A stretch of 64,000 nucleotides of DNA, taken from the NCBI RefSeq assembly GCF_028882255.1, contig NZ_JARBUY010000005.1, positions 248,001 through 312,000 of the forward strand. The letters run 5' to 3'. The notes beneath the pieces were generated by a model. That model was not told the DNA's origin. It did no database searches and worked only from the letters and a program-made list of their open reading frames with translations. This document shows, one piece after another, positions 1 through 64,000 of the stretch. The translations under genes and the position numbers were made by a program. This DNA comes from Maribacter polysaccharolyticus. GTDB taxonomy: Bacteria; Bacteroidota; Bacteroidia; Flavobacteriales; Flavobacteriaceae. The stretch's first letter is position 1, and each line of letters begins with the position of its first letter.

Positions 1-2351
1 TAAGAACCTTCAACAGTTACCCACTTTACGAATGAAAAAGAAAAACCTAATAATATTCGGAACAAGACCTGAAGCCATTAAAATGGCCCCTTTGGTTAAG
101 GCTTTATTAAGAAATGATGTTTTTGAAACCAAAGTCTGTGTTACCGCACAACATCGTGAAATGCTCGATCAGGTACTGGATTTCTTCGAAATCACTCCGG
201 ATTACGATTTAGATTTAATGAAACCAGGTCAGAACCTCTACGGTCTAACTGCGGCCATAATTACTGGATTACAGCCCGTTCTCGAAGAATTCAATCCCGA
301 TTATGTTTATGTTCATGGGGATACCACCACCACCATGGGATCCAGTATTGCAGGGTTCTATTCTGGCGCCAAGGTATGTCATGTGGAAGCAGGTCTACGG
401 ACTTTTAACAAGAATTCCCCTTTTCCAGAGGAAATCAATAGAACCATAACGGGGCATATTGCGGATTATCATTTTGCCCCAACACAAACTTCGTTCGACA
501 ATTTACGGAATGAGGGCATTTCCAAAGAAAATATCTTAATCACAGGCAATACGGTTATTGATGCACTTTTCGAAAGCGTCAGCAAAGTTGACAACCTCGA
601 GGATCTTGAAATACTAAATCTAAAGAGCGAGCTGGATTTTACTAAAAGGATCATTTTGGTCACGGGACATCGAAGGGAAAACCACGGGCAAGGATTTATC
701 AATATTTGTAATGCCTTAAAAGAAATCGGGGAAAGGGTAGATAATGTACAGATCATCTATCCAGTGCATTTAAATCCAAAAGTACAGAAACCTGTTTATG
801 ATATTTTAGGTAAGCAAGAAAATATAAAATTAATCGCCCCACTTGCCTATCCGGCTTTTGTGTGGCTCATGAACAAATGCGAACTCGTTATAACGGATAG
901 TGGTGGCGTACAGGAAGAAGCGCCAAGTTTGGGCAAACCCGTTCTCGTCATGCGTGACACTACCGAAAGGCCCGAAGCTGTTGATGCGGGTACAGTAATC
1001 CTGGTCGGTACGGATACAAAGAAAATCGTGAGTGAGACAATGGATCTTATGGGCAATACAGAGCGTTATAAAACTATGAGCAAACTTCATAACCCTTATG
1101 GAGATGGAAAGGCAAGTAAAAGAATTGTGGAATTTATAAAAAACTTAAATTAATGAACAATCCAGAAGCAGTAATAATAGGACTTGGCTATATTGGCCTG
1201 CCTACAGCAGCTTTAATAGCTGAAGGGGGAACCTATGTACATGGTGTTGACATCAACCAAAATGTGGTAGATACCATCAACAGGGGTGAAATTCATATCG
1301 TGGAGCCTTCATTGGATACATCTGTGTCGAACGCGGTAAGCAAGGGGTTTTTAAAGGCTGCCACAACACCAGTGGAGACCAAAACCTACCTAATTGTTGT
1401 ACCGACCCCTTTTAAAGACAAACATGAACCTGATATATCTTTTGTTCAATCCGCAACTACTGCAATTCTACCATTACTGAAAGAAGGTGATTTGTACATC
1501 ATTGAATCTACTTCACCGATTGGAACTACGGAAAAGATGATGACCTATATCTATGAAGAACGCCCAGAATTAAATGGAAAATTGCATATTGCATATTGTC
1601 CAGAACGGGTGTTACCAGGAAATGTCATGTATGAACTGGTGCATAATGACCGTGTCATAGGCGGCGTTAATGAGGCTTCAACAGAAAAAGCTGTAGCTTT
1701 TTACTCCAAATACGTTAAAGGTGAATTGCATAAAACCAATGCCCGGACCGCTGAAATGTGTAAATTGGTCGAAAACTCATCAAGAGACGTTCAAATAGCC
1801 TTTGCCAACGAATTGTCATTAATTTGTGATAGGGCCGATATTAATGTTTGGGAACTAATTAATTTAGCCAATCGGCACCCTAGGGTAAATATCTTACAAC
1901 CAGGATGTGGTGTTGGAGGGCACTGCATAGCAGTTGATCCTTACTTCATTGTGGCTGATTACCCTATGGAATCGAAAATTATTGGGACTGCACGAGAAGT
2001 AAACAATTATAAATCTTTCTGGTGTGCTGAAAAAGTGCAAAATGCAAGATTAAAGTTTGAACTTCAACATGGAAGAAAACCCAAGATTGCACTAATGGGC
2101 CTTGCTTTTAAACCTGACATCGATGATTTAAGGGAGTCCCCTGCCAAATATATTGTACAACGTGTTTTACAAAATGCGAACAATGAGGAATATTATATCG
2201 TAGAACCCAATATTGAAGAACACAACGTTTTTAAATTAACCGACTATAAAACGGCTTATGAAAAGGCCGATATTGTTGTTTTCCTCGTTGCTCATAAAGA
2301 GTTTAAAAACCTACCAAAAGATTCAGAAAAGATGATGCTCGATTTTTGCGG
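1..2351 (+). repeat. Long direct repeat, copy 1 (wecB-wecC)
   Basis: This stretch recurs at an offset of 8,031 bases. Every line I compared by eye is identical, and the two encoded WecB proteins are the same residue for residue. Identity ends at base 2351, nine coding bases before the wecC stop, where copy 1 continues gaactttaaataa and copy 2 continues agtatacaagtag. The left end cannot be placed because the window begins inside the repeat or at its edge. No transposase or terminal inverted repeat is visible at the right junction. Confidence 0.97.
32..1153 (+). CDS. wecB: UDP-N-acetylglucosamine 2-epimerase (non-hydrolysing), copy 1
   Basis: This enzyme interconverts UDP-GlcNAc and UDP-ManNAc in the cytosol, the first step toward UDP-ManNAcA for surface polysaccharide. 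At 373 residues it has the family's usual length. [11 protein letters not shown] lies at residues 10-20. Candidate catalytic residues match the E. coli enzyme's D95/E117/E131/H213 pattern: D97 in HGDTTTT, E119 in HVEAGLR, E133 or E134 in FPEEINR, and H213 in TGHRREN. The stop codon shares one base with the wecC start (TAATG), which suggests translational coupling. The protein is identical to the copy at 8063-9184. The family assignment is firm; the glycan served is inferred. Confidence 0.96.
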
Positions 2352-2364
2352 GAACTTTAAATAA
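1153..2364 (+). CDS. wecC: UDP-N-acetyl-D-mannosamine dehydrogenase, copy 1
   Basis: This enzyme oxidises UDP-ManNAc in two NAD-dependent steps to UDP-ManNAcA, an acidic sugar donor for O-antigen or capsule. The N-terminal Rossmann motif is GLGYIG at residues 10-15. The catalytic cysteine is C258 in GGHC, and K204 (CKLVEN) is the conserved lysine. Its 403 residues are normal for the UDP-glucose/GDP-mannose dehydrogenase family. The start overlaps the wecB stop by one base. It differs from the copy at 9184-10395 only in the last three residues (NFK here, VYK there), because the DNA repeat ends inside the gene. Confidence 0.95.
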   Translation: MNNPEAVIIGLGYIGLPTAALIAEGGTYVHGVDINQNVVDTINRGEIHIVEPSLDTSVSNAVSKGFLKAATTPVETKTYLIVVPTPFKDKHEPDISFVQSATTAILPLLKEGDLYIIESTSPIGTTEKMMTYIYEERPELNGKLHIAYCPERVLPGNVMYELVHNDRVIGGVNEASTEKAVAFYSKYVKGELHKTNARTAEMCKLVENSSRDVQIAFANELSLICDRADINVWELINLANRHPRVNILQPGCGVGGHCIAVDPYFIVADYPMESKIIGTAREVNNYKSFWCAEKVQNARLKFELQHGRKPKIALMGLAFKPDIDDLRESPAKYIVQRVLQNANNEEYYIVEPNIEEHNVFKLTDYKTAYEKADIVVFLVAHKEFKNLPKDSEKMMLDFCGNFK

Positions 2365-2381
2365 CACACCTTTTATCTATC

Positions 2382-3452
2382 ATGAATAGTATAAAAAAAC
2401 AAAAACTTATAGTTTTGGCTCAATCCTTAGAACAACCGCGTGTTGTTAAAAGGATTCTTAAAATGTCACATAAATATGATTCTGTACATGTATATGGATT
2501 TTTAAGGGATATAAAAAATGTCGGTAATCATCTTTTATTAAAGAATCACCCAAAGATATATTTAGTTATAGTTCAGGAGATAGAAGATAAAAAATACTTT
2601 CGAAGATTTGTAGGTTTGTGTAAATTACTTTTTCTGGTTTACAAAGAATACGGCTTTGGAAAGAAAGAAGTTTATGTATTTGGATTGGATTTAAGATTAT
2701 TAAGTTTTTTTATTGTTAAATCAAATATTACTTATGAAATAAGTGATATTATGTGGTTATATATTGAGAAACCTAAAAGGACAATCCTCGAGTACATTGA
2801 TAAAAATTTAGCAAAGCTGTCATCAAAGGTAGTATTTACCTCATATGAGTTTTACAACAAATATTATAAAGGTTATGTTGCGAAGGAAAAAGTAACCATC
2901 GAAGAAAACAAGTTGGAAACATATGGCAAGGTAAAGCCGTCAGAAAAGTTCTTAACCGATCAAATCAGGATTGCCTATATTGGAGCTTTTCGATATAATG
3001 ATATTATTAAAAAATTAATAGACATTGTCACATCAAATAAACACATTACCCTGAATTTCTATGGAGATGGATACGCTGAAACTCTTCATTTGATAAAAAT
3101 AGCTAGCAATGAAAATTCAAATATATTTTATCACGGTGCCTTTAAAAATCCTAATGATTTACAACGTATTTATTCTGAGAATAATCTGAACTTCGTAGTC
3201 TATCAAAACACTTTAGAAAATGAGCAAGTTGCGATGCCCAATAAATATTATGAATCTGGATTCTTTAACATTCCAATTGTATGTGCATCTAAAACCTATG
3301 TGGGGAGAAGGACAGTACAAAATGGGATGGGCTGGATGGTAGACATTGACCAAAATTCTTTATCTAAATTTTTAACAGAACTAAAGATAGAAGATTTGTT
3401 ACTGAAACACAATAAAATAAAAAAGCTTCCCAAAGATATGTTTGCAATTTGA
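2382..3452 (+). CDS. GT4-like glycosyltransferase (GT-B fold)
   Basis: This is probably a cytosolic or membrane-associated glycosyltransferase adding one sugar to the lipid-linked repeat unit. The C-terminal half has the GT4 layout: a strand-loop IAYIGAF near residue 200, NFYGDG near residue 230, and a late MPNKYYESG segment where GT4 enzymes carry the donor-binding EX7E region. The N-terminal half is divergent and rich in Ile and Lys. It starts 17 bases after wecC copy 1, so the two are probably co-transcribed. It is strongly A/T-rich and lies just outside the duplicated DNA. Donor and acceptor cannot be told. Confidence 0.75.
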   Translation: MNSIKKQKLIVLAQSLEQPRVVKRILKMSHKYDSVHVYGFLRDIKNVGNHLLLKNHPKIYLVIVQEIEDKKYFRRFVGLCKLLFLVYKEYGFGKKEVYVFGLDLRLLSFFIVKSNITYEISDIMWLYIEKPKRTILEYIDKNLAKLSSKVVFTSYEFYNKYYKGYVAKEKVTIEENKLETYGKVKPSEKFLTDQIRIAYIGAFRYNDIIKKLIDIVTSNKHITLNFYGDGYAETLHLIKIASNENSNIFYHGAFKNPNDLQRIYSENNLNFVVYQNTLENEQVAMPNKYYESGFFNIPIVCASKTYVGRRTVQNGMGWMVDIDQNSLSKFLTELKIEDLLLKHNKIKKLPKDMFAI

Positions 3453-3514
3453 GATTAATTCCATTACAATTATCCTCAAAAACAAACATCTTAAAATAAT
3501 AAAATTGCAACGTC

Positions 3515-4630
3515 ATGAAAAAAATCGCATTGATTACAGGGGTAACCGGTCAAGACGGTGCCTATCTAAGTGAATTTCTTCTAAAAAAAGGATATGAAGT
3601 ACATGGACTCAAAAGACGGTCTTCACTTTTTAATACAGATCGCATAGATCATTTATACGAAGATCCGCATGTGGCACATCGAAAATTTTTTCTCCACTAT
3701 GGGGATATGACCGATAGTACCAATTTAATTCGGTTAATCCAGGAAATCCAACCCAATGAAATTTATAATTTAGCTGCTATGAGCCATGTAGCAGTATCTT
3801 TTGAAACCCCAGAATATACAGGTAACGCAGACGGTTTAGGCACTTTGAGAATTCTAGATGCCGTGCGATTACTCGGTTTAGAGAAAAAAACCAGGATATA
3901 CCAGGCATCTACATCTGAATTGTATGGAAAAGTGCAAGAGGTTCCGCAGACCGAAACAACTCCCTTTTACCCTAGAAGCCCCTATGCGGTGGCAAAAATG
4001 TACGCCTATTGGATTACTGTGAATTATAGGGAAGCTTATGATATTTTTGCTTGCAATGGCATCCTCTTTAACCATGAATCCCCTATTCGAGGGGAAACTT
4101 TCGTGACCCGTAAAATCACCAGGGCAACGGCCAAGATAGCATTGGGATTGCAAGATAAGCTTTACTTAGGTAACCTTGATGCGCAAAGGGATTGGGGCCA
4201 TGCAAAGGACTATATTAGAATGATGTGGATGATTTTACAGGCCGATATAGCTGAGGATTGGGTCATTGCAACGGGGACAACTACTCCGGTTAGGGAATTC
4301 GTTAGGATGAGTTTTGCAGAAGTGGGTATTGAATTGGAATTTAAGGGAAAAGGCGCTGAAGAAAAAGGCTATGTGTCGGCTTGCCATAACCCTAATTACG
4401 CCCTACCTATTGGTAAAGAAGTTTTGAGTGTTGACCCCAAATACTTTAGACCCACCGAAGTAGACCTTTTAATTGGAGATGCCTCAAAAGCAAAAAGAAA
4501 ATTAGGTTGGGTCCCTGAGTATGATTTACAGGCACTGGTAAAAGATATGATGCATAGCGATATCCGATTAATGAAAAAAGAAAACTTCTTAAAAAAAGGA
4601 GGGTATAAAATCATGAATTATTTTGAATAG
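3515..4630 (+). CDS. gmd: GDP-mannose 4,6-dehydratase
   Basis: This enzyme converts GDP-D-mannose to GDP-4-keto-6-deoxy-D-mannose, the branch point to GDP-L-fucose, GDP-D-rhamnose and GDP-perosamine. It is an extended short-chain dehydrogenase of 371 residues with the NADP-binding motif GVTGQDG at residues 9-15 and active-site residues T133, E135, Y157 and K161 (YAVAK). Its sequence is typical of the family. Unusually, no partner that finishes the sugar (fcl, rmd or per) lies beside it. The reductase at 5830-6738 looks more like a UDP-HexNAc reductase. Confidence 0.95.
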
Positions 4631-4845
4631 AATTGGCAGCAAGTCTTTAATTGTTTTACCTAAATCAATACAGATGCGAAAACCCACGTACATATCCGAT
4701 ATAATATCCTTATGGATGGAAAGAGGTAGTGTCCTTCAAGACATATCCAAACTATATTTATAACATCTAGGTTATTTGAATAATTGCTGAATCAAACCTT
4801 TCCGACAAAACACAAATCTGGAACAGAATACATAAAAGCCAAAAC

Positions 4846-5598
4846 ATGAAGGTTAGTATTATAACGGGAACTTACAACAGCGAAAAATATATCGGCGACT
4901 GTCTTAGTAGCATCTTTATGCAAGACTACCCGGATATTGAACATATTATTATCGATGGGTCTTCAAAAGACCGTACTCTTAAGGTAATCAAAAACACAAA
5001 AAATCGTGTTAGCAAAGTGATTTCCGAACCGGATGAAGGAATCTATGATGCGATGAACAAGGGAATTCGATTGGCACAAGGTGAAATTATAGGAATTTTA
5101 AATTCAGACGATTTTTATAATTCAAACAGCGTTATTTCTACTGTGGTGAAAGCGTTTAAAGAAAGTCAAGCCGATTGTATTTACGGTAACCTTTACTATG
5201 TAAAACCCGATGATCCCTCGGTAGTCGTTCGTAAATGGGTTACTGGTCCTTACAATGAAAAATATGGATTTCGTTGGGGATGGCATCCCGCCCACCCCAG
5301 TTTCTTTGTTAGGAAAGATGTTTATGAAAAATACGGTTGTTTTCAGACCGATCATAAAATCTCAGCAGATTTCGAACTGATGTTGCGATTTATAGAACGT
5401 TTTAAGGTAAAAACCAGCTACTTGGAATATCCTATGGTGCGTATGCGGCTAGGTGGTGAAAGCAGTAGTGGATTAAAAAGTCATTTTATTGGTAATAAAG
5501 AGTGTTATAGGGCATTTAAACGGAATAATATCCCTATCCCTTGGTTTTATCCAATAGTGCGAGTCGGTTCTAAATTGAATCAATATTTCAATCATTAA
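4846..5598 (+). CDS. GT2-family glycosyltransferase
   Basis: This is a GT-A fold inverting glycosyltransferase of the WcaA/colanic-acid type, 250 residues, with no membrane segments, so probably cytosolic and acting on a lipid-linked acceptor. The N-terminal nucleotide-binding strand is SIITGTYNSEKYI, followed by EPDEGIYDAMNKG (residues 61-73) and the metal-binding NSDD at residues 86-89. A later HPAHPSFFVRKDVY segment is typical of small GT2 enzymes in Bacteroidota O-antigen loci. The 215-base upstream gap has no clear promoter. The sugar transferred is unknown. Confidence 0.85.
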   Translation: MKVSIITGTYNSEKYIGDCLSSIFMQDYPDIEHIIIDGSSKDRTLKVIKNTKNRVSKVISEPDEGIYDAMNKGIRLAQGEIIGILNSDDFYNSNSVISTVVKAFKESQADCIYGNLYYVKPDDPSVVVRKWVTGPYNEKYGFRWGWHPAHPSFFVRKDVYEKYGCFQTDHKISADFELMLRFIERFKVKTSYLEYPMVRMRLGGESSSGLKSHFIGNKECYRAFKRNNIPIPWFYPIVRVGSKLNQYFNH

Positions 5599-5654
5599 TT
5601 TTATTTATATTAAAGATTAAAATTCTGACGTTCATAATTTGCAGTCGTGAAAAC

Positions 5655-5686
5655 ATTGGGTGGTTTGCCAAAATGGAAAACCCAAT
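5655..5686 (+). repeat. Imperfect hairpin after the GT2 gene
   Basis: ATTGGGT (5655-5661) pairs with ACCCAAT (5680-5686). Further pairing inside (TTT and CCA with TGG and AAA) is interrupted by small bulges. It lies 57 bases past the GT2 stop in the 231-base gap before the next gene. There is no strong T-run after it, so a terminator role is only possible. Confidence 0.4.
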
Positions 5687-5829
5687 AAGCAAATATAATT
5701 ATTAATCAAACTAAAGGAAAAACAAGAAGGTAATACAAGAAAGAAAAGAAAACCTTATTATTTATAAGTTTCTTTGTTCTAAAGACCATATTTAGAGAGA
5801 TATGATCAAATAGCTAATAATCAATAATA

Positions 5830-6738
5830 ATGAAAGTATTACTGACCGGTGCATCGGGATTTTTGGGAGTTTCAATACTAAAGGAATTCACTAAGCTAGG
5901 ATACAAAGTAGATACGCTTGGGAGATCCACTAAAGATACCTTTAATGTAGATTTGACTCATCTTGAAAAACCATTAAAAACCGCATATGATTTGGTGGTA
6001 CACGCTGCAGGCAAGGCCCATTTCGTGCCTAAAAATATTGAAGAAGAAAATCTTTTTTACACTGTTAATGTCAAGGGAACCGAAAACTTATTAAGGTGTT
6101 TAACCCCTCCACCGAAGTATTTTGTTTTTATAAGTTCCGTTTCAGTATATGGCGTGGACCATGGGAACAATATAAATGAGAATCATCCTTTACAAGCAAA
6201 TACTGCATATGGAAAGAGTAAAATCATTGCGGAACGTACCATCCAAGATTGGGCGGCATTGAACAATGTTAAAGTCACGCTCTTAAGATTACCTCTATTA
6301 ATAGGTGAAAATCCAAAAGGTAACCTAAAAACCATGATAAATGCCATACAAAAAGGATACTATTTTAATATCGGTAAAGGAAATATCAAAAAGTCAATGG
6401 TATTAAATGATGACGTTGTGCATTTTATTCCAAAAATAATGACCCTAGGAGGTATTTACAATTTAACTGATGGTTATTCGCCTTCATTTAAAGAACTTTC
6501 CGATACGATTTCAAATCATTATTCAACCAAAAAAGCGTTTTCAATAAATCATCGAATTATAAAACCAGTTGCCGTGGTTGGGGATTTGATCGAAAAAGTA
6601 ACTAAAATCAAAATGCCGATCAACAGTTTAAAACTTAAAAAAATAACTAAACCATTGACCTATAACGACGAGAAGGCAAGAGCAGTAGGTTGGAATCCTA
6701 GGGAAGTCCTTAAAAACAAAAATCTCTGGTTAAAGTAA
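5830..6738 (+). CDS. NAD-dependent epimerase/dehydratase, WbpV/WbpK-like
   Basis: This is an extended short-chain dehydrogenase of 302 residues, with the nucleotide-binding motif GASGFLG at residues 7-13 and catalytic Y127 and K131 (YGKSK). The gene order, immediately upstream of a WecA/WbpL-type initiating transferase, matches the wbpV/wbpK-wbpL pairs of O-antigen loci. There the reductase makes UDP-QuiNAc or UDP-FucNAc from UDP-4-keto-6-deoxy-GlcNAc, and its partner loads it on undecaprenyl phosphate. The family is clear; the exact substrate and product stereochemistry rest on this context. The 4,6-dehydratase that would feed it is not in view. Confidence 0.82.
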   Translation: MKVLLTGASGFLGVSILKEFTKLGYKVDTLGRSTKDTFNVDLTHLEKPLKTAYDLVVHAAGKAHFVPKNIEEENLFYTVNVKGTENLLRCLTPPPKYFVFISSVSVYGVDHGNNINENHPLQANTAYGKSKIIAERTIQDWAALNNVKVTLLRLPLLIGENPKGNLKTMINAIQKGYYFNIGKGNIKKSMVLNDDVVHFIPKIMTLGGIYNLTDGYSPSFKELSDTISNHYSTKKAFSINHRIIKPVAVVGDLIEKVTKIKMPINSLKLKKITKPLTYNDEKARAVGWNPREVLKNKNLWLK

Positions 6739-6785
6739 ACAACAATACAAAAGAAGGATACGAAATAGCTTGATATTAAATAGAT

Positions 6786-7742
6786 ATGAGCCCATTACTT
6801 ATTTACATTATTACAACCATAGCCCTGTTTATTTTTGCTTACGCTTATATCAGTGTTGCTAAAAAATGGGGTATTATTGATGTCCCCAACGAGAGAAGTT
6901 CACATAGTCTAAAAACTATTCGGGGTGGTGGAGTAATTTTTGTTTTAGCACTTATCATATATTTTATAACTCATTCTTTTAGTTATCCGTTTTTGGCTAT
7001 AGCCATAGCTATTTTGGCAATTATTAGTTTTATCGATGATATTAAGTCCCTTGGTACGGGTATACGCCTCATTTTTCAGTTTCTAGGCATAAACCTTATT
7101 TTTTACCAACTAAATCTCTTTCAATTACCGTTCTGGTATCTGATTCCTATTTTTATTTTTTGTTTAGGAATGCTGAATATTTTCAATTTTATGGATGGTA
7201 TCAATGGTATTACCGGGTTTTACACATTGGTCACCATTGGCACACTTATCTATATCAATCATCTTAGTCTCTTTATAGATAATGACCTATTGATTTATGC
7301 CTTTATTGGAGTAGCAGTGTTCGGATTTTTTAATTTCCGGAAAAAGGCAATCTTTTTTGCGGGTGATATAGGTAGTATAACAATTGGGGTTTTCTTGCTT
7401 TTTTTATTGTTATATTTTTCCTTTCAATTAAATACCTTTGTTCCATTACTTTTTATTTCTGTATATTTCGTAGATGGGGGGGTAACAATTCTAGAAAGAC
7501 TCTTAAGAAAAGAGAATATATTCAAACCCCACAAAAGTCATTTATATCAAAAACTTACTCAGAAAACAAAATTAACTCACTTGCAGGTTGCCGCTGTATA
7601 TGCTTCTATTCAATTTTGCGTTAATTTTATTACCATTTTTCTGATTTTCGAAGAAGTAATAAACCCATACCTTCTCTCTTTACTTCTGCTTTTATCCCTT
7701 ACTCTTGTGAATATCATCGTTAAACGTAAGTTAAAAAATTAA
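6786..7742 (+). CDS. Initiating sugar-phosphate transferase, WecA/WbpL (MraY) family
   Basis: This integral membrane protein of 318 residues has about ten hydrophobic segments. It transfers a HexNAc-1-phosphate from a UDP-sugar to undecaprenyl phosphate, starting repeat-unit assembly. Family marks are the DD pair D84-D85, FMDGINGI around residues 135-142, FAGDIGS and the late HKSHLYQKL histidine motif. It ends the cassette enclosed by the two wecBC copies. Pairing with the upstream WbpV-like reductase suggests UDP-QuiNAc or UDP-FucNAc as donor, by analogy with Pseudomonas WbpL. Confidence 0.88.
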   Translation: MSPLLIYIITTIALFIFAYAYISVAKKWGIIDVPNERSSHSLKTIRGGGVIFVLALIIYFITHSFSYPFLAIAIAILAIISFIDDIKSLGTGIRLIFQFLGINLIFYQLNLFQLPFWYLIPIFIFCLGMLNIFNFMDGINGITGFYTLVTIGTLIYINHLSLFIDNDLLIYAFIGVAVFGFFNFRKKAIFFAGDIGSITIGVFLLFLLLYFSFQLNTFVPLLFISVYFVDGGVTILERLLRKENIFKPHKSHLYQKLTQKTKLTHLQVAAVYASIQFCVNFITIFLIFEEVINPYLLSLLLLLSLTLVNIIVKRKLKN

Positions 7743-8031
7743 ATTTACATTTTTTTAAATTCCTTATTGGAAATAACATAATTTTAAAACTGCTATTTTA
7801 GTCTTTTAAAAATCGATATTAACGGAAAATTGTAGAATTTAGAGTTGTCCTTAAAAGGGTAAAGTTACACCATTGTTAAGTTGAATTCATAATATAATTT
7901 ATTACAGTATATTTCTGTTTGTCTTTGTTTTTTGGTATCACGGCTATTTAATTAGAGATAAATTACGACTATAAACTATATTGAACTCAATTTCAAGTTA
8001 TTCCAATGGATTAATTTGAATTTTGATTAAT
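7743..8031. other. A/T-rich spacer before repeat copy 2
   Basis: These 289 bases lie between the initiating transferase and the second repeat. I see no gene, no exact TAnnTTTG promoter on the plus strand and no convincing hairpin. If copy 2 has a promoter of its own it should lie here. The last bases before the repeat read gattaat, with nothing resembling a target-site duplication that can be compared within the window. Confidence 0.6.
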
Positions 8032-10382
8032 TAAGAACCTTCAACAGTTACCCACTTTACGAATGAAAAAGAAAAACCTAATAATATTCGGAACAAGACC
8101 TGAAGCCATTAAAATGGCCCCTTTGGTTAAGGCTTTATTAAGAAATGATGTTTTTGAAACCAAAGTCTGTGTTACCGCACAACATCGTGAAATGCTCGAT
8201 CAGGTACTGGATTTCTTCGAAATCACTCCGGATTACGATTTAGATTTAATGAAACCAGGTCAGAACCTCTACGGTCTAACTGCGGCCATAATTACTGGAT
8301 TACAGCCCGTTCTCGAAGAATTCAATCCCGATTATGTTTATGTTCATGGGGATACCACCACCACCATGGGATCCAGTATTGCAGGGTTCTATTCTGGCGC
8401 CAAGGTATGTCATGTGGAAGCAGGTCTACGGACTTTTAACAAGAATTCCCCTTTTCCAGAGGAAATCAATAGAACCATAACGGGGCATATTGCGGATTAT
8501 CATTTTGCCCCAACACAAACTTCGTTCGACAATTTACGGAATGAGGGCATTTCCAAAGAAAATATCTTAATCACAGGCAATACGGTTATTGATGCACTTT
8601 TCGAAAGCGTCAGCAAAGTTGACAACCTCGAGGATCTTGAAATACTAAATCTAAAGAGCGAGCTGGATTTTACTAAAAGGATCATTTTGGTCACGGGACA
8701 TCGAAGGGAAAACCACGGGCAAGGATTTATCAATATTTGTAATGCCTTAAAAGAAATCGGGGAAAGGGTAGATAATGTACAGATCATCTATCCAGTGCAT
8801 TTAAATCCAAAAGTACAGAAACCTGTTTATGATATTTTAGGTAAGCAAGAAAATATAAAATTAATCGCCCCACTTGCCTATCCGGCTTTTGTGTGGCTCA
8901 TGAACAAATGCGAACTCGTTATAACGGATAGTGGTGGCGTACAGGAAGAAGCGCCAAGTTTGGGCAAACCCGTTCTCGTCATGCGTGACACTACCGAAAG
9001 GCCCGAAGCTGTTGATGCGGGTACAGTAATCCTGGTCGGTACGGATACAAAGAAAATCGTGAGTGAGACAATGGATCTTATGGGCAATACAGAGCGTTAT
9101 AAAACTATGAGCAAACTTCATAACCCTTATGGAGATGGAAAGGCAAGTAAAAGAATTGTGGAATTTATAAAAAACTTAAATTAATGAACAATCCAGAAGC
9201 AGTAATAATAGGACTTGGCTATATTGGCCTGCCTACAGCAGCTTTAATAGCTGAAGGGGGAACCTATGTACATGGTGTTGACATCAACCAAAATGTGGTA
9301 GATACCATCAACAGGGGTGAAATTCATATCGTGGAGCCTTCATTGGATACATCTGTGTCGAACGCGGTAAGCAAGGGGTTTTTAAAGGCTGCCACAACAC
9401 CAGTGGAGACCAAAACCTACCTAATTGTTGTACCGACCCCTTTTAAAGACAAACATGAACCTGATATATCTTTTGTTCAATCCGCAACTACTGCAATTCT
9501 ACCATTACTGAAAGAAGGTGATTTGTACATCATTGAATCTACTTCACCGATTGGAACTACGGAAAAGATGATGACCTATATCTATGAAGAACGCCCAGAA
9601 TTAAATGGAAAATTGCATATTGCATATTGTCCAGAACGGGTGTTACCAGGAAATGTCATGTATGAACTGGTGCATAATGACCGTGTCATAGGCGGCGTTA
9701 ATGAGGCTTCAACAGAAAAAGCTGTAGCTTTTTACTCCAAATACGTTAAAGGTGAATTGCATAAAACCAATGCCCGGACCGCTGAAATGTGTAAATTGGT
9801 CGAAAACTCATCAAGAGACGTTCAAATAGCCTTTGCCAACGAATTGTCATTAATTTGTGATAGGGCCGATATTAATGTTTGGGAACTAATTAATTTAGCC
9901 AATCGGCACCCTAGGGTAAATATCTTACAACCAGGATGTGGTGTTGGAGGGCACTGCATAGCAGTTGATCCTTACTTCATTGTGGCTGATTACCCTATGG
10001 AATCGAAAATTATTGGGACTGCACGAGAAGTAAACAATTATAAATCTTTCTGGTGTGCTGAAAAAGTGCAAAATGCAAGATTAAAGTTTGAACTTCAACA
10101 TGGAAGAAAACCCAAGATTGCACTAATGGGCCTTGCTTTTAAACCTGACATCGATGATTTAAGGGAGTCCCCTGCCAAATATATTGTACAACGTGTTTTA
10201 CAAAATGCGAACAATGAGGAATATTATATCGTAGAACCCAATATTGAAGAACACAACGTTTTTAAATTAACCGACTATAAAACGGCTTATGAAAAGGCCG
10301 ATATTGTTGTTTTCCTCGTTGCTCATAAAGAGTTTAAAAACCTACCAAAAGATTCAGAAAAGATGATGCTCGATTTTTGCGG
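8032..10382 (+). repeat. Long direct repeat, copy 2 (wecB-wecC)
   Basis: This is the second copy of bases 1-2351, in the same orientation, 2,351 bases long. It carries the 31 bases before wecB, all of wecB and wecC up to its last three codons. Recombination between the copies would remove 8,031 bp as a circle holding the GT4, gmd, GT2, reductase and WbpL-like genes plus one wecBC. The left edge may extend beyond the window in copy 1, so the true repeat length is a minimum. Confidence 0.97.
8063..9184 (+). CDS. wecB: UDP-N-acetylglucosamine 2-epimerase, copy 2
   Basis: This protein is identical over all 373 residues to the copy at 32-1153, with the same candidate catalytic set (D97, E119, E133/E134, H213), and the DNA also appears identical. 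It makes UDP-ManNAc from UDP-GlcNAc. It again couples to wecC through a one-base TAATG overlap. Unlike copy 1, it has 320 bases of A/T-rich DNA in front, so it may be expressed differently. Lack of even silent differences implies recent duplication, continuing gene conversion, or an assembly artefact. Confidence 0.95.
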
Positions 10383-10395
10383 AGTATACAAGTAG
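9184..10395 (+). CDS. wecC: UDP-N-acetyl-D-mannosamine dehydrogenase, copy 2
   Basis: This is a 403-residue UDP-ManNAc dehydrogenase (GLGYIG at residues 10-15, C258) identical to copy 1 for 400 residues. It ends DFCGVYK, where copy 1 ends DFCGNFK. The valine after FCG looks more like the usual end of Bacteroidota WecC proteins as I remember them, so this may be the native end and copy 1 the recombinant one; that is inference. A 208-base gap with no clear terminator separates it from the SnoaL-like genes. Confidence 0.94.
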   Translation: MNNPEAVIIGLGYIGLPTAALIAEGGTYVHGVDINQNVVDTINRGEIHIVEPSLDTSVSNAVSKGFLKAATTPVETKTYLIVVPTPFKDKHEPDISFVQSATTAILPLLKEGDLYIIESTSPIGTTEKMMTYIYEERPELNGKLHIAYCPERVLPGNVMYELVHNDRVIGGVNEASTEKAVAFYSKYVKGELHKTNARTAEMCKLVENSSRDVQIAFANELSLICDRADINVWELINLANRHPRVNILQPGCGVGGHCIAVDPYFIVADYPMESKIIGTAREVNNYKSFWCAEKVQNARLKFELQHGRKPKIALMGLAFKPDIDDLRESPAKYIVQRVLQNANNEEYYIVEPNIEEHNVFKLTDYKTAYEKADIVVFLVAHKEFKNLPKDSEKMMLDFCGVYK

Positions 10396-10603
10396 ATTTT
10401 CATTTTATTGATTTGTATATTTCAATTTAGAATTGCTAATAAAATTTTGGTCCATTATCGAATATTTACGGTTTTTAACTCAAAAATTATCCATAAAAAA
10501 TTAAAATTGTATACTTTTTAATAATATTTGGACTATAATATCATTATAAGAATAGACTAGCAGCACTTCAAAATCATGAATTAAGTTATTTAAATTAATC
10601 GAA

Positions 10604-11083
10604 ATGAAAAAAGATTATTTAGAAAAGGTACGAACCATCGATAGCATTATAAAAGCAACTTATGATTCTATGGGAGGTGAACCAGGAGACCAAAGGGATT
10701 GGGATTTATACAAATTCCTATATCATCCTAATGGTCAGATGATTCGCTATGAAAACGATTTTATAGACGGAGAAGTAAGGCCACAATACATGTCTCCAGA
10801 TGACTTTGTAAACTCAATTGGAAAGTGGATTCAAACCGTGCGGAAAACAGGTTTTTATGAACGAGAAATTCATCGAATCACCAAAGTCTACGGTAATACT
10901 GCACACGTTTGGAGTACTTGCGAATCTTTTCATAGTAAAAAAGACATGAAAGAAAACAAACCCTATGTAAAAAATGTGCATAGTGTACAATTAGCTTTTT
11001 ACAAAGAAAGATGGTGGGTTCTTAGTATGTATTGGTCACGAGAAACAGAGGAATTTCCAATTCCAAAAGAATTTCTGGAATAA
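10604..11083 (+). CDS. SnoaL/NTF2-like protein, paralogue 1
   Basis: This is a small cytosolic protein of 159 residues with no signal peptide. Its length, N-terminal helix and the later strands rich in Trp and Tyr (TAHVWSTCESFHS, SVQLAFYKERWWVLSMYW) fit the NTF2-like/SnoaL-like cone fold. Members bind small hydrophobic molecules and can act as cyclases, isomerases or dehydratases, but many have no known activity. It is clearly paralogous to the 161-residue protein at 11255-11740, sharing RDWD, a YHP/FHP step, GFYERE, STCESFHS and ERWW. It sits between wecBC copy 2 and the DltA-like block. The function is unknown. Confidence 0.7.
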   Translation: MKKDYLEKVRTIDSIIKATYDSMGGEPGDQRDWDLYKFLYHPNGQMIRYENDFIDGEVRPQYMSPDDFVNSIGKWIQTVRKTGFYEREIHRITKVYGNTAHVWSTCESFHSKKDMKENKPYVKNVHSVQLAFYKERWWVLSMYWSRETEEFPIPKEFLE

Positions 11084-11090
11084 CACTTTC

Positions 11091-11127
11091 ACATTTTAAA
11101 ACTAAATTCTTCTAAAATGTAGTTTTA
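11091..11127 (+). repeat. Interleaved hairpin arms between the SnoaL-like genes
   Basis: ACATTTTA (11091-11098) can pair with TAAAATGT (11113-11120). TAAAACTA (11097-11104) can pair with TAGTTTTA (11120-11127). The arm order, left-left-right-right, is that of a pseudoknot or of two competing hairpins. It begins eight bases after the first SnoaL-like stop. The DNA is A/T-rich, so part of this may be chance. Confidence 0.35.
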
Positions 11128-11254
11128 GATAATGGATAATCAAGTCTATCTTTTTTAAAAAACTATAACTAGTAAAAAACTAACAGGATGCCTGTTCTAT
11201 TTTCGAATTACATTTATTCCTGAATAAATTTATAACATAAATAATAAAACAATT

Positions 11255-11740
11255 ATGAAAGAAGAGTATTTAAAGAGTGTTCAAACTATGGATGATATCA
11301 TAAAAACTTCTTATGCCTGTATAGGGGGAAAAGCATATGAACCTAGAGATTGGGATTTCTATAGATTTTTATTTCATCCAGAAGGAAAATTAATCCGATA
11401 TGAAAATGATATGGAAGGCGTATTAAGACCTCAGTTTTTATCTCCAGACGACTATATTAATGGTATTGGAAAATGGATGGAAACTAAGCGGACAACAGGC
11501 TTTTATGAAAGGGAAATAGGCAGGGTCGAAGAAATTTATGGTAACATAGCGCATGTCATAAGTACTTGTGAATCTTTTCATAGTTTAGAGGAGATGGAAG
11601 CCAATACGCCTTATGTGAGAAATGTTCACAGTATTCAATTAGCTTATCATGAAGAAAGATGGTGGATTCTTAATATGTATTGGCAACGTGTTACCCCAGA
11701 ATTTCCCCTCCCTGAAAAATATTTGAAGTATAGCAAATAA
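11255..11740 (+). CDS. SnoaL/NTF2-like protein, paralogue 2
   Basis: This 161-residue protein is a tandem paralogue of the one at 10604-11083. The order of conserved blocks is the same: an N-terminal helix, PRDWDFYRFLFHPEG, SPDDYINGIGKW, TGFYEREIGRV, a HVISTCESFHS strand, NVHSIQLAYHEERWW and a proline-rich end. The identical layout suggests local duplication followed by divergence, and both copies keep the buried aromatic residues, so both are probably functional. They may form a hetero-oligomer, as NTF2-like folds often dimerise. A role in processing the product of the following carrier-protein block is suggested only by position. Confidence 0.7.
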   Translation: MKEEYLKSVQTMDDIIKTSYACIGGKAYEPRDWDFYRFLFHPEGKLIRYENDMEGVLRPQFLSPDDYINGIGKWMETKRTTGFYEREIGRVEEIYGNIAHVISTCESFHSLEEMEANTPYVRNVHSIQLAYHEERWWILNMYWQRVTPEFPLPEKYLKYSK

Positions 11741-11752
11741 GACTGGCCTTGA

Positions 11753-11807
11753 AATTATCAATTATACAAAAACGTTACCTTGTAGCGCGCTTGTATAATT
11801 GATAATT
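11753..11807. repeat. Perfect 17-bp inverted repeat, 21-base spacer
   Basis: AATTATCAATTATACAA (11753-11769) is exactly complementary to TTGTATAATTGATAATT (11791-11807). The loop holds gttac and gcgcgc. It starts 12 bases past the second SnoaL-like stop, so it could act as a terminator hairpin on the plus strand, though no T-run follows. It could also be a protein-binding dyad or a remnant of a mobile element. Confidence 0.75.
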
Positions 11808-11961
11808 CATAATCATTTAGTATAGGATTACACATACAAGGGTTGTCTGGGATGACCTGAAATGGAAAAAGTTTATATGATGTTCTACCAGTGGCTTCAT
11901 TAACATGATTTCCAACTCTTGCAACAATTTTTTGTAGTATGACTAGTATAACAGAATTTTT
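11758..11961 (-). pseudogene. Possible remnant of a coding sequence, minus strand
   Basis: The 429 bases before the DltA-like gene (11741-12169) contain no complete gene. On the minus strand a frame stays open for 67 codons from 11961 down to a TGA at 11758-11760. Its translation has an ordinary protein look (RVGNHVNEATGR, LFPFQVIPDNPCMCNP), but there is no usable start near its beginning. Its end runs into the 17-bp inverted repeat. I do not recognise the family. The rest of the gap shows no promoter I can defend. Confidence 0.25.
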
Positions 11962-12169
11962 TCAACAATAATTCAAAAAGCGATTCAATTCAGGTCGAAA
12001 TAAGTTATTTTTATACTATGGATAGCTTGATTCCTAAACACATTTAAGATATTGATTAATTGACGGAAATGTAGCCCAAGGTAACACGATATGATATAAA
12101 TATTCCGTTTAGTTATTTAAAAAACCAAACCAAATAACAATTGAACTTTTTGTATAAAATACTCCAATT

Positions 12170-13690
12170 ATGTTAAAGATCAATTTAATTGAATATTTTG
12201 AAAATACCGCCGATTCATTTCCCGATAAATTAGCCCTTGTCGACAGTACCTCCCAATTATCTTTCCACGCGTTAAAGCAAAAGGCAAAACGTATCGCAAC
12301 CCAAATAACCAAAGAGAGCCATACGATCAAAAGACCTGTTGCCATTTATTTACCCAAGACCAATGATGCCATTGCTTCATTTTTAGGCACTATGTATAGT
12401 GGTAATTGCTATACTCCATTGGATACGAAGAATCCTGTCCCAAGAATTGAAGCGATCTTAAAAGCATTGAACCCATCTTGCATAGTAACAAATGACAGGT
12501 TTATTGCCAACATTGAAAAATGTAATTTAGATATTAAGGTCATCAACCTAGATCAATTGGATGAAGGACAAAAAATTGACGAAAATTTTAATTATCGAAA
12601 ATGTATAGATACCGATCCTGCATATATTTTGCACACCTCGGGTTCTACGGGGGTACCAAAAGGGGTAGTTATTTCACATCTATCCATTATCGATTATATA
12701 AATTGGGTTGTTGACACCTTCGATATCACCGAAAAAGAAAAAATCGGCAATCAGACCCCATTCATTTTTGATATGTCCACCTTAGACATCTATCTAATGA
12801 TCTTTAAAGGTGCAACACTCTATATAATTCCCGAACAGAAGTTCATGTTTCCTGCTACGTTGTTGGACTATATAAACGAAAATGAAATAAACTTTATTTT
12901 TTGGGTTCCATCGGTGTTGGTCAATATCGCAAATCTTAAACTTCTAGGTCCGATTAAAATTCCGACCATCAAAAAAGTATTATTTGGTGGAGAAGTCATG
13001 CCTCCCAAGCATTTGGGCTATTGGATAAATAATTTAGATAAAAATGTTGTTTATGGCAATATGTATGGGCCTACAGAAATTACAGGAACCTGTGTTTGCC
13101 ATATTGTCGATGACACGTTCAATGAAAACGAATCCCTTCCTATTGGTAAGCCGTGTAGAAATACCGACATATTGGTTCTAAATGAAAAGGATGAACTTTG
13201 CAAAGTAGGTGAGAAAGGTGAATTATGCGTTAGAGGATCCTCACTTGCCTTGGGATATTGGAATAATCTTGAAAAAACCAATGCCGTTTTTGTTCAAAAC
13301 CCCTTGAACAAATCGATACCGGAAAGAATCTATAGAACCGGTGATATCGCTTTTTTAAATGAAAAAGGGGAATATATTTATATAGGCAGAAAAGATTTTC
13401 AAATAAAATTATCGGGGTATAGAATTGATTTAGGGGAAATAGAACACTATATTTTAAGTGTTTTTGACACTATAAATGCAGGGGTATTCTTTGATAAGGC
13501 GAAAAGTGAGATTGTTTTGATTTACGAGTCAGGGAACGAAATATCCGTAAAGGAATTCAGATCAAAATTAGCACAGGTCCTATCTAAACATATGATACCC
13601 ACAAGGTATATTAAAATGGATATTTTACCTAAATCAACAACCGGAAAAATAGACAGGGCATTATTGAACAAAAAAATCAATAACGCATAA
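12170..13690 (+). CDS. Stand-alone adenylation enzyme, DltA-like
   Basis: This cytosolic AMP-forming ligase of 506 residues is close in length to DltA (D-alanine-carrier ligase). The core motifs are intact: HTSGSTGVPKG (residues 155-165), YGPTE (299-303), YRTGD (388-392) and the C-terminal catalytic lysine K493 in TGKIDR. The segment FDMSTLDIY has D201 where amino-acid-activating domains hold the aspartate that binds the substrate amino group, which favours an amino acid over a fatty acid. The DltC-like carrier 39 bases downstream is its likely acceptor. It probably makes an aminoacyl-carrier thioester for glycan decoration. The amino acid cannot be read safely. Confidence 0.85.
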   Translation: MLKINLIEYFENTADSFPDKLALVDSTSQLSFHALKQKAKRIATQITKESHTIKRPVAIYLPKTNDAIASFLGTMYSGNCYTPLDTKNPVPRIEAILKALNPSCIVTNDRFIANIEKCNLDIKVINLDQLDEGQKIDENFNYRKCIDTDPAYILHTSGSTGVPKGVVISHLSIIDYINWVVDTFDITEKEKIGNQTPFIFDMSTLDIYLMIFKGATLYIIPEQKFMFPATLLDYINENEINFIFWVPSVLVNIANLKLLGPIKIPTIKKVLFGGEVMPPKHLGYWINNLDKNVVYGNMYGPTEITGTCVCHIVDDTFNENESLPIGKPCRNTDILVLNEKDELCKVGEKGELCVRGSSLALGYWNNLEKTNAVFVQNPLNKSIPERIYRTGDIAFLNEKGEYIYIGRKDFQIKLSGYRIDLGEIEHYILSVFDTINAGVFFDKAKSEIVLIYESGNEISVKEFRSKLAQVLSKHMIPTRYIKMDILPKSTTGKIDRALLNKKINNA

Positions 13691-13729
13691 AACGATAATA
13701 GAAAGAAGTATTAATCAATTATAGTTAGT

Positions 13730-13963
13730 TTGAAAAAAAAAATATTAGACTTTTTAACCGAAATTAGACCGGAGTTCGACTTTGCAGCATCCAGTAATTT
13801 CATTGAAGAGGGAATGTTGGACTCATTTGACATTGTTAGTTTGGTTGCCTCACTGGATGAAGAATATGGAATTTCGATTGACGGAACGGAAATTTTACCG
13901 GAAAATTTTTCCAATGTCGATAGTATTTATCAATTGCTAATTAAAAACGGTGTTACGGAATGA
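13730..13963 (+). CDS. Acyl/aminoacyl carrier protein, DltC-like
   Basis: This carrier protein of 77 residues (DltC is 78) has phosphopantetheine serine S32 in the GMLDSFDIV motif, which resembles DltC's EEGLLDSF more than a fatty-acid ACP. The start codon is TTG; no ATG lies nearby in frame, and TTG places the first helix correctly. The end overlaps the KAS III-like start by four bases (ATGA), so the two are translationally coupled. It probably receives an activated amino acid from the DltA-like enzyme. No DltB or DltD homologue lies in view, so the acceptor is unlikely to be reached by the classical Dlt route. Confidence 0.85.
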   Translation: MKKKILDFLTEIRPEFDFAASSNFIEEGMLDSFDIVSLVASLDEEYGISIDGTEILPENFSNVDSIYQLLIKNGVTE

Positions 13964-15030
13964 ACCTAAAATTTCACAATAAAAAAATTACAGGCATCCT
14001 AACTGTATTGCCTGAAAACGAAGTCAATTTTGACGACGAGATCGATAACTACGACTTCTCTAGGGGTCAATCCATGAAACTTAAATTGATCATGGGGTAT
14101 GGTAAGCGCAGGGTGGTAAAAGAAGGGACGACGGCTTCGGATCTATGCATTTTTGGCCTAAATTATCTTTTTGATAATGATCTTTTGAAAAAGGATGACA
14201 TCGATGCGATGGTCTTGGTGACCCAGTCCCCCGACCATTTTGTGCCGGCAACAAGTCATATCATTCAAGGAAAGCTCGATTTAAAACGGGATATGATCTG
14301 TCTCGATATCAATCAAGCCTGTTCTGGCTACCCTATTGGACTCAACCAAGCTTTTATGTTGTTGGAACAGGAGGAGGTGAACAAAGTAGTGGTATTGAAC
14401 GCCGATACAATGAGCCAAAAGGTTTCTGTTAAGGATAGGGGCAGTAGACCATTGACCGGTGATGCCGCTGCCATTACAATTGTCGAAAATAGTACATCCG
14501 AAAACACCATATATGGCACTACAAAAGTAGATGGAAAAGGTGCTGAAGCCTTGATCATCCCTGCAGGTGGTTTCAGGATGCCATCCACTCCGGAAACCGC
14601 GGAATTAGAAACCGATAAAAGCGGAAATTCAAGATCTTTGGATCATTTGGTAATGAAAGGGGATGACATTTTCACATTTGTTCAACAAGAAGTCCCCCCC
14701 ATGATCGATCATTTATTGGCGATGGCCAATTGTGATAAAGAAGAAATAGATTATTACATGTTTCATCAACCCAATAAATTCATGCTAAAAAAACTTGCTG
14801 ATAAAATGGGGGTGCCCTATAGTAAAATGCCGAATAATGTTGTTGAGAATTTTGGTAACGCTAGCGGTGTTTCCATTCCTACCGCCATTACCTTTAATTT
14901 AAGTGGGCAACTGGTCAAAGATTCCTATTTAATGTGTTTAGCCGGATTTGGGGCTGGTCTGAGTTGGACCTCATTACTTATGAATATTGGTAATTTGGAT
15001 TTTTGTGAAACTATTGATTACAAGATTTAA
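13960..15030 (+). CDS. 3-oxoacyl-ACP synthase III-like (FabH-like) enzyme
   Basis: This thiolase-fold enzyme of 356 residues keeps a full KAS III triad: C121 in NQACSGYP, H269 in FHQPNKF and N300 in NFGNASG. KAS III enzymes transfer an acyl group to the active cysteine and then condense it with malonyl-ACP; relatives in biosynthetic clusters instead form esters or amides. The insertion around residues 200-230 and the DltC-like partner make housekeeping fatty-acid initiation unlikely. It overlaps ACP1 by four bases and sits three bases before ACP2. It could extend an acyl or aminoacyl starter, or move it between the two carriers. Confidence 0.85.
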   Translation: MNLKFHNKKITGILTVLPENEVNFDDEIDNYDFSRGQSMKLKLIMGYGKRRVVKEGTTASDLCIFGLNYLFDNDLLKKDDIDAMVLVTQSPDHFVPATSHIIQGKLDLKRDMICLDINQACSGYPIGLNQAFMLLEQEEVNKVVVLNADTMSQKVSVKDRGSRPLTGDAAAITIVENSTSENTIYGTTKVDGKGAEALIIPAGGFRMPSTPETAELETDKSGNSRSLDHLVMKGDDIFTFVQQEVPPMIDHLLAMANCDKEEIDYYMFHQPNKFMLKKLADKMGVPYSKMPNNVVENFGNASGVSIPTAITFNLSGQLVKDSYLMCLAGFGAGLSWTSLLMNIGNLDFCETIDYKI

Positions 15031-15033
15031 TTT

Positions 15034-15249
15034 ATGGAAAATTTTATAGAAATAATTGCTGAAATCCTTGAAGAGGAAACCGTTGCGCTTAGCGATGAGC
15101 TTGAATCATTCGAGGCTTGGGATTCATTGACCGTTTTGTCGATCATCGCATTATGCGACTCAGAATATAATGCCCCCTTATCGGCAGAGGAAATTGAAAA
15201 TTCAGGTACCATATTGGGGCTAAAAAAGTTGATTGAAAGCAAAATGTAG
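15034..15249 (+). CDS. Acyl carrier protein, second carrier
   Basis: This is a small acidic carrier protein of 71 residues with the phosphopantetheine serine S31 in EAWDSLTVL, a motif of the O-antigen and secondary-metabolite ACP type that differs from the first carrier's LDSFDIV. It lies three bases after the KAS III-like gene, which implies one transcript. Two different carriers around one condensing enzyme suggest that one delivers the starter or aminoacyl unit and the other carries the extender or the finished acyl chain. This division of labour is inference. Confidence 0.85.
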   Translation: MENFIEIIAEILEEETVALSDELESFEAWDSLTVLSIIALCDSEYNAPLSAEEIENSGTILGLKKLIESKM

Positions 15250-15617
15250 TGCCCATCTTGCTTTATCTTTAAAATCCCGATAATAGAAAAAAGCCCTTTA
15301 ATAAAGTAGAATATCAATCAAAAAGACGGGTCTGTGAGTCATCAATCTCGATAGTATCGGGGCCATCCATTCCCAGATATTTCGGGACCAATTTATATAA
15401 GAATTATCGTGCTAATTCAAGTCAGGAAATCACCAAGAGATGCAGCGAAGAAAATCAAATTGAAGGTCATGGAAAAGACTAGGAATTAAAACTACGAGAT
15501 AAAATTTCTTGACCATAAAATAAATAATTCACACCTAATTAATAATAATTGAATTGCCATTTCCAGTAATAAAAATAAGATTTAGGTAAAGTACAACAGC
15601 TAAAACATATTAAAATC
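15250..15617. other. 368-base gap with a startless open frame
   Basis: No complete gene is visible. The plus-strand frame 15273-15482 is open for 69 codons to a TAG, has no Met, and translates to an ordinary-looking sequence (SGPSIPRYFGTNLYKNY, KRCSEENQIEGHGKD). It could be the decayed end of a gene or chance. A short dyad, CGATAGTATCG, lies inside it. The last 120 bases are A/T-rich and probably hold the start signals of the next gene. Confidence 0.4.
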
Positions 15618-16283
15618 ATGAGAAACGTAATAATTTTGGGTACCGGAGGGTGCGCCTCAGAGGTGACATTTTATATTAATGATCATAATTCCAAAGTGCC
15701 AGAAGGGAAAAGGATTAACATTTTAGGGCATATCGATTATGCCTATAATGTTGAGAACCATTATGAAAAATATAATTTCAAGGCTCCGATTTTATGTGAT
15801 ATTGATGAATATGAGCCAAAACCAGATGAAGAGGTTTTAATTGCTGTCATGAATATTGAGTTTAAACAAAAAATGATTAAAGCGCTAATAGCCAAAAATG
15901 CCAAAATTGGCGGTTTTATACACCATAGTGTTATAATGCCAGAAAACCTTCACATTGGTGAGGGTAATATAGTTTTCCCATTCTGTATCCTCGAAGAATA
16001 TGCCTCTATTGGCAATTACAACCTCCTAACTTCGTATTGCTTTATTAGTCATGATTGCGTAGTGGGGGACAATAACTTTTTTTCCGTTGCAGGTGTTGCC
16101 GGATCCGTAAAAGTTGGAAACAACAACTATTTCGGACTTAGGTCATTGGTAATTCCGCATGTTGAAGTGGGCAACAATAATGTTATTCAAGCTGGTATGA
16201 TTGTTGACAAAAATGTGAAAAATGACACCACGGTTTTCTATAGGTTTAAAGAAAAGGTTTTGGCAATTCCAAAGGCAAATTAA
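15618..16283 (+). CDS. NeuD-family sugar O/N-acyltransferase
   Basis: This cytosolic transferase of 221 residues has the two-part NeuD/PglD layout. A Rossmann-like N-terminal domain carries GTGGCASEV (residues 8-16). The C-terminal left-handed parallel beta-helix has hexapeptide repeats (IGEGNI, VGDNNF, VGNNNY, VGNNNV). The likely catalytic base is H145 in the ISHDCVVGD turn. Family members acetylate sialic acids or UDP-amino sugars from acetyl-CoA, and some use other acyl donors. Its place after the two carrier proteins raises the possibility that it takes its acyl group from a carrier. No lipid anchor or signal peptide is seen. Confidence 0.85.
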   Translation: MRNVIILGTGGCASEVTFYINDHNSKVPEGKRINILGHIDYAYNVENHYEKYNFKAPILCDIDEYEPKPDEEVLIAVMNIEFKQKMIKALIAKNAKIGGFIHHSVIMPENLHIGEGNIVFPFCILEEYASIGNYNLLTSYCFISHDCVVGDNNFFSVAGVAGSVKVGNNNYFGLRSLVIPHVEVGNNNVIQAGMIVDKNVKNDTTVFYRFKEKVLAIPKAN

Positions 16284-16760
16284 TATTTATTAATAATAAC
16301 CTAGACATTATCATTTAGATGAAAAGTACATTCATGCCTGTAAATTGTTAAAGTAAGAATAGCTAAAATGACTTTTAAAAGTCTGTTATGTCCCATTAAT
16401 GTACGTATTAGTTCAATGAAAAATCATGACAAACTTAAAGCAAGTTACTATAAGCGACTACATAACTATATTCACATAGAAAAAAGAATGTAGCGTATAA
16501 TTGTAAATGAATTATAATTTACAACAAGGACTATTTATTAAGGTTATTAATTACGACATAGTTTGAACAAATGCATTAATAGTAATTCGTTCTGAACTTC
16601 AATAGATTATAGGCAGTGTAATGTTTCTTTATAACTATGGAAATGTTAAATATCACGTTTCTGGGACAGAAAAATCCCCTCTTCAAGAATATCAATATTA
16701 TTAACTTGACTGTAATAAAAGTTTGAAAATAATACTATACATTTCTAAAAGAGTTGAACT
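16284..16760. other. 477-base A/T-rich gap
   Basis: I find no gene. A small hairpin is present: TTGTAAAT (16501-16508) with ATTTACAA (16517-16524), eight-base loop. TATACATTTC (from 16735) resembles the TAnnTTTG element with one mismatch and lies close before the next start, so a weak promoter there is possible. No repeat shared with other parts of the window was noticed. Confidence 0.5.
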
Positions 16761-17450
16761 ATGATATCAAATGATAATATCGATATTAATAAACCTTTGC
16801 ATATATTAGGATTTGTTCCTGAAATACTTAATGTTCTTCTTGAGTTAGCAGACGATACTTTCGGTTTTCAGTCGTTTAGGGTCCTTGAAAACATCAATAG
16901 GATTTCCAACAAATATTTTGTTTCGTTGGATAGATATAACGTAAAATTCAAAAACTTCTATAAACAGGAATATACTATAAATCCAAACGATTCTTTTGCC
17001 TTCGGTGTTGTGGGTGTAAAATCCAAAGAAATTGTCTATAGGTTTTTTAAGGAAAAAATAGGTATGTGTGATGAAAGCTTTTTAAATTTAATTCATCCAA
17101 CAGCGGTCCTTTCGAACTCTGTAAGGTTGAATAATGGAATTCAAGTGGGTATTCATACATCAATAAATGTATTAACAGAAATCGGGTTTGGTGTCAACAT
17201 TAAAAACCAGTGCTATATAGGGCATCATGGAAAAATTGGTGATTTTGTCACCATAAACCCTGGGGTTACCGTAAATGGATTCGTTGAAATTGGCAATAAT
17301 ACCCAAATAGGAGCTGGAGCAATAATTAGAGATAAAATAAAAATTGGTGCCAATTGTATAATTGGAATGGGCAGCAATGTAATAAAAGATATTCCTGACA
17401 ATTCCATTGCCTTCGGAAATCCTTGTAAAGTACATCAGAAAAACAATTAA
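16761..17450 (+). CDS. PglD/NeuD-like acyltransferase, divergent
   Basis: This 229-residue protein has a left-handed beta-helix in its C-terminal half (repeats VRLNNG, VNIKNQ, IGDFVT, IGNNTQ, IGANCI) ending in IAFGNPCKV, the usual cap of this family. H155 in YIGHHGKIGD aligns with the catalytic histidine of PglD. The N-terminal half is long but lacks the clean GxGG nucleotide motif of its neighbour, reading HILGFVPEI. It probably acylates an amino sugar or its nucleotide form. Two acyltransferases in one block suggest two positions acylated or two different acyl groups. Confidence 0.8.
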   Translation: MISNDNIDINKPLHILGFVPEILNVLLELADDTFGFQSFRVLENINRISNKYFVSLDRYNVKFKNFYKQEYTINPNDSFAFGVVGVKSKEIVYRFFKEKIGMCDESFLNLIHPTAVLSNSVRLNNGIQVGIHTSINVLTEIGFGVNIKNQCYIGHHGKIGDFVTINPGVTVNGFVEIGNNTQIGAGAIIRDKIKIGANCIIGMGSNVIKDIPDNSIAFGNPCKVHQKNN

Positions 17451-17467
17451 GATTGTTTTATTACGTT

Positions 17468-18607
17468 ATGACCAATGTAGAAAAAGCACAAAGTTTTATG
17501 AAAGAGTTTTCTATATACCACTTGGATAATGATAGGAAGGAAAAGTTTCTGTTGGAAGTTCATAGTATTAAATCTGATGCAGATTTAGAAAAATATGACG
17601 TCTTTTTAAAACAACTTCCAGAAAATCCTTTTATAACGAAAGAGCTTTTACCCAGAAAAACAGACCAAAAGAGTGGTTATTTCACGTTACACAATGATAA
17701 AAATAACTTATTAATTTTGTTGCCATTTATTAGCCGGAAGATTTATTGGGAAGATAAAGAAACTGGGTACTATGACATTATATCTCCTTACGGATTCGTG
17801 GGACCTATAATAAATAGAGAAATCGATGAAAAAACCATGAAACTGTTTTGGAATCTAGTAGATGAATGGCACCTAAATAATAACGTGGTTTCAGAATTTA
17901 TACGGTTCAATTTTAATTGCAATTACTTAGGATATACTGGTTCCGTAGTTCCAACATTGCAAATGGTATGTGGTAATATACTTACGGAATTTGAACAATG
18001 GATTAATTTTAAGCCTAAAGTAAGAAACAATGTTAGAAAAGCACTAAGTTATGGCTTAAAAGGTATTGTCTTTCATAAGAATATCAGTAAAAAGAATATA
18101 ATAGAATTTTATGATATCTATTCGAAAACCATGAATCGCCTTAACGCTAAATCAAGTTATCGTTACAGTTTAGATTTTTTTAAAAATTATATTTTGAACA
18201 ATCCCAATAGTTGTTCATTAGCCCTAGTTTACAAAGAAAATTTGGCAATCTCTGCGGAATTACTATTATTGTCTGGTAAGGTTGTCTACTCTTTTTTAGG
18301 TGGGACAGATGAAACATATTTTTATGCTCGACCCAATGATCTCTTAAAATTAGAAGTAATTAATTGGTCACGGAAAAGCGGATATGAATACTATTTTCTT
18401 GGCGGCGGTAAAGAAGAAAGAGATAATCTATATAATTATAAAAAAAGATTTTTTCCAAAAGATAGAGATCTTACATTTTACACCGGTAGAAAAATCCTGA
18501 ATAAGGAAATATACAACAACCTAGCCCAAACCCAAAATACTCCCAATACACAAAATCCTTGTGCTAAAGAGTTTTTTCCTTTATATAGATATTTAGAGAG
18601 TGAATAG
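17468..18607 (+). CDS. FemAB/GNAT-like aminoacyl- or acyltransferase
   Basis: This protein of about 379 residues belongs to the FemAB-like double-GNAT group (Acetyltransf_6 style). The PKVRNNVRKAL segment opens the second GNAT unit, followed by SRKSGYEYYFLGGG and NLYNYKKRFFP near the end, both typical of the group. FemX-type enzymes use aminoacyl-tRNA; distant relatives in capsule and exosortase loci act on other acceptors. I place the start at ATG 17468; a TTG at 17453, three bases after the previous stop, would add five residues. With the DltA/DltC-like pair upstream it is a plausible final transferase, but its donor is unproven. Confidence 0.75.
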   Translation: MTNVEKAQSFMKEFSIYHLDNDRKEKFLLEVHSIKSDADLEKYDVFLKQLPENPFITKELLPRKTDQKSGYFTLHNDKNNLLILLPFISRKIYWEDKETGYYDIISPYGFVGPIINREIDEKTMKLFWNLVDEWHLNNNVVSEFIRFNFNCNYLGYTGSVVPTLQMVCGNILTEFEQWINFKPKVRNNVRKALSYGLKGIVFHKNISKKNIIEFYDIYSKTMNRLNAKSSYRYSLDFFKNYILNNPNSCSLALVYKENLAISAELLLLSGKVVYSFLGGTDETYFYARPNDLLKLEVINWSRKSGYEYYFLGGGKEERDNLYNYKKRFFPKDRDLTFYTGRKILNKEIYNNLAQTQNTPNTQNPCAKEFFPLYRYLESE

Positions 18608-18673
18608 AATATACTCACTATTGAGTAATGAAATTTTGACACTTTTCCAATAACTAGAAATATTTTCTCTTTT

Positions 18674-19351
18674 TTATTCTAGTCTGCATAAATTCTTGGC
18701 ACCAGACTTTAGACTTCCGTAATAATAATCATTAAAACCTGCTTTATTCATAAGCTGAAATACTTTCTCCATATCATATTCAACACGATGTAATTTAATC
18801 TTATTATTTTCAACAACAGCAAAGGCCGCTTTTGGATTATTATCCCTCGGTTGTCCTACCGATCCAGGATTACAATATATTTTATCTCCAAATTGCTTTA
18901 ATATTTGGATATGTGTATGTCCGGACATAAATATCTTACCTTCTATTCTAGAAAAATAATCCATTGATGGTTCGTTTATATATTCATCAATTGGATCGGA
19001 CCAACCACCATGCACCATGTGAATGTTTCCGAGAAACCTTTGAACCTCACTTTTTCTCAACCATTCTACGTTCTCCTCCTTAATTATTTTTCTCTGGTAT
19101 TTTAAACAATCATTTACACTTTTACTTCTAAGACAAAATCCCCCACTAGATAAATACCAATCATGATTCCCCATTAGATTTGGGATATTCCGTTCAATAA
19201 GTTCTTCGCAACATTCATTTACCTGGGAATAATACCCAACAACATCCCCTAAACTATAAACTTCAGACACATCCAATCCGTCCAGTTCTTTAAGTACTGA
19301 CTTAAGTGCTTCATAATTCCCATGTATGTCCGATATGACTCCTATTTTCAT
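18674..19351 (-). CDS. Metallophosphoesterase, YfcE-like
   Basis: This cytosolic calcineurin-like phosphoesterase of 225 residues has all metal-binding motifs: DIHGN near the start (D8, H10), GDVVGY, GNHDW, a mid-chain histidine in HGGW and GHTH. Such enzymes hydrolyse phosphodiesters or phosphomonoesters of small molecules. Its ATG overlaps the ATP-grasp stop by four bases, so the pair is translationally coupled. It runs convergently with the FemAB-like gene across a 66-base gap that holds a short dyad (TACTCA-ctat-TGAGTA). Substrate unknown; a role in removing a phosphate from a sugar or ligase product is guesswork from the pairing. Confidence 0.85.
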   Translation of the reverse strand: MKIGVISDIHGNYEALKSVLKELDGLDVSEVYSLGDVVGYYSQVNECCEELIERNIPNLMGNHDWYLSSGGFCLRSKSVNDCLKYQRKIIKEENVEWLRKSEVQRFLGNIHMVHGGWSDPIDEYINEPSMDYFSRIEGKIFMSGHTHIQILKQFGDKIYCNPGSVGQPRDNNPKAAFAVVENNKIKLHRVEYDMEKVFQLMNKAGFNDYYYGSLKSGAKNLCRLE

Positions 19352-20310
19352 GAATAAAATACGTAATCTTCAATATATCTAATCGCCTTTCCTTGCTTGA
19401 TCTTAGGTTGTTTTGGAATTTTACCTTTTAAATAATACTCAATTGCCATTAAAGTATCATTAAAGCCAAATGCAGTTCTCAATGATGTGGATGAAGAAAA
19501 GCGTGGATTAATCTCTAACAGTTTAGGTTCCCCATTATGAAATCTGAATTGAAAGTTCGTAGGCCCAACCGGCCTTAAAATCTCACATATATCCAAGACC
19601 GCTTTTTCAATCTTTTCGCTTTTAAACACCTCTACCTCATTCGTATAACCTTTTTCGGCCAATTTTCTCTTGAAAGTTATGATGCCATAATAACCTCCAT
19701 TTCCATCGCAAAACGCACCAGAGGTAAATTCTTCCTCATCCTTTCCTATTAAGGGTTGAGCCATTAACTTCTTACCAATGCCTTCTTTGTACAATTCAAA
19801 AGTTTCTTGTTTGTAAATCTTTACAATCCCCTTCGAAGCACTTCCCTGTCTTGGTTTCAATAGTAATGGCAAACCAAAATCGCTTCTCAATTCATTAAAA
19901 TCAGATGAAAGTGAACTAGGTATAACATAAGGACAATTATTGCTTTCCAATACCCTGTAAAATGCCCATTTGTCATTACATAACTGGACCAACTCAAAAT
20001 TATTTAAAACAACTTTAACACCTGTTGATTCTATTTTTTTTCTATTATTGGATAAAAAAATAACATCTTCTTCGAAACTTGGAATTACTAAATCTACATG
20101 GTGGTCTTTAATAACCTTTAGAAACCAATCGATATAACCTTCCGAACCACAAATAGGAGCTTCAATACAAACATCAGTCAAGGAAGATGCAATGGATAAT
20201 TTATGAATTGTTGATCCAATTATATTATACGGCTTTTTTAGACTTCGTATTGAATTTAATATTCCATATCCTATTAGCGAACTGGCTCCTGTTACGAGAA
20301 TGTTGGTCAT
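19348..20310 (-). CDS. ATP-grasp ligase, CarB-like
   Basis: This protein of 320 residues belongs to the ATP-grasp superfamily, which joins a carboxylate (activated as acyl phosphate) to an amine, thiol or hydroxyl. The N-terminal domain begins ILVTGASSLIGYGI; the central lid includes LLLKPRQGSASKGI; LLEINPRFSSSTS near the C-terminus is the metal-binding ExNxR signature. It resembles the CarB-like proteins often found in capsule and O-antigen loci. It is translationally coupled to a metallophosphoesterase. It may add an amino acid or carboxylic acid to a glycan precursor, giving a second route of modification besides the carrier-protein block. Substrates unknown. Confidence 0.82.
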   Translation of the reverse strand: MTNILVTGASSLIGYGILNSIRSLKKPYNIIGSTIHKLSIASSLTDVCIEAPICGSEGYIDWFLKVIKDHHVDLVIPSFEEDVIFLSNNRKKIESTGVKVVLNNFELVQLCNDKWAFYRVLESNNCPYVIPSSLSSDFNELRSDFGLPLLLKPRQGSASKGIVKIYKQETFELYKEGIGKKLMAQPLIGKDEEEFTSGAFCDGNGGYYGIITFKRKLAEKGYTNEVEVFKSEKIEKAVLDICEILRPVGPTNFQFRFHNGEPKLLEINPRFSSSTSLRTAFGFNDTLMAIEYYLKGKIPKQPKIKQGKAIRYIEDYVFYS

Positions 20311-20474
20311 ATATCATTAAAAAGTTGACGATGGTCTTCTTATTTGACGCAAGATTATCATAAAATTATTAAACACCAACTATACTTAAGATTCTTCACA
20401 ACAATATTACTATGCAATTACTATAAGAAGTAAATCAATATCCGTATTTCCCAATAAAACAAATTAGGATTATC

Positions 20475-21644
20475 TCAATAACTAAGCACCTCAAACTCCG
20501 ACCTTCTATTCAATCGGTGCTTGGCTTCAGAACAACGGATGGTACCGTCACACTCATTCACCAATTGGGTCTCACCAAAAGCCTCGATCTGCAACCTATC
20601 CGCGGTAATTCCCTGAGCTACCAAATATTTCTTGGTTTGTTCGGCCCTTTGTTCCGATAACCATAAATTAAATGATGCAGGTCCCCTGGAGTCGGTGTGT
20701 GCCCCGATCAGGATAGTTACGGTAGGGTTTTCTTTAAGGATTACGACCAATCGATCCAATTTCTCCCTATAGGACGCATTCAAAGAAGAAGATTCAAAAT
20801 CAAAATAGACATTACCCAAGGCAGTGATAGCGTCTTTTATCCCTTGTTTACGTTGATTCTCGGCATCGATTTCCGCTGCCAATCTAGCTTTTTCCTTTTC
20901 TTGGGCCAATCGTTCGGCAAGGGCGGCCTCATCCTTGATCCGTTGTGCATTGGCCAAGGAGTCGGCAATACGTTGCTTTTCCTGTTCCATGGCTTGGATC
21001 ATGGCCAATTTCTTTTCCCCTTTTTTTGAAAGCCCTTTTTCTATACCAAATTGGTACACGACTCCAGCAGCATGCTGAATGTGATTTGTAGCTTCCGTCT
21101 TGTCCATTGCCCATTTTCCGGAAGAACTTAAATCTATTCCCCATCTATCGGAAAACCATGCCCTAAAACCAACTACAGCATTATAAGTTCCTCTTTCTTG
21201 ATCATTGGCATCGGTATATCCTACCCCTACTCCAACATAAGGATCGAACCAGCCGGTCTCCCCTATTATTTTGTTCAAATCGTAAGACAGTCTAGCATCC
21301 AGTCCCAGATAGGTGGTTTCAACGGCATTTACATTATCATCGATTATCTTACCTACTTTATACTTATTATAGGTACCTATGGCCTCGAGGCCCAATCCGC
21401 TCTTAAAATAACGGCCAATACTCAGTCTTGAGGGAAAAGCAACCGCATTCCATTGGTCATCCACAGAAAAAAGCTTATCGAAGACATCCCCGGAATCATC
21501 GACAATATTATATCCGACGCCAAACATCCAAGAACTTTGAACAATACTGTCCTTTGCGGTAAGTTGTAGGTTTTCTTCTTGTGAATAAGTTTGGGTAAAG
21601 ACGAACATCAAGCACGCCAGAGCGTAGTAAGTACTACTTTTCAT
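20475..21644 (-). CDS. OmpA-family outer-membrane protein
   Basis: This 389-residue protein has a signal peptide at residues 1-21 (ending TYSQ), then about 190 residues rich in beta strands that look like an eight-stranded barrel. A charged coiled-coil linker (EKEKARLAAEIDAE) follows, then a C-terminal OmpA domain. The OmpA domain shows TILIGAHTDSRG and LSEQRAEQTKKYL, the peptidoglycan-binding pattern. An extra cysteine pair in NECDGTIRCSE is common in Bacteroidota homologues. It probably tethers the outer membrane to peptidoglycan. It marks the return to less A/T-rich core DNA after the glycan locus. Confidence 0.9.
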   Translation of the reverse strand: MKSSTYYALACLMFVFTQTYSQEENLQLTAKDSIVQSSWMFGVGYNIVDDSGDVFDKLFSVDDQWNAVAFPSRLSIGRYFKSGLGLEAIGTYNKYKVGKIIDDNVNAVETTYLGLDARLSYDLNKIIGETGWFDPYVGVGVGYTDANDQERGTYNAVVGFRAWFSDRWGIDLSSSGKWAMDKTEATNHIQHAAGVVYQFGIEKGLSKKGEKKLAMIQAMEQEKQRIADSLANAQRIKDEAALAERLAQEKEKARLAAEIDAENQRKQGIKDAITALGNVYFDFESSSLNASYREKLDRLVVILKENPTVTILIGAHTDSRGPASFNLWLSEQRAEQTKKYLVAQGITADRLQIEAFGETQLVNECDGTIRCSEAKHRLNRRSEFEVLSY

Positions 21645-21752
21645 AGGTTAATATTTAGGTTTTCAACTACAAAAAAAAGGGTAAAAAACGTTTCGAACAA
21701 ATAAGTTGTTTGAATAGCAAATATTATCGATGGATAACACGAAAGAAGAATT

Positions 21753-22226
21753 TCACTTGTTTTGACGACCCTTATCGAATACAATGCGCTTGGTTGTCAA
21801 GGGCAATTTATAGACACTGAACGGACTAACCTTTACAGCGGAAGTATGCTGCTTTTCCCTTTTTACCACCATGGATTTCAATTGCAATTCAAGCTCATTT
21901 TCATTCGCCACGAATAACGAATCCTGTTCGCCAATTGGCCCGTATCCGCTACAATGGATCAAGACCATTTCTTTTGAAAAATCGACCTCAGGTACTTGCA
22001 ATCCGGGTTTGCGGGTTCTATTTACTCTTGAAAAGAATTTTTGAAAGGCCTTTTTATCCTTGATGACAAGGGTAGCCACAGTGTCCAAGCCACTATAATT
22101 ATCTCGCAGTAACAAGGTCAAGGTTTTAGGTACTTCGTCTGCCCCTTTACCGCCATCACCAGCAGCCTTTTTCTGTCCATTACAGGAAAAAAGAACCATG
22201 AAAACGACTATCGACAAATACCTCAT
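21753..22226 (-). CDS. Lipoprotein with PrcB_C-like domain
   Basis: This 157-residue protein has a lipoprotein signal peptide (lipobox LFSC, Cys15) and no other membrane segment. The mature part resembles the PrcB_C domain first seen in the Treponema protease complex: a charged N-terminal stretch, FQKFFSRVN, then VDFSKEMVLIHCSGYG followed by short strands and a proline-rich end. It begins one base after the bshA stop on the same strand, so it is probably co-transcribed with bshA. The PrcB_C label rests on remembered pattern; the molecular role is unknown. Confidence 0.65.
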   Translation of the reverse strand: MRYLSIVVFMVLFSCNGQKKAAGDGGKGADEVPKTLTLLLRDNYSGLDTVATLVIKDKKAFQKFFSRVNRTRKPGLQVPEVDFSKEMVLIHCSGYGPIGEQDSLFVANENELELQLKSMVVKREKQHTSAVKVSPFSVYKLPLTTKRIVFDKGRQNK

Positions 22227-22227
22227 T

Positions 22228-23376
22228 CTATTTAACGATCTCTTTCATTCGAGTATTATAGGCTTTGAGATATATGTTCTCATACATAGGAAGTACATTC
22301 AAGATGTCGAATTTCGCAGCTACTTTTGCAGCATTATCCTTGAACTTTTCCAAGGTCTTATCATCCTTAAGGATTTTCAAGGCGTTACTCGCCATTTCAT
22401 CAACATTACCCACATCACTCAAATATCCCGTAACCCCATGTATATTTACTTCGGGAATTCCCCCTGCATTGGTAGAAACTACAGGCACCCTATTGATCAT
22501 TGCTTCCAAGGCCGCCAAACCAAAACTTTCCGCTTTGGAAGGTAATAGGAACAAATCAGAAAAACAAAGGATCCTATCTATCTCATTACTATTGCCTAGA
22601 AAATGTACCTTTTCGGTAATGCCGAGTTGTTCGCACATGAACTCTGCATTTTCCTTTTCGGGACCCTCACCTACCATGACCAATTTCGCGGGTATTTCCT
22701 GTTGTATCCTATAGAAGATTTGAATGACATCGGGAATATGCTTTACGGCCCTGAAATTACTGATATGGGTTACGATACGCTCTTCATCCGTGGCCATCAA
22801 TGATCGTTGACAATCGGTATAGGATGGATTCTCATACTTTGATTTGTCGATAAAATTGGGAACCACCTCGATTTCCTTATCTATTTCAAAGAATTCCAGA
22901 GTGCGTTGTTTTAAATTTTCGGAAACCGCTGTAACGACATCGGATTGATTGATACTGAAATTTACTGCCGTCTTGTAAAATGGATGTTTTCCAACCAACG
23001 TAATATCCGTACCATGCAAGGTGGTGATCATTGGCAAGAAAATACCTTCTTCCTCCAACATTTTTTTAGCCATGTAACCTGCGTACGCATGGGGTATGGC
23101 ATAATGTACATGTAAAAGATCTATGTTGAACAACTTTACCGTATCTACCAATTTACTGGACAATGCCAATTCATAAGGCTGATAGTGGAACAAAGGATAT
23201 TCGGGCACATGAACCTCGTGAAAGTGTATTCTTTGGCTTAATAAGTCCAATCGCACTGGTTGGCGATAGGTGACGAAATGGACTTCATGGCCCCTATTGG
23301 CCAATGCTATGCCCAATTCAGTAGCTACAACACCACTACCACCAAACGTTGGGTAACAAACTATTGCTATTTTCAC
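22228..23376 (-). CDS. bshA: N-acetyl-alpha-D-glucosaminyl L-malate synthase
   Basis: This GT4 retaining glycosyltransferase of 382 residues makes GlcNAc-malate from UDP-GlcNAc and L-malate, the first step of bacillithiol synthesis. The start KIAIVCYPTFGGSGVVATE is close to the canonical BshA N-terminus. HYAIPHAYAGY, TTLHGTDITLVG and the late ESFGLAALEAM donor-binding region (EX7E) complete the GT-B pattern. Many Flavobacteriia use bacillithiol as their low-molecular-weight thiol. No bshB or bshC lies in view; a PIG-L domain, the bshB fold, is found fused to NagB at 59.6 kb but is probably unrelated. Confidence 0.93.
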   Translation of the reverse strand: MKIAIVCYPTFGGSGVVATELGIALANRGHEVHFVTYRQPVRLDLLSQRIHFHEVHVPEYPLFHYQPYELALSSKLVDTVKLFNIDLLHVHYAIPHAYAGYMAKKMLEEEGIFLPMITTLHGTDITLVGKHPFYKTAVNFSINQSDVVTAVSENLKQRTLEFFEIDKEIEVVPNFIDKSKYENPSYTDCQRSLMATDEERIVTHISNFRAVKHIPDVIQIFYRIQQEIPAKLVMVGEGPEKENAEFMCEQLGITEKVHFLGNSNEIDRILCFSDLFLLPSKAESFGLAALEAMINRVPVVSTNAGGIPEVNIHGVTGYLSDVGNVDEMASNALKILKDDKTLEKFKDNAAKVAAKFDILNVLPMYENIYLKAYNTRMKEIVK

Positions 23377-23526
23377 TAGTCGAAAATTTTATTATCAATT
23401 GACAGGAAAGAAATAGATCACAAACACGGGACGACCATATATTTCGCATCTTTCCCCAAAAAAAACAATCCCATGGTCAAAAGACCGGATTCCTTGATTG
23501 TAATTCCAATATTACAAATCTACCGT

Positions 23527-26439
23527 TTAATTAATAATAGCATCGTAAATGGCCTGTTGAATTCTCGTTCTTAACGCAGATTTAACTAAAAGGGTATTTG
23601 ATGCCGTCGGATATGTCCTGTTCGCCAGAAACACATAAACGATTTCCGCATCAGGGTCCGCCCAGGTATACGTTCCCGTAAAACCACTATGGCCAAAACT
23701 CTTTCGTGAAACACATCCACAGGTGGGTCCGTTTTCCTGTAACTGGGGTTTATCAAAGCCAACTCCCCTTCTTACATTATTTTCGCAAAAGTAACAGGTA
23801 TTGAATTTTTTGATGGTCCGGGAATCCAAAAAACGTGTACCTCCATACTCCCCACCTTGTAGATACATCTGCATGATCTTGGCCACATCATTGGCATTAC
23901 TGAACAATCCGGCATGGCCTCCAACCCCTCCCTGCATGGCCGCACCCATATCGTGAACGTAGCCCTGAACCGTTTGATAGCGGAAATATTTGTCTTCCTC
24001 GGTAGGTACGATCTTATTTTTAGGGAATTTTTCCAAAGGATTGTAACTGGTATTGGTCGCACCCAAAGGTTGGAACAAAAAATCATCGGCCAATTTATCC
24101 AAGCGGGTCTTATACGTGTCCTCAATATACTTTTTCATGACGTAGTAAGTTACATCGCTATACCGATACCGGTTCGATTTAAGGTCTTGTCGACCTATAC
24201 GGTTATAGATAGAATCCTTATAGGCATCCGTTAAAAATAAATTATCGGTAACCTTGATACTGAACCCCGGGGTAGGTTTGTTTCTATAAAACTCCGAAGA
24301 GGGTTTTCTTTTTTCATCCAAAGTACTTAAATAAAAGGCTATCCATGCCGGGAGTCGTCCATAATGGGACAACGCTTTCAGTACGGTAACATTCTTTAGC
24401 GCCGATTGCGAATATTCAGGGATAAGGTCTTGGAAGGTGTCGTCCAAGGCAATTTTCCCTGTTTCATCCATCTTCATTATAACCGGTAACGTTGCCAAAA
24501 TTTTTGTCAATGAGGCAAGGTCATATATATATTCCGTGGTTATGCTATCCGTTGAGGTGTACGTTGGTTTACCAAAAGCCTTGTTATATACCACCTTACC
24601 TTTACGGGCAATCAATACTTGGGCCCCAGGAAACATCAAGGAATCCAACCCGTTTTGGACCAGCCTATCGACTTCGGCCAATTTCTCCGTACTTAAACCC
24701 ACACGTTCTGGAATACTATAACCAAGCCGTTTCAACGAACCAAGCTGGACTGTTGTATTCACGGGAAATTCTTCGTGGGCAGAAACGGGCAAAACCCCTT
24801 TGGCCCCTATGGCCCCAAAAATAAGTTGGGCCGTTTTTTGTTGGGCAAGTACACTGTTCTGGTAAGCGACCACGACACCATCTATACTTTTAAAGGAATC
24901 CACATCCATTAAAGCGTAGGGTTTGGCAAATACCGCCAGAACCAGATTCGAGGTCCTTTCATTCGCAATACCCTGCAACCACTCCAATTCTTTTTTTGAG
25001 AATTTATATGATTTCCACGGACTTTCATTGCTCTTGTGAAGACCTATGATCACAAAATTATAATCCTTTAGTTTTTCCTTTAAGACAGTAAGATCCTTTC
25101 CATTGACCTGGGTAACCTTGGCATATTTGTTCAATTCGGCAAGAAATGGTTCATTATCGGCTTCACCGAATTTCACATAGGCAATCTTCTTGTTCTCTAA
25201 CTTCTTAACCCCCAAAAGGTAGAAATTATTCTTGACCAGGGTAATGGCATTCTCAATAGCTTCCTCATAAACCAAGTCATTTTCCAGACCATTTAGATCT
25301 TGGTAAAGGTTTTCCAGGGAAATGGGGCTATAATCATGGAGACCCACCTTGTATTTTGCCATGAGTATTTTTTTAACGGAATTGGCCAACCTTTCCTCTG
25401 TGATCCTTCCCCGCTCATAGTCATCTCTTAATTTTTCCTTGGCCTTGGCGACCTCGGCAGGCATCAGTAAAATATCATTCCCGGCTAAAAATGCGGCCAA
25501 TTCCACCTCACCGTCCGTACCTCTGGTGCTTACCCCTTTCATATTCAGGGCGTCGGTAAAAACCAAACCGTTGAAGCCCATTTCCTCTTTTAGGATCCCT
25601 GAGATGATCTGTTCGGATAAGGAAGAGGGCAATTCTTCTTGGATTTCCAAAGCCGGGACATTTAGATGCGCCACCATGACACTACTAAGCCCTGCCCCTA
25701 TTAATTTTCGGTAAGGATAAAGCTCCAAACTATCCAAACGCTCCCTATTAAAAGGTATTAAAGGCAATGCCTTATGTGAATCGGTCGCCGTATCGCCATG
25801 ACCCGGAAAGTGTTTCCCACTAGAAAGGACCCCTGCCCCTTCCATACCTTTCATAAAAGCAATTCCCTTTGCAGTGACATTCTCCCGATCCTCACCAAAA
25901 GAGCGATTTCCGATAATGGGATTCGAAGGATTCGTGTTGATATCAATATCCGGGGCAAAATTGATGTGCACCCCTAACCGTTTCGCATGTAACCCAATTT
26001 GTCGTCCAACTTTTTCAATAACCGAATTATCCTTGATGGCACCCAACGTCATGTTCCACGGGAAGGCATAGGTAGAATCCAATCGCATGGCCAACCCCCA
26101 TTCGGCATCCATCCCTACGAGTAAGGGGGTCTTCGACAGGGATTGAAAGGAATTGGTGATCTTTGCCTGTCGGATCGGACCTCCTGTAGAAAAGATGACC
26201 CCTCCTATATGTTCCTGTTTTATTAGGTTCTTTATCTTTTCTATACTGGCTTTGTCCTGGTCCGATGCCACACTTACCATGAACAATTGCCCTAATTTCT
26301 CATCCAACGTCATGGTATCGTATTGGGTATCAACCCATTGTAGCTGACCTAGACTATCGTTGGCCACCAATGGGTAATACTGTGCATTGGCACGGCAGAT
26401 AAACAATAAAAAAAAGGAAACAATCCTATACAATCGCAT
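23527..26439 (-). CDS. GH3 N-acetylglucosaminidase fused to serine hydrolase
   Basis: This exported protein of 970 residues joins two enzymes. Residues about 35-560 are a GH3 domain of the NagZ type, with KHFPGHGDTATDSH including the general acid/base H214 and the nucleophile D296 in FTDALNM. Residues about 580-965 are a class C beta-lactamase-like hydrolase with S643 and K646 (SLTK), Y760-S761-D762 and GHSG near 917. This fusion is known in Bacteroidota and probably trims periplasmic muropeptides, cutting GlcNAc and peptide bonds. I start at ATG 26439, which begins a clean signal peptide (RLYRIVSFFLLFICRANAQ). An upstream ATG at 26586 would add 49 unlikely residues. Confidence 0.9.
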   Translation of the reverse strand: MRLYRIVSFFLLFICRANAQYYPLVANDSLGQLQWVDTQYDTMTLDEKLGQLFMVSVASDQDKASIEKIKNLIKQEHIGGVIFSTGGPIRQAKITNSFQSLSKTPLLVGMDAEWGLAMRLDSTYAFPWNMTLGAIKDNSVIEKVGRQIGLHAKRLGVHINFAPDIDINTNPSNPIIGNRSFGEDRENVTAKGIAFMKGMEGAGVLSSGKHFPGHGDTATDSHKALPLIPFNRERLDSLELYPYRKLIGAGLSSVMVAHLNVPALEIQEELPSSLSEQIISGILKEEMGFNGLVFTDALNMKGVSTRGTDGEVELAAFLAGNDILLMPAEVAKAKEKLRDDYERGRITEERLANSVKKILMAKYKVGLHDYSPISLENLYQDLNGLENDLVYEEAIENAITLVKNNFYLLGVKKLENKKIAYVKFGEADNEPFLAELNKYAKVTQVNGKDLTVLKEKLKDYNFVIIGLHKSNESPWKSYKFSKKELEWLQGIANERTSNLVLAVFAKPYALMDVDSFKSIDGVVVAYQNSVLAQQKTAQLIFGAIGAKGVLPVSAHEEFPVNTTVQLGSLKRLGYSIPERVGLSTEKLAEVDRLVQNGLDSLMFPGAQVLIARKGKVVYNKAFGKPTYTSTDSITTEYIYDLASLTKILATLPVIMKMDETGKIALDDTFQDLIPEYSQSALKNVTVLKALSHYGRLPAWIAFYLSTLDEKRKPSSEFYRNKPTPGFSIKVTDNLFLTDAYKDSIYNRIGRQDLKSNRYRYSDVTYYVMKKYIEDTYKTRLDKLADDFLFQPLGATNTSYNPLEKFPKNKIVPTEEDKYFRYQTVQGYVHDMGAAMQGGVGGHAGLFSNANDVAKIMQMYLQGGEYGGTRFLDSRTIKKFNTCYFCENNVRRGVGFDKPQLQENGPTCGCVSRKSFGHSGFTGTYTWADPDAEIVYVFLANRTYPTASNTLLVKSALRTRIQQAIYDAIIN

Positions 26440-26540
26440 ATTGGAAACGTCTAAGAAAATAACTGGAAAAAATATATTGCATACTTCGCTTACTACCTTT
26501 TGTTGGTCTGAACGATTAAAAATACAATATGGGTACGATG

Positions 26541-27023
26541 TTACATAAAACGGCCATGCCAGCTTTCCGAAGCCGGCACCTCCCAATGCTCCGAATATTC
26601 CCCTTTATTGGTTACTAAATTATTAAAAACAATGGTGTTTTTTGAAACCGCTTTTTGCTTGGCCATTTTCTTGAATTCGTTCAAAGGCTTATAAGCCACG
26701 TATTCCCCTTGTTTATAGGAAACATTCATCTTATCCAAGAGCACCACATTATACTTCTTTTCCAATTCTTGGATAAAACTTACGGAAGCATCTATAGAAC
26801 AACCGGAAGCCGAAATCTCCGATTGATCCAGTGCTAGGATTATAAACCTCTTGTACCTTATTTCATAACCGGCCTTAAGATTACTCCCATGGGTTGTCCA
26901 TTCCTCAATGAATGCATCCAACTCCTGCCTAATTTCCCCGATCTCTTGATCGGTAAAACTACGATCGGCTTGGTATATCCAAATTCTGGACGAGTCTGGC
27001 AACACATTGAAATCTACTAACAT
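26541..27023 (-). CDS. Conserved Bacteroidota protein of unknown function
   Basis: This cytosolic 160-residue protein has no signal peptide and no membrane segment. It shows DFNVLPDSSRIWIYQADR at its N-terminus, RYKRFIILALDQS in the middle and a tryptophan-containing end (SEHWEVPASESWHGRF). Proteins of this kind are common in Flavobacteriia and are often labelled 'ABC transporter ATPase'. I see no Walker A, Walker B or ABC signature, so that label should not be used. It lies 34 bases after the Fe-S protein gene on the same strand and probably belongs to its transcript. Function unknown. Confidence 0.8.
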   Translation of the reverse strand: MLVDFNVLPDSSRIWIYQADRSFTDQEIGEIRQELDAFIEEWTTHGSNLKAGYEIRYKRFIILALDQSEISASGCSIDASVSFIQELEKKYNVVLLDKMNVSYKQGEYVAYKPLNEFKKMAKQKAVSKNTIVFNNLVTNKGEYSEHWEVPASESWHGRFM

Positions 27024-27057
27024 AATAAAAGGTTTTGTATATACTGTTTATTCATCA

Positions 27058-27849
27058 TTAAAGGTCCTCCGCATTGGCGATCAGCTCGGCAATATCCATG
27101 ACCTTTATTTCATTCTCTTTCTCTTTGTTCTTTACCCCATCGGTCATCATGGTATTGCAAAAAGGACAAGCTGCAGCAATAATTTCCGGTTTAGTTTCCA
27201 AAGCTTGTTCGGTTCGTTCAATATTGATGTCCTTATCCCCTTGCTCAGGTTCCTTGAACATTTGGGCCCCACCGGCCCCACAACATAAGCCATGGGATTT
27301 ACAGCTTTTCATTTCTACCAATTCGGCATCCAGCTTATTGATCAAATCCCTAGGGGCTTCATAAACACCGTTTGCCCTTCCCAAATAACAGGGATCGTGA
27401 AAAGTGATTTTTTTCCCCTTGAACATTCCTCCTTCCATGGTCATGCGACCCTCTTCCAATAATTGCTTTAAAAATTGGGTGTGGTGCACTACCTCATAAT
27501 CACCTCCCAATCCCGGATATTCATTTTTTAAGGTATTAAAACAATGGGGACAGGCCGTGACTACTTTTTTGATTCCATAGGCATTCATCACCTCGATATT
27601 CGTGACCGCCTGCATCTGGAACAAAAACTCGTTTCCCGCTCTTTTGGCCGGATCACCGGAACAACTTTCCTCTGACCCCAACACCGCAAAAGATACATTG
27701 GCCTTATTGAGAATCTTGACAAATGCCTTGGTTATTTTCTTCGCCCGATCATCAAAACTTCCTGCACAGCCTACCCAAAACAATACTTCGGGTTGCTCTC
27801 CTGCGGCAAAAAGTTCGGCCATTGTCGGTACTTTCATTTCACTTCCCAT
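27058..27849 (-). CDS. Heterodisulfide-reductase-like (CCG-domain) Fe-S protein
   Basis: This cytosolic or peripheral protein of 263 residues has two cysteine-rich CCG-type modules: CPHCFNTLKNEYP then HDPCYLGR in the first half, and GLCCGAGGAQMF then CPFCNTMM in the second. CCG modules bind non-cubane [4Fe-4S] clusters in HdrB, GlpC and LutA-type proteins. It follows the membrane-bound dicluster protein by 18 bases. The pair makes a plausible membrane-linked electron-transfer unit between the quinone pool and a soluble redox partner. No dehydrogenase subunit is adjacent. Physiological substrate unknown. Confidence 0.88.
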   Translation of the reverse strand: MGSEMKVPTMAELFAAGEQPEVLFWVGCAGSFDDRAKKITKAFVKILNKANVSFAVLGSEESCSGDPAKRAGNEFLFQMQAVTNIEVMNAYGIKKVVTACPHCFNTLKNEYPGLGGDYEVVHHTQFLKQLLEEGRMTMEGGMFKGKKITFHDPCYLGRANGVYEAPRDLINKLDAELVEMKSCKSHGLCCGAGGAQMFKEPEQGDKDINIERTEQALETKPEIIAAACPFCNTMMTDGVKNKEKENEIKVMDIAELIANAEDL

Positions 27850-27867
27850 ATTAGGATCGATTATTAT

Positions 27868-29193
27868 TTATGATTCGTCCTTCCAATTCAATCTATCCAT
27901 TTGATTGAAAGGCCATGGTGCACCATTATTTTCTATATTCCCCATCATGGTATTCAACTCGGATGGGGCGGCGGATTGTTCCATGACCAAATACTGTCTC
28001 ATATCCATAATGATGGATAAGGGATCTATGCTCACCGGACACGCTTCGACACATGCGTTGCATGAGGTACAGGCCCATATTTCCTCCCTACTGATATAGT
28101 CATCCAACAATTGCTTTCCGTCATCCACGAAATTCCCCTTATTGGCATCCAAATTCTTGCCGACCTCTTCCAATCGGTCCCGGGTGTCCATCATTATTTT
28201 GCGGGGAGAAAGTTTCTTTCCGGTTAGATTGGCAGGGCACTCGCTGGTACAACGGCCACATTCCGTACAGGTATAGGCATTGAGCAATTGCACCCTCGTC
28301 AGATCGCTTACATCCGATGCACCGAATTTTTCGGGCTCCCCTGCATCATCGGCCGTCGCCGAATAGGGGTCCGCCTCGGGGTCCATCATCAATTTCACTT
28401 CCCGGGTTACCGCTTCCGAATTTTTGAATTTCCCTTTGGGCCCAAGCTTCCCGAAATAGGTATTGGGAAATGCCAAGAGAATATGCAAATGCTTGGAATA
28501 ATACAGGTAATTCAAAAAACACAGGATGCCGACAATGTGCAACCACCAGGCTGTTCTTTCGATAATGATCAGGGTCTGGGCCGACATTCCGTCAAGAACG
28601 GGCACCAAGAATTGACTTATTGGAAAAGAACCGGCCTTTACATAATGTGCCACCCCAAGTTCCTGTAATCGAAAATCCGCGGCATTCATGGTTAAAAAAA
28701 GAATCATTAAGACCAGCTCGATGTACAATATCAAATTCCCATCGTTTTTTGGCCATCCTTTCATCTCAGGGCTCATGAATCGTTTTAACCGTATCACGTT
28801 CCTGCGAATCCAGAAAACCACGACCGCAACTATGACCAAAAAGGCCAGAACCTCGAAGGAGGCAATCAGAACATCATACAATGCTCCAAGACCTGCAAAA
28901 ATCCTATGGGTGCCCAAAAGACCATCAAGGATTATTTCAAGCACCTCTAAATTTATGATGACAAAACCTACATAAACCAAAATGTGCAAGAGGCCAGGAA
29001 TAGGCCTAACGACCATTTTGGTTTGGCCCAAGGCTATTTTGGCCATATTCTTCCAACGCTGTGGTTTGTTATCGGTAACATCCACCTTTTTGCCCAATTG
29101 GATGTTCCTCAGTAGCTTTTTGACATTACGGGCAAAAAAAAAGACACCGCTACTAAGGATCAGGGCAAAGAGTATATTGGCAAGATATTCCAT
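27868..29193 (-). CDS. Membrane 4Fe-4S dicluster protein (HdrC/HdrE-like)
   Basis: This integral membrane protein of 441 residues has about five or six hydrophobic segments in its first 250 residues, resembling the respiratory nitrate-reductase gamma/HdrE haem b fold. A cytosolic C-terminal ferredoxin domain has two clusters, CTECGRCTSECP and CTSCNACVEACP. Its start is directly adjacent to the mlaD stop with no gap, and its stop is 18 bases before the CCG protein. It probably passes electrons between menaquinol and the CCG protein. The arrangement is conserved in many Flavobacteriia from memory, but the reaction is not established. Confidence 0.88.
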   Translation of the reverse strand: MEYLANILFALILSSGVFFFARNVKKLLRNIQLGKKVDVTDNKPQRWKNMAKIALGQTKMVVRPIPGLLHILVYVGFVIINLEVLEIILDGLLGTHRIFAGLGALYDVLIASFEVLAFLVIVAVVVFWIRRNVIRLKRFMSPEMKGWPKNDGNLILYIELVLMILFLTMNAADFRLQELGVAHYVKAGSFPISQFLVPVLDGMSAQTLIIIERTAWWLHIVGILCFLNYLYYSKHLHILLAFPNTYFGKLGPKGKFKNSEAVTREVKLMMDPEADPYSATADDAGEPEKFGASDVSDLTRVQLLNAYTCTECGRCTSECPANLTGKKLSPRKIMMDTRDRLEEVGKNLDANKGNFVDDGKQLLDDYISREEIWACTSCNACVEACPVSIDPLSIIMDMRQYLVMEQSAAPSELNTMMGNIENNGAPWPFNQMDRLNWKDES

Positions 29194-30162
29194 TTATGGT
29201 TCTTCTTTATTTTCTGCAGGATCGTTTTCAGGAAGGGTATAATCTTTCTGTTTCTTTCCAAAAACCGAAACATTGACATATCTTTTCGGATTCAGACGAA
29301 AATCCTGTAATAATAAATCCAATTGTTTTGAGGCATTGTTCAGGTTGGCGTACAAGGCTTCATCTTTCATGAGTTTGCCCATAGAGCCTTCCCCTTCCTG
29401 AATGTTGGCCAGGATCTTATCCAAACTGGACACGGTCGATTCCAAATTCGCCATTGTACGTCCCAACCCTGCATTGTTCAACGAATCGGACAGTTGTGCG
29501 AAATTGGCGGACAGCTCCGAAAAATTCGTTAGGGAACTATCCAACTTGCCTTGGTTTTTTTGCAACAATTCGTTTAACACCCCGGCACTCCCCTGCAAAC
29601 TTCCCATTAGTTTGTTCAGGTTGGCAATGGATTCCCTTAATTCATTTTTGGTCTTATCGTCCAAAATCTGATTTACATTCATCAATAAGGTATCGGCATT
29701 TGTAAAAGCACCTTCTATCTTCTGTTGCAAGGGGGTCAGTTTTTGCTGAACAAGCTCTGTCAATCCCGGACGTGTATCCGTAAGCAAAGTATCTCCCGAT
29801 TGGGCTTCTGGGGCACCGTCAAAGACCGGTCTAATCTGTATACCTTTACCTCCGATAATGCCGGTGTCGTACAATTCGGCCAAACTGTTCCTTGAAAAAG
29901 TGAAATTATCGCTCACCGAAAAGGTGACCAACAGCGAACCGGATTCATCCTTGAATTTAATATCGTTTACCTTACCCACGTTAAAACCGTTGATGGAAAC
30001 CTGTGTGCCGGGCTGAAGCCCCCCTACATGTTCGTAAACGGCATAGAAAGTTTTGCTATTATCAAATATCGGTGCTGATTTTAGATAGCTGAACCCCATG
30101 ATAAAAAGTAGGATACCCCCCACTACGATTATTCCTGTTTTAATTTCCCTGGATAGTTTCAA
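29194..30162 (-). CDS. MlaD-family (MCE) lipid-transport protein
   Basis: This 322-residue protein has one N-terminal membrane helix (about residues 8-26) followed by an MCE domain (VGGLQPGTQVSINGFNVGKV, then GIIGGKGIQI). A long helical, Asn- and Leu-rich C-terminal region follows, as in periplasmic MlaD hexamers. It probably carries phospholipid between inner and outer membranes. The ATPase (MlaF) and permease (MlaE) partners are not in the window. It lies 55 bases after amiC and abuts the Fe-S gene, so one long minus-strand transcript is likely. Confidence 0.9.
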   Translation of the reverse strand: MKLSREIKTGIIVVGGILLFIMGFSYLKSAPIFDNSKTFYAVYEHVGGLQPGTQVSINGFNVGKVNDIKFKDESGSLLVTFSVSDNFTFSRNSLAELYDTGIIGGKGIQIRPVFDGAPEAQSGDTLLTDTRPGLTELVQQKLTPLQQKIEGAFTNADTLLMNVNQILDDKTKNELRESIANLNKLMGSLQGSAGVLNELLQKNQGKLDSSLTNFSELSANFAQLSDSLNNAGLGRTMANLESTVSSLDKILANIQEGEGSMGKLMKDEALYANLNNASKQLDLLLQDFRLNPKRYVNVSVFGKKQKDYTLPENDPAENKEEP

Positions 30163-30217
30163 ATGGATTGATTTATCGTTACTAACAAAATTAGAAATAA
30201 AATCGAGACTGCCGATA

Positions 30218-31531
30218 TTATTCCGAGACGTATTTGAGCGCTTCGGTCACCGGAATGCGCTCCCCTTCCTTATAGGCTACGATATAGGCTCCCGTAAAGC
30301 CTTTGAGATCTGCATTCGACTTGAGCATTTTCGCTTCTTCAAAAGATTCGGTCTTCCCATACATATAACGATACAGGTTATTGAACGATTCCCGGGAAAC
30401 GTTCCCCAAGCCTTTGAAATTTTGGGGTATTAATTTCAGATTCTTACTACTTGCCATGATCTGCACCTTAAAGGATATACCCGGGTTTGCGGCTTTCTTT
30501 ACCGGTGATCCAGTTTCGGCAACCGAGACCTCCTTTTTACCGACACTTTCCTTCGCGACCGTTTTTGGAGTCGCTGCGATTTCCTTCTCCTTGGGTTCGT
30601 CTTTTGGCACGACAGGGTGTTGATCGGCGTTATTAGCCTCCTTAGGGGTCGGGGCCACAATATTCGGTTTATCTTTTTTAACGGGTAACGGTTCCTCCTC
30701 CTGTTGGACTATTTCCTGCGGAACATTCGGTTGAACGGGTGCTCCCGTATGCACGCTAATCTTATAGATCAATACCGCATCCGCAATGGCTTTTGCAATC
30801 TCAGCCTGGCCTTTTTTGGAATTCAAATAGGCCCCTTCCGATTTGTTGGTAAGGAATCCGGTTTCAACCAAAACACTGGGCATGAACGTTTGGTGCAAAA
30901 CGATAAAACCCGCTTGCTTCACTTTCCGGTTGACGCGATTCAATTTACCTGAAAAATTATCCTGAATCATTTTGGCCAAGGCAATACTCTGGTCCAAAAA
31001 CTCCTCTTGCATGATGGTCAATCCGATTATGGATTCCGGTGAGTTGATGTCGTAAGCAGCATAACGATCCTCATAATTATCCTCCAAATAAATGACCGAG
31101 TTCTCTTTCTTGGCGATCTCAAAATTCTGTTTATTGGCGTGCAATCCCAAAACAAAAGTACCTGCCCCATGGGCATCAGAAGAATGCGAGTCACAATGCA
31201 CCGAAACGAATAAATCGGCATTGGCCTTATTGGCGATTTCCCCCCTCACGAACAAATCCACGAAGGTATCGTCCTTTCTTGTATAAATGACCTTAATATC
31301 CGGGTTGGATTCCAAAATCTTACCGACATTCAAAACGATCTTTAGCGCTATATCCTTTTCCAAATACCCATTACCCAAATTACCGGGATCATGCCCACCA
31401 TGACCTGCATCCAGGACGACGACGAACTTATAATCATTATGCCGGGGAACATTATCGGTGGTAAATGCGGAAAGCAATATGGGGGACAATATTAGAGCAA
31501 AAAGAAAAAAACGTTTCAAATTCATTTTCAC
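30218..31531 (-). CDS. amiC: N-acetylmuramoyl-L-alanine amidase with SPOR-like end
   Basis: This exported amidase of 437 residues cuts the amide bond between MurNAc and the peptide stem in peptidoglycan. It has a signal peptide (residues 1-22), then a type 3 amidase catalytic domain with zinc ligands H44 (LDAGHGGHDPG) and E58 (YLEKDIAL) and a third histidine in VSVHCDSHS. A Pro/Lys/Glu-rich linker of about 90 residues follows, then a C-terminal SPOR-like domain (FKVQIMASSK, FTGAYIVAYKEG) that would target septal, denuded glycan. It lies divergently from lptD across 51 bases. The symbol is by family. Confidence 0.9.
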   Translation of the reverse strand: MKMNLKRFFLFALILSPILLSAFTTDNVPRHNDYKFVVVLDAGHGGHDPGNLGNGYLEKDIALKIVLNVGKILESNPDIKVIYTRKDDTFVDLFVRGEIANKANADLFVSVHCDSHSSDAHGAGTFVLGLHANKQNFEIAKKENSVIYLEDNYEDRYAAYDINSPESIIGLTIMQEEFLDQSIALAKMIQDNFSGKLNRVNRKVKQAGFIVLHQTFMPSVLVETGFLTNKSEGAYLNSKKGQAEIAKAIADAVLIYKISVHTGAPVQPNVPQEIVQQEEEPLPVKKDKPNIVAPTPKEANNADQHPVVPKDEPKEKEIAATPKTVAKESVGKKEVSVAETGSPVKKAANPGISFKVQIMASSKNLKLIPQNFKGLGNVSRESFNNLYRYMYGKTESFEEAKMLKSNADLKGFTGAYIVAYKEGERIPVTEALKYVSE

Positions 31532-31582
31532 TAGATAATTTGAGAAACTTAAATAGGTTAAATTTATTGTAATACCCTATAA

Positions 31583-34351
31583 ATGGAACAAAAAATATAT
31601 GTAAGTTTGACCTCCAAAACGCCAAGCCAAATCTTTACAAAAATAGGACATATAGCCTTGCAATCAAATAAACAATATTTACTTTTCCTTTTCCTTACTA
31701 TTCTTGGTAGTGTTTTGGGATATGCCCAAGAAGACAAAATCGTACCCCTAACCATGGAAATTGAGCAAGATACTATTTTTGCCCCAATTCTTACCCTTGA
31801 GGAACTCAGAAAAGATTCGAAAAAAGATTCCACGGAAGTCGACACCGTAAAGACCAAACCCCCATTATTACTCGATGTTATAAAATACAAGGCCACGGAC
31901 TATGTACGGTTAAGCCAAAAGGAACAAAAAATCTACCTTTATAACGAAGCCGAAATCCAATATCAGGACACCGAACTTAAGGCCGGGGTCATCGTTATGG
32001 ATTATGTAAAGAACGAAGTATATGCCGGACGCATCAAGGATTCCCTTGGCAACTATACCCAACTCCCCTATTTCAAACAAGGAACGAACGAGGTCATTCC
32101 AGACTCCATCCGGTTTAATTTCGACACCCAAAAAGCCATTATTTGGAACTCCAGGACCGAACAGGAAGCAGGACTTGGGGATTTTGGGAGCGATGCGATG
32201 AAAGTCTATGCCGATATCACCAAAAAAGAAAATGACTCCGTTTATTTTTTAAAGGAAGGGAAGCTCACCACCTCTACGGATACCATAAACCCCGATTATT
32301 ACATTAGGGTACATAAGGCGAAATTCGTTCCCAAAAAGAAAGTAATAGCAGGCTTTAGCAACCTGTACATTATGGATATACCGACGCCCATAGCCCTGCC
32401 CTTTGCGTATTTCCCCCTCTCGGTAGGCCGATCTGCGGGAATAATAATGCCTACTTTCGGAAACGATGCCGATGCTGGATATTTTCTACAGGACATAGGG
32501 TACTATATCCCTTTTGGGGATTATGCGGATCTTTACGTCACAGGGGATTTTTACACCAATGGCAGTTGGGGTTTCAACACCCAATCGATTTACACCAAAC
32601 GCTATAAATATAGCGGGAACATCAATTTTAGTTACGAAAATATAATTTCGAGCCAAAAAGGGTTCAGTGATTACAGCCTTACCAAGAACTGGAACCTTAA
32701 GGTTTCCCATTCCCAGGATGCGAAAGCAAGCACGAATTCCACCTTTTCGGCATCCGTGAATATGGGAAGTAGTAAGTATTACCAAAATTCCTTGGAGCAG
32801 ATCAACATTGCCAGCACACAAAACAACACCTTGTCATCTTCCGTCTCCTATTCAAAGACGTTTCCGGAGTATCCTTCGGTTAATTTGAGTTTATCGGCCA
32901 CGCACAGCCAAAACACCAATACGGAATCCATTGAATTGAACCTACCAACCCTTTCGGCGAGTATGGAACGTATTTATCCGTTTGCAAAAAGGGACGGGAT
33001 AAAATCGGGCTTGATAGACAATATCAACTTTCAGTACACCTTAAATGCCGCAAACAATATATCGACCACCGATGACGAATTCCTGAAATCCGGAATGTTC
33101 GATAGCGCCAGGACCGGAGCCCAACATTCAATCCCACTTACCACAAACTTCAAGGTGGCCAAATATTTAAGTGTCAGTGTAGGCGGAACCTATCAAGACA
33201 TATGGACCCTCCAAACCTACGAGCAAAGTTACGATGAAGAAGAGGATGATGTGGTCACCGATACGATCAGTGGTTTCGATCGATATAACAAATACAATTT
33301 CAGTGCGAGTGTAGGAACCACATTATATGGTACCTTCAACTTTGGGGAGGACAAAAAAATCCAAGCGATAAGGCACACCATGCGACCCTCGTTAAGCTAT
33401 GGATACGCCCCATCCTTTGAACAGTTTTACGATGAATATATTGATGAATATGGCGATGTCGTCGAATATTCCCGGTTTGAAAACACCCTTTATGGTGCCC
33501 CTGGCCTTAGCCAATCGAGTAGCCTAAGCTTTTCGCTTGCCAATACCCTGGAGGCCAAGGTTCGGGATAAAGACTCAACGGTCACGGAACCCAAAAAAGT
33601 CTCCCTCCTTAGCAACTTCAATGTTTCAACAGGATATAACTTTGAATCGGATTCCCTCAACTTAAGCCCTTTGAGCATAAGTGGTAGTACAAGTATTCTG
33701 GACAGTAAAATGTCGATCAACTTCTCAGCCGGACTCGACCCCTATGCCATTGATAATAACGGTACACGGATCAACACCTTCAATATAAATAATGGAGGTA
33801 GTCTTTTTCGCTTAACTCGGGCAAGTGCCAATGTAGGGTACTCCATAAGCAATGAGACTTTCGGTAAAAAAGGCGAAGGTGATGATAAGCAGAAGGATGT
33901 GGACCGTTTTGATTACACCGCCCAAAGTGGTGGCCGAACGGATGATCTTTTTGGCAAAGCCGATAATTTCCGGGATATCCCTTCGGACGACTCCAAGAAT
34001 GGGGATGAGGTAGAAAACCCGGCATATGGCACCAAACTCCCCTGGGACCTTAAATTGGCCTATTCGGCCTCATACTCCAATGCGGCCCGGCAAAACGAAT
34101 TCAGCAGTAATTCCTTAATGTTCTCCGGAAATATCGAACTCTCCCCCCGATGGAAGGTCGGAGGTTCCTCAGGGTATGATTTCAAGGGCAAAGGATTTTC
34201 ACTGACCCAATTGCGTTTTGAACGTGATTTAAAAAGTTTTGTATTGCGTTTCAACTGGACACCCTTTGGCACCTATAAACGCTGGTATTTCTTTATCGGG
34301 ATCAAAAGTTCGATCCTTAGTGACCTCAAATGGGAAAGCCGAAGTAAGTAA
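31583..34351 (+). CDS. lptD: LptD-like outer-membrane LPS assembly protein
   Basis: This 922-residue protein has a hydrophobic signal segment at about residues 33-48, an OstA/LptA-like beta-jellyroll (IYLYNEAEIQYQDTELKAG) and then a long beta-barrel with alternating aromatic strands. It matches the Bacteroidota 'putative LPS assembly protein LptD' and would insert lipopolysaccharide into the outer leaflet with LptE. The N-terminal 30 residues before the signal are unusual, so an internal start is possible. It shares a 51-base promoter region with the divergent amidase. The barrel has acidic and glycine-rich loops (YDEEEDDVV). Confidence 0.88.
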   Translation: MEQKIYVSLTSKTPSQIFTKIGHIALQSNKQYLLFLFLTILGSVLGYAQEDKIVPLTMEIEQDTIFAPILTLEELRKDSKKDSTEVDTVKTKPPLLLDVIKYKATDYVRLSQKEQKIYLYNEAEIQYQDTELKAGVIVMDYVKNEVYAGRIKDSLGNYTQLPYFKQGTNEVIPDSIRFNFDTQKAIIWNSRTEQEAGLGDFGSDAMKVYADITKKENDSVYFLKEGKLTTSTDTINPDYYIRVHKAKFVPKKKVIAGFSNLYIMDIPTPIALPFAYFPLSVGRSAGIIMPTFGNDADAGYFLQDIGYYIPFGDYADLYVTGDFYTNGSWGFNTQSIYTKRYKYSGNINFSYENIISSQKGFSDYSLTKNWNLKVSHSQDAKASTNSTFSASVNMGSSKYYQNSLEQINIASTQNNTLSSSVSYSKTFPEYPSVNLSLSATHSQNTNTESIELNLPTLSASMERIYPFAKRDGIKSGLIDNINFQYTLNAANNISTTDDEFLKSGMFDSARTGAQHSIPLTTNFKVAKYLSVSVGGTYQDIWTLQTYEQSYDEEEDDVVTDTISGFDRYNKYNFSASVGTTLYGTFNFGEDKKIQAIRHTMRPSLSYGYAPSFEQFYDEYIDEYGDVVEYSRFENTLYGAPGLSQSSSLSFSLANTLEAKVRDKDSTVTEPKKVSLLSNFNVSTGYNFESDSLNLSPLSISGSTSILDSKMSINFSAGLDPYAIDNNGTRINTFNINNGGSLFRLTRASANVGYSISNETFGKKGEGDDKQKDVDRFDYTAQSGGRTDDLFGKADNFRDIPSDDSKNGDEVENPAYGTKLPWDLKLAYSASYSNAARQNEFSSNSLMFSGNIELSPRWKVGGSSGYDFKGKGFSLTQLRFERDLKSFVLRFNWTPFGTYKRWYFFIGIKSSILSDLKWESRSK

Positions 34352-34438
34352 CCATGTTTCAACGCAACACAGAACACACCTCAAGTTCAAAGAAATAATC
34401 TACCCAACAAGCATTTACCAATTTAAAACAAACATAAA

Positions 34439-34819
34439 ATGAAGAAAATCATAAACACCGAAAACGCACCCGCCCCAATCGGTCCTTACAACCAAGCGGT
34501 ACTATCCGGGAACACTTTATACATTTCCGGTCAAATTCCAATTGATCCAAAAACAGGAAAGTTGGTAGAAGGAGACATCGCCAAGGAAACCATGCAATGC
34601 ATGGAAAACCTTAAAGCAATCCTCACGGAAGCCGGGATGACTTTTGAAAATGTGGTCAAATCGTCTATTTTCATTAGCGACATGAACCGATTCTCAGAAA
34701 TAAATACCGTTTACTCCGATTATTTTGATGCCGACACAGCCCCTGCAAGGGAAACTGTGGAAGTGGCGAACCTCCCTAAATTCGTAAATGTTGAAATCTC
34801 AATGATTGCAGTAGCCTAA
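34439..34819 (+). CDS. ridA: RidA-family enamine/imine deaminase
   Basis: This cytosolic 126-residue protein hydrolyses reactive 2-aminoacrylate-type enamines and imines formed by PLP enzymes. It has the family signature: GPYNQAV near residues 15-21, GQIPIDP, and the carboxylate-binding arginine R104 in APARETVEVANLP. Length and motifs are typical. It lies 87 bases after lptD and converges with the kinase gene; a shared hairpin spans both stops. Confidence 0.95.
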   Translation: MKKIINTENAPAPIGPYNQAVLSGNTLYISGQIPIDPKTGKLVEGDIAKETMQCMENLKAILTEAGMTFENVVKSSIFISDMNRFSEINTVYSDYFDADTAPARETVEVANLPKFVNVEISMIAVA

Positions 34820-34831
34820 CCAAAGGCTACT
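34810..34831. terminator. Bidirectional terminator between ridA and kinase gene
   Basis: AGTAGCCT (34810-34817) and AGGCTACT (34824-34831) form a perfect 8-bp stem with a six-base loop. It overlaps the last codons of both convergent genes and is followed by taaatatttt on the plus strand, a reasonable terminator shape for both directions. Confidence 0.6.
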
Positions 34832-35681
34832 AAATATTTTGCTGATGGAATTGCATTAAACCTTCAATCGGTTTTTGACGTATTTCACCAACGATCAAAT
34901 CATTTCTTTCCAATACGGTGGTAAGCTCTTGCTTTAGATAATAAGCGATACTACCCACAAAATTGATAGGTACTTTTGTGGCCAACTCAAACTGCATAAT
35001 GTAGTTGTTCACAAATTGCTGGAAACCTTTATCGATGACCCCTTTACAATATGGATGCTCTTTGTTCTCAATCAAAAACCTCGCAAAAGTAGCCAAATAC
35101 GTATTGGGATTGGGCTGTTTGTAAAGGTTTTCCTTGATAACATCTGCTTCCAAATCATACTCCTTGGCAAATTTCATTCCCAAAGACTGTGGCATTTTGT
35201 GAAAATAAAAATCCCTTATCAATTTTCTTCCGAAGAAATTACCACTACCATCATCCATTGGAATATACCCCAAAGAGGTTACTTTTTGAATGGCTTGGTT
35301 CCCATCGTAGTAACAGCAATTGGAACCGGTACCTAAAATACATACAATGGCCTGATGACCTATTTTCGTTGTCGCATAGATGGCCGCATAGGTATCTTCC
35401 TTTATATTGGCTTTGGCATTTGGGAAAAAATCGGCAAATATTTCCCTTAGGAAAACCTTCATTCGTTCGGTACCACAACCGGCCCCGTAAAAATAAAGTC
35501 TGGTTACCTCTTCCCTATTCTTGGAAAGTTCAAAATTATTGGCCAAACGATCCTCGATTACCGGACGGGTAAGCACCTCCGGGCTCAAACCAAGGGTTTG
35601 GGTCATAAACAATTGATTTCCTTTTTCATCCAATGCAATCCAATCGGATTTCGTCGCTCCACTATCAACAATTAATATCAT
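34830..35681 (-). CDS. BadF/BcrA-type amino-sugar kinase (NagK/MurK-like)
   Basis: This cytosolic kinase of 283 residues belongs to the BadF/BadG/BcrA ASKHA family, often annotated as N-acetylglucosamine kinase in Bacteroidota. ILIVDSGATKSDWI is the phosphate-binding first loop, CILGTGSNCCYY the second, and the late FVGSIAYYLK segment the adenosine region. Substrates in this family include GlcNAc and MurNAc. Since murQ (57.8 kb), nagB (59.6 kb) and a NagZ-like domain (23.5 kb) are all encoded in this window, it may supply MurNAc-6-phosphate or GlcNAc-6-phosphate to them. Which sugar it prefers is not readable. Confidence 0.85.
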   Translation of the reverse strand: MILIVDSGATKSDWIALDEKGNQLFMTQTLGLSPEVLTRPVIEDRLANNFELSKNREEVTRLYFYGAGCGTERMKVFLREIFADFFPNAKANIKEDTYAAIYATTKIGHQAIVCILGTGSNCCYYDGNQAIQKVTSLGYIPMDDGSGNFFGRKLIRDFYFHKMPQSLGMKFAKEYDLEADVIKENLYKQPNPNTYLATFARFLIENKEHPYCKGVIDKGFQQFVNNYIMQFELATKVPINFVGSIAYYLKQELTTVLERNDLIVGEIRQKPIEGLMQFHQQNI

Positions 35682-35764
35682 AGATCACTATTTAAAAACA
35701 ATCCTGAAAACTATTGATAAACATCATAATTCCCAGGATTGCATATTCTAACTAAATTAAAGAC

Positions 35765-36769
<1,005 letters not shown>

Positions 36770-36788
36770 TCACTTTTTTAAATTAAAA

Positions 36789-37772
36789 TTATATTGACAT
36801 TATATCTGAAACTCTTATTAGCTCCTTATCTATTTTCGTATGGCCTTTTATGGCTTTGTTTATCGGGGTTAGGATAATTGCATTATCCTGGATCCCTACC
36901 ATGAGGTTGGTTTTCCCCTCCAAAAGGGATTCTACGGCCTTAACCCCCATTCTACTGGCCAACACACGATCATAACACGAAGGTGAACCACCACGTTGCA
37001 TATGCCCCAGTACGGATACCCTAACATCATAGTCAGGCAACTTTTCCTCCACAAAATCCTTGAGATCAAAAATATTCTTACCGGTCTTATCGCCTTCGGC
37101 AACGATGACGATACTCGAGGATTTTCCCGACTCCTTACTTCGTTTTAGGGACTCCAATAATCTTTCCCTTCCCAAGTTCTCTTCCGGAATTAAAATCTCC
37201 TCTGCCCCGGCACCCACACCTGCGTTCAATGCAATATGGCCAACATCACGGCCCATAACCTCCACAAAGAACAATCTATTGTGCGAACTGGCGGTATCCC
37301 TGATTTTATCAATAGCCTCGACCACCGTATTCAAAGCGGTATCGAAACCTAACGTATATGTTGTTCCGAAGATATCATTGTCAATGGTCCCGGGAATCCC
37401 TATCACGGGAAAGTCAAACTCTTGGTTGAATATCATGGCCCCGGTAAAACTACCATCACCACCAATAACCACAAAAGCATCGATGCCTTCCCTCACTAAA
37501 TTATCATAAGCCTTTTGACGACCTTCCTTGGTCCTGAATTCCTGACATCTGGCAGATTTCAGGATCGTCCCCCCTTTTTGTATGATATTGTTGACACTTC
37601 GCGCATCCATAGGCTTAAAATCGCCTTCGATCATACCTTGATAACCTCTATAAATACCTATACAATCGACCTTTAAATAAGCACAGGTCCTAACGACAGA
37701 ACGTATTGCCGCGTTCATGCCCGGAGAATCACCTCCTGAAGTAAAAACACCTATTTTTCTAATATTTTTCAT
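36789..37772 (-). CDS. pfkA: ATP-dependent 6-phosphofructokinase
   Basis: This cytosolic enzyme of 327 residues phosphorylates fructose-6-phosphate to fructose-1,6-bisphosphate. It has the ATP-binding GGDSPGMNAAIRS, the catalytic loop in IGIPGTIDND, GGDGSFTG and the effector/active-site stretch MGRDVGHIAL. The glycine in GGDGS is the mark of ATP- rather than PPi-dependent enzymes. It is the first gene of the pfkA-gapA pair, with a good TAnnTTTG element 18 bases before the ATG. Confidence 0.96.
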   Translation of the reverse strand: MKNIRKIGVFTSGGDSPGMNAAIRSVVRTCAYLKVDCIGIYRGYQGMIEGDFKPMDARSVNNIIQKGGTILKSARCQEFRTKEGRQKAYDNLVREGIDAFVVIGGDGSFTGAMIFNQEFDFPVIGIPGTIDNDIFGTTYTLGFDTALNTVVEAIDKIRDTASSHNRLFFVEVMGRDVGHIALNAGVGAGAEEILIPEENLGRERLLESLKRSKESGKSSSIVIVAEGDKTGKNIFDLKDFVEEKLPDYDVRVSVLGHMQRGGSPSCYDRVLASRMGVKAVESLLEGKTNLMVGIQDNAIILTPINKAIKGHTKIDKELIRVSDIMSI

Positions 37773-37789
37773 ATAGAAAATTAAGCCAA

Positions 37790-37797
37790 CAAAAATA
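37790..37797 (-). promoter_or_regulatory. Bacteroidota -7 promoter element for pfkA-gapA
   Basis: On the minus strand the bases read TATTTTTG, an exact match to the Bacteroidota -7 consensus TAnnTTTG, 18 bases upstream of the pfkA ATG. A TTTG lies close upstream but not at the usual -33 spacing. Confidence 0.55.
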
Positions 37798-37932
37798 GCA
37801 AACTTTTACCACAAAACGAACTCTTTATCGCTTATTATTATGTGTCAAATTGCACAAAAACGATTTCGTAAAGAAAAAATTCAGGAATGACCCAAAAAAC
37901 ACGTTAAAAAGACACAATGTTGCAAATTATCA

Positions 37933-40900
37933 CTATCCTTTGGACTTTTCCTGGAAGAGCAATAAACTGTCTCGCCCCATCACCTGATTCGGCACCGGAT
38001 CGTTTTTCTTCTGCTTCTTTTCCTTGTTGGCCCCCTTGAACATTTTTTGCATCAATTCCTTAAAACTATTGAAATCGACCTCATAGGACAAACCGACTCC
38101 CTGGGTATACCCTTGGGTATCCCCGAAAAATGCCTGTATCTCATTTTCCCTATTGAAGAACTTTGCGCTTAACGTACCTTCCTCGTTCAAGAGCAATTGC
38201 AGTTCAAAGTCACCCGCGACGACGGTTTCAGTAGTACCACCGACCGGAACCCCTACTTTCCCGTTCAATAGAACCCTATCACTGATTTGGGTAGATACGG
38301 TCACCCCTATCCTATTCTCGGTTTCAATATCGGTACTGGAATCAAGTATACCTTGTTCATAGGAAAGCCCTAAATTGAACTTATCATTACCACCACTAAG
38401 GACTTGATTCAGCAATCCTGATGCCGATTGGATCAGGTTACCGGTGACCGCTTGTGAATTGATACCACTTTGGTCATTCACGAAAGTACCTTGGGCCAAT
38501 AGGAATATGGCATTTTTCTCCTCTACCTGTGGATCCTGTAGACTGTATTCCAATTCTGATTTGATCATGGAACTTGTTCCCGGGAATTCGATGTTAAAGT
38601 CGATTTCGGGACTCTCGAGCTCCTCTGTCAATTTAATGACTACATCCGTGGCTATCCGTTTCGTATACCCGGAGTCCTCGAGTAAAGGCGCAGGATTCGC
38701 ATTCAAGGAATATACGGCTTCCATGTTCAATTGTGCGGAAAGCGGGTCACGGTCCCATACGATGGTCCCCCCTGGTTTTACCTTGAATGTTTTATTTATT
38801 ATACCTCCGAACTTATAATTGAACTCCCCTGTCACCACAACAAAGTCCCCGAACATCTCAAACCTATCCTTTGTGTTTATCCGGATCAACAAAAGACCTT
38901 CACCGGTACCTTTCAATGAACTACCGGTTTTCTGATCGGTGACGATCTCAACCTCGGCATCCGGTGTTACGTCCAGGTTGAACTCCATTTCAAGTCCTTG
39001 GATTTCTTCCAAGACCCGTTGTACACTTTCCGCATCGGTCTCATCTTTCTCAATGAACTTTATATACGAATAATCCCCAACCGAAGTCACATCACTTAAC
39101 GGTATCTTTAACGAGGTACCCTTTGCTGTTTTTCCATCCACATTGATCGTCAAGGCTTTGGTAGAGCCGAATATATGTCCCGTTCCATTTAAAAAGCCCG
39201 TTCCATAATACAAGACCTCTTCTTCAAAAGGGGTATCCAGGATCAATAACCGATCATTATTCGTATCTACCCTCAAGTCGAGCACCCAATCCTTAAAAAA
39301 GCTATGGGTAATGGAGCCATCCAAGGTTGCCTTGGTATTTCTGGCCACATCGGTAATTCCGATTTTTTCAAAATTGAAGGATTGTTCGGACAGCCGCACT
39401 CTTGAGCCACGTGCAAAGCCATAATCCACATTTAAATACGGAATCGCAAGACCGGCATTATCAAGGGTCAACAAGCCACTGAAATCAGGATTGTCTATGT
39501 CCCCCGTAAACCTGGCACTACCTTGCAGCTCCCCACGGATATTGGTAATAACCCCTTCCCCCAACGGACTAAAAGGTTCCAAAGCAAAACCATTGAAGTT
39601 TACCATAAGGTTGGCCTGCGGCAATTCGGTCTTATTCTCTATGTTCCCGATGACACTCAACTTCTCTTCCCCTTTATCCGTAATCTGGGCATTGACCACA
39701 AAATCGGTAAGATCGCGGTTACCGACGATCCCAATGAGCAAATCGCCCAATCGCATATCATTCACCGAAAAATCGGAAATCTCCAAATTTGAGGACGGTA
39801 GGTACACCTCATCCTTTTGCAACACATTCAGCGTACCATTGACTTCCCCTCCCAATTTCAAACTATCTATTGAGGGCGTGATCTTATCCAAGGACACGAT
39901 CTTGAACTGAAGTTGCAGGTCTTTAAAGGTAGAATCCGCCAATTGTCCACGTAAACGAATTTGCTCCCTTTCGTTATTATCCATTACGATTTCCTCGATC
40001 CGAATACTGTCCAGGGTATTGTTGAGAATGACCTTGTTCTTGGTATTCCCTTCCTTATTAAGGATCCAGGTGTTGTTCTTAAAACTGATGTCGGACTTTT
40101 TAAGACCGATTACCGAACTGTTCTGCTTGTTGAACGTATGGTAGAAATTAAGGTTATAGCTATCATTATATTCGCTGCCCCCTTTAAATTCAACCCTAAA
40201 GAACAGCGTATCCTTTAATGTGGTATTGATCAGGTTAAAATCCTTGACATCATAATAACTGGTAGACAGGTCACCCACGGCTATATAGGTATTGAACAGT
40301 GGGTTCTTATTGTCTATCTTGATATCTATATTATCGGCCTCATTGCCAAAAGCCATTATACTGGGCGACTTAAAGGTCAATTTAAAGTCCCCTTCATCGG
40401 CTATGATGTTCCCCCTAATAAATGTATTGGGGTCAAATTGCACCTCGGGAAAGAACACATCGACGATTTTATTGTATATCTTAAAATTAAAAGCCAAGGT
40501 TTGACCGTCTGAAATTTCAAAAGGCCTATAATTGGTATAGATACTACCTATGGAGTTCTGAACCAAACGTCCTAATTCCTTGACCCTGAAATTACCCTTC
40601 ATGTACCCGGTAATGATATCGGGGGAATTTATATCGATGGTCCGAATGGAATCGCCCTCAAAGGAAGAAGACACCTTGAAATCATCAAAATAATAGGTGT
40701 CGTTTATATTTTGGAAGATCGTCTTTGTGAACTTTATGTCTCCTACGATATTATCCAACGAATTTCCACTAATATCAATATTCACGTTTCCTTTAAAAAC
40801 CGAAACACTGTCTTTAATGAAATTCAATCGTTTTAGGTCCGCATGCTCTACGTTGGCGATAAAATTGAAGTTGTTACGATCCTCCCCAAAATCGGCCAAT

Positions 40901-42360
40901 CCCTTAAAATTGAATCGTATATTGGGATCGTTACTAAAGATCGACCCGTCAAAAAGTTGTTCTTTCAGAATACCCGAAACCTTTAGGTTCTTATAATTGT
41001 AATTGTTGAAATTTATGGAATACACCTCCCCGATCACCTCGGTATTGAGTTTTTCCTTAACAAAACCTTTGCCTTCAACATTAAAGTCCAAGGTTGTTTT
41101 ACCCAGATTCTTATTATCGACAAAATCACCCAGATCGAAATCGATCAAAGAAACAAACCCTTTATAGGCCGCATTTTCGATATTATTGAAGTCGGTCAAT
41201 TCAAGATCCGTATAACTACTACCAATGGCCGTATTCAGGTTCACTTTGGCATATACCGAGCTTTCGGTCACCGTTGCGCTTCCCCTTACGGTAAACTGCC
41301 CGAATTTACTAAAGGCATTGGACATGGATTTGCTTCCCAAGAAATTCGGCATCAACGCCCGCAATTCATAATAGGTACTGGTCACGTTCTTCATTTGTGC
41401 CTTTAACACAAAGGGTTTATCTTTTGTAAACAGGTTCTTGAAATTAAAATCGCCCCGTACCCCCGTGTTTTCCACCAAAAGGAAAAGATCATCAGTATCA
41501 AGGTCATTGAGGACGCCATTGACCTTGGATGAAAACGACACCATTTTTCCCTTCCCGAATTGGTTATAAAGTAGATTTACTTCATCAAGGGATACATTGG
41601 AGTCCGAAAACTCGGCGGTTATTTTTACCTTGTCCAGAAAATCCTTGAAATCTTTCCTCTCGTAATCAAAAACAAGGTTCCCGATCAATTTGGATTCAGG
41701 CGTTTCGATATTCAAGGTATCAAAACGCATTTGCTGTTTGGTGTACTTGAACTTCGTTGCAAGTTTTTTTACTTCAATATTTCGCTTATCCACAAATGAC
41801 ATGGCATTTATGGCCGTTGAAACGTTGGGGCCCAAAATCAAAAAGTCCTCCGATGAAATATTGAGGCCCCTAAAGTCCAACGTTTCTTTGTTCTCCAGAT
41901 TTTCATCGGTCAATCTAAAGGCACTGTTCGCTATATCGACATGAGATGAGGAAAAATAAAAAGGGGCCGTGTCCGGATCCCTAGGTTTTTTGTCATCCAA
42001 TTTATCTATAAAAACCTCCAAATTGGTACTGAGCGAATCTTTGTAAGTCGTTAACTTAAAATTGAGTCCATCGATACCGATATCGCCAAATTCGAGTCTT
42101 CCCTTTGCCAAATTCCGGGCACTGAGTACGGAAGTTTCCAACCGGTTGATGAAAAACAATGTGTCTTTTTGATAATCCTCAATATAGATCCCTTTGATCG
42201 CAACGTCCCAAGAAATCAATGAAAGACTAATTTCATCGATATTGATATTCGTACCGAACTCTTTGTTTATGGTGTTTGTGGCGTATTTTGCAAAACGCGT
42301 CTGTACGAAGGGAAGGGAAAGTATTATGGTGCCCAATACGCATATGAGCAACAATACCAA
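37933..42360 (-). CDS. tamB: TamB-family envelope translocation/lipid-transport protein
   Basis: This giant periplasm-spanning protein of at least 1,475 residues has an N-terminal membrane helix, then more than a thousand residues of beta-rich AsmA/TamB-type repeats. A C-terminal DUF490 domain (PGGTIVWDRDPLSAQLNMEA, IFLLAQGTF) precedes a charged tail. TamB bridges inner and outer membrane and takes part in outer-membrane protein or phospholipid transport. The start is doubtful. The only usual start codon in frame is TTG at 42360, yet the frame upstream stays open to a TGA and encodes a basic stretch (KHKSPIRKLRKILVRI) ideal for the helix's cytosolic side, without ATG or GTG. The upstream tail overlaps the tsaD promoter. 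Confidence 0.9.
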   Translation of the reverse strand: MVLLLICVLGTIILSLPFVQTRFAKYATNTINKEFGTNINIDEISLSLISWDVAIKGIYIEDYQKDTLFFINRLETSVLSARNLAKGRLEFGDIGIDGLNFKLTTYKDSLSTNLEVFIDKLDDKKPRDPDTAPFYFSSSHVDIANSAFRLTDENLENKETLDFRGLNISSEDFLILGPNVSTAINAMSFVDKRNIEVKKLATKFKYTKQQMRFDTLNIETPESKLIGNLVFDYERKDFKDFLDKVKITAEFSDSNVSLDEVNLLYNQFGKGKMVSFSSKVNGVLNDLDTDDLFLLVENTGVRGDFNFKNLFTKDKPFVLKAQMKNVTSTYYELRALMPNFLGSKSMSNAFSKFGQFTVRGSATVTESSVYAKVNLNTAIGSSYTDLELTDFNNIENAAYKGFVSLIDFDLGDFVDNKNLGKTTLDFNVEGKGFVKEKLNTEVIGEVYSINFNNYNYKNLKVSGILKEQLFDGSIFSNDPNIRFNFKGLADFGEDRNNFNFIANVEHADLKRLNFIKDSVSVFKGNVNIDISGNSLDNIVGDIKFTKTIFQNINDTYYFDDFKVSSSFEGDSIRTIDINSPDIITGYMKGNFRVKELGRLVQNSIGSIYTNYRPFEISDGQTLAFNFKIYNKIVDVFFPEVQFDPNTFIRGNIIADEGDFKLTFKSPSIMAFGNEADNIDIKIDNKNPLFNTYIAVGDLSTSYYDVKDFNLINTTLKDTLFFRVEFKGGSEYNDSYNLNFYHTFNKQNSSVIGLKKSDISFKNNTWILNKEGNTKNKVILNNTLDSIRIEEIVMDNNEREQIRLRGQLADSTFKDLQLQFKIVSLDKITPSIDSLKLGGEVNGTLNVLQKDEVYLPSSNLEISDFSVNDMRLGDLLIGIVGNRDLTDFVVNAQITDKGEEKLSVIGNIENKTELPQANLMVNFNGFALEPFSPLGEGVITNIRGELQGSARFTGDIDNPDFSGLLTLDNAGLAIPYLNVDYGFARGSRVRLSEQSFNFEKIGITDVARNTKATLDGSITHSFFKDWVLDLRVDTNNDRLLILDTPFEEEVLYYGTGFLNGTGHIFGSTKALTINVDGKTAKGTSLKIPLSDVTSVGDYSYIKFIEKDETDAESVQRVLEEIQGLEMEFNLDVTPDAEVEIVTDQKTGSSLKGTGEGLLLIRINTKDRFEMFGDFVVVTGEFNYKFGGIINKTFKVKPGGTIVWDRDPLSAQLNMEAVYSLNANPAPLLEDSGYTKRIATDVVIKLTEELESPEIDFNIEFPGTSSMIKSELEYSLQDPQVEEKNAIFLLAQGTFVNDQSGINSQAVTGNLIQSASGLLNQVLSGGNDKFNLGLSYEQGILDSSTDIETENRIGVTVSTQISDRVLLNGKVGVPVGGTTETVVAGDFELQLLLNEEGTLSAKFFNRENEIQAFFGDTQGYTQGVGLSYEVDFNSFKELMQKMFKGANKEKKQKKNDPVPNQVMGRDSLLLFQEKSKG

Positions 42361-42411
42361 GAGTATTCGAACCAGTATTTTTCTCAGTTTTCTGATAGGG
42401 CTTTTATGTTT

Positions 42412-42419
42412 TACCTTTG
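42412..42419 (+). promoter_or_regulatory. -7 promoter element for tsaD
   Basis: TACCTTTG matches TAnnTTTG exactly. It lies 25 bases before the GTG at 42445 and after the ATG at 42406. A transcript starting a few bases past it could not use that ATG, which decides the tsaD start. Confidence 0.6.
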
Positions 42420-42444
42420 TACTTCAAATTTTATTCCAAACCTT

Positions 42445-43470
42445 GTGGAAAAAGAAACCATTTATATCCTTGCCATAGAATCGTCTTGCGACGACACTTC
42501 TGCGGCCGTTTTAGCCAATGACAAAGTCATCAGCAATATTGTTGCAACCCAAAAAATACATGAGGAATATGGGGGTGTTGTACCCGAACTTGCCTCTAGG
42601 GCGCACCAACAAAATATCGTTCCTGTCGTACACCAAGCTTTACTAAAGGCAAATATCGACAAAAAACAATTATCAGCCATAGCTTTTACTCGGGGACCGG
42701 GACTAATGGGTTCACTTTTGGTAGGAACCTCTTTTGCCAAGTCTTTGGCCTTGGGATTGAACATCCCCTTGATAGAGGTCAACCATATGCAAGCCCATAT
42801 TTTGGCCCACTTCATTGCCGATGAAGATAACCGCGCACCGAATTTCCCGTTTTTGGCCATGACCATTAGTGGTGGCCATACCCAAATTGTTCGGGTAAAC
42901 GATTATTTTGATATGGAAATCCTGGGCGAGACCTTGGATGATGCTGTTGGGGAAGCTTTTGATAAAAGCGCAAAAATCCTAGGCCTTCCTTACCCTGGTG
43001 GACCTTTGGTAGATAAATACGCCCAACTGGGAAATCCGAAAAAATTCCCTTTTCCCAAGCCAAAAGTAGGCGGATTGAATTTTAGCTTCAGTGGTTTAAA
43101 AACCAGCATCCTTTATTTTTTACAGCGGGAAACCAAAGCGAACCCCGATTTTATCGCGGAAAACCTGAACGACATTTGCGCCTCCATCCAATATACCATT
43201 ATCAATATTTTAATGGACAAGCTCAAAAAAGCCGTAAAGGAAACCCAGATAAAGCAAGTGGCCATCGGCGGTGGTGTATCGGCCAATTCGGGCATACGCA
43301 TCGCATTGAAAAATGCAGAAAAGAAATACGGTTGGTCCTCCCATATTCCTAAATTTGAATACTGTACCGATAATGCCGCCATGATCGGTATCGTAGGGTA
43401 CCATAAATACAAACGAAATGTATTTGCGTCCCAAGACGTAACAGCTAAGGCAAGGTATATCATTCAATAA
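42445..43470 (+). CDS. tsaD: tRNA threonylcarbamoyladenosine transferase
   Basis: With TsaB and TsaE, this cytosolic enzyme of 341 residues transfers the threonylcarbamoyl group to A37 of ANN-decoding tRNAs. It has IYILAIESSCDDTSAAV at the N-terminus, metal ligands H114 and H118 (HMQAHILAHF) and the late GGGVSANSG nucleotide motif. I choose the GTG at 42445 (MEKETIYILA) because it fits the normal TsaD N-terminus. The ATG at 42406 would add 13 residues and lies upstream of the predicted promoter. It heads a compact plus-strand run to 47513. Confidence 0.95.
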   Translation: MEKETIYILAIESSCDDTSAAVLANDKVISNIVATQKIHEEYGGVVPELASRAHQQNIVPVVHQALLKANIDKKQLSAIAFTRGPGLMGSLLVGTSFAKSLALGLNIPLIEVNHMQAHILAHFIADEDNRAPNFPFLAMTISGGHTQIVRVNDYFDMEILGETLDDAVGEAFDKSAKILGLPYPGGPLVDKYAQLGNPKKFPFPKPKVGGLNFSFSGLKTSILYFLQRETKANPDFIAENLNDICASIQYTIINILMDKLKKAVKETQIKQVAIGGGVSANSGIRIALKNAEKKYGWSSHIPKFEYCTDNAAMIGIVGYHKYKRNVFASQDVTAKARYIIQ

Positions 43471-43477
43471 TCGGGGT

Positions 43478-43828
43478 ATGGCTTACAACAAGGATTTGGA
43501 AAAAAGATTGGACTATGCCTTTGGGGTATTCCCCAAAGAAGTCTCTAAGGCCATTTCAAAAAAAAGGATGTTCGGAGGTCTAACCTATTTATTTAAAGGA
43601 AAGATGACGGTAGGAATCTTCAATAACGATTTAATGGTTCGTATATTGGACAGGAAAATGGATGGGATTCTTAAATTGGAAGCCGTCCGACCCATGGATT
43701 TCGCCAAAAGCCCGATGAAAGAATTCATTTACGTCTCCCCAAAAGGGTATGAGACCGAAGAAGCGCTCCAAAATTGGATTGAATTGGGTATTGAACATGC
43801 CCAAAATAAATTACGTAAAGCCCATTAG
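43478..43828 (+). CDS. TfoX/Sxy N-terminal-domain protein
   Basis: This small cytosolic protein of 116 residues carries the TfoX N-terminal domain: KRMFGGLTYLFKGKMTVGI, then LMVRI and a C-terminal EEALQNWIELGIEHA. In Gammaproteobacteria TfoX controls competence through CRP; in Bacteroidota the single-domain form has no assigned role. It starts seven bases after tsaD and is probably co-transcribed. Confidence 0.85.
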   Translation: MAYNKDLEKRLDYAFGVFPKEVSKAISKKRMFGGLTYLFKGKMTVGIFNNDLMVRILDRKMDGILKLEAVRPMDFAKSPMKEFIYVSPKGYETEEALQNWIELGIEHAQNKLRKAH

Positions 43829-43843
43829 AAACCATAAAGAACC

Positions 43844-44551
43844 ATGCAATTATTCTATTACCCCAATCTGGATAACAGTACCACCCAATTTGTTTTCACC
43901 CCAGAGGAGAGCCACCATATCGTAAAGGTATTGCGCAAGAAAGAAAATGACGACCTTCTGATAACGAACGGGAAAGGATACCTTTTCGAAGCGAAGATCC
44001 TATTGGCCGATGCCAAAAAATGCAAGGCCCAGATAACCTCCACCACAAAAAAACATCGGAAGATGTATTGGTTTCATTTGGTAGTGGCCCCTACAAAAAG
44101 TAACGACCGATTTGAATGGTTCCTCGAAAAAGCAACGGAAATAGGTGTCGATGAAATCACACCGATCATTTGTGAAAGATCGGAACGTAAAATCGTTAAA
44201 CCGGAACGTATGGAAAAGGTCTTGCAATCCGCTATGAAACAGTCCATGCAGGCCTATTTACCAAAATTGAACCCTGCCGTTACCTATAACGAATTCATAG
44301 ATCAGGAAAGAAAGGGACTTTTATTCATCGCACATTGTGAGGAAGACGAGAAGTTGGAATTAAAAAGATGTGTAGCTCCGGATAAGGACATCACCATACT
44401 GATCGGGCCTGAAGGCGATTTTTCAAGGCACGAAATAGACAAGGCATATAAAAAAGGATTTCTTCCGGTTTCACTGGGAAAAAACAGACTTAGGACGGAA
44501 ACCGCGGCCATCGTAGCCTGTACGACCGTCAATTTAATCAACAACGGATAA
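43844..44551 (+). CDS. rsmE: 16S rRNA m3U1498 methyltransferase
   Basis: This SPOUT-class methyltransferase of 235 residues methylates N3 of U1498 in 16S rRNA using SAM. It has an N-terminal PUA-like domain (HHIVKVLRKKENDD), then the knot domain with KATEIGVDEITPI, the SAM-binding IGPEGDFS and LRTETAAIVA. Length and motifs are standard. It is 15 bases after the TfoX-like gene in the tsaD run. Confidence 0.96.
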   Translation: MQLFYYPNLDNSTTQFVFTPEESHHIVKVLRKKENDDLLITNGKGYLFEAKILLADAKKCKAQITSTTKKHRKMYWFHLVVAPTKSNDRFEWFLEKATEIGVDEITPIICERSERKIVKPERMEKVLQSAMKQSMQAYLPKLNPAVTYNEFIDQERKGLLFIAHCEEDEKLELKRCVAPDKDITILIGPEGDFSRHEIDKAYKKGFLPVSLGKNRLRTETAAIVACTTVNLINNG

Positions 44552-44574
44552 ATACAACTTTGTATCTTTAGGCA

Positions 44575-45225
44575 ATGGGATATTCAAAACTCCTCGCTAT
44601 ACTATTTTTCACCACCCTTGCAAACTTGGTAAGTGGTCAGGAAATCGCCATCTTAAAATACAAAGGCGGTGGGGACTGGTATGCCAATCCGACGGCATTG
44701 CCCAATTTGATCCGATATTGCAATGCCCATATCGACACCGAAATCAAAGAAAGGCCCCAAACGGTAGAAGTTGGCGACATTACCATATTCCAATACCCCA
44801 TGCTCCATATGACCGGACATGGGAATGTGGTATTCTCCCAAGAGGAAGCGGACAACCTAAGGACGTACTTACTTTCAGGTGGCTTTTTACATATTGATGA
44901 CAATTATGGCATGGAGCCTTATTTACGAAAGGAACTTGCCAAGGTCTTCCCCAACAACGATCTGGAAGAACTCGGTGCCGATCACCCCATTTTTTCGGAA
45001 CACTATCAATTTCCCCAAGGGTTGCCAAAAATACACGAACATGACGGCAAAAGACCACAAGCCTTTGGCATTACCATTGACGGTAGATTGGTACTTTTGT
45101 TTACCTATGAATCCGATTTGGGCGATGGCTGGGAAGACCCTTCTGTTCATAACGACCCCGAAAGCGTACGTATAAAAGCCTTACAAATGGGTGCGAATAT
45201 CATCTCCTATGTATTTAAAAGTTAA
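44575..45225 (+). CDS. Exported DUF4159 protein
   Basis: This 216-residue protein has a signal peptide (residues 1-21, ending VSGQE) followed by one DUF4159 domain: ILKYKGGGDWYANPTALPNL near the start, then MLHMTGHGNVVFS and GFLHIDDNYG. The fold is like a class I glutamine amidotransferase or GATase-type alpha/beta domain, but the role is unknown. It is conserved beside rsmE in many Flavobacteriia as far as I recall. Likely periplasmic. Confidence 0.88.
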   Translation: MGYSKLLAILFFTTLANLVSGQEIAILKYKGGGDWYANPTALPNLIRYCNAHIDTEIKERPQTVEVGDITIFQYPMLHMTGHGNVVFSQEEADNLRTYLLSGGFLHIDDNYGMEPYLRKELAKVFPNNDLEELGADHPIFSEHYQFPQGLPKIHEHDGKRPQAFGITIDGRLVLLFTYESDLGDGWEDPSVHNDPESVRIKALQMGANIISYVFKS

Positions 45226-45232
45226 TTGATAT

Positions 45233-46321
45233 ATGACAGCCAAAACAATTGCAGACGGCATCTTAAGGGCAATAGCCATTCTTGTGGGTATTTTTCTTGT
45301 CTTACTGTTCCTCTATAAAATTCAATCGGTTTTGGTCTATTTGGCCATTGCTTTGGTAGCCTCGTTATTGGGAAGGCCCATTGTCCTGTTTTTACGCAAA
45401 AGACTTAAATTCAACAATACATTGGCCGTTATCGTTACTATGTTACTGTTCATAAGCCTGATAGGGGGAATCATAGCATTGTTCGTACCTCTCTTGATCA
45501 CCCAGGGCCAAAACCTTTCATTGTTGGATATTGATAACCTACAAGCCGATGTCGAGAACCTTTACCAGCAGGTGACCCAATATTTTGGAGTAAGCTCTTT
45601 GGAAATTGAACAGGGCATAAAAGATTCCAAGATTTTCGCCAATCTGAATTTTGGTTTTATCCCCGACGTATTGAATTCGTTCGTTAGTCTTTTGGGAAGT
45701 CTGAGCATAGGCTTGTTCTCTGTGCTCTTCATTGTATTTTTTTTCCTGAAAGACAGTAAATTGTTCGAACAGGGACTAATGGTCTTTATTCCGGAGAACA
45801 AGGAAAGTCGTTTAAAAAAATCGCTCGACACCATTAAGGATTTACTTTCAAGATACTTCGTAGGCCTGGTGTTACAGATACTCATCTTATTCATTATCTA
45901 CTCCATTGTTTTGTTCATTTTCGGGATTGAAAATGCCATCGTCATCGCGTTCTTGTGTGCCCTTCTGAATTTGATCCCCTACGTGGGTCCGATCATTGGG
46001 GGCGTACTAATGATGATCCTGACGATGACCAGTAATTTGGGGTCCGAATTCAGCACGGTAATCTTGCCGAAAACCATCTATGTAATGATCGGTTTTGCCA
46101 TCGGGCAATTGGTCGATAATTTCTTTTCTCAGCCCTATATCTTTTCCAATAGTGTAAAGTCCCATCCCCTTGAAATCTTTCTGATCATCATCATTGGCGG
46201 ATTGCTTTTCGGAATAACAGGAATGATCATTGCCGTACCCGGATACACCGCCATTAAGGTAATTTTAAAGGAATTTTTAGCCGAAAACAAGATTGTGAGA
46301 TCCTTGACAAAAAACCTATAG
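45233..46321 (+). CDS. AI-2E family transporter (TqsA/PerM-like)
   Basis: This integral membrane protein of 362 residues has about eight hydrophobic helices. Two come early, a re-entrant pair follows a soluble stretch rich in Asp and Gln (residues about 95-145), and four lie in the C-terminal half with the conserved LNLIPYVGPIIGG and GIENAIVIAFLCA motifs. Members include the E. coli autoinducer-2 exporter TqsA and Na/H-type PerM proteins; the substrate here is unknown. It starts seven bases after the DUF4159 gene. Confidence 0.92.
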   Translation: MTAKTIADGILRAIAILVGIFLVLLFLYKIQSVLVYLAIALVASLLGRPIVLFLRKRLKFNNTLAVIVTMLLFISLIGGIIALFVPLLITQGQNLSLLDIDNLQADVENLYQQVTQYFGVSSLEIEQGIKDSKIFANLNFGFIPDVLNSFVSLLGSLSIGLFSVLFIVFFFLKDSKLFEQGLMVFIPENKESRLKKSLDTIKDLLSRYFVGLVLQILILFIIYSIVLFIFGIENAIVIAFLCALLNLIPYVGPIIGGVLMMILTMTSNLGSEFSTVILPKTIYVMIGFAIGQLVDNFFSQPYIFSNSVKSHPLEIFLIIIIGGLLFGITGMIIAVPGYTAIKVILKEFLAENKIVRSLTKNL

Positions 46322-46328
46322 TATAACT

Positions 46329-47513
46329 TTGAATAAAGACATATTAAATACTGGTGTTCAAAAGTTTATAAACTCAAAAATCAATACTGACATCATGTCA
46401 GTATTACTTAAAAAGAGTCCATTTCCGGGTATTTCCCCCCAAGAGTTGGCCGAACAGGTACAAGCTAAGGAAAAGTGCGAAAAAAAACTTCCTACCTGGT
46501 TCCATACAGCGGGAATTTATTACCCCAATAAGCTGAATATCGAACAATGTTCCTCGGAAATCACCGCCGGGTACAAGGCGGAGATCGTAGGTGGAAAAAC
46601 CCTGGTTGATATGACAGGGGGATTTGGGGTAGACACCTATTTTTTCAGTAAGAAGACCGACACCGTTTTCCACTGTGAAATCAATGCAAACCTATCGCAA
46701 ATAGCTACCCATAATTTTAAGGTTTTGGGACTGAAAAATGTGGAGACGATACCGACGGACGGCATGGAATTCCTGTCCGGTTCCACGAAGGGATTTGATT
46801 GGATATTCATTGATCCTTCTAGACGTTCGGAAAGCAAGGGAAAGGTTTTTTTATTGTCTGACTGCACCCCGAATATTGTAGAACACCTCCCCCTATTGTT
46901 CAAGAAATCGAACCGGATATTGGTAAAGACTTCCCCTTTATTGGACATCACCAGTGGACTGAATCAATTAAGCCATGTGAAAGAAATACACGTCGTGGCC
47001 GTGAAAAACGAGGTCAAGGAATTGCTTTGGGTTTTAGAGAAAGGTTATGAGGGTGAAATAAAGATCCGTACCATAAACCTGAAACGACCAAAACCCCAAT
47101 GTTTTGACTTTATCCTTTCTGAGGAAAAAAAATCATTGGCCCCTTTCGGATTACCGCTCACATACCTTTATGAACCCAACGCAGCGATTTTGAAGGCAGG
47201 TGCATTCAAGCAAATAACAACATCACTTGATCTAAAGAAGTTGGGCGAACACTCGCACCTATACACTTCGGAGCATCTGGTGGAATTTCCCGGTCGGACA
47301 TTCAAAATAGAACGGGTTATCGGATATTCGAAAAAGGACCTAAAACCCCTTATGGGTATAAAAGCCAACGTTACGGTAAGGAACTTTCCGGATAACGTCG
47401 CCAAAATCCGAAAAAAATTAAAAATCAAGGATGGTGGTGACAGCTACCTTTTCTTTACCAAACTCCACAACGACCATCTCGTGGTCATACAGACCTCCAA
47501 GATCATGCCGTAA
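46329..47513 (+). CDS. Class I SAM methyltransferase with THUMP-like C-terminus
   Basis: This cytosolic protein of 394 residues has a helical N-terminal region, a methyltransferase core (VDMTGGFGVDTYF, then DWIFIDPSRR in the position of an N6-adenine-type active site) and a C-terminal THUMP-like RNA-binding domain (FRF-type, GIKANVTVRNFP). It probably modifies RNA. The start is TTG at 46329, which keeps the conserved N-terminus; the nearest ATG, 46395, would remove 22 residues. A TAACTTTG (46324-46331) resembling a promoter overlaps the TTG but is probably chance. It ends the tsaD run and converges with the adhesin gene. Confidence 0.85.
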   Translation: MNKDILNTGVQKFINSKINTDIMSVLLKKSPFPGISPQELAEQVQAKEKCEKKLPTWFHTAGIYYPNKLNIEQCSSEITAGYKAEIVGGKTLVDMTGGFGVDTYFFSKKTDTVFHCEINANLSQIATHNFKVLGLKNVETIPTDGMEFLSGSTKGFDWIFIDPSRRSESKGKVFLLSDCTPNIVEHLPLLFKKSNRILVKTSPLLDITSGLNQLSHVKEIHVVAVKNEVKELLWVLEKGYEGEIKIRTINLKRPKPQCFDFILSEEKKSLAPFGLPLTYLYEPNAAILKAGAFKQITTSLDLKKLGEHSHLYTSEHLVEFPGRTFKIERVIGYSKKDLKPLMGIKANVTVRNFPDNVAKIRKKLKIKDGGDSYLFFTKLHNDHLVVIQTSKIMP

Positions 47514-47554
47514 TCATTTTACCACACTTAATTTTATGGGTGGATAAGGTGGAC

Positions 47555-50500
47555 TTATCGATATAGTGTAAAATGGCCCACATACCTGATCTTGTTCTTA
47601 TCATTCGCATTCACCACATACCAATAGTCCCCAGAAGGTACCGGACTACCGTCATAATATCCGTCCCAGTTTTTAACCGCATCAAGTTCGGCCACGACCC
47701 TACCGTACCGATCATAGATCTTGACCTCTATATTGGGGAAGAATTCCCGGTTCCCGGGTGCCCATACATCGTTGTTATTATCCCCATCGGGAGTAAAGAA
47801 ATTAGGTATTTCCAACATTCCCGTAAACTCGAAAGGAATCGTCACTTCAGCCTCACAGCCATTTTGGTCGATGACCGTTGCCGTAACCGTCACACTCTCA
47901 TTGGTCGTAAATACGTTTTCACTTCCATAGGATTCCCCCTGGAAGAAAAATTCATATCCTCCAAAACCTCCACTCGCCGTTACCGTGAGCTCATTGGGTC
48001 CTGTCTTGACTCCTTCTATGATAAGCGGTTCATAATTTTCCAAGGTAAATTCCTCAAAACTGGTACACCCGTTTTCATGATAGATATAAATGGTATGGTC
48101 CCCGGCAGAAAGATCGCCCCAAGTGGTTTGTGTATCCGCAAGGTTGATGTCATCAACATCCAAAGAAAACAACAATTGGGACATTAAGCCGGTTTCTTGC
48201 ATTTCAATACTTACCGAATTATAAGGGAAAATCCCTTCACAACCATATTGAACGATGGCTTCTGCAGTCAAATCGACCCCGATTTCTATGGGTAACAAGG
48301 CATCGGTACCACACATATTCGCATCTTGGATAAATACGATGTAGGTTTCCCCACCTTCAAGGTTCTCAAAAATGAGATCATCATTGCGAACGAACACTTC
48401 ACTGCCATCCGAATCCGGCCCCACTAACATGGTTTCATAATAAGTCACCGAAGTAAGGGGGTCAACAAAAGGTGTACCTCCCGAGACCGTCAATTGTGCC
48501 GTACCATCCGCGAATCCGATACAGGTTTCGGGGGTAGTAATCACATCATCGACACTAACTACCGTTGGTTCGGTTATCGTGATAACATCTTTTTCAAAAC
48601 ATCCGTTCTCATCCTGGATCAAGATTTCATAGCTACCTACCGCCAATTCATCAAAGGTATAGGTGCCGGGATTTAGGGGATCACTGAAAAATTCATTGAA
48701 ATAAGGTGCTATCGCAAATTGAACGAGTCCAACCCCTCCACTAATGACCTCAATGGTAATCGCCCCATCTTCCTCCCCATAACAACTGACGGGAATAGGG
48801 GTAGCATCAAATATTATTGGATCTGGCCGTACTATTTCGAAAGGACCGGCAATATCGCTACAGGTATCCCCACTGGTAACTACGACATAATAATCGGATG
48901 CGGCATCCAAACCTTCAAAAGTCCCATAATTTTGGGGACCTCTTACCAAGGTTGCCGTAGCGGACGGACTGAACGCATCGACCGGATCGCCTGTATATAA
49001 GTAAAAGAGGTTATCCCCCACACCACCACTGGTGAACGATTCGATCCTACCGTCTAGTTCGGAAGCACAGGATATATCATCGGGCAGATTGGCGAATAAT
49101 GTAATGCCCGTAGCATCGGTCATGGTAATCCCATTGGATGTAACTGCCGGACATACATTAAGAGAATTTTTCTTTCTTACATTGAATTGATAGGTAATTC
49201 CGGAAACTCCCGTGAACAATTCGGTAGTACCGGTCATATCGGTATAGCCACCCACGGGAATCCCATTTTCAAGGGCGAGGTATTCGTAGGTAAACAACGG
49301 ATCGGGATTTTCGATCGTTAATTGCATTTCTCCCATGCCCCCACAACCAGGCACTTTGGTCTGTACCAATTTGGGTTGTACCGCTGGTGGTGGATCTACA
49401 TAATAGGGTTCCGTAACGAAAACACAATCATAACTTGAGGATACCTCGATAGCATACCACCCTTCACTAATGAAACCACCGGTGGCCCCTATAAACGTAG
49501 GGGTATTTTGAAGTCCACTACTCGACGCTATATCGGTATTGTCATTGCTGTTCAAATATAACAACCGATAATTATATCCGGCACCGGGATATCCGCCCGT
49601 CGCACCCGCAAGGGCAGTTGTAGCATCTCCGGAAGTCGGGTCATACGCTTCCAACACGGCATTGTTACCCCCTGGACATTGTAATGCAAGTGGCTCACGA
49701 ATTCCGGCATCAATTTGGGGCACCGCGTCCAAACTAATTTCAAACGTATCCGTACAGCCCTCTACATCCTGGATTTCAACTTGATAATCCCCACTGGGCA
49801 AGTTTTCAAATTCGCTATTGTTCGAGAAGGGTACCACCTCAGTCGTATAGGTAGATCCCCCATCGGTACTCAGAAGAAGTCGATATTCATAGGGCGAGCT
49901 GTCCCATCCTCCTTGACCTGTTGCTTCAATCTCCCCGGAATCATCATTACATCCCGTATTACCGACTTCTATGGCGGTAACCTCCAATTCCCCGTTCGGT
50001 GTTCGTATGGTTGCCGTATTACTATCACTGGTACAGAAGGGTATATCATCCGAAATTACCTCCACAAAGAAATTACCCCCTGTTAAACCGGTGATGGTTT
50101 CTGGATTATTGGCCGTATTAAAAGTTCCTGTACTCAAGACCGTCGTTTTTCCCGTGTCGCTGGCACTGTACACATTGTAGGTATAGGCCCCTGTATAAGT
50201 CGTTACTTCTATATACAATTCACCGTCGTTTCCGGGGTTAAAACAACTTACCGCTTTGGCCTCGCTAATAACGACGGTCGGGATTATTGGTTCAACTACG
50301 GTATGTACGGGCATCGGGTAGGTACACCCTCCGATATTGTCGGTAACTTCAAAAATATAATCCCCGGCAATGGGCAAATACATATCCACATAATCATTCC
50401 CTGGGGTATTGGTTACCGGGGTTATAGCCGCCACGGATACCGCGGATACCGTAAAATCGGTAGTACCCGAAACCTGGATCCGTACCCGTTCATCATCGTT

Positions 50501-53500
50501 ACAGTTTAATGCATCCACTTCGATAATGGATGAGATGATATCATCAGGGGTAGCCAAAGTCGGTAAATCGAAATAGGTCTGACACCCATTGCCATCAATG
50601 GCATAAACAGTAATATCCTGATTGGAACCATTATCAACGATTTCAAAGGTATTGGAGGATTGATAGTCGGAATACCCCGTAATACTGTATTGATAGCCAC
50701 TCCCTACCGTTCCTGGATTGGATGGATCCACGGATACCGTAATGGTTGTGGAACTATAGCGGTTTGCTCCACTTTCACAAGCGAAAGGCGGTGCAGATGC
50801 GGTAATGGCAAATGCATCCGGTTCATCGATGACCAATTCACCTGATAGCACCTCACAATTTCTGGCAGAGGTCACGATAACCTCATAGCTACCTTGGCTT
50901 AAGTTCGGGAAAGAACCCGAATTGTTCGTACTGATAGAAGCCCTACTGGAAAAATCGACCAATTCATAGGAAATAGGTCCATCAACATCAGTACCAGCCT
51001 GCAATGCAATATCGATACTCCCATCATTATCCCCAAAACAGGTGATATCGTGAACGGTCGTCGTGCCAATTACAGGGCTTACGGCAGCCTCCAAATAGAT
51101 ACTTGGGATGGTGAAATCACAATAATCCGTACCATCGAACATAATATTGTCCACAACGTGTACGGAATAGGTCCCTGGGAACAATCCCGTAAACACATCA
51201 CTGTTCTGTGTTATGGATACTGCATTCAAATTATAATCAAATCCTGTAAGCTCAAAAGTGAAATCACCACTACCGCCCGTGGTTTGTATGGTTATCTCCC
51301 CATCGGCATCGTTACAGGTAGTATCGGTGGTAAAAGTACCGGAAGCCGATAAAAATTCGTAGACCGTGGCAGTAGCTGTAGCACTACATCCATTGGCATC
51401 GACAACTTCCACAATGTAATCGCCTGGAGAAGACACCACATAAGTATGTTCATATAAAGTCCCTAAACCGTTCAGAACCCCATATTGCTCATCCCCTCCT
51501 AAACTAAATAGGGGGGTATCTACCGTAAACGGCACACTTACCGTAATATCGAAAGCGGTGGACGTAAAATCACATTGATTGATCACGGTCGTAGTGATAA
51601 CAGGAGCGTCATCAACAGGTATGATACTGGCAATAGCAAAAGAACTACACCCACTACTATCCATCACATACACATCATAGTCCCCGGCCGACCCAAAGAA
51701 AGTCGTTTCAGAAACATAATTACCCGCAACTGGCGTATTACCTTGTGGCATAAAAGCAAAGGTATACGGACCGCCATCTCCGCCCCTACCCTGAACGGTA
51801 ATCGACCCATCGGCATTACAGTTCGCTGGAGCAGTTTCTAAAATATCAATGGCCGGTAGGTTTTGGTCTATGGTAACGGCAACGGCATCGGTACAGGTGT
51901 CCGTTAGGTTCGTTACGATGATTTGATAATCCCCATAGGGTGCATTATAACTGCCCGTATGTGGGTCAGTTGTGGTAGTGACAGCGCTTTCCAAAGGAAT
52001 GGTCGAACCATCTTGTTCATTGAACAATTCTATATCCAAGTCATCCCCTATGATAAAACCGGTAATTTCATATAAGATTTCCCCATCGGTACTTGGGTAA
52101 CAAGCTGCCGGATTTGTTGTAGCAGTCACCGCTAAAGTAGAAGGACCATCAATCGGGGGAATCTCCTGTTCGTAGATACATCCCGTACCCGTGTCCAAAA
52201 CCATCACGGTATAGGCCACCCCGTATTGAATACCATCGGTCGCATTACTGAACGTATGATCGTTTACAGCCGGGGTATCATTCAATGCGTAATAGGCTGG
52301 TTGATGTTCCAATTTTATTTCATAAGCGCCTGAACCTCCACTTACGCTTACTGCATAGGTAAAACCACTATCATCACAAGTAATCGGTATGGCCGGAGGT
52401 ATGGGCGTGATCACCACCTCATTGGTAGTAATGGTCACATAATCCTCATCGGTACATCCATTGTCGTCCAAGGTAATGACCCGATAATCCCCAGGCACCA
52501 AAGCCGTATCGGTTATCGATAAAGGGAAGGCGGTTAGATCTACATCATCCTGTCTGGTAATGAAATTACCAAAGCTATCCTCTATGACAAAACTGAAATT
52601 CGCGGTGCCATCGGTAACATTGTTGATCATGATCCCCCCACTGACCGTACCTGTTGCGCACAATGCCGATATTTCGGAAACACTGGCATCGGGTGTTGGC
52701 GTGGAATCGGTAAGAATATCAACGGTACCCGTATACAGACAACCTCTTGCATCACGGATTTCGAGATCATAGGTACCTACGGCCAAATCCGAAAAAGCAC
52801 TTTGAGACCCCCAACCCCGATTATCAAAATTGATCTCATAAGGGGGCACCCCACTCGTGGCATCCGGGGTAATTACGATACGCCCATTGGCCGCCGCACC
52901 ACAACTAACCGGGGTAGGATCTACCGTTGGCGGGTCCAAAGAAGCAGGTGGTGCCAAGTAAATGGGTTCGGATTCCGCCACACATGCACTGTTAGTCGTA
53001 TTTTCATCAAAAATGCGGAAAATATAGTCTCCGTCTAAAGTAGTATCGTATAAGAAACTATTGGATGTAAATGTGGTCAATGCCCCCCAAGTAGCCCCGT
53101 TATCAGCACTTACTTGATACTGTTTGGTTCCCAACCCTGAGGTATACCCCCCAGTTACACTTACCCTTATTGTTCCAGGGGTTCCTCCACATGGGATTTC
53201 AGTTTCAATACTCGTAGAAACACGCAACTGTGGCTCAATGGTTATGGAAAGATCATCACTACAATTATTACCATCGACCACCTCAATCGTATAATTCCCC
53301 GGGGTTAGCCCTGTAAATGTTGGACTAGCTTGTAGCCCTCCCCCATTAATACGATACTGATGACCACTTAAAGGTGCCGTACCAGCTGTTGATGTTACTG
53401 TTGCAGTTGCCCCAAAACTAGGGTCGTAACAAAAATCCGAAGCAGCAGTATCCAAACTTATCGTTGGGGCATCCAAGGGGGTAAGATCAAAACTGAAAGT

Positions 53501-56134
53501 ATCGGCACACCCTTCAGCATCCTCAACCGATAGCGTATACGTGCCAGGTACTGAAAGATTACCAAAAGTACTTCCCGACTTAGGACCTACCGTTGTACCC
53601 CCTCCAGGGTAAACCAATGTATATCTATACGTTCCCCAACCCCCAGTGGCATTGGCGACAACACGACCTAAATTACCATTGGCACAGGTCATATCGGTTA
53701 CGACACTCGTACTTAAGTCGATTGGAGAAGCTTCTTGTATATCGAATGAAGCCGTATCGGTACAACCTGTATCGGCATCGGTAACCGTAATGGTATAGGT
53801 GCCGGTTCCTGAAAGTGGCAGCACGACTTCGGAATCGCTTTGTGGACCACCGGAGTACAGACCACCATTGATATCATAGGTATAGTTGTTGGCAAAACCA
53901 TCGATCAAGAATGTTCCGGTTCCATCAGTGGCCCCGTTACAAACATTCAGATCTCCGCCCGATTTCACCCGTGCACGAATGGAACTTATTACCGCAGGTG
54001 TAAACCCTTCTATATAGGTACACCCATTAACGTCAGTTATCTGAAATATATAAGAGGTACTGGTACTCAGCCCTACGAAGGTATCACTACCCCCATTGTC
54101 GATACTGCCCGGACTGATCACCGAATAATTGGCTATTGCAGCACTGGAGGTAGCCGTCAATTGCACATCGGAAGTCCCCAAAGCACAATTGATATTGCTT
54201 TGTACAAAATCGATATCAGTTGGTGGATCAACATCCAAAATGGTTATCGGGGTCAATTCCAATCGGCATCCGCCACCATCCTCTATCATTGGGGTATAGG
54301 TGCCTGGGGATAAATCGGTATACGATGTGGTACTTGTAAAATTGAGTCCGTCAATACTAAAGACATAGCCACTACCGGAACCTCCTGTAAAAGGTCCCAC
54401 GAAATCTATTTGACCCCCATTGGTACCGCCACTACCGTCACAGGTACGATCGGAAATTTTCGTTGCCGAGCCCGAAATGACCCCTACGCTTGAAACGGTA
54501 ACATCGGCCAATGGCAAGGTACATTCGAATCCGCCCTGCTGGTAACGCACTTCTATTTCATCATAAAGGGTACCTGAAGAAGCGGCTGAAACCGTAATTT
54601 CAGGGGTAGACACCCAAGCATCGGAACTATTGACCCTATAGGAAAGGTTATATCCCCGTGCATCGGTGACATTGAAACTTATTTTAGCCCCACCATTGGA
54701 ACAGGTTCCATCGGTCCCACTTGCCGTTACCGACGGCGGCAATAAAGTTTCGACATTTGCCGTAGCGGTAATGGTACAACCATTACTATCGGTGATTACG
54801 ATATCATAAGGACCATCGGAGGTAACCGTATAGGTTGTTGAACCCGAATCTGTGGAGGCATCACCAAATGAAGGTTGTGAAGCCCCGCCATTAACCGTAT
54901 AGGAATAGGGCGCTGCCCCTCCCGAAGCATTTATGGTAATATCAACGTCCGAAATGACATTGGGTGCAATGGTACACCCAAAACTACTGTTCACTTCCGT
55001 AGAGGCATCAAGGGCGGTCAAGCCGTCCCCAATGACGATAGGGTTTCCAAAGTCATCCAAACTTTCCTGAGGTGGATCGATCCCATTCAATAGGTCCCCT
55101 GTACATTGATAGGTTTCCACCTGTACCGTATATGTTCCAAAACCGACCGCTGAAAAGGTATAGGGGTTGTCCGATATATAGGCCGTAAACTCTTGGGCAA
55201 CACCACTTTCATCCAATAGGGTATACTTATAAGGTCCGGGAACATTGTTCGCCGTTACTTCGATAGAACCTGTTTCCCCATAGCATTGGGCATCAACAAA
55301 AGTTACCCCGATATCAAGACTCTGCTCCTCGATGGTTATGGGTTCATATGGGTATTCACACGTACCGGCCGTGTCCTGTAACCTTGCCTTGACATTATAG
55401 GTCCCAGGGGCCAAATCGGTAAAAATCGGACCTTGCCAAGGACCATAACCACTACCGCTATCAATGCTGAATTCATAGGAACTCGATAAATTGGTTATTT
55501 GTATCCTTCCGGGCACATCACAGATGTAATCTTCCTTTACATAGGTCTGTGTAATCGTACTTTTCTTTACCTTAAAATAATAATAAGGTCCGGTGCCATT
55601 GACACGAACCCTGAATTCCGCACCTGTTGTCGAAGGTATTGAACTGGCATCGATCGTGTAATTCTGTGAAGTGCTGACCTCAGTATAACATGAATTATCC
55701 GTTTCGGGGCAATCCTCATTGATATCGGTAGAACAAGACCCCCCTAAAATCTCCCAGGAAACCGAGCTATAGGGCGCTCCAGACAAGGAAATGACCCTAT
55801 CATCGGAATCCCCGCAAAGATTGAATCGCGCAATGGTACTCCCATCGTTCGCGCAACCCTCCTCTTCATCTGCCCCCTGAATGATCGTGGTGAACATGGG
55901 CGTAGGCGCTGCCATCTTTTCGGTTTTGCCGTTCGCAAAAACAATATGGGTATCTTTTTTTTCCGTAAATCCAGCTTCAGACTCGGGGTTATCGACAGCG
56001 ACAGCTTTTTCAAGGACCTCAGAAATCCCGGCCAAGACGTTACGGTCATAGTTCGCAATAGCCGTGGTGCAAACTACAGAGAATAGCAACAGCAATAAAG
56101 CATATAAAATATGCCGTGGGCTTTTTGAAACCAT
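47555..56134 (-). CDS. Giant SprB-like adhesin, T9SS type B sorting domain
   Basis: This exported, surface-attached protein of 2,859 residues has an N-terminal signal peptide (ILYALLLLLFSVVCTT). It then carries roughly 27 immunoglobulin-like SprB-type repeats of about 80-110 residues, each with a pattern like YTVNGG, a turn, then VTDSNGC with a conserved cysteine. It ends in a type B C-terminal domain: NFFTPDGDNNNDVWAP, KIYDRYGR, SGDYWYVV and a final FTLYR. This domain directs type IX secretion and is typical of gliding adhesins. The protein is acidic and rich in Thr, Ser and Gly. No SprF/PorP-like partner gene flanks it. Confidence 0.93.
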   Translation of the reverse strand: MVSKSPRHILYALLLLLFSVVCTTAIANYDRNVLAGISEVLEKAVAVDNPESEAGFTEKKDTHIVFANGKTEKMAAPTPMFTTIIQGADEEEGCANDGSTIARFNLCGDSDDRVISLSGAPYSSVSWEILGGSCSTDINEDCPETDNSCYTEVSTSQNYTIDASSIPSTTGAEFRVRVNGTGPYYYFKVKKSTITQTYVKEDYICDVPGRIQITNLSSSYEFSIDSGSGYGPWQGPIFTDLAPGTYNVKARLQDTAGTCEYPYEPITIEEQSLDIGVTFVDAQCYGETGSIEVTANNVPGPYKYTLLDESGVAQEFTAYISDNPYTFSAVGFGTYTVQVETYQCTGDLLNGIDPPQESLDDFGNPIVIGDGLTALDASTEVNSSFGCTIAPNVISDVDITINASGGAAPYSYTVNGGASQPSFGDASTDSGSTTYTVTSDGPYDIVITDSNGCTITATANVETLLPPSVTASGTDGTCSNGGAKISFNVTDARGYNLSYRVNSSDAWVSTPEITVSAASSGTLYDEIEVRYQQGGFECTLPLADVTVSSVGVISGSATKISDRTCDGSGGTNGGQIDFVGPFTGGSGSGYVFSIDGLNFTSTTSYTDLSPGTYTPMIEDGGGCRLELTPITILDVDPPTDIDFVQSNINCALGTSDVQLTATSSAAIANYSVISPGSIDNGGSDTFVGLSTSTSYIFQITDVNGCTYIEGFTPAVISSIRARVKSGGDLNVCNGATDGTGTFLIDGFANNYTYDINGGLYSGGPQSDSEVVLPLSGTGTYTITVTDADTGCTDTASFDIQEASPIDLSTSVVTDMTCANGNLGRVVANATGGWGTYRYTLVYPGGGTTVGPKSGSTFGNLSVPGTYTLSVEDAEGCADTFSFDLTPLDAPTISLDTAASDFCYDPSFGATATVTSTAGTAPLSGHQYRINGGGLQASPTFTGLTPGNYTIEVVDGNNCSDDLSITIEPQLRVSTSIETEIPCGGTPGTIRVSVTGGYTSGLGTKQYQVSADNGATWGALTTFTSNSFLYDTTLDGDYIFRIFDENTTNSACVAESEPIYLAPPASLDPPTVDPTPVSCGAAANGRIVITPDATSGVPPYEINFDNRGWGSQSAFSDLAVGTYDLEIRDARGCLYTGTVDILTDSTPTPDASVSEISALCATGTVSGGIMINNVTDGTANFSFVIEDSFGNFITRQDDVDLTAFPLSITDTALVPGDYRVITLDDNGCTDEDYVTITTNEVVITPIPPAIPITCDDSGFTYAVSVSGGSGAYEIKLEHQPAYYALNDTPAVNDHTFSNATDGIQYGVAYTVMVLDTGTGCIYEQEIPPIDGPSTLAVTATTNPAACYPSTDGEILYEITGFIIGDDLDIELFNEQDGSTIPLESAVTTTTDPHTGSYNAPYGDYQIIVTNLTDTCTDAVAVTIDQNLPAIDILETAPANCNADGSITVQGRGGDGGPYTFAFMPQGNTPVAGNYVSETTFFGSAGDYDVYVMDSSGCSSFAIASIIPVDDAPVITTTVINQCDFTSTAFDITVSVPFTVDTPLFSLGGDEQYGVLNGLGTLYEHTYVVSSPGDYIVEVVDANGCSATATATVYEFLSASGTFTTDTTCNDADGEITIQTTGGSGDFTFELTGFDYNLNAVSITQNSDVFTGLFPGTYSVHVVDNIMFDGTDYCDFTIPSIYLEAAVSPVIGTTTVHDITCFGDNDGSIDIALQAGTDVDGPISYELVDFSSRASISTNNSGSFPNLSQGSYEVIVTSARNCEVLSGELVIDEPDAFAITASAPPFACESGANRYSSTTITVSVDPSNPGTVGSGYQYSITGYSDYQSSNTFEIVDNGSNQDITVYAIDGNGCQTYFDLPTLATPDDIISSIIEVDALNCNDDERVRIQVSGTTDFTVSAVSVAAITPVTNTPGNDYVDMYLPIAGDYIFEVTDNIGGCTYPMPVHTVVEPIIPTVVISEAKAVSCFNPGNDGELYIEVTTYTGAYTYNVYSASDTGKTTVLSTGTFNTANNPETITGLTGGNFFVEVISDDIPFCTSDSNTATIRTPNGELEVTAIEVGNTGCNDDSGEIEATGQGGWDSSPYEYRLLLSTDGGSTYTTEVVPFSNNSEFENLPSGDYQVEIQDVEGCTDTFEISLDAVPQIDAGIREPLALQCPGGNNAVLEAYDPTSGDATTALAGATGGYPGAGYNYRLLYLNSNDNTDIASSSGLQNTPTFIGATGGFISEGWYAIEVSSSYDCVFVTEPYYVDPPPAVQPKLVQTKVPGCGGMGEMQLTIENPDPLFTYEYLALENGIPVGGYTDMTGTTELFTGVSGITYQFNVRKKNSLNVCPAVTSNGITMTDATGITLFANLPDDISCASELDGRIESFTSGGVGDNLFYLYTGDPVDAFSPSATATLVRGPQNYGTFEGLDAASDYYVVVTSGDTCSDIAGPFEIVRPDPIIFDATPIPVSCYGEEDGAITIEVISGGVGLVQFAIAPYFNEFFSDPLNPGTYTFDELAVGSYEILIQDENGCFEKDVITITEPTVVSVDDVITTPETCIGFADGTAQLTVSGGTPFVDPLTSVTYYETMLVGPDSDGSEVFVRNDDLIFENLEGGETYIVFIQDANMCGTDALLPIEIGVDLTAEAIVQYGCEGIFPYNSVSIEMQETGLMSQLLFSLDVDDINLADTQTTWGDLSAGDHTIYIYHENGCTSFEEFTLENYEPLIIEGVKTGPNELTVTASGGFGGYEFFFQGESYGSENVFTTNESVTVTATVIDQNGCEAEVTIPFEFTGMLEIPNFFTPDGDNNNDVWAPGNREFFPNIEVKIYDRYGRVVAELDAVKNWDGYYDGSPVPSGDYWYVVNANDKNKIRYVGHFTLYR

Positions 56135-56153
56135 AGGTTAAGTCTGTTATGGT

Positions 56154-56189
56154 AAGAATATACTTTTATTGGGGTCAAAGTATATTCTT
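56154..56189. promoter_or_regulatory. Perfect 13-bp inverted repeat before the adhesin gene
   Basis: AAGAATATACTTT (56154-56166) and AAAGTATATTCTT (56177-56189) are exact complements around a ten-base centre (tattggggtc). The dyad is 20 bases upstream of the adhesin ATG and 86 upstream of the divergent sugar-dehydrogenase ATG. It looks like an operator or a leader-RNA hairpin in the adhesin's 5' region. Confidence 0.7.
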
Positions 56190-56274
56190 TAGCGTATTTA
56201 TATAAACTTATATTTTTCTAATTATCTTTAGGCTGCTAAGCCTTTCCTATAATATTTAATTTTAACGTAGAAAT

Positions 56275-57396
56275 ATGAAGAATAGTATTACATACCTTTA
56301 TTTATTCGTTATAACGCTGAATTTTTCCTGTGCACAGGATACTGAAAATAAGGCAAATACAGCAAAGGACATTCCTTTTTCCGAGGAGCTTTTCATCGAT
56401 GGGCTACAGATTCCATGGGGCATGGCGTTTCTTCCCGATGGCAGTATGTTGATTACCGAAAAATCAGGAACCCTCATTCATTTTAAAGATGGAAAAAAAA
56501 CACTTGTCGACAATGTCCCCGAGGTTTATGTCAGGGGTCAAGGTGGTTTAATGGATATTTTTCTACATCCCGATTATGAAAACAATGGTTGGCTGTATAT
56601 GACCTACGCTTCCAAAGAAGGGAGTGAAAAAGGAGGCCATACTGCCTTGATGCGGGCAAAACTAAAGAACAACGCCCTATATGACAATGAATTACTGTAT
56701 AAAGCAGGGCCGAATACCACAAAAGGGCAACACTTTGGATCACGCATTGCCTTTGATGATGAAGGCTATCTTTATTTCTCGATCGGCGAACGTGGTGCAA
56801 GGGACGTAAATCCGCAGGATATTACCAAGGATGGTGGAAAAATATACAGACTGAACGACAATGGAAGTATTCCTGGGGACAATCCTTTTGTCGACGCTGA
56901 AAATGCCAAGACTGCCATCTATAGTTATGGCCATCGAAATCCCCAAGGGCTTATAAAACACCCTGTAACCGGGGCGATATGGGAACACGAACACGGGCCA
57001 AGAGGTGGCGATGAAATCAATATCATCAAAAAGGGCGCGAATTACGGTTGGCCGGTAATTACCTACGGTATCAATTACAGTGGAACGCCCATTACCGATA
57101 AAACCGAAATGGAAGGTATGGAACAACCCAACCATTACTGGGTTCCTTCAATAGCCCCTAGCGGAATGGCATTCGTAACCTCTGACAAGTACAAAAATTG
57201 GAAAGGCAGCTTATTGGTGGGATCTTTGGTCTTTCAATATTTAGAGCGACTCACCCTGGAGGGCACGAAAGTAATCCACCGTGAAAAATTACTGGAAAAC
57301 AAGGGAAGGGTACGCGATGTTCGCCAAGGTCCGGACGGTCTTATTTATGTAGCCGTTGAAGGGAAAGGAATTTATAGATTAAACCCAAAACAATAA
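56275..57396 (+). CDS. PQQ-type sugar dehydrogenase (Asd/GDH-B like) lipoprotein
   Basis: This probable lipoprotein of 373 residues (lipobox NFSC, Cys19) has the six-bladed propeller of the soluble glucose/sorbosone dehydrogenase family. Early it has GLQIPWGMAFLPDG and DIFLHPDYENNGWLYMTY, then HFGSRIAFDDEGYLYFSIG, GHRNPQGL with the catalytic histidine, and the end segment VRDVRQGPDGLIYVAVEG. It would oxidise an aldose in the periplasm or at the surface with PQQ as cofactor. The cytochrome c encoded eight bases downstream is the likely electron acceptor. Substrate unknown. Confidence 0.9.
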   Translation: MKNSITYLYLFVITLNFSCAQDTENKANTAKDIPFSEELFIDGLQIPWGMAFLPDGSMLITEKSGTLIHFKDGKKTLVDNVPEVYVRGQGGLMDIFLHPDYENNGWLYMTYASKEGSEKGGHTALMRAKLKNNALYDNELLYKAGPNTTKGQHFGSRIAFDDEGYLYFSIGERGARDVNPQDITKDGGKIYRLNDNGSIPGDNPFVDAENAKTAIYSYGHRNPQGLIKHPVTGAIWEHEHGPRGGDEINIIKKGANYGWPVITYGINYSGTPITDKTEMEGMEQPNHYWVPSIAPSGMAFVTSDKYKNWKGSLLVGSLVFQYLERLTLEGTKVIHREKLLENKGRVRDVRQGPDGLIYVAVEGKGIYRLNPKQ

Positions 57397-57404
57397 CCGC
57401 GAAG

Positions 57405-57809
57405 ATGAAGCATGTACGAACCATAACCTTACTTCTTCTTTTTGGACTGGGAAACCTTTACGCCCAAGAGACTGCCTTAAAAGCCAGTATGGAAAGAGGA
57501 AGTGAAATATATAACGATTTCTGTGTGGCCTGTCATATGCCTACCGGCGAAGGCATCCCTTTTGTCTTCCCCCCTTTGGCAAATTCCGATTATTTAATGC
57601 AGCAAAGAACGGCAAGCATTAAAGGAGTGAAATTCGGACAGGAGGGGGAACTGGTCGTAAACGGTGAGACTTACAACAACACCATGGCCTCCATGGGTCT
57701 GGAAGATGGGGAAATTGCGGATGTCATGAATTATATTTTAAATTCATGGGGCAATTCATCAAATGAAATGGTTACTGTTGAGGAAGTGGAAGCCGTTACC
57801 AAAGATTAG
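57405..57809 (+). CDS. Small exported c-type cytochrome
   Basis: This 134-residue protein has a signal peptide (residues 1-20) and one haem site, C40-V-A-C43-H44, followed by PTGEGIPFVFPPLANS. A late methionine cluster (TMASMGL) supplies the probable axial ligand. It looks like a class I cytochrome c of the type used by sugar and alcohol dehydrogenases. It starts eight bases after the PQQ-type enzyme gene and probably accepts its electrons. It converges closely with murQ (two bases). Confidence 0.92.
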   Translation: MKHVRTITLLLLFGLGNLYAQETALKASMERGSEIYNDFCVACHMPTGEGIPFVFPPLANSDYLMQQRTASIKGVKFGQEGELVVNGETYNNTMASMGLEDGEIADVMNYILNSWGNSSNEMVTVEEVEAVTKD

Positions 57810-57811
57810 CC

Positions 57812-58624
57812 CTAGAGTTTTTCCGCATCCAATGCCTTCTTTACAGAACCATGTTTTTTAAGTAATTTTTCGGCCTGATCATAGGCTATGCCCAAACCTT
57901 CAACCAAATATCTGGTGCCACGGTCTACCAATTTGGTATTGGTCAGTTGCATATTCACCATTTTATTCCCCTTAACACGCCCGATTTTTATCATCAAGGC
58001 CGTGGTGATCATATTCAAGACCAATTTTTGGGAGGTACCACTTTTCATGCGCGTACTTCCGGTCACAAACTCAGGACCAACATTTACCTCGATAGGGATA
58101 TCCGCAACAACGGCCAACGGGGAACCCGGATTATTGGTGACACCGGCGGTCAGCAAACCGTGCTCCTTGGCTGCTTTTAGCCCGCCGATCACATAAGGCG
58201 TAGTTCCCGAAGCGGCGATACCCACAATAACATCATTTTCACCAACATCGTACTTTTTAAGATCCAACCATGCCTGGCCCTCATCATCTTCCGCATTCTC
58301 AACGGCCTTTCTGATCGCCGTATCCCCGCCGGCTATCAATCCGATGACACGATCATAAGGCATACCGAATGTTGGGGGAATTTCAGAAGCATCCAAAATC
58401 CCCAATCGACCACTGGTCCCGGCACCTATATAAAACAATCGACCACCTTTATCAAATCGTTCTGCCAAAGCATCGACCAATTCGGTGATTTGCGGAATGA
58501 CCTGGGCCACGGCAAGCGCCACCTTCTGATCCTCATTGTTCATACTTTGGAGGATGGTAGCAGTTGCCATATCTTCCAAATGATCATAATTGGAAGGAGT
58601 TTCGGTAATTTTTTTATACTTCAT
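57812..58624 (-). CDS. murQ: N-acetylmuramic acid 6-phosphate etherase
   Basis: This cytosolic lyase of 270 residues cleaves D-lactate from MurNAc-6-phosphate to give GlcNAc-6-phosphate in peptidoglycan recycling. It has a SIS sugar-isomerase domain with FYIGAGTSGRLGILDASEIPP, GIAASGTTPYVIGG and GSTRMKSGTSQKL, all characteristic of MurQ. It lies four bases after the deoR-type regulator on the same strand, so the two are co-transcribed. Its product joins the NagB pathway encoded divergently. No NagA deacetylase lies in view; the PIG-L domain fused to NagB could fill that place. Confidence 0.96.
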   Translation of the reverse strand: MKYKKITETPSNYDHLEDMATATILQSMNNEDQKVALAVAQVIPQITELVDALAERFDKGGRLFYIGAGTSGRLGILDASEIPPTFGMPYDRVIGLIAGGDTAIRKAVENAEDDEGQAWLDLKKYDVGENDVIVGIAASGTTPYVIGGLKAAKEHGLLTAGVTNNPGSPLAVVADIPIEVNVGPEFVTGSTRMKSGTSQKLVLNMITTALMIKIGRVKGNKMVNMQLTNTKLVDRGTRYLVEGLGIAYDQAEKLLKKHGSVKKALDAEKL

Positions 58625-58628
58625 AAAA

Positions 58629-59378
58629 TTATATAAGATGTACGTTGTTGTTCCTAAAAAGTTTTAGTTGGTCATCATCCGGAGTCAGTTCGGTAATCAT
58701 GGTACTTATGGCATTCATATCGCAGGTCTTATAGCGGTGTCTTGAATTCAATTTTTGGGAAATGCACAAAAGTATTGTTTTTTTTGAGGCCTGCATAATA
58801 GCTTTTTTCACTTGCACGATATCCCAATCAAAATCGGTCAAACCCTCTATGGCATCGACATACCCCGTACCTATAAATCCATAATCGACCCTTATTTGGG
58901 ATAAGGCATTTGTCGCATTGGCCCCAATGGCCACTTGTCCCTCTTTGGAAATTTTACCTCCAATGAAGATAACCTCCACATTGGGTTTCGTATTCAATTC
59001 CATGGCCACAGGTAAACTCATCGTAAAACAGGTGAGTTTCAATTCCGGTGGAATACTGCGGGCCAGCTCCATACAAGTGGTACCACCGTCAATAAAAATA
59101 ACGCCTTCGTTCTTTAATAGTTTAACTGCCTTTTCCGCAATGACCATTTTTTCCGATAGGGCATAAATATTGGCATTCCTGGTACTATCGGTGGTGAACC
59201 CCAATGAGATTGCCCCCCCATGCACTTTGCGCAATTTATTCTCCTTATCCAATTCCTTGACATCCCTACGTGCCGTATCGATGGAAACATCCAATTTCTC
59301 GGCAATGTCGGTAAGCAGCACCCTGTTATGCAACTCAACCTGTGACAATATCGCCTGGAGACGCTCTTCTTTTAACAT
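58629..59378 (-). CDS. DeoR/GlpR-family transcriptional regulator
   Basis: This cytosolic regulator of 249 residues has an N-terminal winged helix (about residues 5-58, with LTDIAEKLDVSIDTARRDV and KVHGGAI) and a C-terminal sugar-phosphate-binding DeoRC domain (IFIDGGTTCMELA, GTGYVDAIEGLTDFD). Its position between murQ and nagB suggests it senses an amino-sugar phosphate and controls both arms of the locus. A promoter (59399-59406) precedes it and a half-site (59421-59432) lies where the -33 box should be, so autorepression is likely. Confidence 0.9.
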   Translation of the reverse strand: MLKEERLQAILSQVELHNRVLLTDIAEKLDVSIDTARRDVKELDKENKLRKVHGGAISLGFTTDSTRNANIYALSEKMVIAEKAVKLLKNEGVIFIDGGTTCMELARSIPPELKLTCFTMSLPVAMELNTKPNVEVIFIGGKISKEGQVAIGANATNALSQIRVDYGFIGTGYVDAIEGLTDFDWDIVQVKKAIMQASKKTILLCISQKLNSRHRYKTCDMNAISTMITELTPDDDQLKLFRNNNVHLI

Positions 59379-59398
59379 ATTCGATGGTCTTGGTCATG

Positions 59399-59406
59399 CA
59401 AAGATA
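59399..59406 (-). promoter_or_regulatory. -7 promoter element for deoR-murQ
   Basis: On the minus strand the bases read TATCTTTG, an exact TAnnTTTG match 20 bases before the deoR ATG. The half-site 59421-59432 starts 14 bases upstream of it. Confidence 0.65.
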
Positions 59407-59420
59407 ATAAAAGAATTCAA

Positions 59421-59498
59421 TGCCGTTTTATTCCTATTCCATTAATCAAATTACATCTATTTTTAATTTTATAGCAATTTACAGCAAATAAAACGGCA
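59421..59498. promoter_or_regulatory. Paired operator half-sites between deoR and nagB
   Basis: TGCCGTTTTATT (59421-59432) and AATAAAACGGCA (59487-59498) are perfect 12-bp inverted copies with 54 bases between them, centre to centre 66 bases, a little over six helical turns. They sit just upstream of the two divergent -7 elements, as expected of operators for the DeoR-type protein, possibly with DNA looping. This is a strong sequence pattern; binding is inferred. Confidence 0.75.
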
Positions 59499-59526
59499 CA
59501 AAACTGCATATTGATTTTAAAATGTC

Positions 59527-59534
59527 TACATTTG
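59527..59534 (+). promoter_or_regulatory. -7 promoter element for nagB
   Basis: TACATTTG matches TAnnTTTG exactly, 28 bases before the nagB ATG. The operator half-site 59487-59498 ends 28 bases upstream of it, close to where the -33 contact would lie. Confidence 0.65.
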
Positions 59535-59562
59535 CCTTTCATTCAATATCAAGAATAGCCTT

Positions 59563-61491
59563 ATGAGTACACTTTTGGAAAAAACAGCAAAAGACATCAG
59601 TTACAGACCGGTCGGACAATTTGAAGAATCCCGTTTCGAAAAAATACACAATGTTATTTTCGAGGATTCAAACGAAGCTTCCATTCAGGTCGCACAGGAA
59701 ATCGCGGATTTAATACGTAAAAAACATGCCACGGGACAACATTGTGTCCTTGGTTTGGCGACAGGTTCCTCCCCCATCAAGGTTTATGAGGAACTGGTTC
59801 GAATGCACAAGGAGGAAGGACTCAGTTTCTCGAACGTCATCACCTTCAATCTTGACGAGTACCTTCCTATGGACAAGGCCAATATGCAGAGTTATTATTA
59901 CTTTATGCATGAGCATTTGTTCAACCATATCGATATCCCTGCCGAGAATATCAATATCCCCGACGGAAAAATTTCCCAAGATGAAGTCGTGGACTATTGT
60001 TTGGCATACGAACAGAAAATAAAGGATAACGGTGGACTCGACTTCCAATTACTGGGTATAGGTAGGACGGGACATATCGGATTCAATGAGCCCGGGTCCC
60101 ATTATAATTCGGGAACCCGTATCATAACCTTGGACCACATTACCCGAGTCGATGCGGCCCCATCGTTTTTGGGCATTGACAATGTACCCAGAAAAGCGAT
60201 TACCATGGGGATTGCTACGGTACGAAGTGCAAAGCGCATCGTATTATTGGGCTGGGGAAACAATAAAGCATCCATCATAAAGGAAACCATAGAAGGGGAA
60301 ATTTCATCCCATGTACCGGCAACATACCTCCAAGAACACGATAATGTGACCTTCGTGCTGGATGTAGGGGCAGGTAGCGAATTGACCCGTAACAAAACCC
60401 CATGGTTGGTAGGTTCCTGTGAATGGACCGATGAATTGACGGCCAAAGCCATCGTGTGGTTATGTAGTAAGACCAATAAATCGATATTAAGCTTAACCGA
60501 TAAGGATTATAATGATAATGGCATGTCTGACCTTTTATCATTGGAAGATTCTTATGACCTGAACATCAAGATGTTCAATAAACTTCAGCATTCGATCACG
60601 GGATGGCCCGGTGGCAAACCCAATGCGGATGACAGCAGTAGGCCCGAACGGGCAGAACCTGCCAGAAAACGCATTATAATATTCAGTCCACACCCCGATG
60701 ACGACGTAATTTCAATGGGAGGAACCTTCGATCGTTTGATCGAACAGGGACACGATGTGCACGTAGCCTACCAAACTTCAGGAAATATCGCCGTTTCCGA
60801 TATAGAGGCTTTGAAATTTGCCGAAATCGCCCAAACCATAACTCCTTCGGTCGAATCCAAACATCTTATTGAGGCCATCCAAAATAAGGAGGAGAATAGC
60901 TTTGACCCCTTGGAGGTCAGATCGTTGAAAGGGGCCATACGTAGGTCTGAATCCTATGCCGCCACACGCTATTTAGGCCTTAAGGATTCCAATGTCCATT
61001 TCTTGAACCTTCCTTTTTATGAAACAGGTACCATCAAGAAAAACAACCTTTCGAATGCCGATATTGATATCATGGTCGATCTGATCAATGAAATCAAACC
61101 CCATCAAATTTACGCAGCCGGTGATTTGGCCGACCCGCACGGCACACATAAAGTTTGTCTCGATGCCCTATTCGAGTCCATTAATCGCTTAAAACCGGAG
61201 CCTTTCATGAAAGATTGCTGGGTATGGTTGTACAGAGGGGCATGGCACGAATGGGATATCAATGAGATTGAAATGGCCGTACCCATGAGTCCAGATCAGG
61301 TATTGAAAAAACGACATGCGATTTTCTGCCATCAGTCCCAAAAAGACGGGGTGATGTTCCAAGGCAACGATTCCAGGGAATTTTGGATGCGTGCGGAAGA
61401 GCGAAATAAGAATACCGCAGGTCTTTATAATGCCCTCGGCTTGGCCGACTATGCGGCGATTGAAGCTTTTGTTCGGTATAAATTCGATTAA
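59563..61491 (+). CDS. nagB: Glucosamine-6-phosphate deaminase fused to PIG-L/LmbE domain
   Basis: This cytosolic two-domain protein has 642 residues. Residues about 25-300 are NagB, which converts glucosamine-6-phosphate to fructose-6-phosphate and ammonia; LGLATGSSP, D98 in FNLDEY and H171 in GHIGFNEPG are the core motifs. Residues about 365-635 are a PIG-L/LmbE-type zinc deacetylase with HPDDD at 377-381, a fold that removes acetyl from GlcNAc derivatives. The fusion is typical of Bacteroidota and could couple deacetylation of GlcNAc-6-phosphate to deamination in place of NagA, though this is inference. It is divergent from deoR and under a likely DeoR-type operator. Confidence 0.93.
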   Translation: MSTLLEKTAKDISYRPVGQFEESRFEKIHNVIFEDSNEASIQVAQEIADLIRKKHATGQHCVLGLATGSSPIKVYEELVRMHKEEGLSFSNVITFNLDEYLPMDKANMQSYYYFMHEHLFNHIDIPAENINIPDGKISQDEVVDYCLAYEQKIKDNGGLDFQLLGIGRTGHIGFNEPGSHYNSGTRIITLDHITRVDAAPSFLGIDNVPRKAITMGIATVRSAKRIVLLGWGNNKASIIKETIEGEISSHVPATYLQEHDNVTFVLDVGAGSELTRNKTPWLVGSCEWTDELTAKAIVWLCSKTNKSILSLTDKDYNDNGMSDLLSLEDSYDLNIKMFNKLQHSITGWPGGKPNADDSSRPERAEPARKRIIIFSPHPDDDVISMGGTFDRLIEQGHDVHVAYQTSGNIAVSDIEALKFAEIAQTITPSVESKHLIEAIQNKEENSFDPLEVRSLKGAIRRSESYAATRYLGLKDSNVHFLNLPFYETGTIKKNNLSNADIDIMVDLINEIKPHQIYAAGDLADPHGTHKVCLDALFESINRLKPEPFMKDCWVWLYRGAWHEWDINEIEMAVPMSPDQVLKKRHAIFCHQSQKDGVMFQGNDSREFWMRAEERNKNTAGLYNALGLADYAAIEAFVRYKFD

Positions 61492-61515
61492 ATACACCCT
61501 TTAGCACTTATAAAT

Positions 61516-61550
61516 GGCCTATTTTTATTAAAAAATAGGCCTTCTTTTTC
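61516..61550 (+). terminator. Rho-independent terminator after nagB
   Basis: GGCCTATTTTT (61516-61526) and AAAAATAGGCC (61531-61541) form a perfect 11-bp stem with the loop ATTA, followed by ttctttttc. It ends six bases before the next gene, so it may limit read-through from nagB to the hydrolase and transporter genes. Confidence 0.8.
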
Positions 61551-61555
61551 ATCAA

Positions 61556-63076
61556 ATGACCCTAAAAAACAGTGTAATACTTTTTGTCCTTTTATTAACC
61601 TCTTGTTCGGTCATCCAACATACCCCCCAACCAAAAACCGAATTCAGAGGGGTATGGGTCGCTACAGTGGTCAATATCGACTGGCCAAAAAACGGGTCGG
61701 ATTCCATCGAAAAACAAAAAAGTGATTTCCTGAAAATCCTGGAATTTTACGATGGCCTTCATTTCAATGCCATTATTGTGCAACTACGTGCCGCCGGAGA
61801 TGCATTTTATGCTTCCGAATATGCACCCTGGTCTAGATTTTTGACCTCAAAAGAAGGTGTTCCCCCAGCGCACGATTTTGACTACCTACAATGGATGATC
61901 GGCGAATCCCACAAAAGGGGCATTGAATTCCATGCATGGTTGAATCCTTACCGGGCTACCTTTGATTTAAACACCGATATCCTGAGTCCCATCCATGATT
62001 TCAACCTTCATCCGGAATGGATGATCAAATACGGTAAAAAATACTATTACGACCCAGGACTTCCGGAAGTCCGGAAACGATTGGTCGATATCATTACCGA
62101 ATTGGTATCCAATTATGACATTGACGCCATCCATTTTGACGATTATTTTTATCCGTATAAGATCAAGGGTGAAAAGTTCGATGATTCCCTTACTTTTATT
62201 TCGGAGGTTTTACCGCACCAATCCTTGGAAGACTGGCGACGTAGCAATATCGATTCCTTGGTCATGAACGTCCATAAGACGATAAAACAGCACAAACCAT
62301 GGGTACAATTCGGTATCAGTCCGTTCGGGGTTTGGAAAAACAATACCACAGATCCCAAGGGTTCGGATACTTCGGCAGGACAAACGACCTATGAAGACCT
62401 ATATGCCGACCCCATGACCTGGATGGAAAATGGATGGATCGATTATATTATCCCCCAGGTATATTGGAGTATGCACCTACCTGCAGCCTCACACCTTAAA
62501 ATAGTGGATTGGTGGGCAAAAAACAGTAAAGGGACCCATCTTTATATCGGCAACGGGGCCTATAAGGTTCGTAACAACGGTGATACGGCCTGGGACAGTA
62601 AAAGGGAGCTTCCGAATCAATTGAAATTGGCACGAAAGACCCCGGCCGTAGGAGGCAACGCATTCTTTAGTGCCAAAAGTTTAATGGACAACAATCCCGA
62701 TGTGGTACAAATCCTAAAAAAGAAAATATATAAATTTCCTGCATTGCCCCCCAGTGCTCCCTTAGCACCAAAAGGTAATGCAGAATATGTACAATTGGAA
62801 TCCTGGACCGAAACGAAGGAAAACCAAGTGTTGAATTTCCGGAACGCAGAGGAATATCGGTATGCGATGGTATATAGAACCGGAAAGAACACCCAAAAGT
62901 CCTACCCCATAAAAAAAATGCTTGTGAAGGCCCCTGTGATAAACGGCCAACATATCAGCCTTCCAAAAACGGCCCTCAAAGGCCTTAAAAGAATCGCAAT
63001 TACCTTTATTGACAAATACGGGCAAAAGCATAAACCGATCATATTGAATTTGAAAAAACACACCTCCGACACATGA
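61556..63076 (+). CDS. Family 10-like (GHL10/DUF187) glycoside hydrolase lipoprotein
   Basis: This exported lipoprotein of 506 residues has lipobox LLTSC (Cys17). A GHL10-type TIM barrel runs over about residues 28-370 with EFRGVWVATVVNIDWP at its start, LRAAGDAFYASEYAPWS, DAIHFDDYFYPY and IDYIIPQVYWS. A C-terminal beta-sandwich of about 100 residues follows. Members such as YngK are thought to act on peptidoglycan or other amino-sugar polymers; the best-studied ones cut denuded glycan after MurNAc or GlcNAc. It is coupled to the transporter by a four-base overlap, so import of the products is a natural reading. Confidence 0.88.
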   Translation: MTLKNSVILFVLLLTSCSVIQHTPQPKTEFRGVWVATVVNIDWPKNGSDSIEKQKSDFLKILEFYDGLHFNAIIVQLRAAGDAFYASEYAPWSRFLTSKEGVPPAHDFDYLQWMIGESHKRGIEFHAWLNPYRATFDLNTDILSPIHDFNLHPEWMIKYGKKYYYDPGLPEVRKRLVDIITELVSNYDIDAIHFDDYFYPYKIKGEKFDDSLTFISEVLPHQSLEDWRRSNIDSLVMNVHKTIKQHKPWVQFGISPFGVWKNNTTDPKGSDTSAGQTTYEDLYADPMTWMENGWIDYIIPQVYWSMHLPAASHLKIVDWWAKNSKGTHLYIGNGAYKVRNNGDTAWDSKRELPNQLKLARKTPAVGGNAFFSAKSLMDNNPDVVQILKKKIYKFPALPPSAPLAPKGNAEYVQLESWTETKENQVLNFRNAEEYRYAMVYRTGKNTQKSYPIKKMLVKAPVINGQHISLPKTALKGLKRIAITFIDKYGQKHKPIILNLKKHTSDT

Positions 63077-64000
63077 TACAAAAAGACAAATGGGCATGGG
63101 CATGGGTACCCATACTTTATTTTACCCAAGGACTCCCTTATGTACTGGTCGTGACCGTATCGGTGATCATGTACAAAAAATTGGGGGTCAGCAATGAAGA
63201 CATTGGCCTTTACACCAGTTTGCTATACTTACCATGGGTCCTTAAACCCCTATGGAGTCCGTTTGTAGACCTAAAAAGCACGAAACGGAATTGGTTTTTG
63301 GCCATGCAGCTCCTTATTTCCGTGGCACTTTTAGGGGTAGGTTTGACCCTACCCACCAAAATGTTCTTTATGACCACCTTGGCATGTTTCTGGATGACGG
63401 CATTCGCATCGGCTACCAATGATATAGCTTCTGATGGGTATTATATGTTAGGGCTTACCGAAAAAAAACAATCGTTTTTTGTAGGTATTCGAAGTACTTT
63501 TTATCGTTTGGCCATGGTGACAGGGGAAGGACTGATCGTCATTATGGCCGGTTTTTTAGAACAAAAATACGGCGATAACACCAAGGCTTGGAGTTTAACA
63601 ATGACCACTACGGCCTTTCTGATGTTGGCGTTGACCGTATCGAACTATTTCGTTACCCCGAAATACGAATCCTCGTCGGCGATCATCAAGGAAAAACCCA
63701 AAAGTTTTTGGGAAGTGTTCACCTCCTTCTTCAACAAACCCAATATCGGTATTGCCTTGACCTTTATATTGACGTATCGATTAGGGGAATCCCAATTGGT
63801 AAAAATGGTCGCCCCCTTTCTTTTGGATACCCCTGATAAAGGGGGGCTGGGCTATTCAACGGAACAATTGGGAACGATCTTCGGTACGGTGGGCGTAATC
63901 TTCTTATCGCTAGGCGGTATTTTAGGAGGCATATTGATTTCCCGTGACGGACTAAAAAAATGGATGCTTCCCATGATACTTTCCCTCAATATACCCAATA
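63073..64000 (+). CDS. AmpG-like MFS transporter, cut by the window edge
   Basis: The gene starts at an ATG overlapping the hydrolase stop (ATGA) and stays open to the end of the window, about 309 codons. The protein begins with a short cytosolic tail and then alternates hydrophobic helices: VPILYFTQGLPYVLVVTVSV, SLLYLPWVLKPLWSPFVD and the SDGYYML loop, which match the AmpG/PAT family of muropeptide permeases. It probably imports anhydro- or other muropeptides or amino sugars released outside. The C-terminal part lies beyond the window. Confidence 0.88.
   Translation, partial: MIQKDKWAWAWVPILYFTQGLPYVLVVTVSVIMYKKLGVSNEDIGLYTSLLYLPWVLKPLWSPFVDLKSTKRNWFLAMQLLISVALLGVGLTLPTKMFFMTTLACFWMTAFASATNDIASDGYYMLGLTEKKQSFFVGIRSTFYRLAMVTGEGLIVIMAGFLEQKYGDNTKAWSLTMTTTAFLMLALTVSNYFVTPKYESSSAIIKEKPKSFWEVFTSFFNKPNIGIALTFILTYRLGESQLVKMVAPFLLDTPDKGGLGYSTEQLGTIFGTVGVIFLSLGGILGGILISRDGLKKWMLPMILSLNIPN

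Follow-up and report, generated by a model that had tools for sequence, protein, structure and literature searches.

A conserved adenylation, carrier and KAS III-type gene cassette in a Maribacter O-antigen-type locus, possibly forming short N-acyl groups for an amino sugar

The 64,000-nucleotide stretch of DNA analysed here (the window), from a marine Maribacter, contains an O-antigen-type locus, near the end of which lies a tight operon (12170-15249) encoding an amino-acid adenylation enzyme, a carrier protein, a KAS III-like enzyme and a second carrier protein, followed by a NeuD/PglD-type acyltransferase gene. The four operon genes form a conserved, horizontally shared unit, and we propose, with a probability of about 0.65, that this cassette combines NRPS-type loading with ketide extension to supply an amino sugar with a short N-acyl group. 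All open reading frames named in the first-pass annotation are present, including the FemAB-like transferase, the ATP-grasp protein and the phosphoesterase, and dN/dS relative to the related locus L038 is 0.018-0.105 over six genes. The features are:

10604-11083, + strand: NTF2-like (SnoaL-like) protein 1; 59% identical to protein 2
11255-11740, + strand: NTF2-like (SnoaL-like) protein 2, by predicted fold; dN/dS 0.085 versus L038
12170-13690, + strand: amino-acid adenylation enzyme, predicted starter activation; TIGR01733 above cut-off; dN/dS 0.048
13730-13963, + strand: carrier protein 1 (S32), predicted starter carrier; PF00550; dN/dS 0.018
13960-15030, + strand: KAS III-like condensing enzyme, cassette core; C121, H269, N300; ACP_syn_III families
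15034-15249, + strand: carrier protein 2 (S31), predicted extender/product carrier; PF00550 marginal, position after the KAS
15618-16283, + strand: first NeuD/PglD-type hexapeptide N-acyltransferase; TIGR03570 108 bits, below cut-off
16761-17450, + strand: second NeuD/PglD-type acyltransferase, pathway membership unsure; TIGR03570 below cut-off
17453-18607, + strand: FemAB/Acetyltransf_6-type protein, locus gene; family cut-offs passed
18674-19351, - strand: phosphoesterase, calcineurin-type, locus flank
19348-20310, - strand: ATP-grasp protein, locus flank; curated cut-off passed

The gaps from the adenylation enzyme through carrier 2 are only 39, -4 and 3 bp, which speaks for the proposed coupling of loading and extension. 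The adenylation enzyme matches the Pfam AMP-binding family (E 1e-67) and the amino acid adenylation model TIGR01733 (338 bits, cut-off 317), and its D201 is invariant in 16 aligned sequences including that of the window, in agreement with the initial description of a DltA-like, amino-acid-type enzyme that retains this aspartate. We know of no pocket code that matches its predicted code, DMLFLGMGTK. Carrier 1, as had been claimed, possesses the serine S32 and passes the PF00550 cut-off (26.3 bits); it is 95-96% identical in loci L038, L039, L040, L041 and L052. Both features of an NRPS-type loading module are thus found here, namely a TIGR01733 domain with its aspartate and an adjoining carrier with a phosphopantetheine serine. 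The KAS is above the cut-offs of the ACP_syn_III families, and C121, H269 and N300, the full triad noted before, are invariant across 22 aligned sequences including the window. Such a Cys-His-Asn triad is the set for decarboxylative condensation (FabH chemistry), and its conservation favours an extension step. An assignment as FabH of fatty acid initiation was rejected (TIGR00747, 158 versus 292 bits); four further KAS III-type genes in the genome are 24-27% identical to the window KAS. In carrier 2, the expected S31 is seen, with a PF00550 score just below the cut-off (20.4 versus 20.8 bits).

Co-occurrence was surveyed in 37 distinct loci that encode this KAS, mainly from Bacteroidota, with 15 FabH-type controls. 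A carrier follows the KAS within 150 bp in 34/37 loci versus 0/15 controls (Fisher p 2e-10, the loci being mutually related), a carrier within 1.5 kb on the upstream side is found in 27/33 loci versus 1/15 controls, and an adenylation enzyme lies no more than 6 kb upstream in 23/37. The clustering of adenylation enzyme, carriers and KAS is not due to chance, and the scattering in related genomes that the first-pass annotation had named as counter-evidence was not seen. Some loci count against the proposed pathway: no carrier is readable after the KAS in L044 and L047, it is farther off in L067, and in the Paenibacillus locus L134 the only carrier is a weak one upstream of the KAS.

The KAS and carrier 2 form a near-constant core before which starter modules are exchanged, and we distinguish starter types A (adenylation enzyme), B (FkbH-like) and C (AMP-ligase/LuxE-LuxC). 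An FkbH-like starter precedes the same KAS in five loci without adenylation enzyme and also in L059, which has one; a sixth FkbH-type locus, L049 on a short contig, was assigned via its carrier, MaoC and SDR neighbours. In three loci (L044-L046; Maribacter sp. PR1 and two Winogradskyella), an AMP-ligase, Fe-ADH, LuxE-LuxC and a carrier stand before the KAS. A further variation is a GNAT (N-acetyl-) or formyltransferase between adenylation enzyme and carrier 1, i.e. a potential cap, in eight of the 23 adenylation loci (L054, L055, L056, L057, L061, L067, L113, L116) and likewise in L134. All three starter types occur within Maribacter, and the KAS tree tracks starter type, not species: types B (6 rows) and C (3 rows) each form one clade (100/99), with two changes among A, B and C. 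Type A is not cleanly split and the loci with an NTF2-like gene need four changes, which counts against the proposed pathway; loci lacking both cap and NTF2-like gene are unclustered, and 12 of the 34 inner branches are weak.

The two NTF2-like proteins reach no family cut-off in Pfam or NCBIfam. The only Pfam match of protein 1 is a sub-threshold one to Ykof (E 8e-4, 20.2 versus 21 bits), protein 2 has none, and NCBIfam gives no match for either at E 0.01. Membership in the SnoaL family by sequence was rejected, as no SnoaL match was obtained in either collection at this E-value. For protein 2, the AlphaFold model (mean pLDDT 90) resembles NTF2-like folds (best match E 9.7e-7, TM 0.50/0.61, 14% identity), and the original label “SnoaL-like” is therefore right at the level of the cone fold and not at that of the sequence family. 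It had also been suggested that the pair shapes the acyl group. A relative does neighbour the adenylation enzyme or the cassette in 9/23 adenylation loci and in 9/37 KAS loci; however, three of seven genomes with a copy above 200 bits lack the KAS. Two observations speak against the proposed pathway here: L107-L109 have the NTF2-like gene without a KAS, and L047 and L050 lack it even though their pocket codes are identical to that of the window in all but one position. Judged from these sequence data, the case for the pair as pathway members is weak.

A glycan setting is indicated by wecB, wecC, gmd-like and glycosyltransferase genes beside the operon, which favours our reading; RmlA/RmlB-like, Wzx-like and DegT aminotransferase genes lie 36-40 kb upstream (DesI is the top NCBIfam match of the latter, below cut-off), and a Polysacc_synt_2 (PglF-like) gene 18 kb upstream. 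Both NeuD/PglD-like acyltransferases noted earlier are indeed found, although at 108 and 136 bits they remain below the TIGR03570 cut-off of 160.8. Relatives of the first (60-84% identical) lie near the KAS in window-like flavobacterial loci, and by its sequence relationships this enzyme likely moves the acyl group to the amino sugar; a 50% identical relative of the second occurs in L114. A NeuD/PglD-type gene is present in 22 of the 31 loci with enough flank and missing within 4 kb in the other 9, which counts against the proposal.

From this, we infer substrate, step order, transfer, product and acceptor sugar as follows. The adenylation enzyme would activate an amino acid and load it onto carrier 1. 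The aminoacyl group would then pass to C121 of the KAS, and condensation with malonyl-carrier 2 would yield a gamma-amino-beta-oxoacyl-carrier 2. The NTF2-like proteins may shape this acyl group, or a reductase encoded elsewhere, if any, might reduce it. Finally, the NeuD/PglD-type acyltransferase would take the acyl group off carrier 2 and attach it to a nucleotide-activated amino sugar at the amino group; this sugar would then be built into the polysaccharide. The conserved four-gene unit and the acyltransferase in 22/31 loci make this sequence of activation, loading, extension and transfer the best model, and to this extent the pathway first suggested is supported, without its ATP-grasp pair.

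What alternatives exist to an extension step? No SDR reductase match was found between 2.5 kb upstream and 5 kb downstream of the window KAS; the beta-keto group may be retained, or extension may not take place. Across the survey, reductases are seen in none of the nine loci with an NTF2-like gene versus 9/14 other adenylation loci, which weakens the extension model. The KAS could in principle act as a mere shuttle that passes the carrier 1-bound aminoacyl group on to carrier 2 or to an acceptor, in which case the sugar would bear this group in plain or N-capped form, e.g. N-acetylalanyl as on Qui3N and Qui4N. One report, in excerpt, describes N-acetyl-alanyl on both sugars and N-(3-hydroxybutyryl)-alanyl on Qui4N (PMC3210612), and the GNAT/formyl modules of relatives would yield N-acylated aminoacyl groups. 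Against this, the same KAS is also served by FkbH and LuxEC starters, and 15/37 same-core loci hold SDR reductases, which a ketide route needs. Moreover, mere shuttling should not require the triad that is invariant in the 22 aligned KAS, and we regard this alternative as unlikely.

It is even less probable that the cassette, though located in a glycan locus, yields a lipid or a free small molecule instead of a sugar decoration. Secondary metabolism commonly employs hybrid NRPS/KAS III gene sets, but many loci combine PglC-type sugar transferases, DegT, FdtA, RmlA-like or WecB/C genes with a NeuD- or AAC(3)-type acyltransferase, the window locus, L039, L041, L043, L048, L050, L051, L066 and L110 are all followed by the same OmpA-type flank, and the Pfam matches of the operon's four proteins are confined to adenylation, carrier and KAS families. 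A Dlt-type D-alanylation system is very improbable: the adenylation enzyme (318 bits, DltA) and carrier 1 (28 bits, DltC) are distant relatives, yet score below the curated cut-offs of 476 and 68, and the DltA equivalog TIGR01734 was rejected (309 versus 560 bits). As stated in the first-pass annotation, DltB and DltD are absent, with no MBOAT (DltB type) or DltD match in the whole genome at E 0.001; in a set of 14 control genomes, the MBOAT model was positive in three and the DltD model in two, including B. subtilis and L. lactis.

When the adenylation enzyme is compared with the PDB, linear gramicidin synthase LgrA is the top match by whole-sequence score, in which two domains are summed; in single-domain scores, tyrocidine synthase 1 (246 bits) and GrsA (233) exceed the LgrA domains (200 and 192). 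The loading order in LgrA is formylation, adenylation, carrier. A GNAT or formyltransferase between adenylation enzyme and carrier 1 resembles such a formylating loading module, and free-standing adenylation enzyme, formyltransferase and carrier stand in a row in L056, L061, L113 and L116, whereas the window operon has no adjoining formyltransferase and its carrier would feed a KAS III instead of a condensation domain. The best NCBIfam match of the window KAS is PRK12880 (207 bits, cut-off 436), presumably a Campylobacter-type family. We take Cj1303, Cj1304, Cj1307 and Cj1308 of the Campylobacter jejuni flagellar glycosylation region to be a KAS III, a carrier, an amino-acid-activating enzyme and a carrier, a putative likeness in gene content; we know of no function for this region, of which Cj1303 to Cj1307 serve as neighbouring PCR targets in the literature.

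The closest known systems are two ketide N-acyl pathways. According to an excerpt of the description (PMC6519341), wfpC-wfpG of Flavobacterium psychrophilum, the R1-group genes of its O-polysaccharide, place 3,5-dihydroxyhexanoyl on Qui2NAc4N and encode, within the O-antigen locus, a dedicated acyl carrier protein, a PglD-type N-acyltransferase and two proteins predicted to be 3-ketoacyl-ACP synthases. R-group genes differ among strains, and the authors liken the system to type II fatty acid synthesis. Compared by description only, wfpC-G share KAS, dedicated carrier and PglD-type N-acyltransferase with our locus, but that excerpt mentions no amino-acid adenylation enzyme and no second carrier. 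The Pseudomonas syringae viosamine island (vioS/acp/vioR/vioB), responsible for a 3-hydroxybutyryl-type group on Qui4N, likewise has a KAS III, a carrier and an acyltransferase (VioB) for the amino sugar, but only one carrier, a reductase and no adenylation enzyme among the seven tabulated ORFs (PMC3927599). The window locus shares with such pathways the KAS III-type synthase and carrier in a glycan locus and, by similarity and context (TIGR03570 below cut-off), the adjacent PglD/VioB/NeuD-type gene; it has no dedicated 3-ketoacyl reductase beside the KAS. Because KAS/ACP/reductase/PglD- or VioB-type routes to N-acyl amino sugars are published, the earlier claim that no pathway with this exact set is known has to be tempered (PMC6519341, in excerpt; PMC3927599). 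We have seen no account, for bacterial surface sugars, of the amino-acid-primed mixture itself, NRPS-type loading with fatty-acid-like extension. Starter type C (L044-L046) resembles flagellin glycosylation islands of Aeromonas and enterobacteria, which contain ACP, 3-oxoacyl-ACP reductase, AMP-dependent synthetase or CoA ligase, LuxE and LuxC and are suggested by their authors to provide a liposugar component; the excerpted accounts name no KAS III, and the ligase is of fatty-acid type (PMC7874193, PMC4875605).

A more tentative reading, to which we give somewhat less than even odds, joins these arrangements into a horizontally exchanged combinatorial system, in which the near-constant KAS III-carrier core would take alpha-amino or alpha-hydroxy acyl starters from exchangeable loading modules of free-standing NRPS-like, FkbH-like or LuxE/LuxC type and pass statine-like gamma-amino-beta-oxo/hydroxy acyl groups to interchangeable N-acyltransferases for amino sugars; an N-formyl or N-acetyl cap would prevent tetramic acid cyclisation, and the NTF2-like proteins would handle the uncapped version. 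If this is correct, small NRPS/ketide hybrid groups assembled by exchangeable modules would be part of bacterial surface polysaccharides and would add to serotype diversity in a way not remarked on until now; the starter type would be predictable from sequence via KAS phylogeny, and glycan chemistry would be tied to a statine-like building block whose synthesis lies outside secondary metabolism.

A place in the pathway for the remaining genes is not supported. FemAB/Acetyltransf_6-type genes are frequent in KAS loci, including starter types A and B, with five each in L051 and L052. The ATP-grasp/phosphoesterase pair, formerly included in the pathway, is found in only 4/37 loci (the window locus, L110, L048 and L044); as these span all three starter types, the pair is not tied to the amino-acid module, and by its distribution we assign it to the locus flank.

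The genes considered here are laid out in the window as follows.

10604-11083 and 11255-11740: two NTF2-like (SnoaL-like) proteins
12170-13690: adenylation enzyme
13730-13963: carrier 1
13960-15030: KAS III-like enzyme
15034-15249: carrier 2
15618-16283: first NeuD/PglD-type acyltransferase

All open reading frames and residues named by the first-pass annotation are present. Intergenic gaps of 39, -4 and 3 bp show that the adenylation enzyme, carrier 1, KAS and carrier 2 genes form one tight operon. The NTF2-like genes, with 171 and 429 bp on their 3' sides, and the first acyltransferase gene, with 368 bp before and 477 bp after it, look like separate units because of these wide gaps. Six genes compared with Maribacter polysiphoniae are under strong constraint (dN/dS 0.018-0.105), the ratios being rough because dS is 0.96-1.75. 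A search for a Bacteroidota-type promoter motif in window 1-21000 gave two matches only, one within a WecA-like gene and the other within the adenylation gene. The stretch that separates the adenylation gene from the second NTF2-like gene is similar in patches only among 8 loci, too little to claim a conserved element.

The first-pass annotation had named scattering of the genes, with no co-occurrence, as one observation that would speak against a common pathway. We used KAS alone as bait, and neighbouring genes are therefore not built into the sample. It comprises 37 distinct loci, namely 30 from a genome-contig scan, the window and six others, after removal of five duplicates (L032 of L038, the M. 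polysiphoniae locus; L033 of L048, the M. arenosus locus; L111 of L043; L112 of L041; L115 of L051). L036 and L037, with a KAS 27-32% identical, were excluded; their short-flank versions L017 and L018, together with the next best FabH-type matches L019-L031, serve as 15 FabH-type controls. KAS is followed by a carrier within 150 bp in 34/37 loci vs 0/15 controls, and preceded by one within 1.5 kb in 27/33 loci vs 1/15 controls, the flank in L019-L031 being about 1.5 kb, and less in L025. A type-1 carrier is found at most 400 bp upstream in 25/35 loci. In 23/37 the 6 kb upstream of KAS include an adenylation enzyme; with the distance limited to 3 kb, this holds for 20/30 loci that have at least 2.7 kb of upstream sequence. 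A NeuD-type acyltransferase is located no more than about 4 kb from KAS in 22/31; in L049, L053, L058, L063 and L065 the contig ends too near KAS upstream to show neighbours. These counts rule out chance co-location, and the genes almost certainly represent a coherent shared cassette of glycan loci.

What does this cassette make? The adenylation enzyme exceeds the curated score threshold for amino acid adenylation enzymes, and its nearest PDB matches are NRPS adenylation domains, among which LgrA ranks first only if two domains are summed, while tyrocidine synthase 1 is first by a single stretch. The window KAS falls under the curated FabH cut-off. A Dlt system can be rejected, as the adenylation enzyme fails the DltA cut-offs and the whole genome is without DltB- or DltD-type matches. 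We favour the reading that the cassette supplies an N-acyl donor for modification of an amino sugar (probability roughly 0.85). The starter is very likely an amino acid, and the aminoacyl group on carrier 1 would then probably be condensed with malonyl on carrier 2 by the KAS before transfer to the sugar. The receiving end is variable: most loci have NeuD-type genes, and L057, L060, L061 and the Paenibacillus locus L134 have AAC(3)-like acyltransferases.

At the aminoacyl end, the adenylation enzyme and carrier 1 are separated by a GNAT or formyltransferase gene in 8/23 adenylation loci. These capped loci mirror the formylating loading modules of NRPS systems, LgrA for example. Judging from general chemistry, capping likely prevents cyclisation to a tetramic acid, which is open to a gamma-amino-beta-oxo thioester left uncapped. 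The window and eight other loci carry an NTF2-like gene and no GNAT or formyltransferase gene; the two occur together in 0/23 adenylation loci (NTF2-like only 9, cap only 8, neither 6; Fisher p 0.007). A neighbouring SDR reductase is likewise found in none of the nine NTF2-like loci (0, 9, 9, 5; p 0.003), both p values being too small because the loci are related. The underlying tblastn table missed the L059 GNAT and the L116 formyltransferase, found by clustering or blastp, with which the first count becomes 0, 9, 10, 4; the GNAT of L064 lies downstream and not before carrier 1. Two main kinds of pocket code were seen: DMLFLGxGTK in 8/9 NTF2-like loci, L040, L047 and L050, and D(N/I/H)xF(L/W/I)AL(V/L)DK in L110, L114, L059 and all capped loci except L067 (GNAT; DMLFLGLVIK). 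As DNLFLALVDK is shared by L110 (NTF2-like) and L114 (neither gene), and DMLFLGLGTK by L047 and L050, both without an NTF2-like gene, the pocket codes do not map cleanly onto the cap or NTF2-like state.

The amino acid module (type A: adenylation enzyme and carrier 1) is one of three starter modules, all of them feeding closely related KAS. Type B consists of an FkbH-domain protein (TIGR01686, 296 bits vs a cut-off of 147) and a carrier, with MaoC-like or glyoxalase-like genes in some loci, and type C of a fatty-acid-type AMP ligase, an Fe-ADH, a LuxE-LuxC fusion and a carrier. FkbH was seen in L034, L035, L048, L051 and L066, and in L059 beside an adenylation enzyme; in these six Bacteroidota loci it stands with a carrier, KAS and glycan genes. 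L049 was assigned to type B by its neighbour genes. The FkbH loci suggest that sugar decorations may start from glyceryl- or lactyl-type groups. In the KAS tree, the 6 type B rows and the 3 type C rows form one clade each (support 100/99), with two A/B/C changes overall; L059, having both starters, was left out of this count, L040, L058, L060, L063 and L065 are unlabelled, and the labels of L053 and L049 come from its GNAT and carrier 1 alone and from neighbours, respectively. Since KAS groups by module while Maribacter species are spread over A, B and C, KAS travels and diverges with its starter module, as expected of a starter-specific condensing enzyme. Within type A the tree is unclean, the NTF2-like loci requiring 4 changes and the loci with neither cap nor NTF2-like gene being unclustered, and 12/34 inner branches are weak.

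The SnoaL-like pair had also been placed in the pathway. The AlphaFold model is confident (pLDDT 90), with NTF2-like structures as Foldseek matches. A family member at E 1e-5 occurs in 147/397 Flavobacteriaceae genomes, in 140 of them only below 185 bits, weaker copies being counted as lower bounds since at most nine NTF2-like and five KAS candidates were scored per genome; the weaker proteins L076 and L077 have a signal-peptide-like start. Scores above 200 bits are reached in 7 genomes, namely 4/9 KAS genomes vs 3/388 others (Fisher p 4e-6). In four the gene lies beside KAS; in the other three it neighbours a PglC-type sugar transferase, in glycan loci that lack KAS:

L107, 8022-8504: high-scoring NTF2-like gene
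L108, 7906-8436: high-scoring NTF2-like gene
L109, 7892-8383: high-scoring NTF2-like gene

The NTF2-like genes are therefore genuinely linked to the acyl pathway, but not exclusively. A role of these proteins in the pathway is tentative, and a shaping role is a guess. SDR and SMP-30-like genes lie near the NTF2-like gene in L107 and L109.

Two other proposed members are not supported as parts of the cassette. The phosphoesterase/ATP-grasp pair, assigned to the amino acid cassette, occurs in 4/37 loci, which cover all three starter types, in each between the cassette and an OmpA-type flank. As both of the 2/12 Maribacter genomes with the ATP-grasp are KAS-positive, it may belong to the locus, though not tied to the amino acid module. 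FemAB/Acetyltransf_6 genes are frequent across these loci and hence not pathway-specific.

Among the open-access literature matches listed, none describes by title or abstract an amino-acid-primed, KAS-extended sugar decoration. Campylobacter Cj1303-Cj1308, which we take to be a parallel gene set, may be an earlier known instance, and we therefore do not claim the cassette as categorically new. Cj1303 to Cj1307 are neighbouring PCR targets (PMC3283744). Related descriptions concern wfpC-G (PMC6519341), the vio island (PMC3927599) and N-acyl groups in marine bacteria (PMC3210612). The type C starter of L044-L046 (ACP, AMP ligase, Fe-ADH and LuxE-LuxC fusion before KAS) resembles Aeromonas and enterobacterial flagellin glycosylation islands, which carry ACP, ligase, LuxE and LuxC (PMC7874193, PMC4875605).

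The KAS gene is rare (E 1e-80: 9/397 Flavobacteriaceae and 5/12 Maribacter genomes), and it also occurs on contigs with the MAG labels Acidobacteria, Gastranaerophilales, Curvibacter and Oleispira. Two further loci lie on plasmids.

L134, 4346-10717, megaplasmid NZ_CP054613: Paenibacillus cellulosilyticus cassette
L135, 4456-8795, plasmid NZ_OY725812: Parabacteroides distasonis capsule-like locus

L134 keeps the order adenylation enzyme, GNAT, carrier 1 and KAS (55%) in a Gram-positive, without a carrier after KAS and with SDR, AAC(3)-like and metallo-beta-lactamase-fold genes, all without annotation in its record; a plasmid DNA search gave a single short match, inside its adenylation gene. 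L135, with an acetyltransferase, two carriers, an AMP-binding protein, a KAS III (31%) and an SDR, would be a more distant example of the same principle.

The window (C17:248001-312000, C17 being contig NZ_JARBUY010000005.1 of the 4.76-Mb genome) holds the cassette block as the end of a glycan locus whose start is far upstream, names such as RmlB and PglF being based on Pfam domains and context:

about C17:220-225 kb: RmlB/RmlA-like genes, Wzx-like flippase, DegT aminotransferase (best NCBIfam match DesI, 249 bits vs a cut-off of 650)
C17:240-242 kb: Polysacc_synt_2 (PglF-like) gene, followed by wecB, wecC, gmd-like and glycosyltransferase genes

A wecB-wecC direct repeat (window 1-2351 and 8032-10382) is 100% identical over 2507 bp, of which 156 bp lie upstream of the window, at a distance of 8031 bp. 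It would reflect a recent duplication or gene conversion, and might serve as substrate for deletion of the intervening 8 kb.
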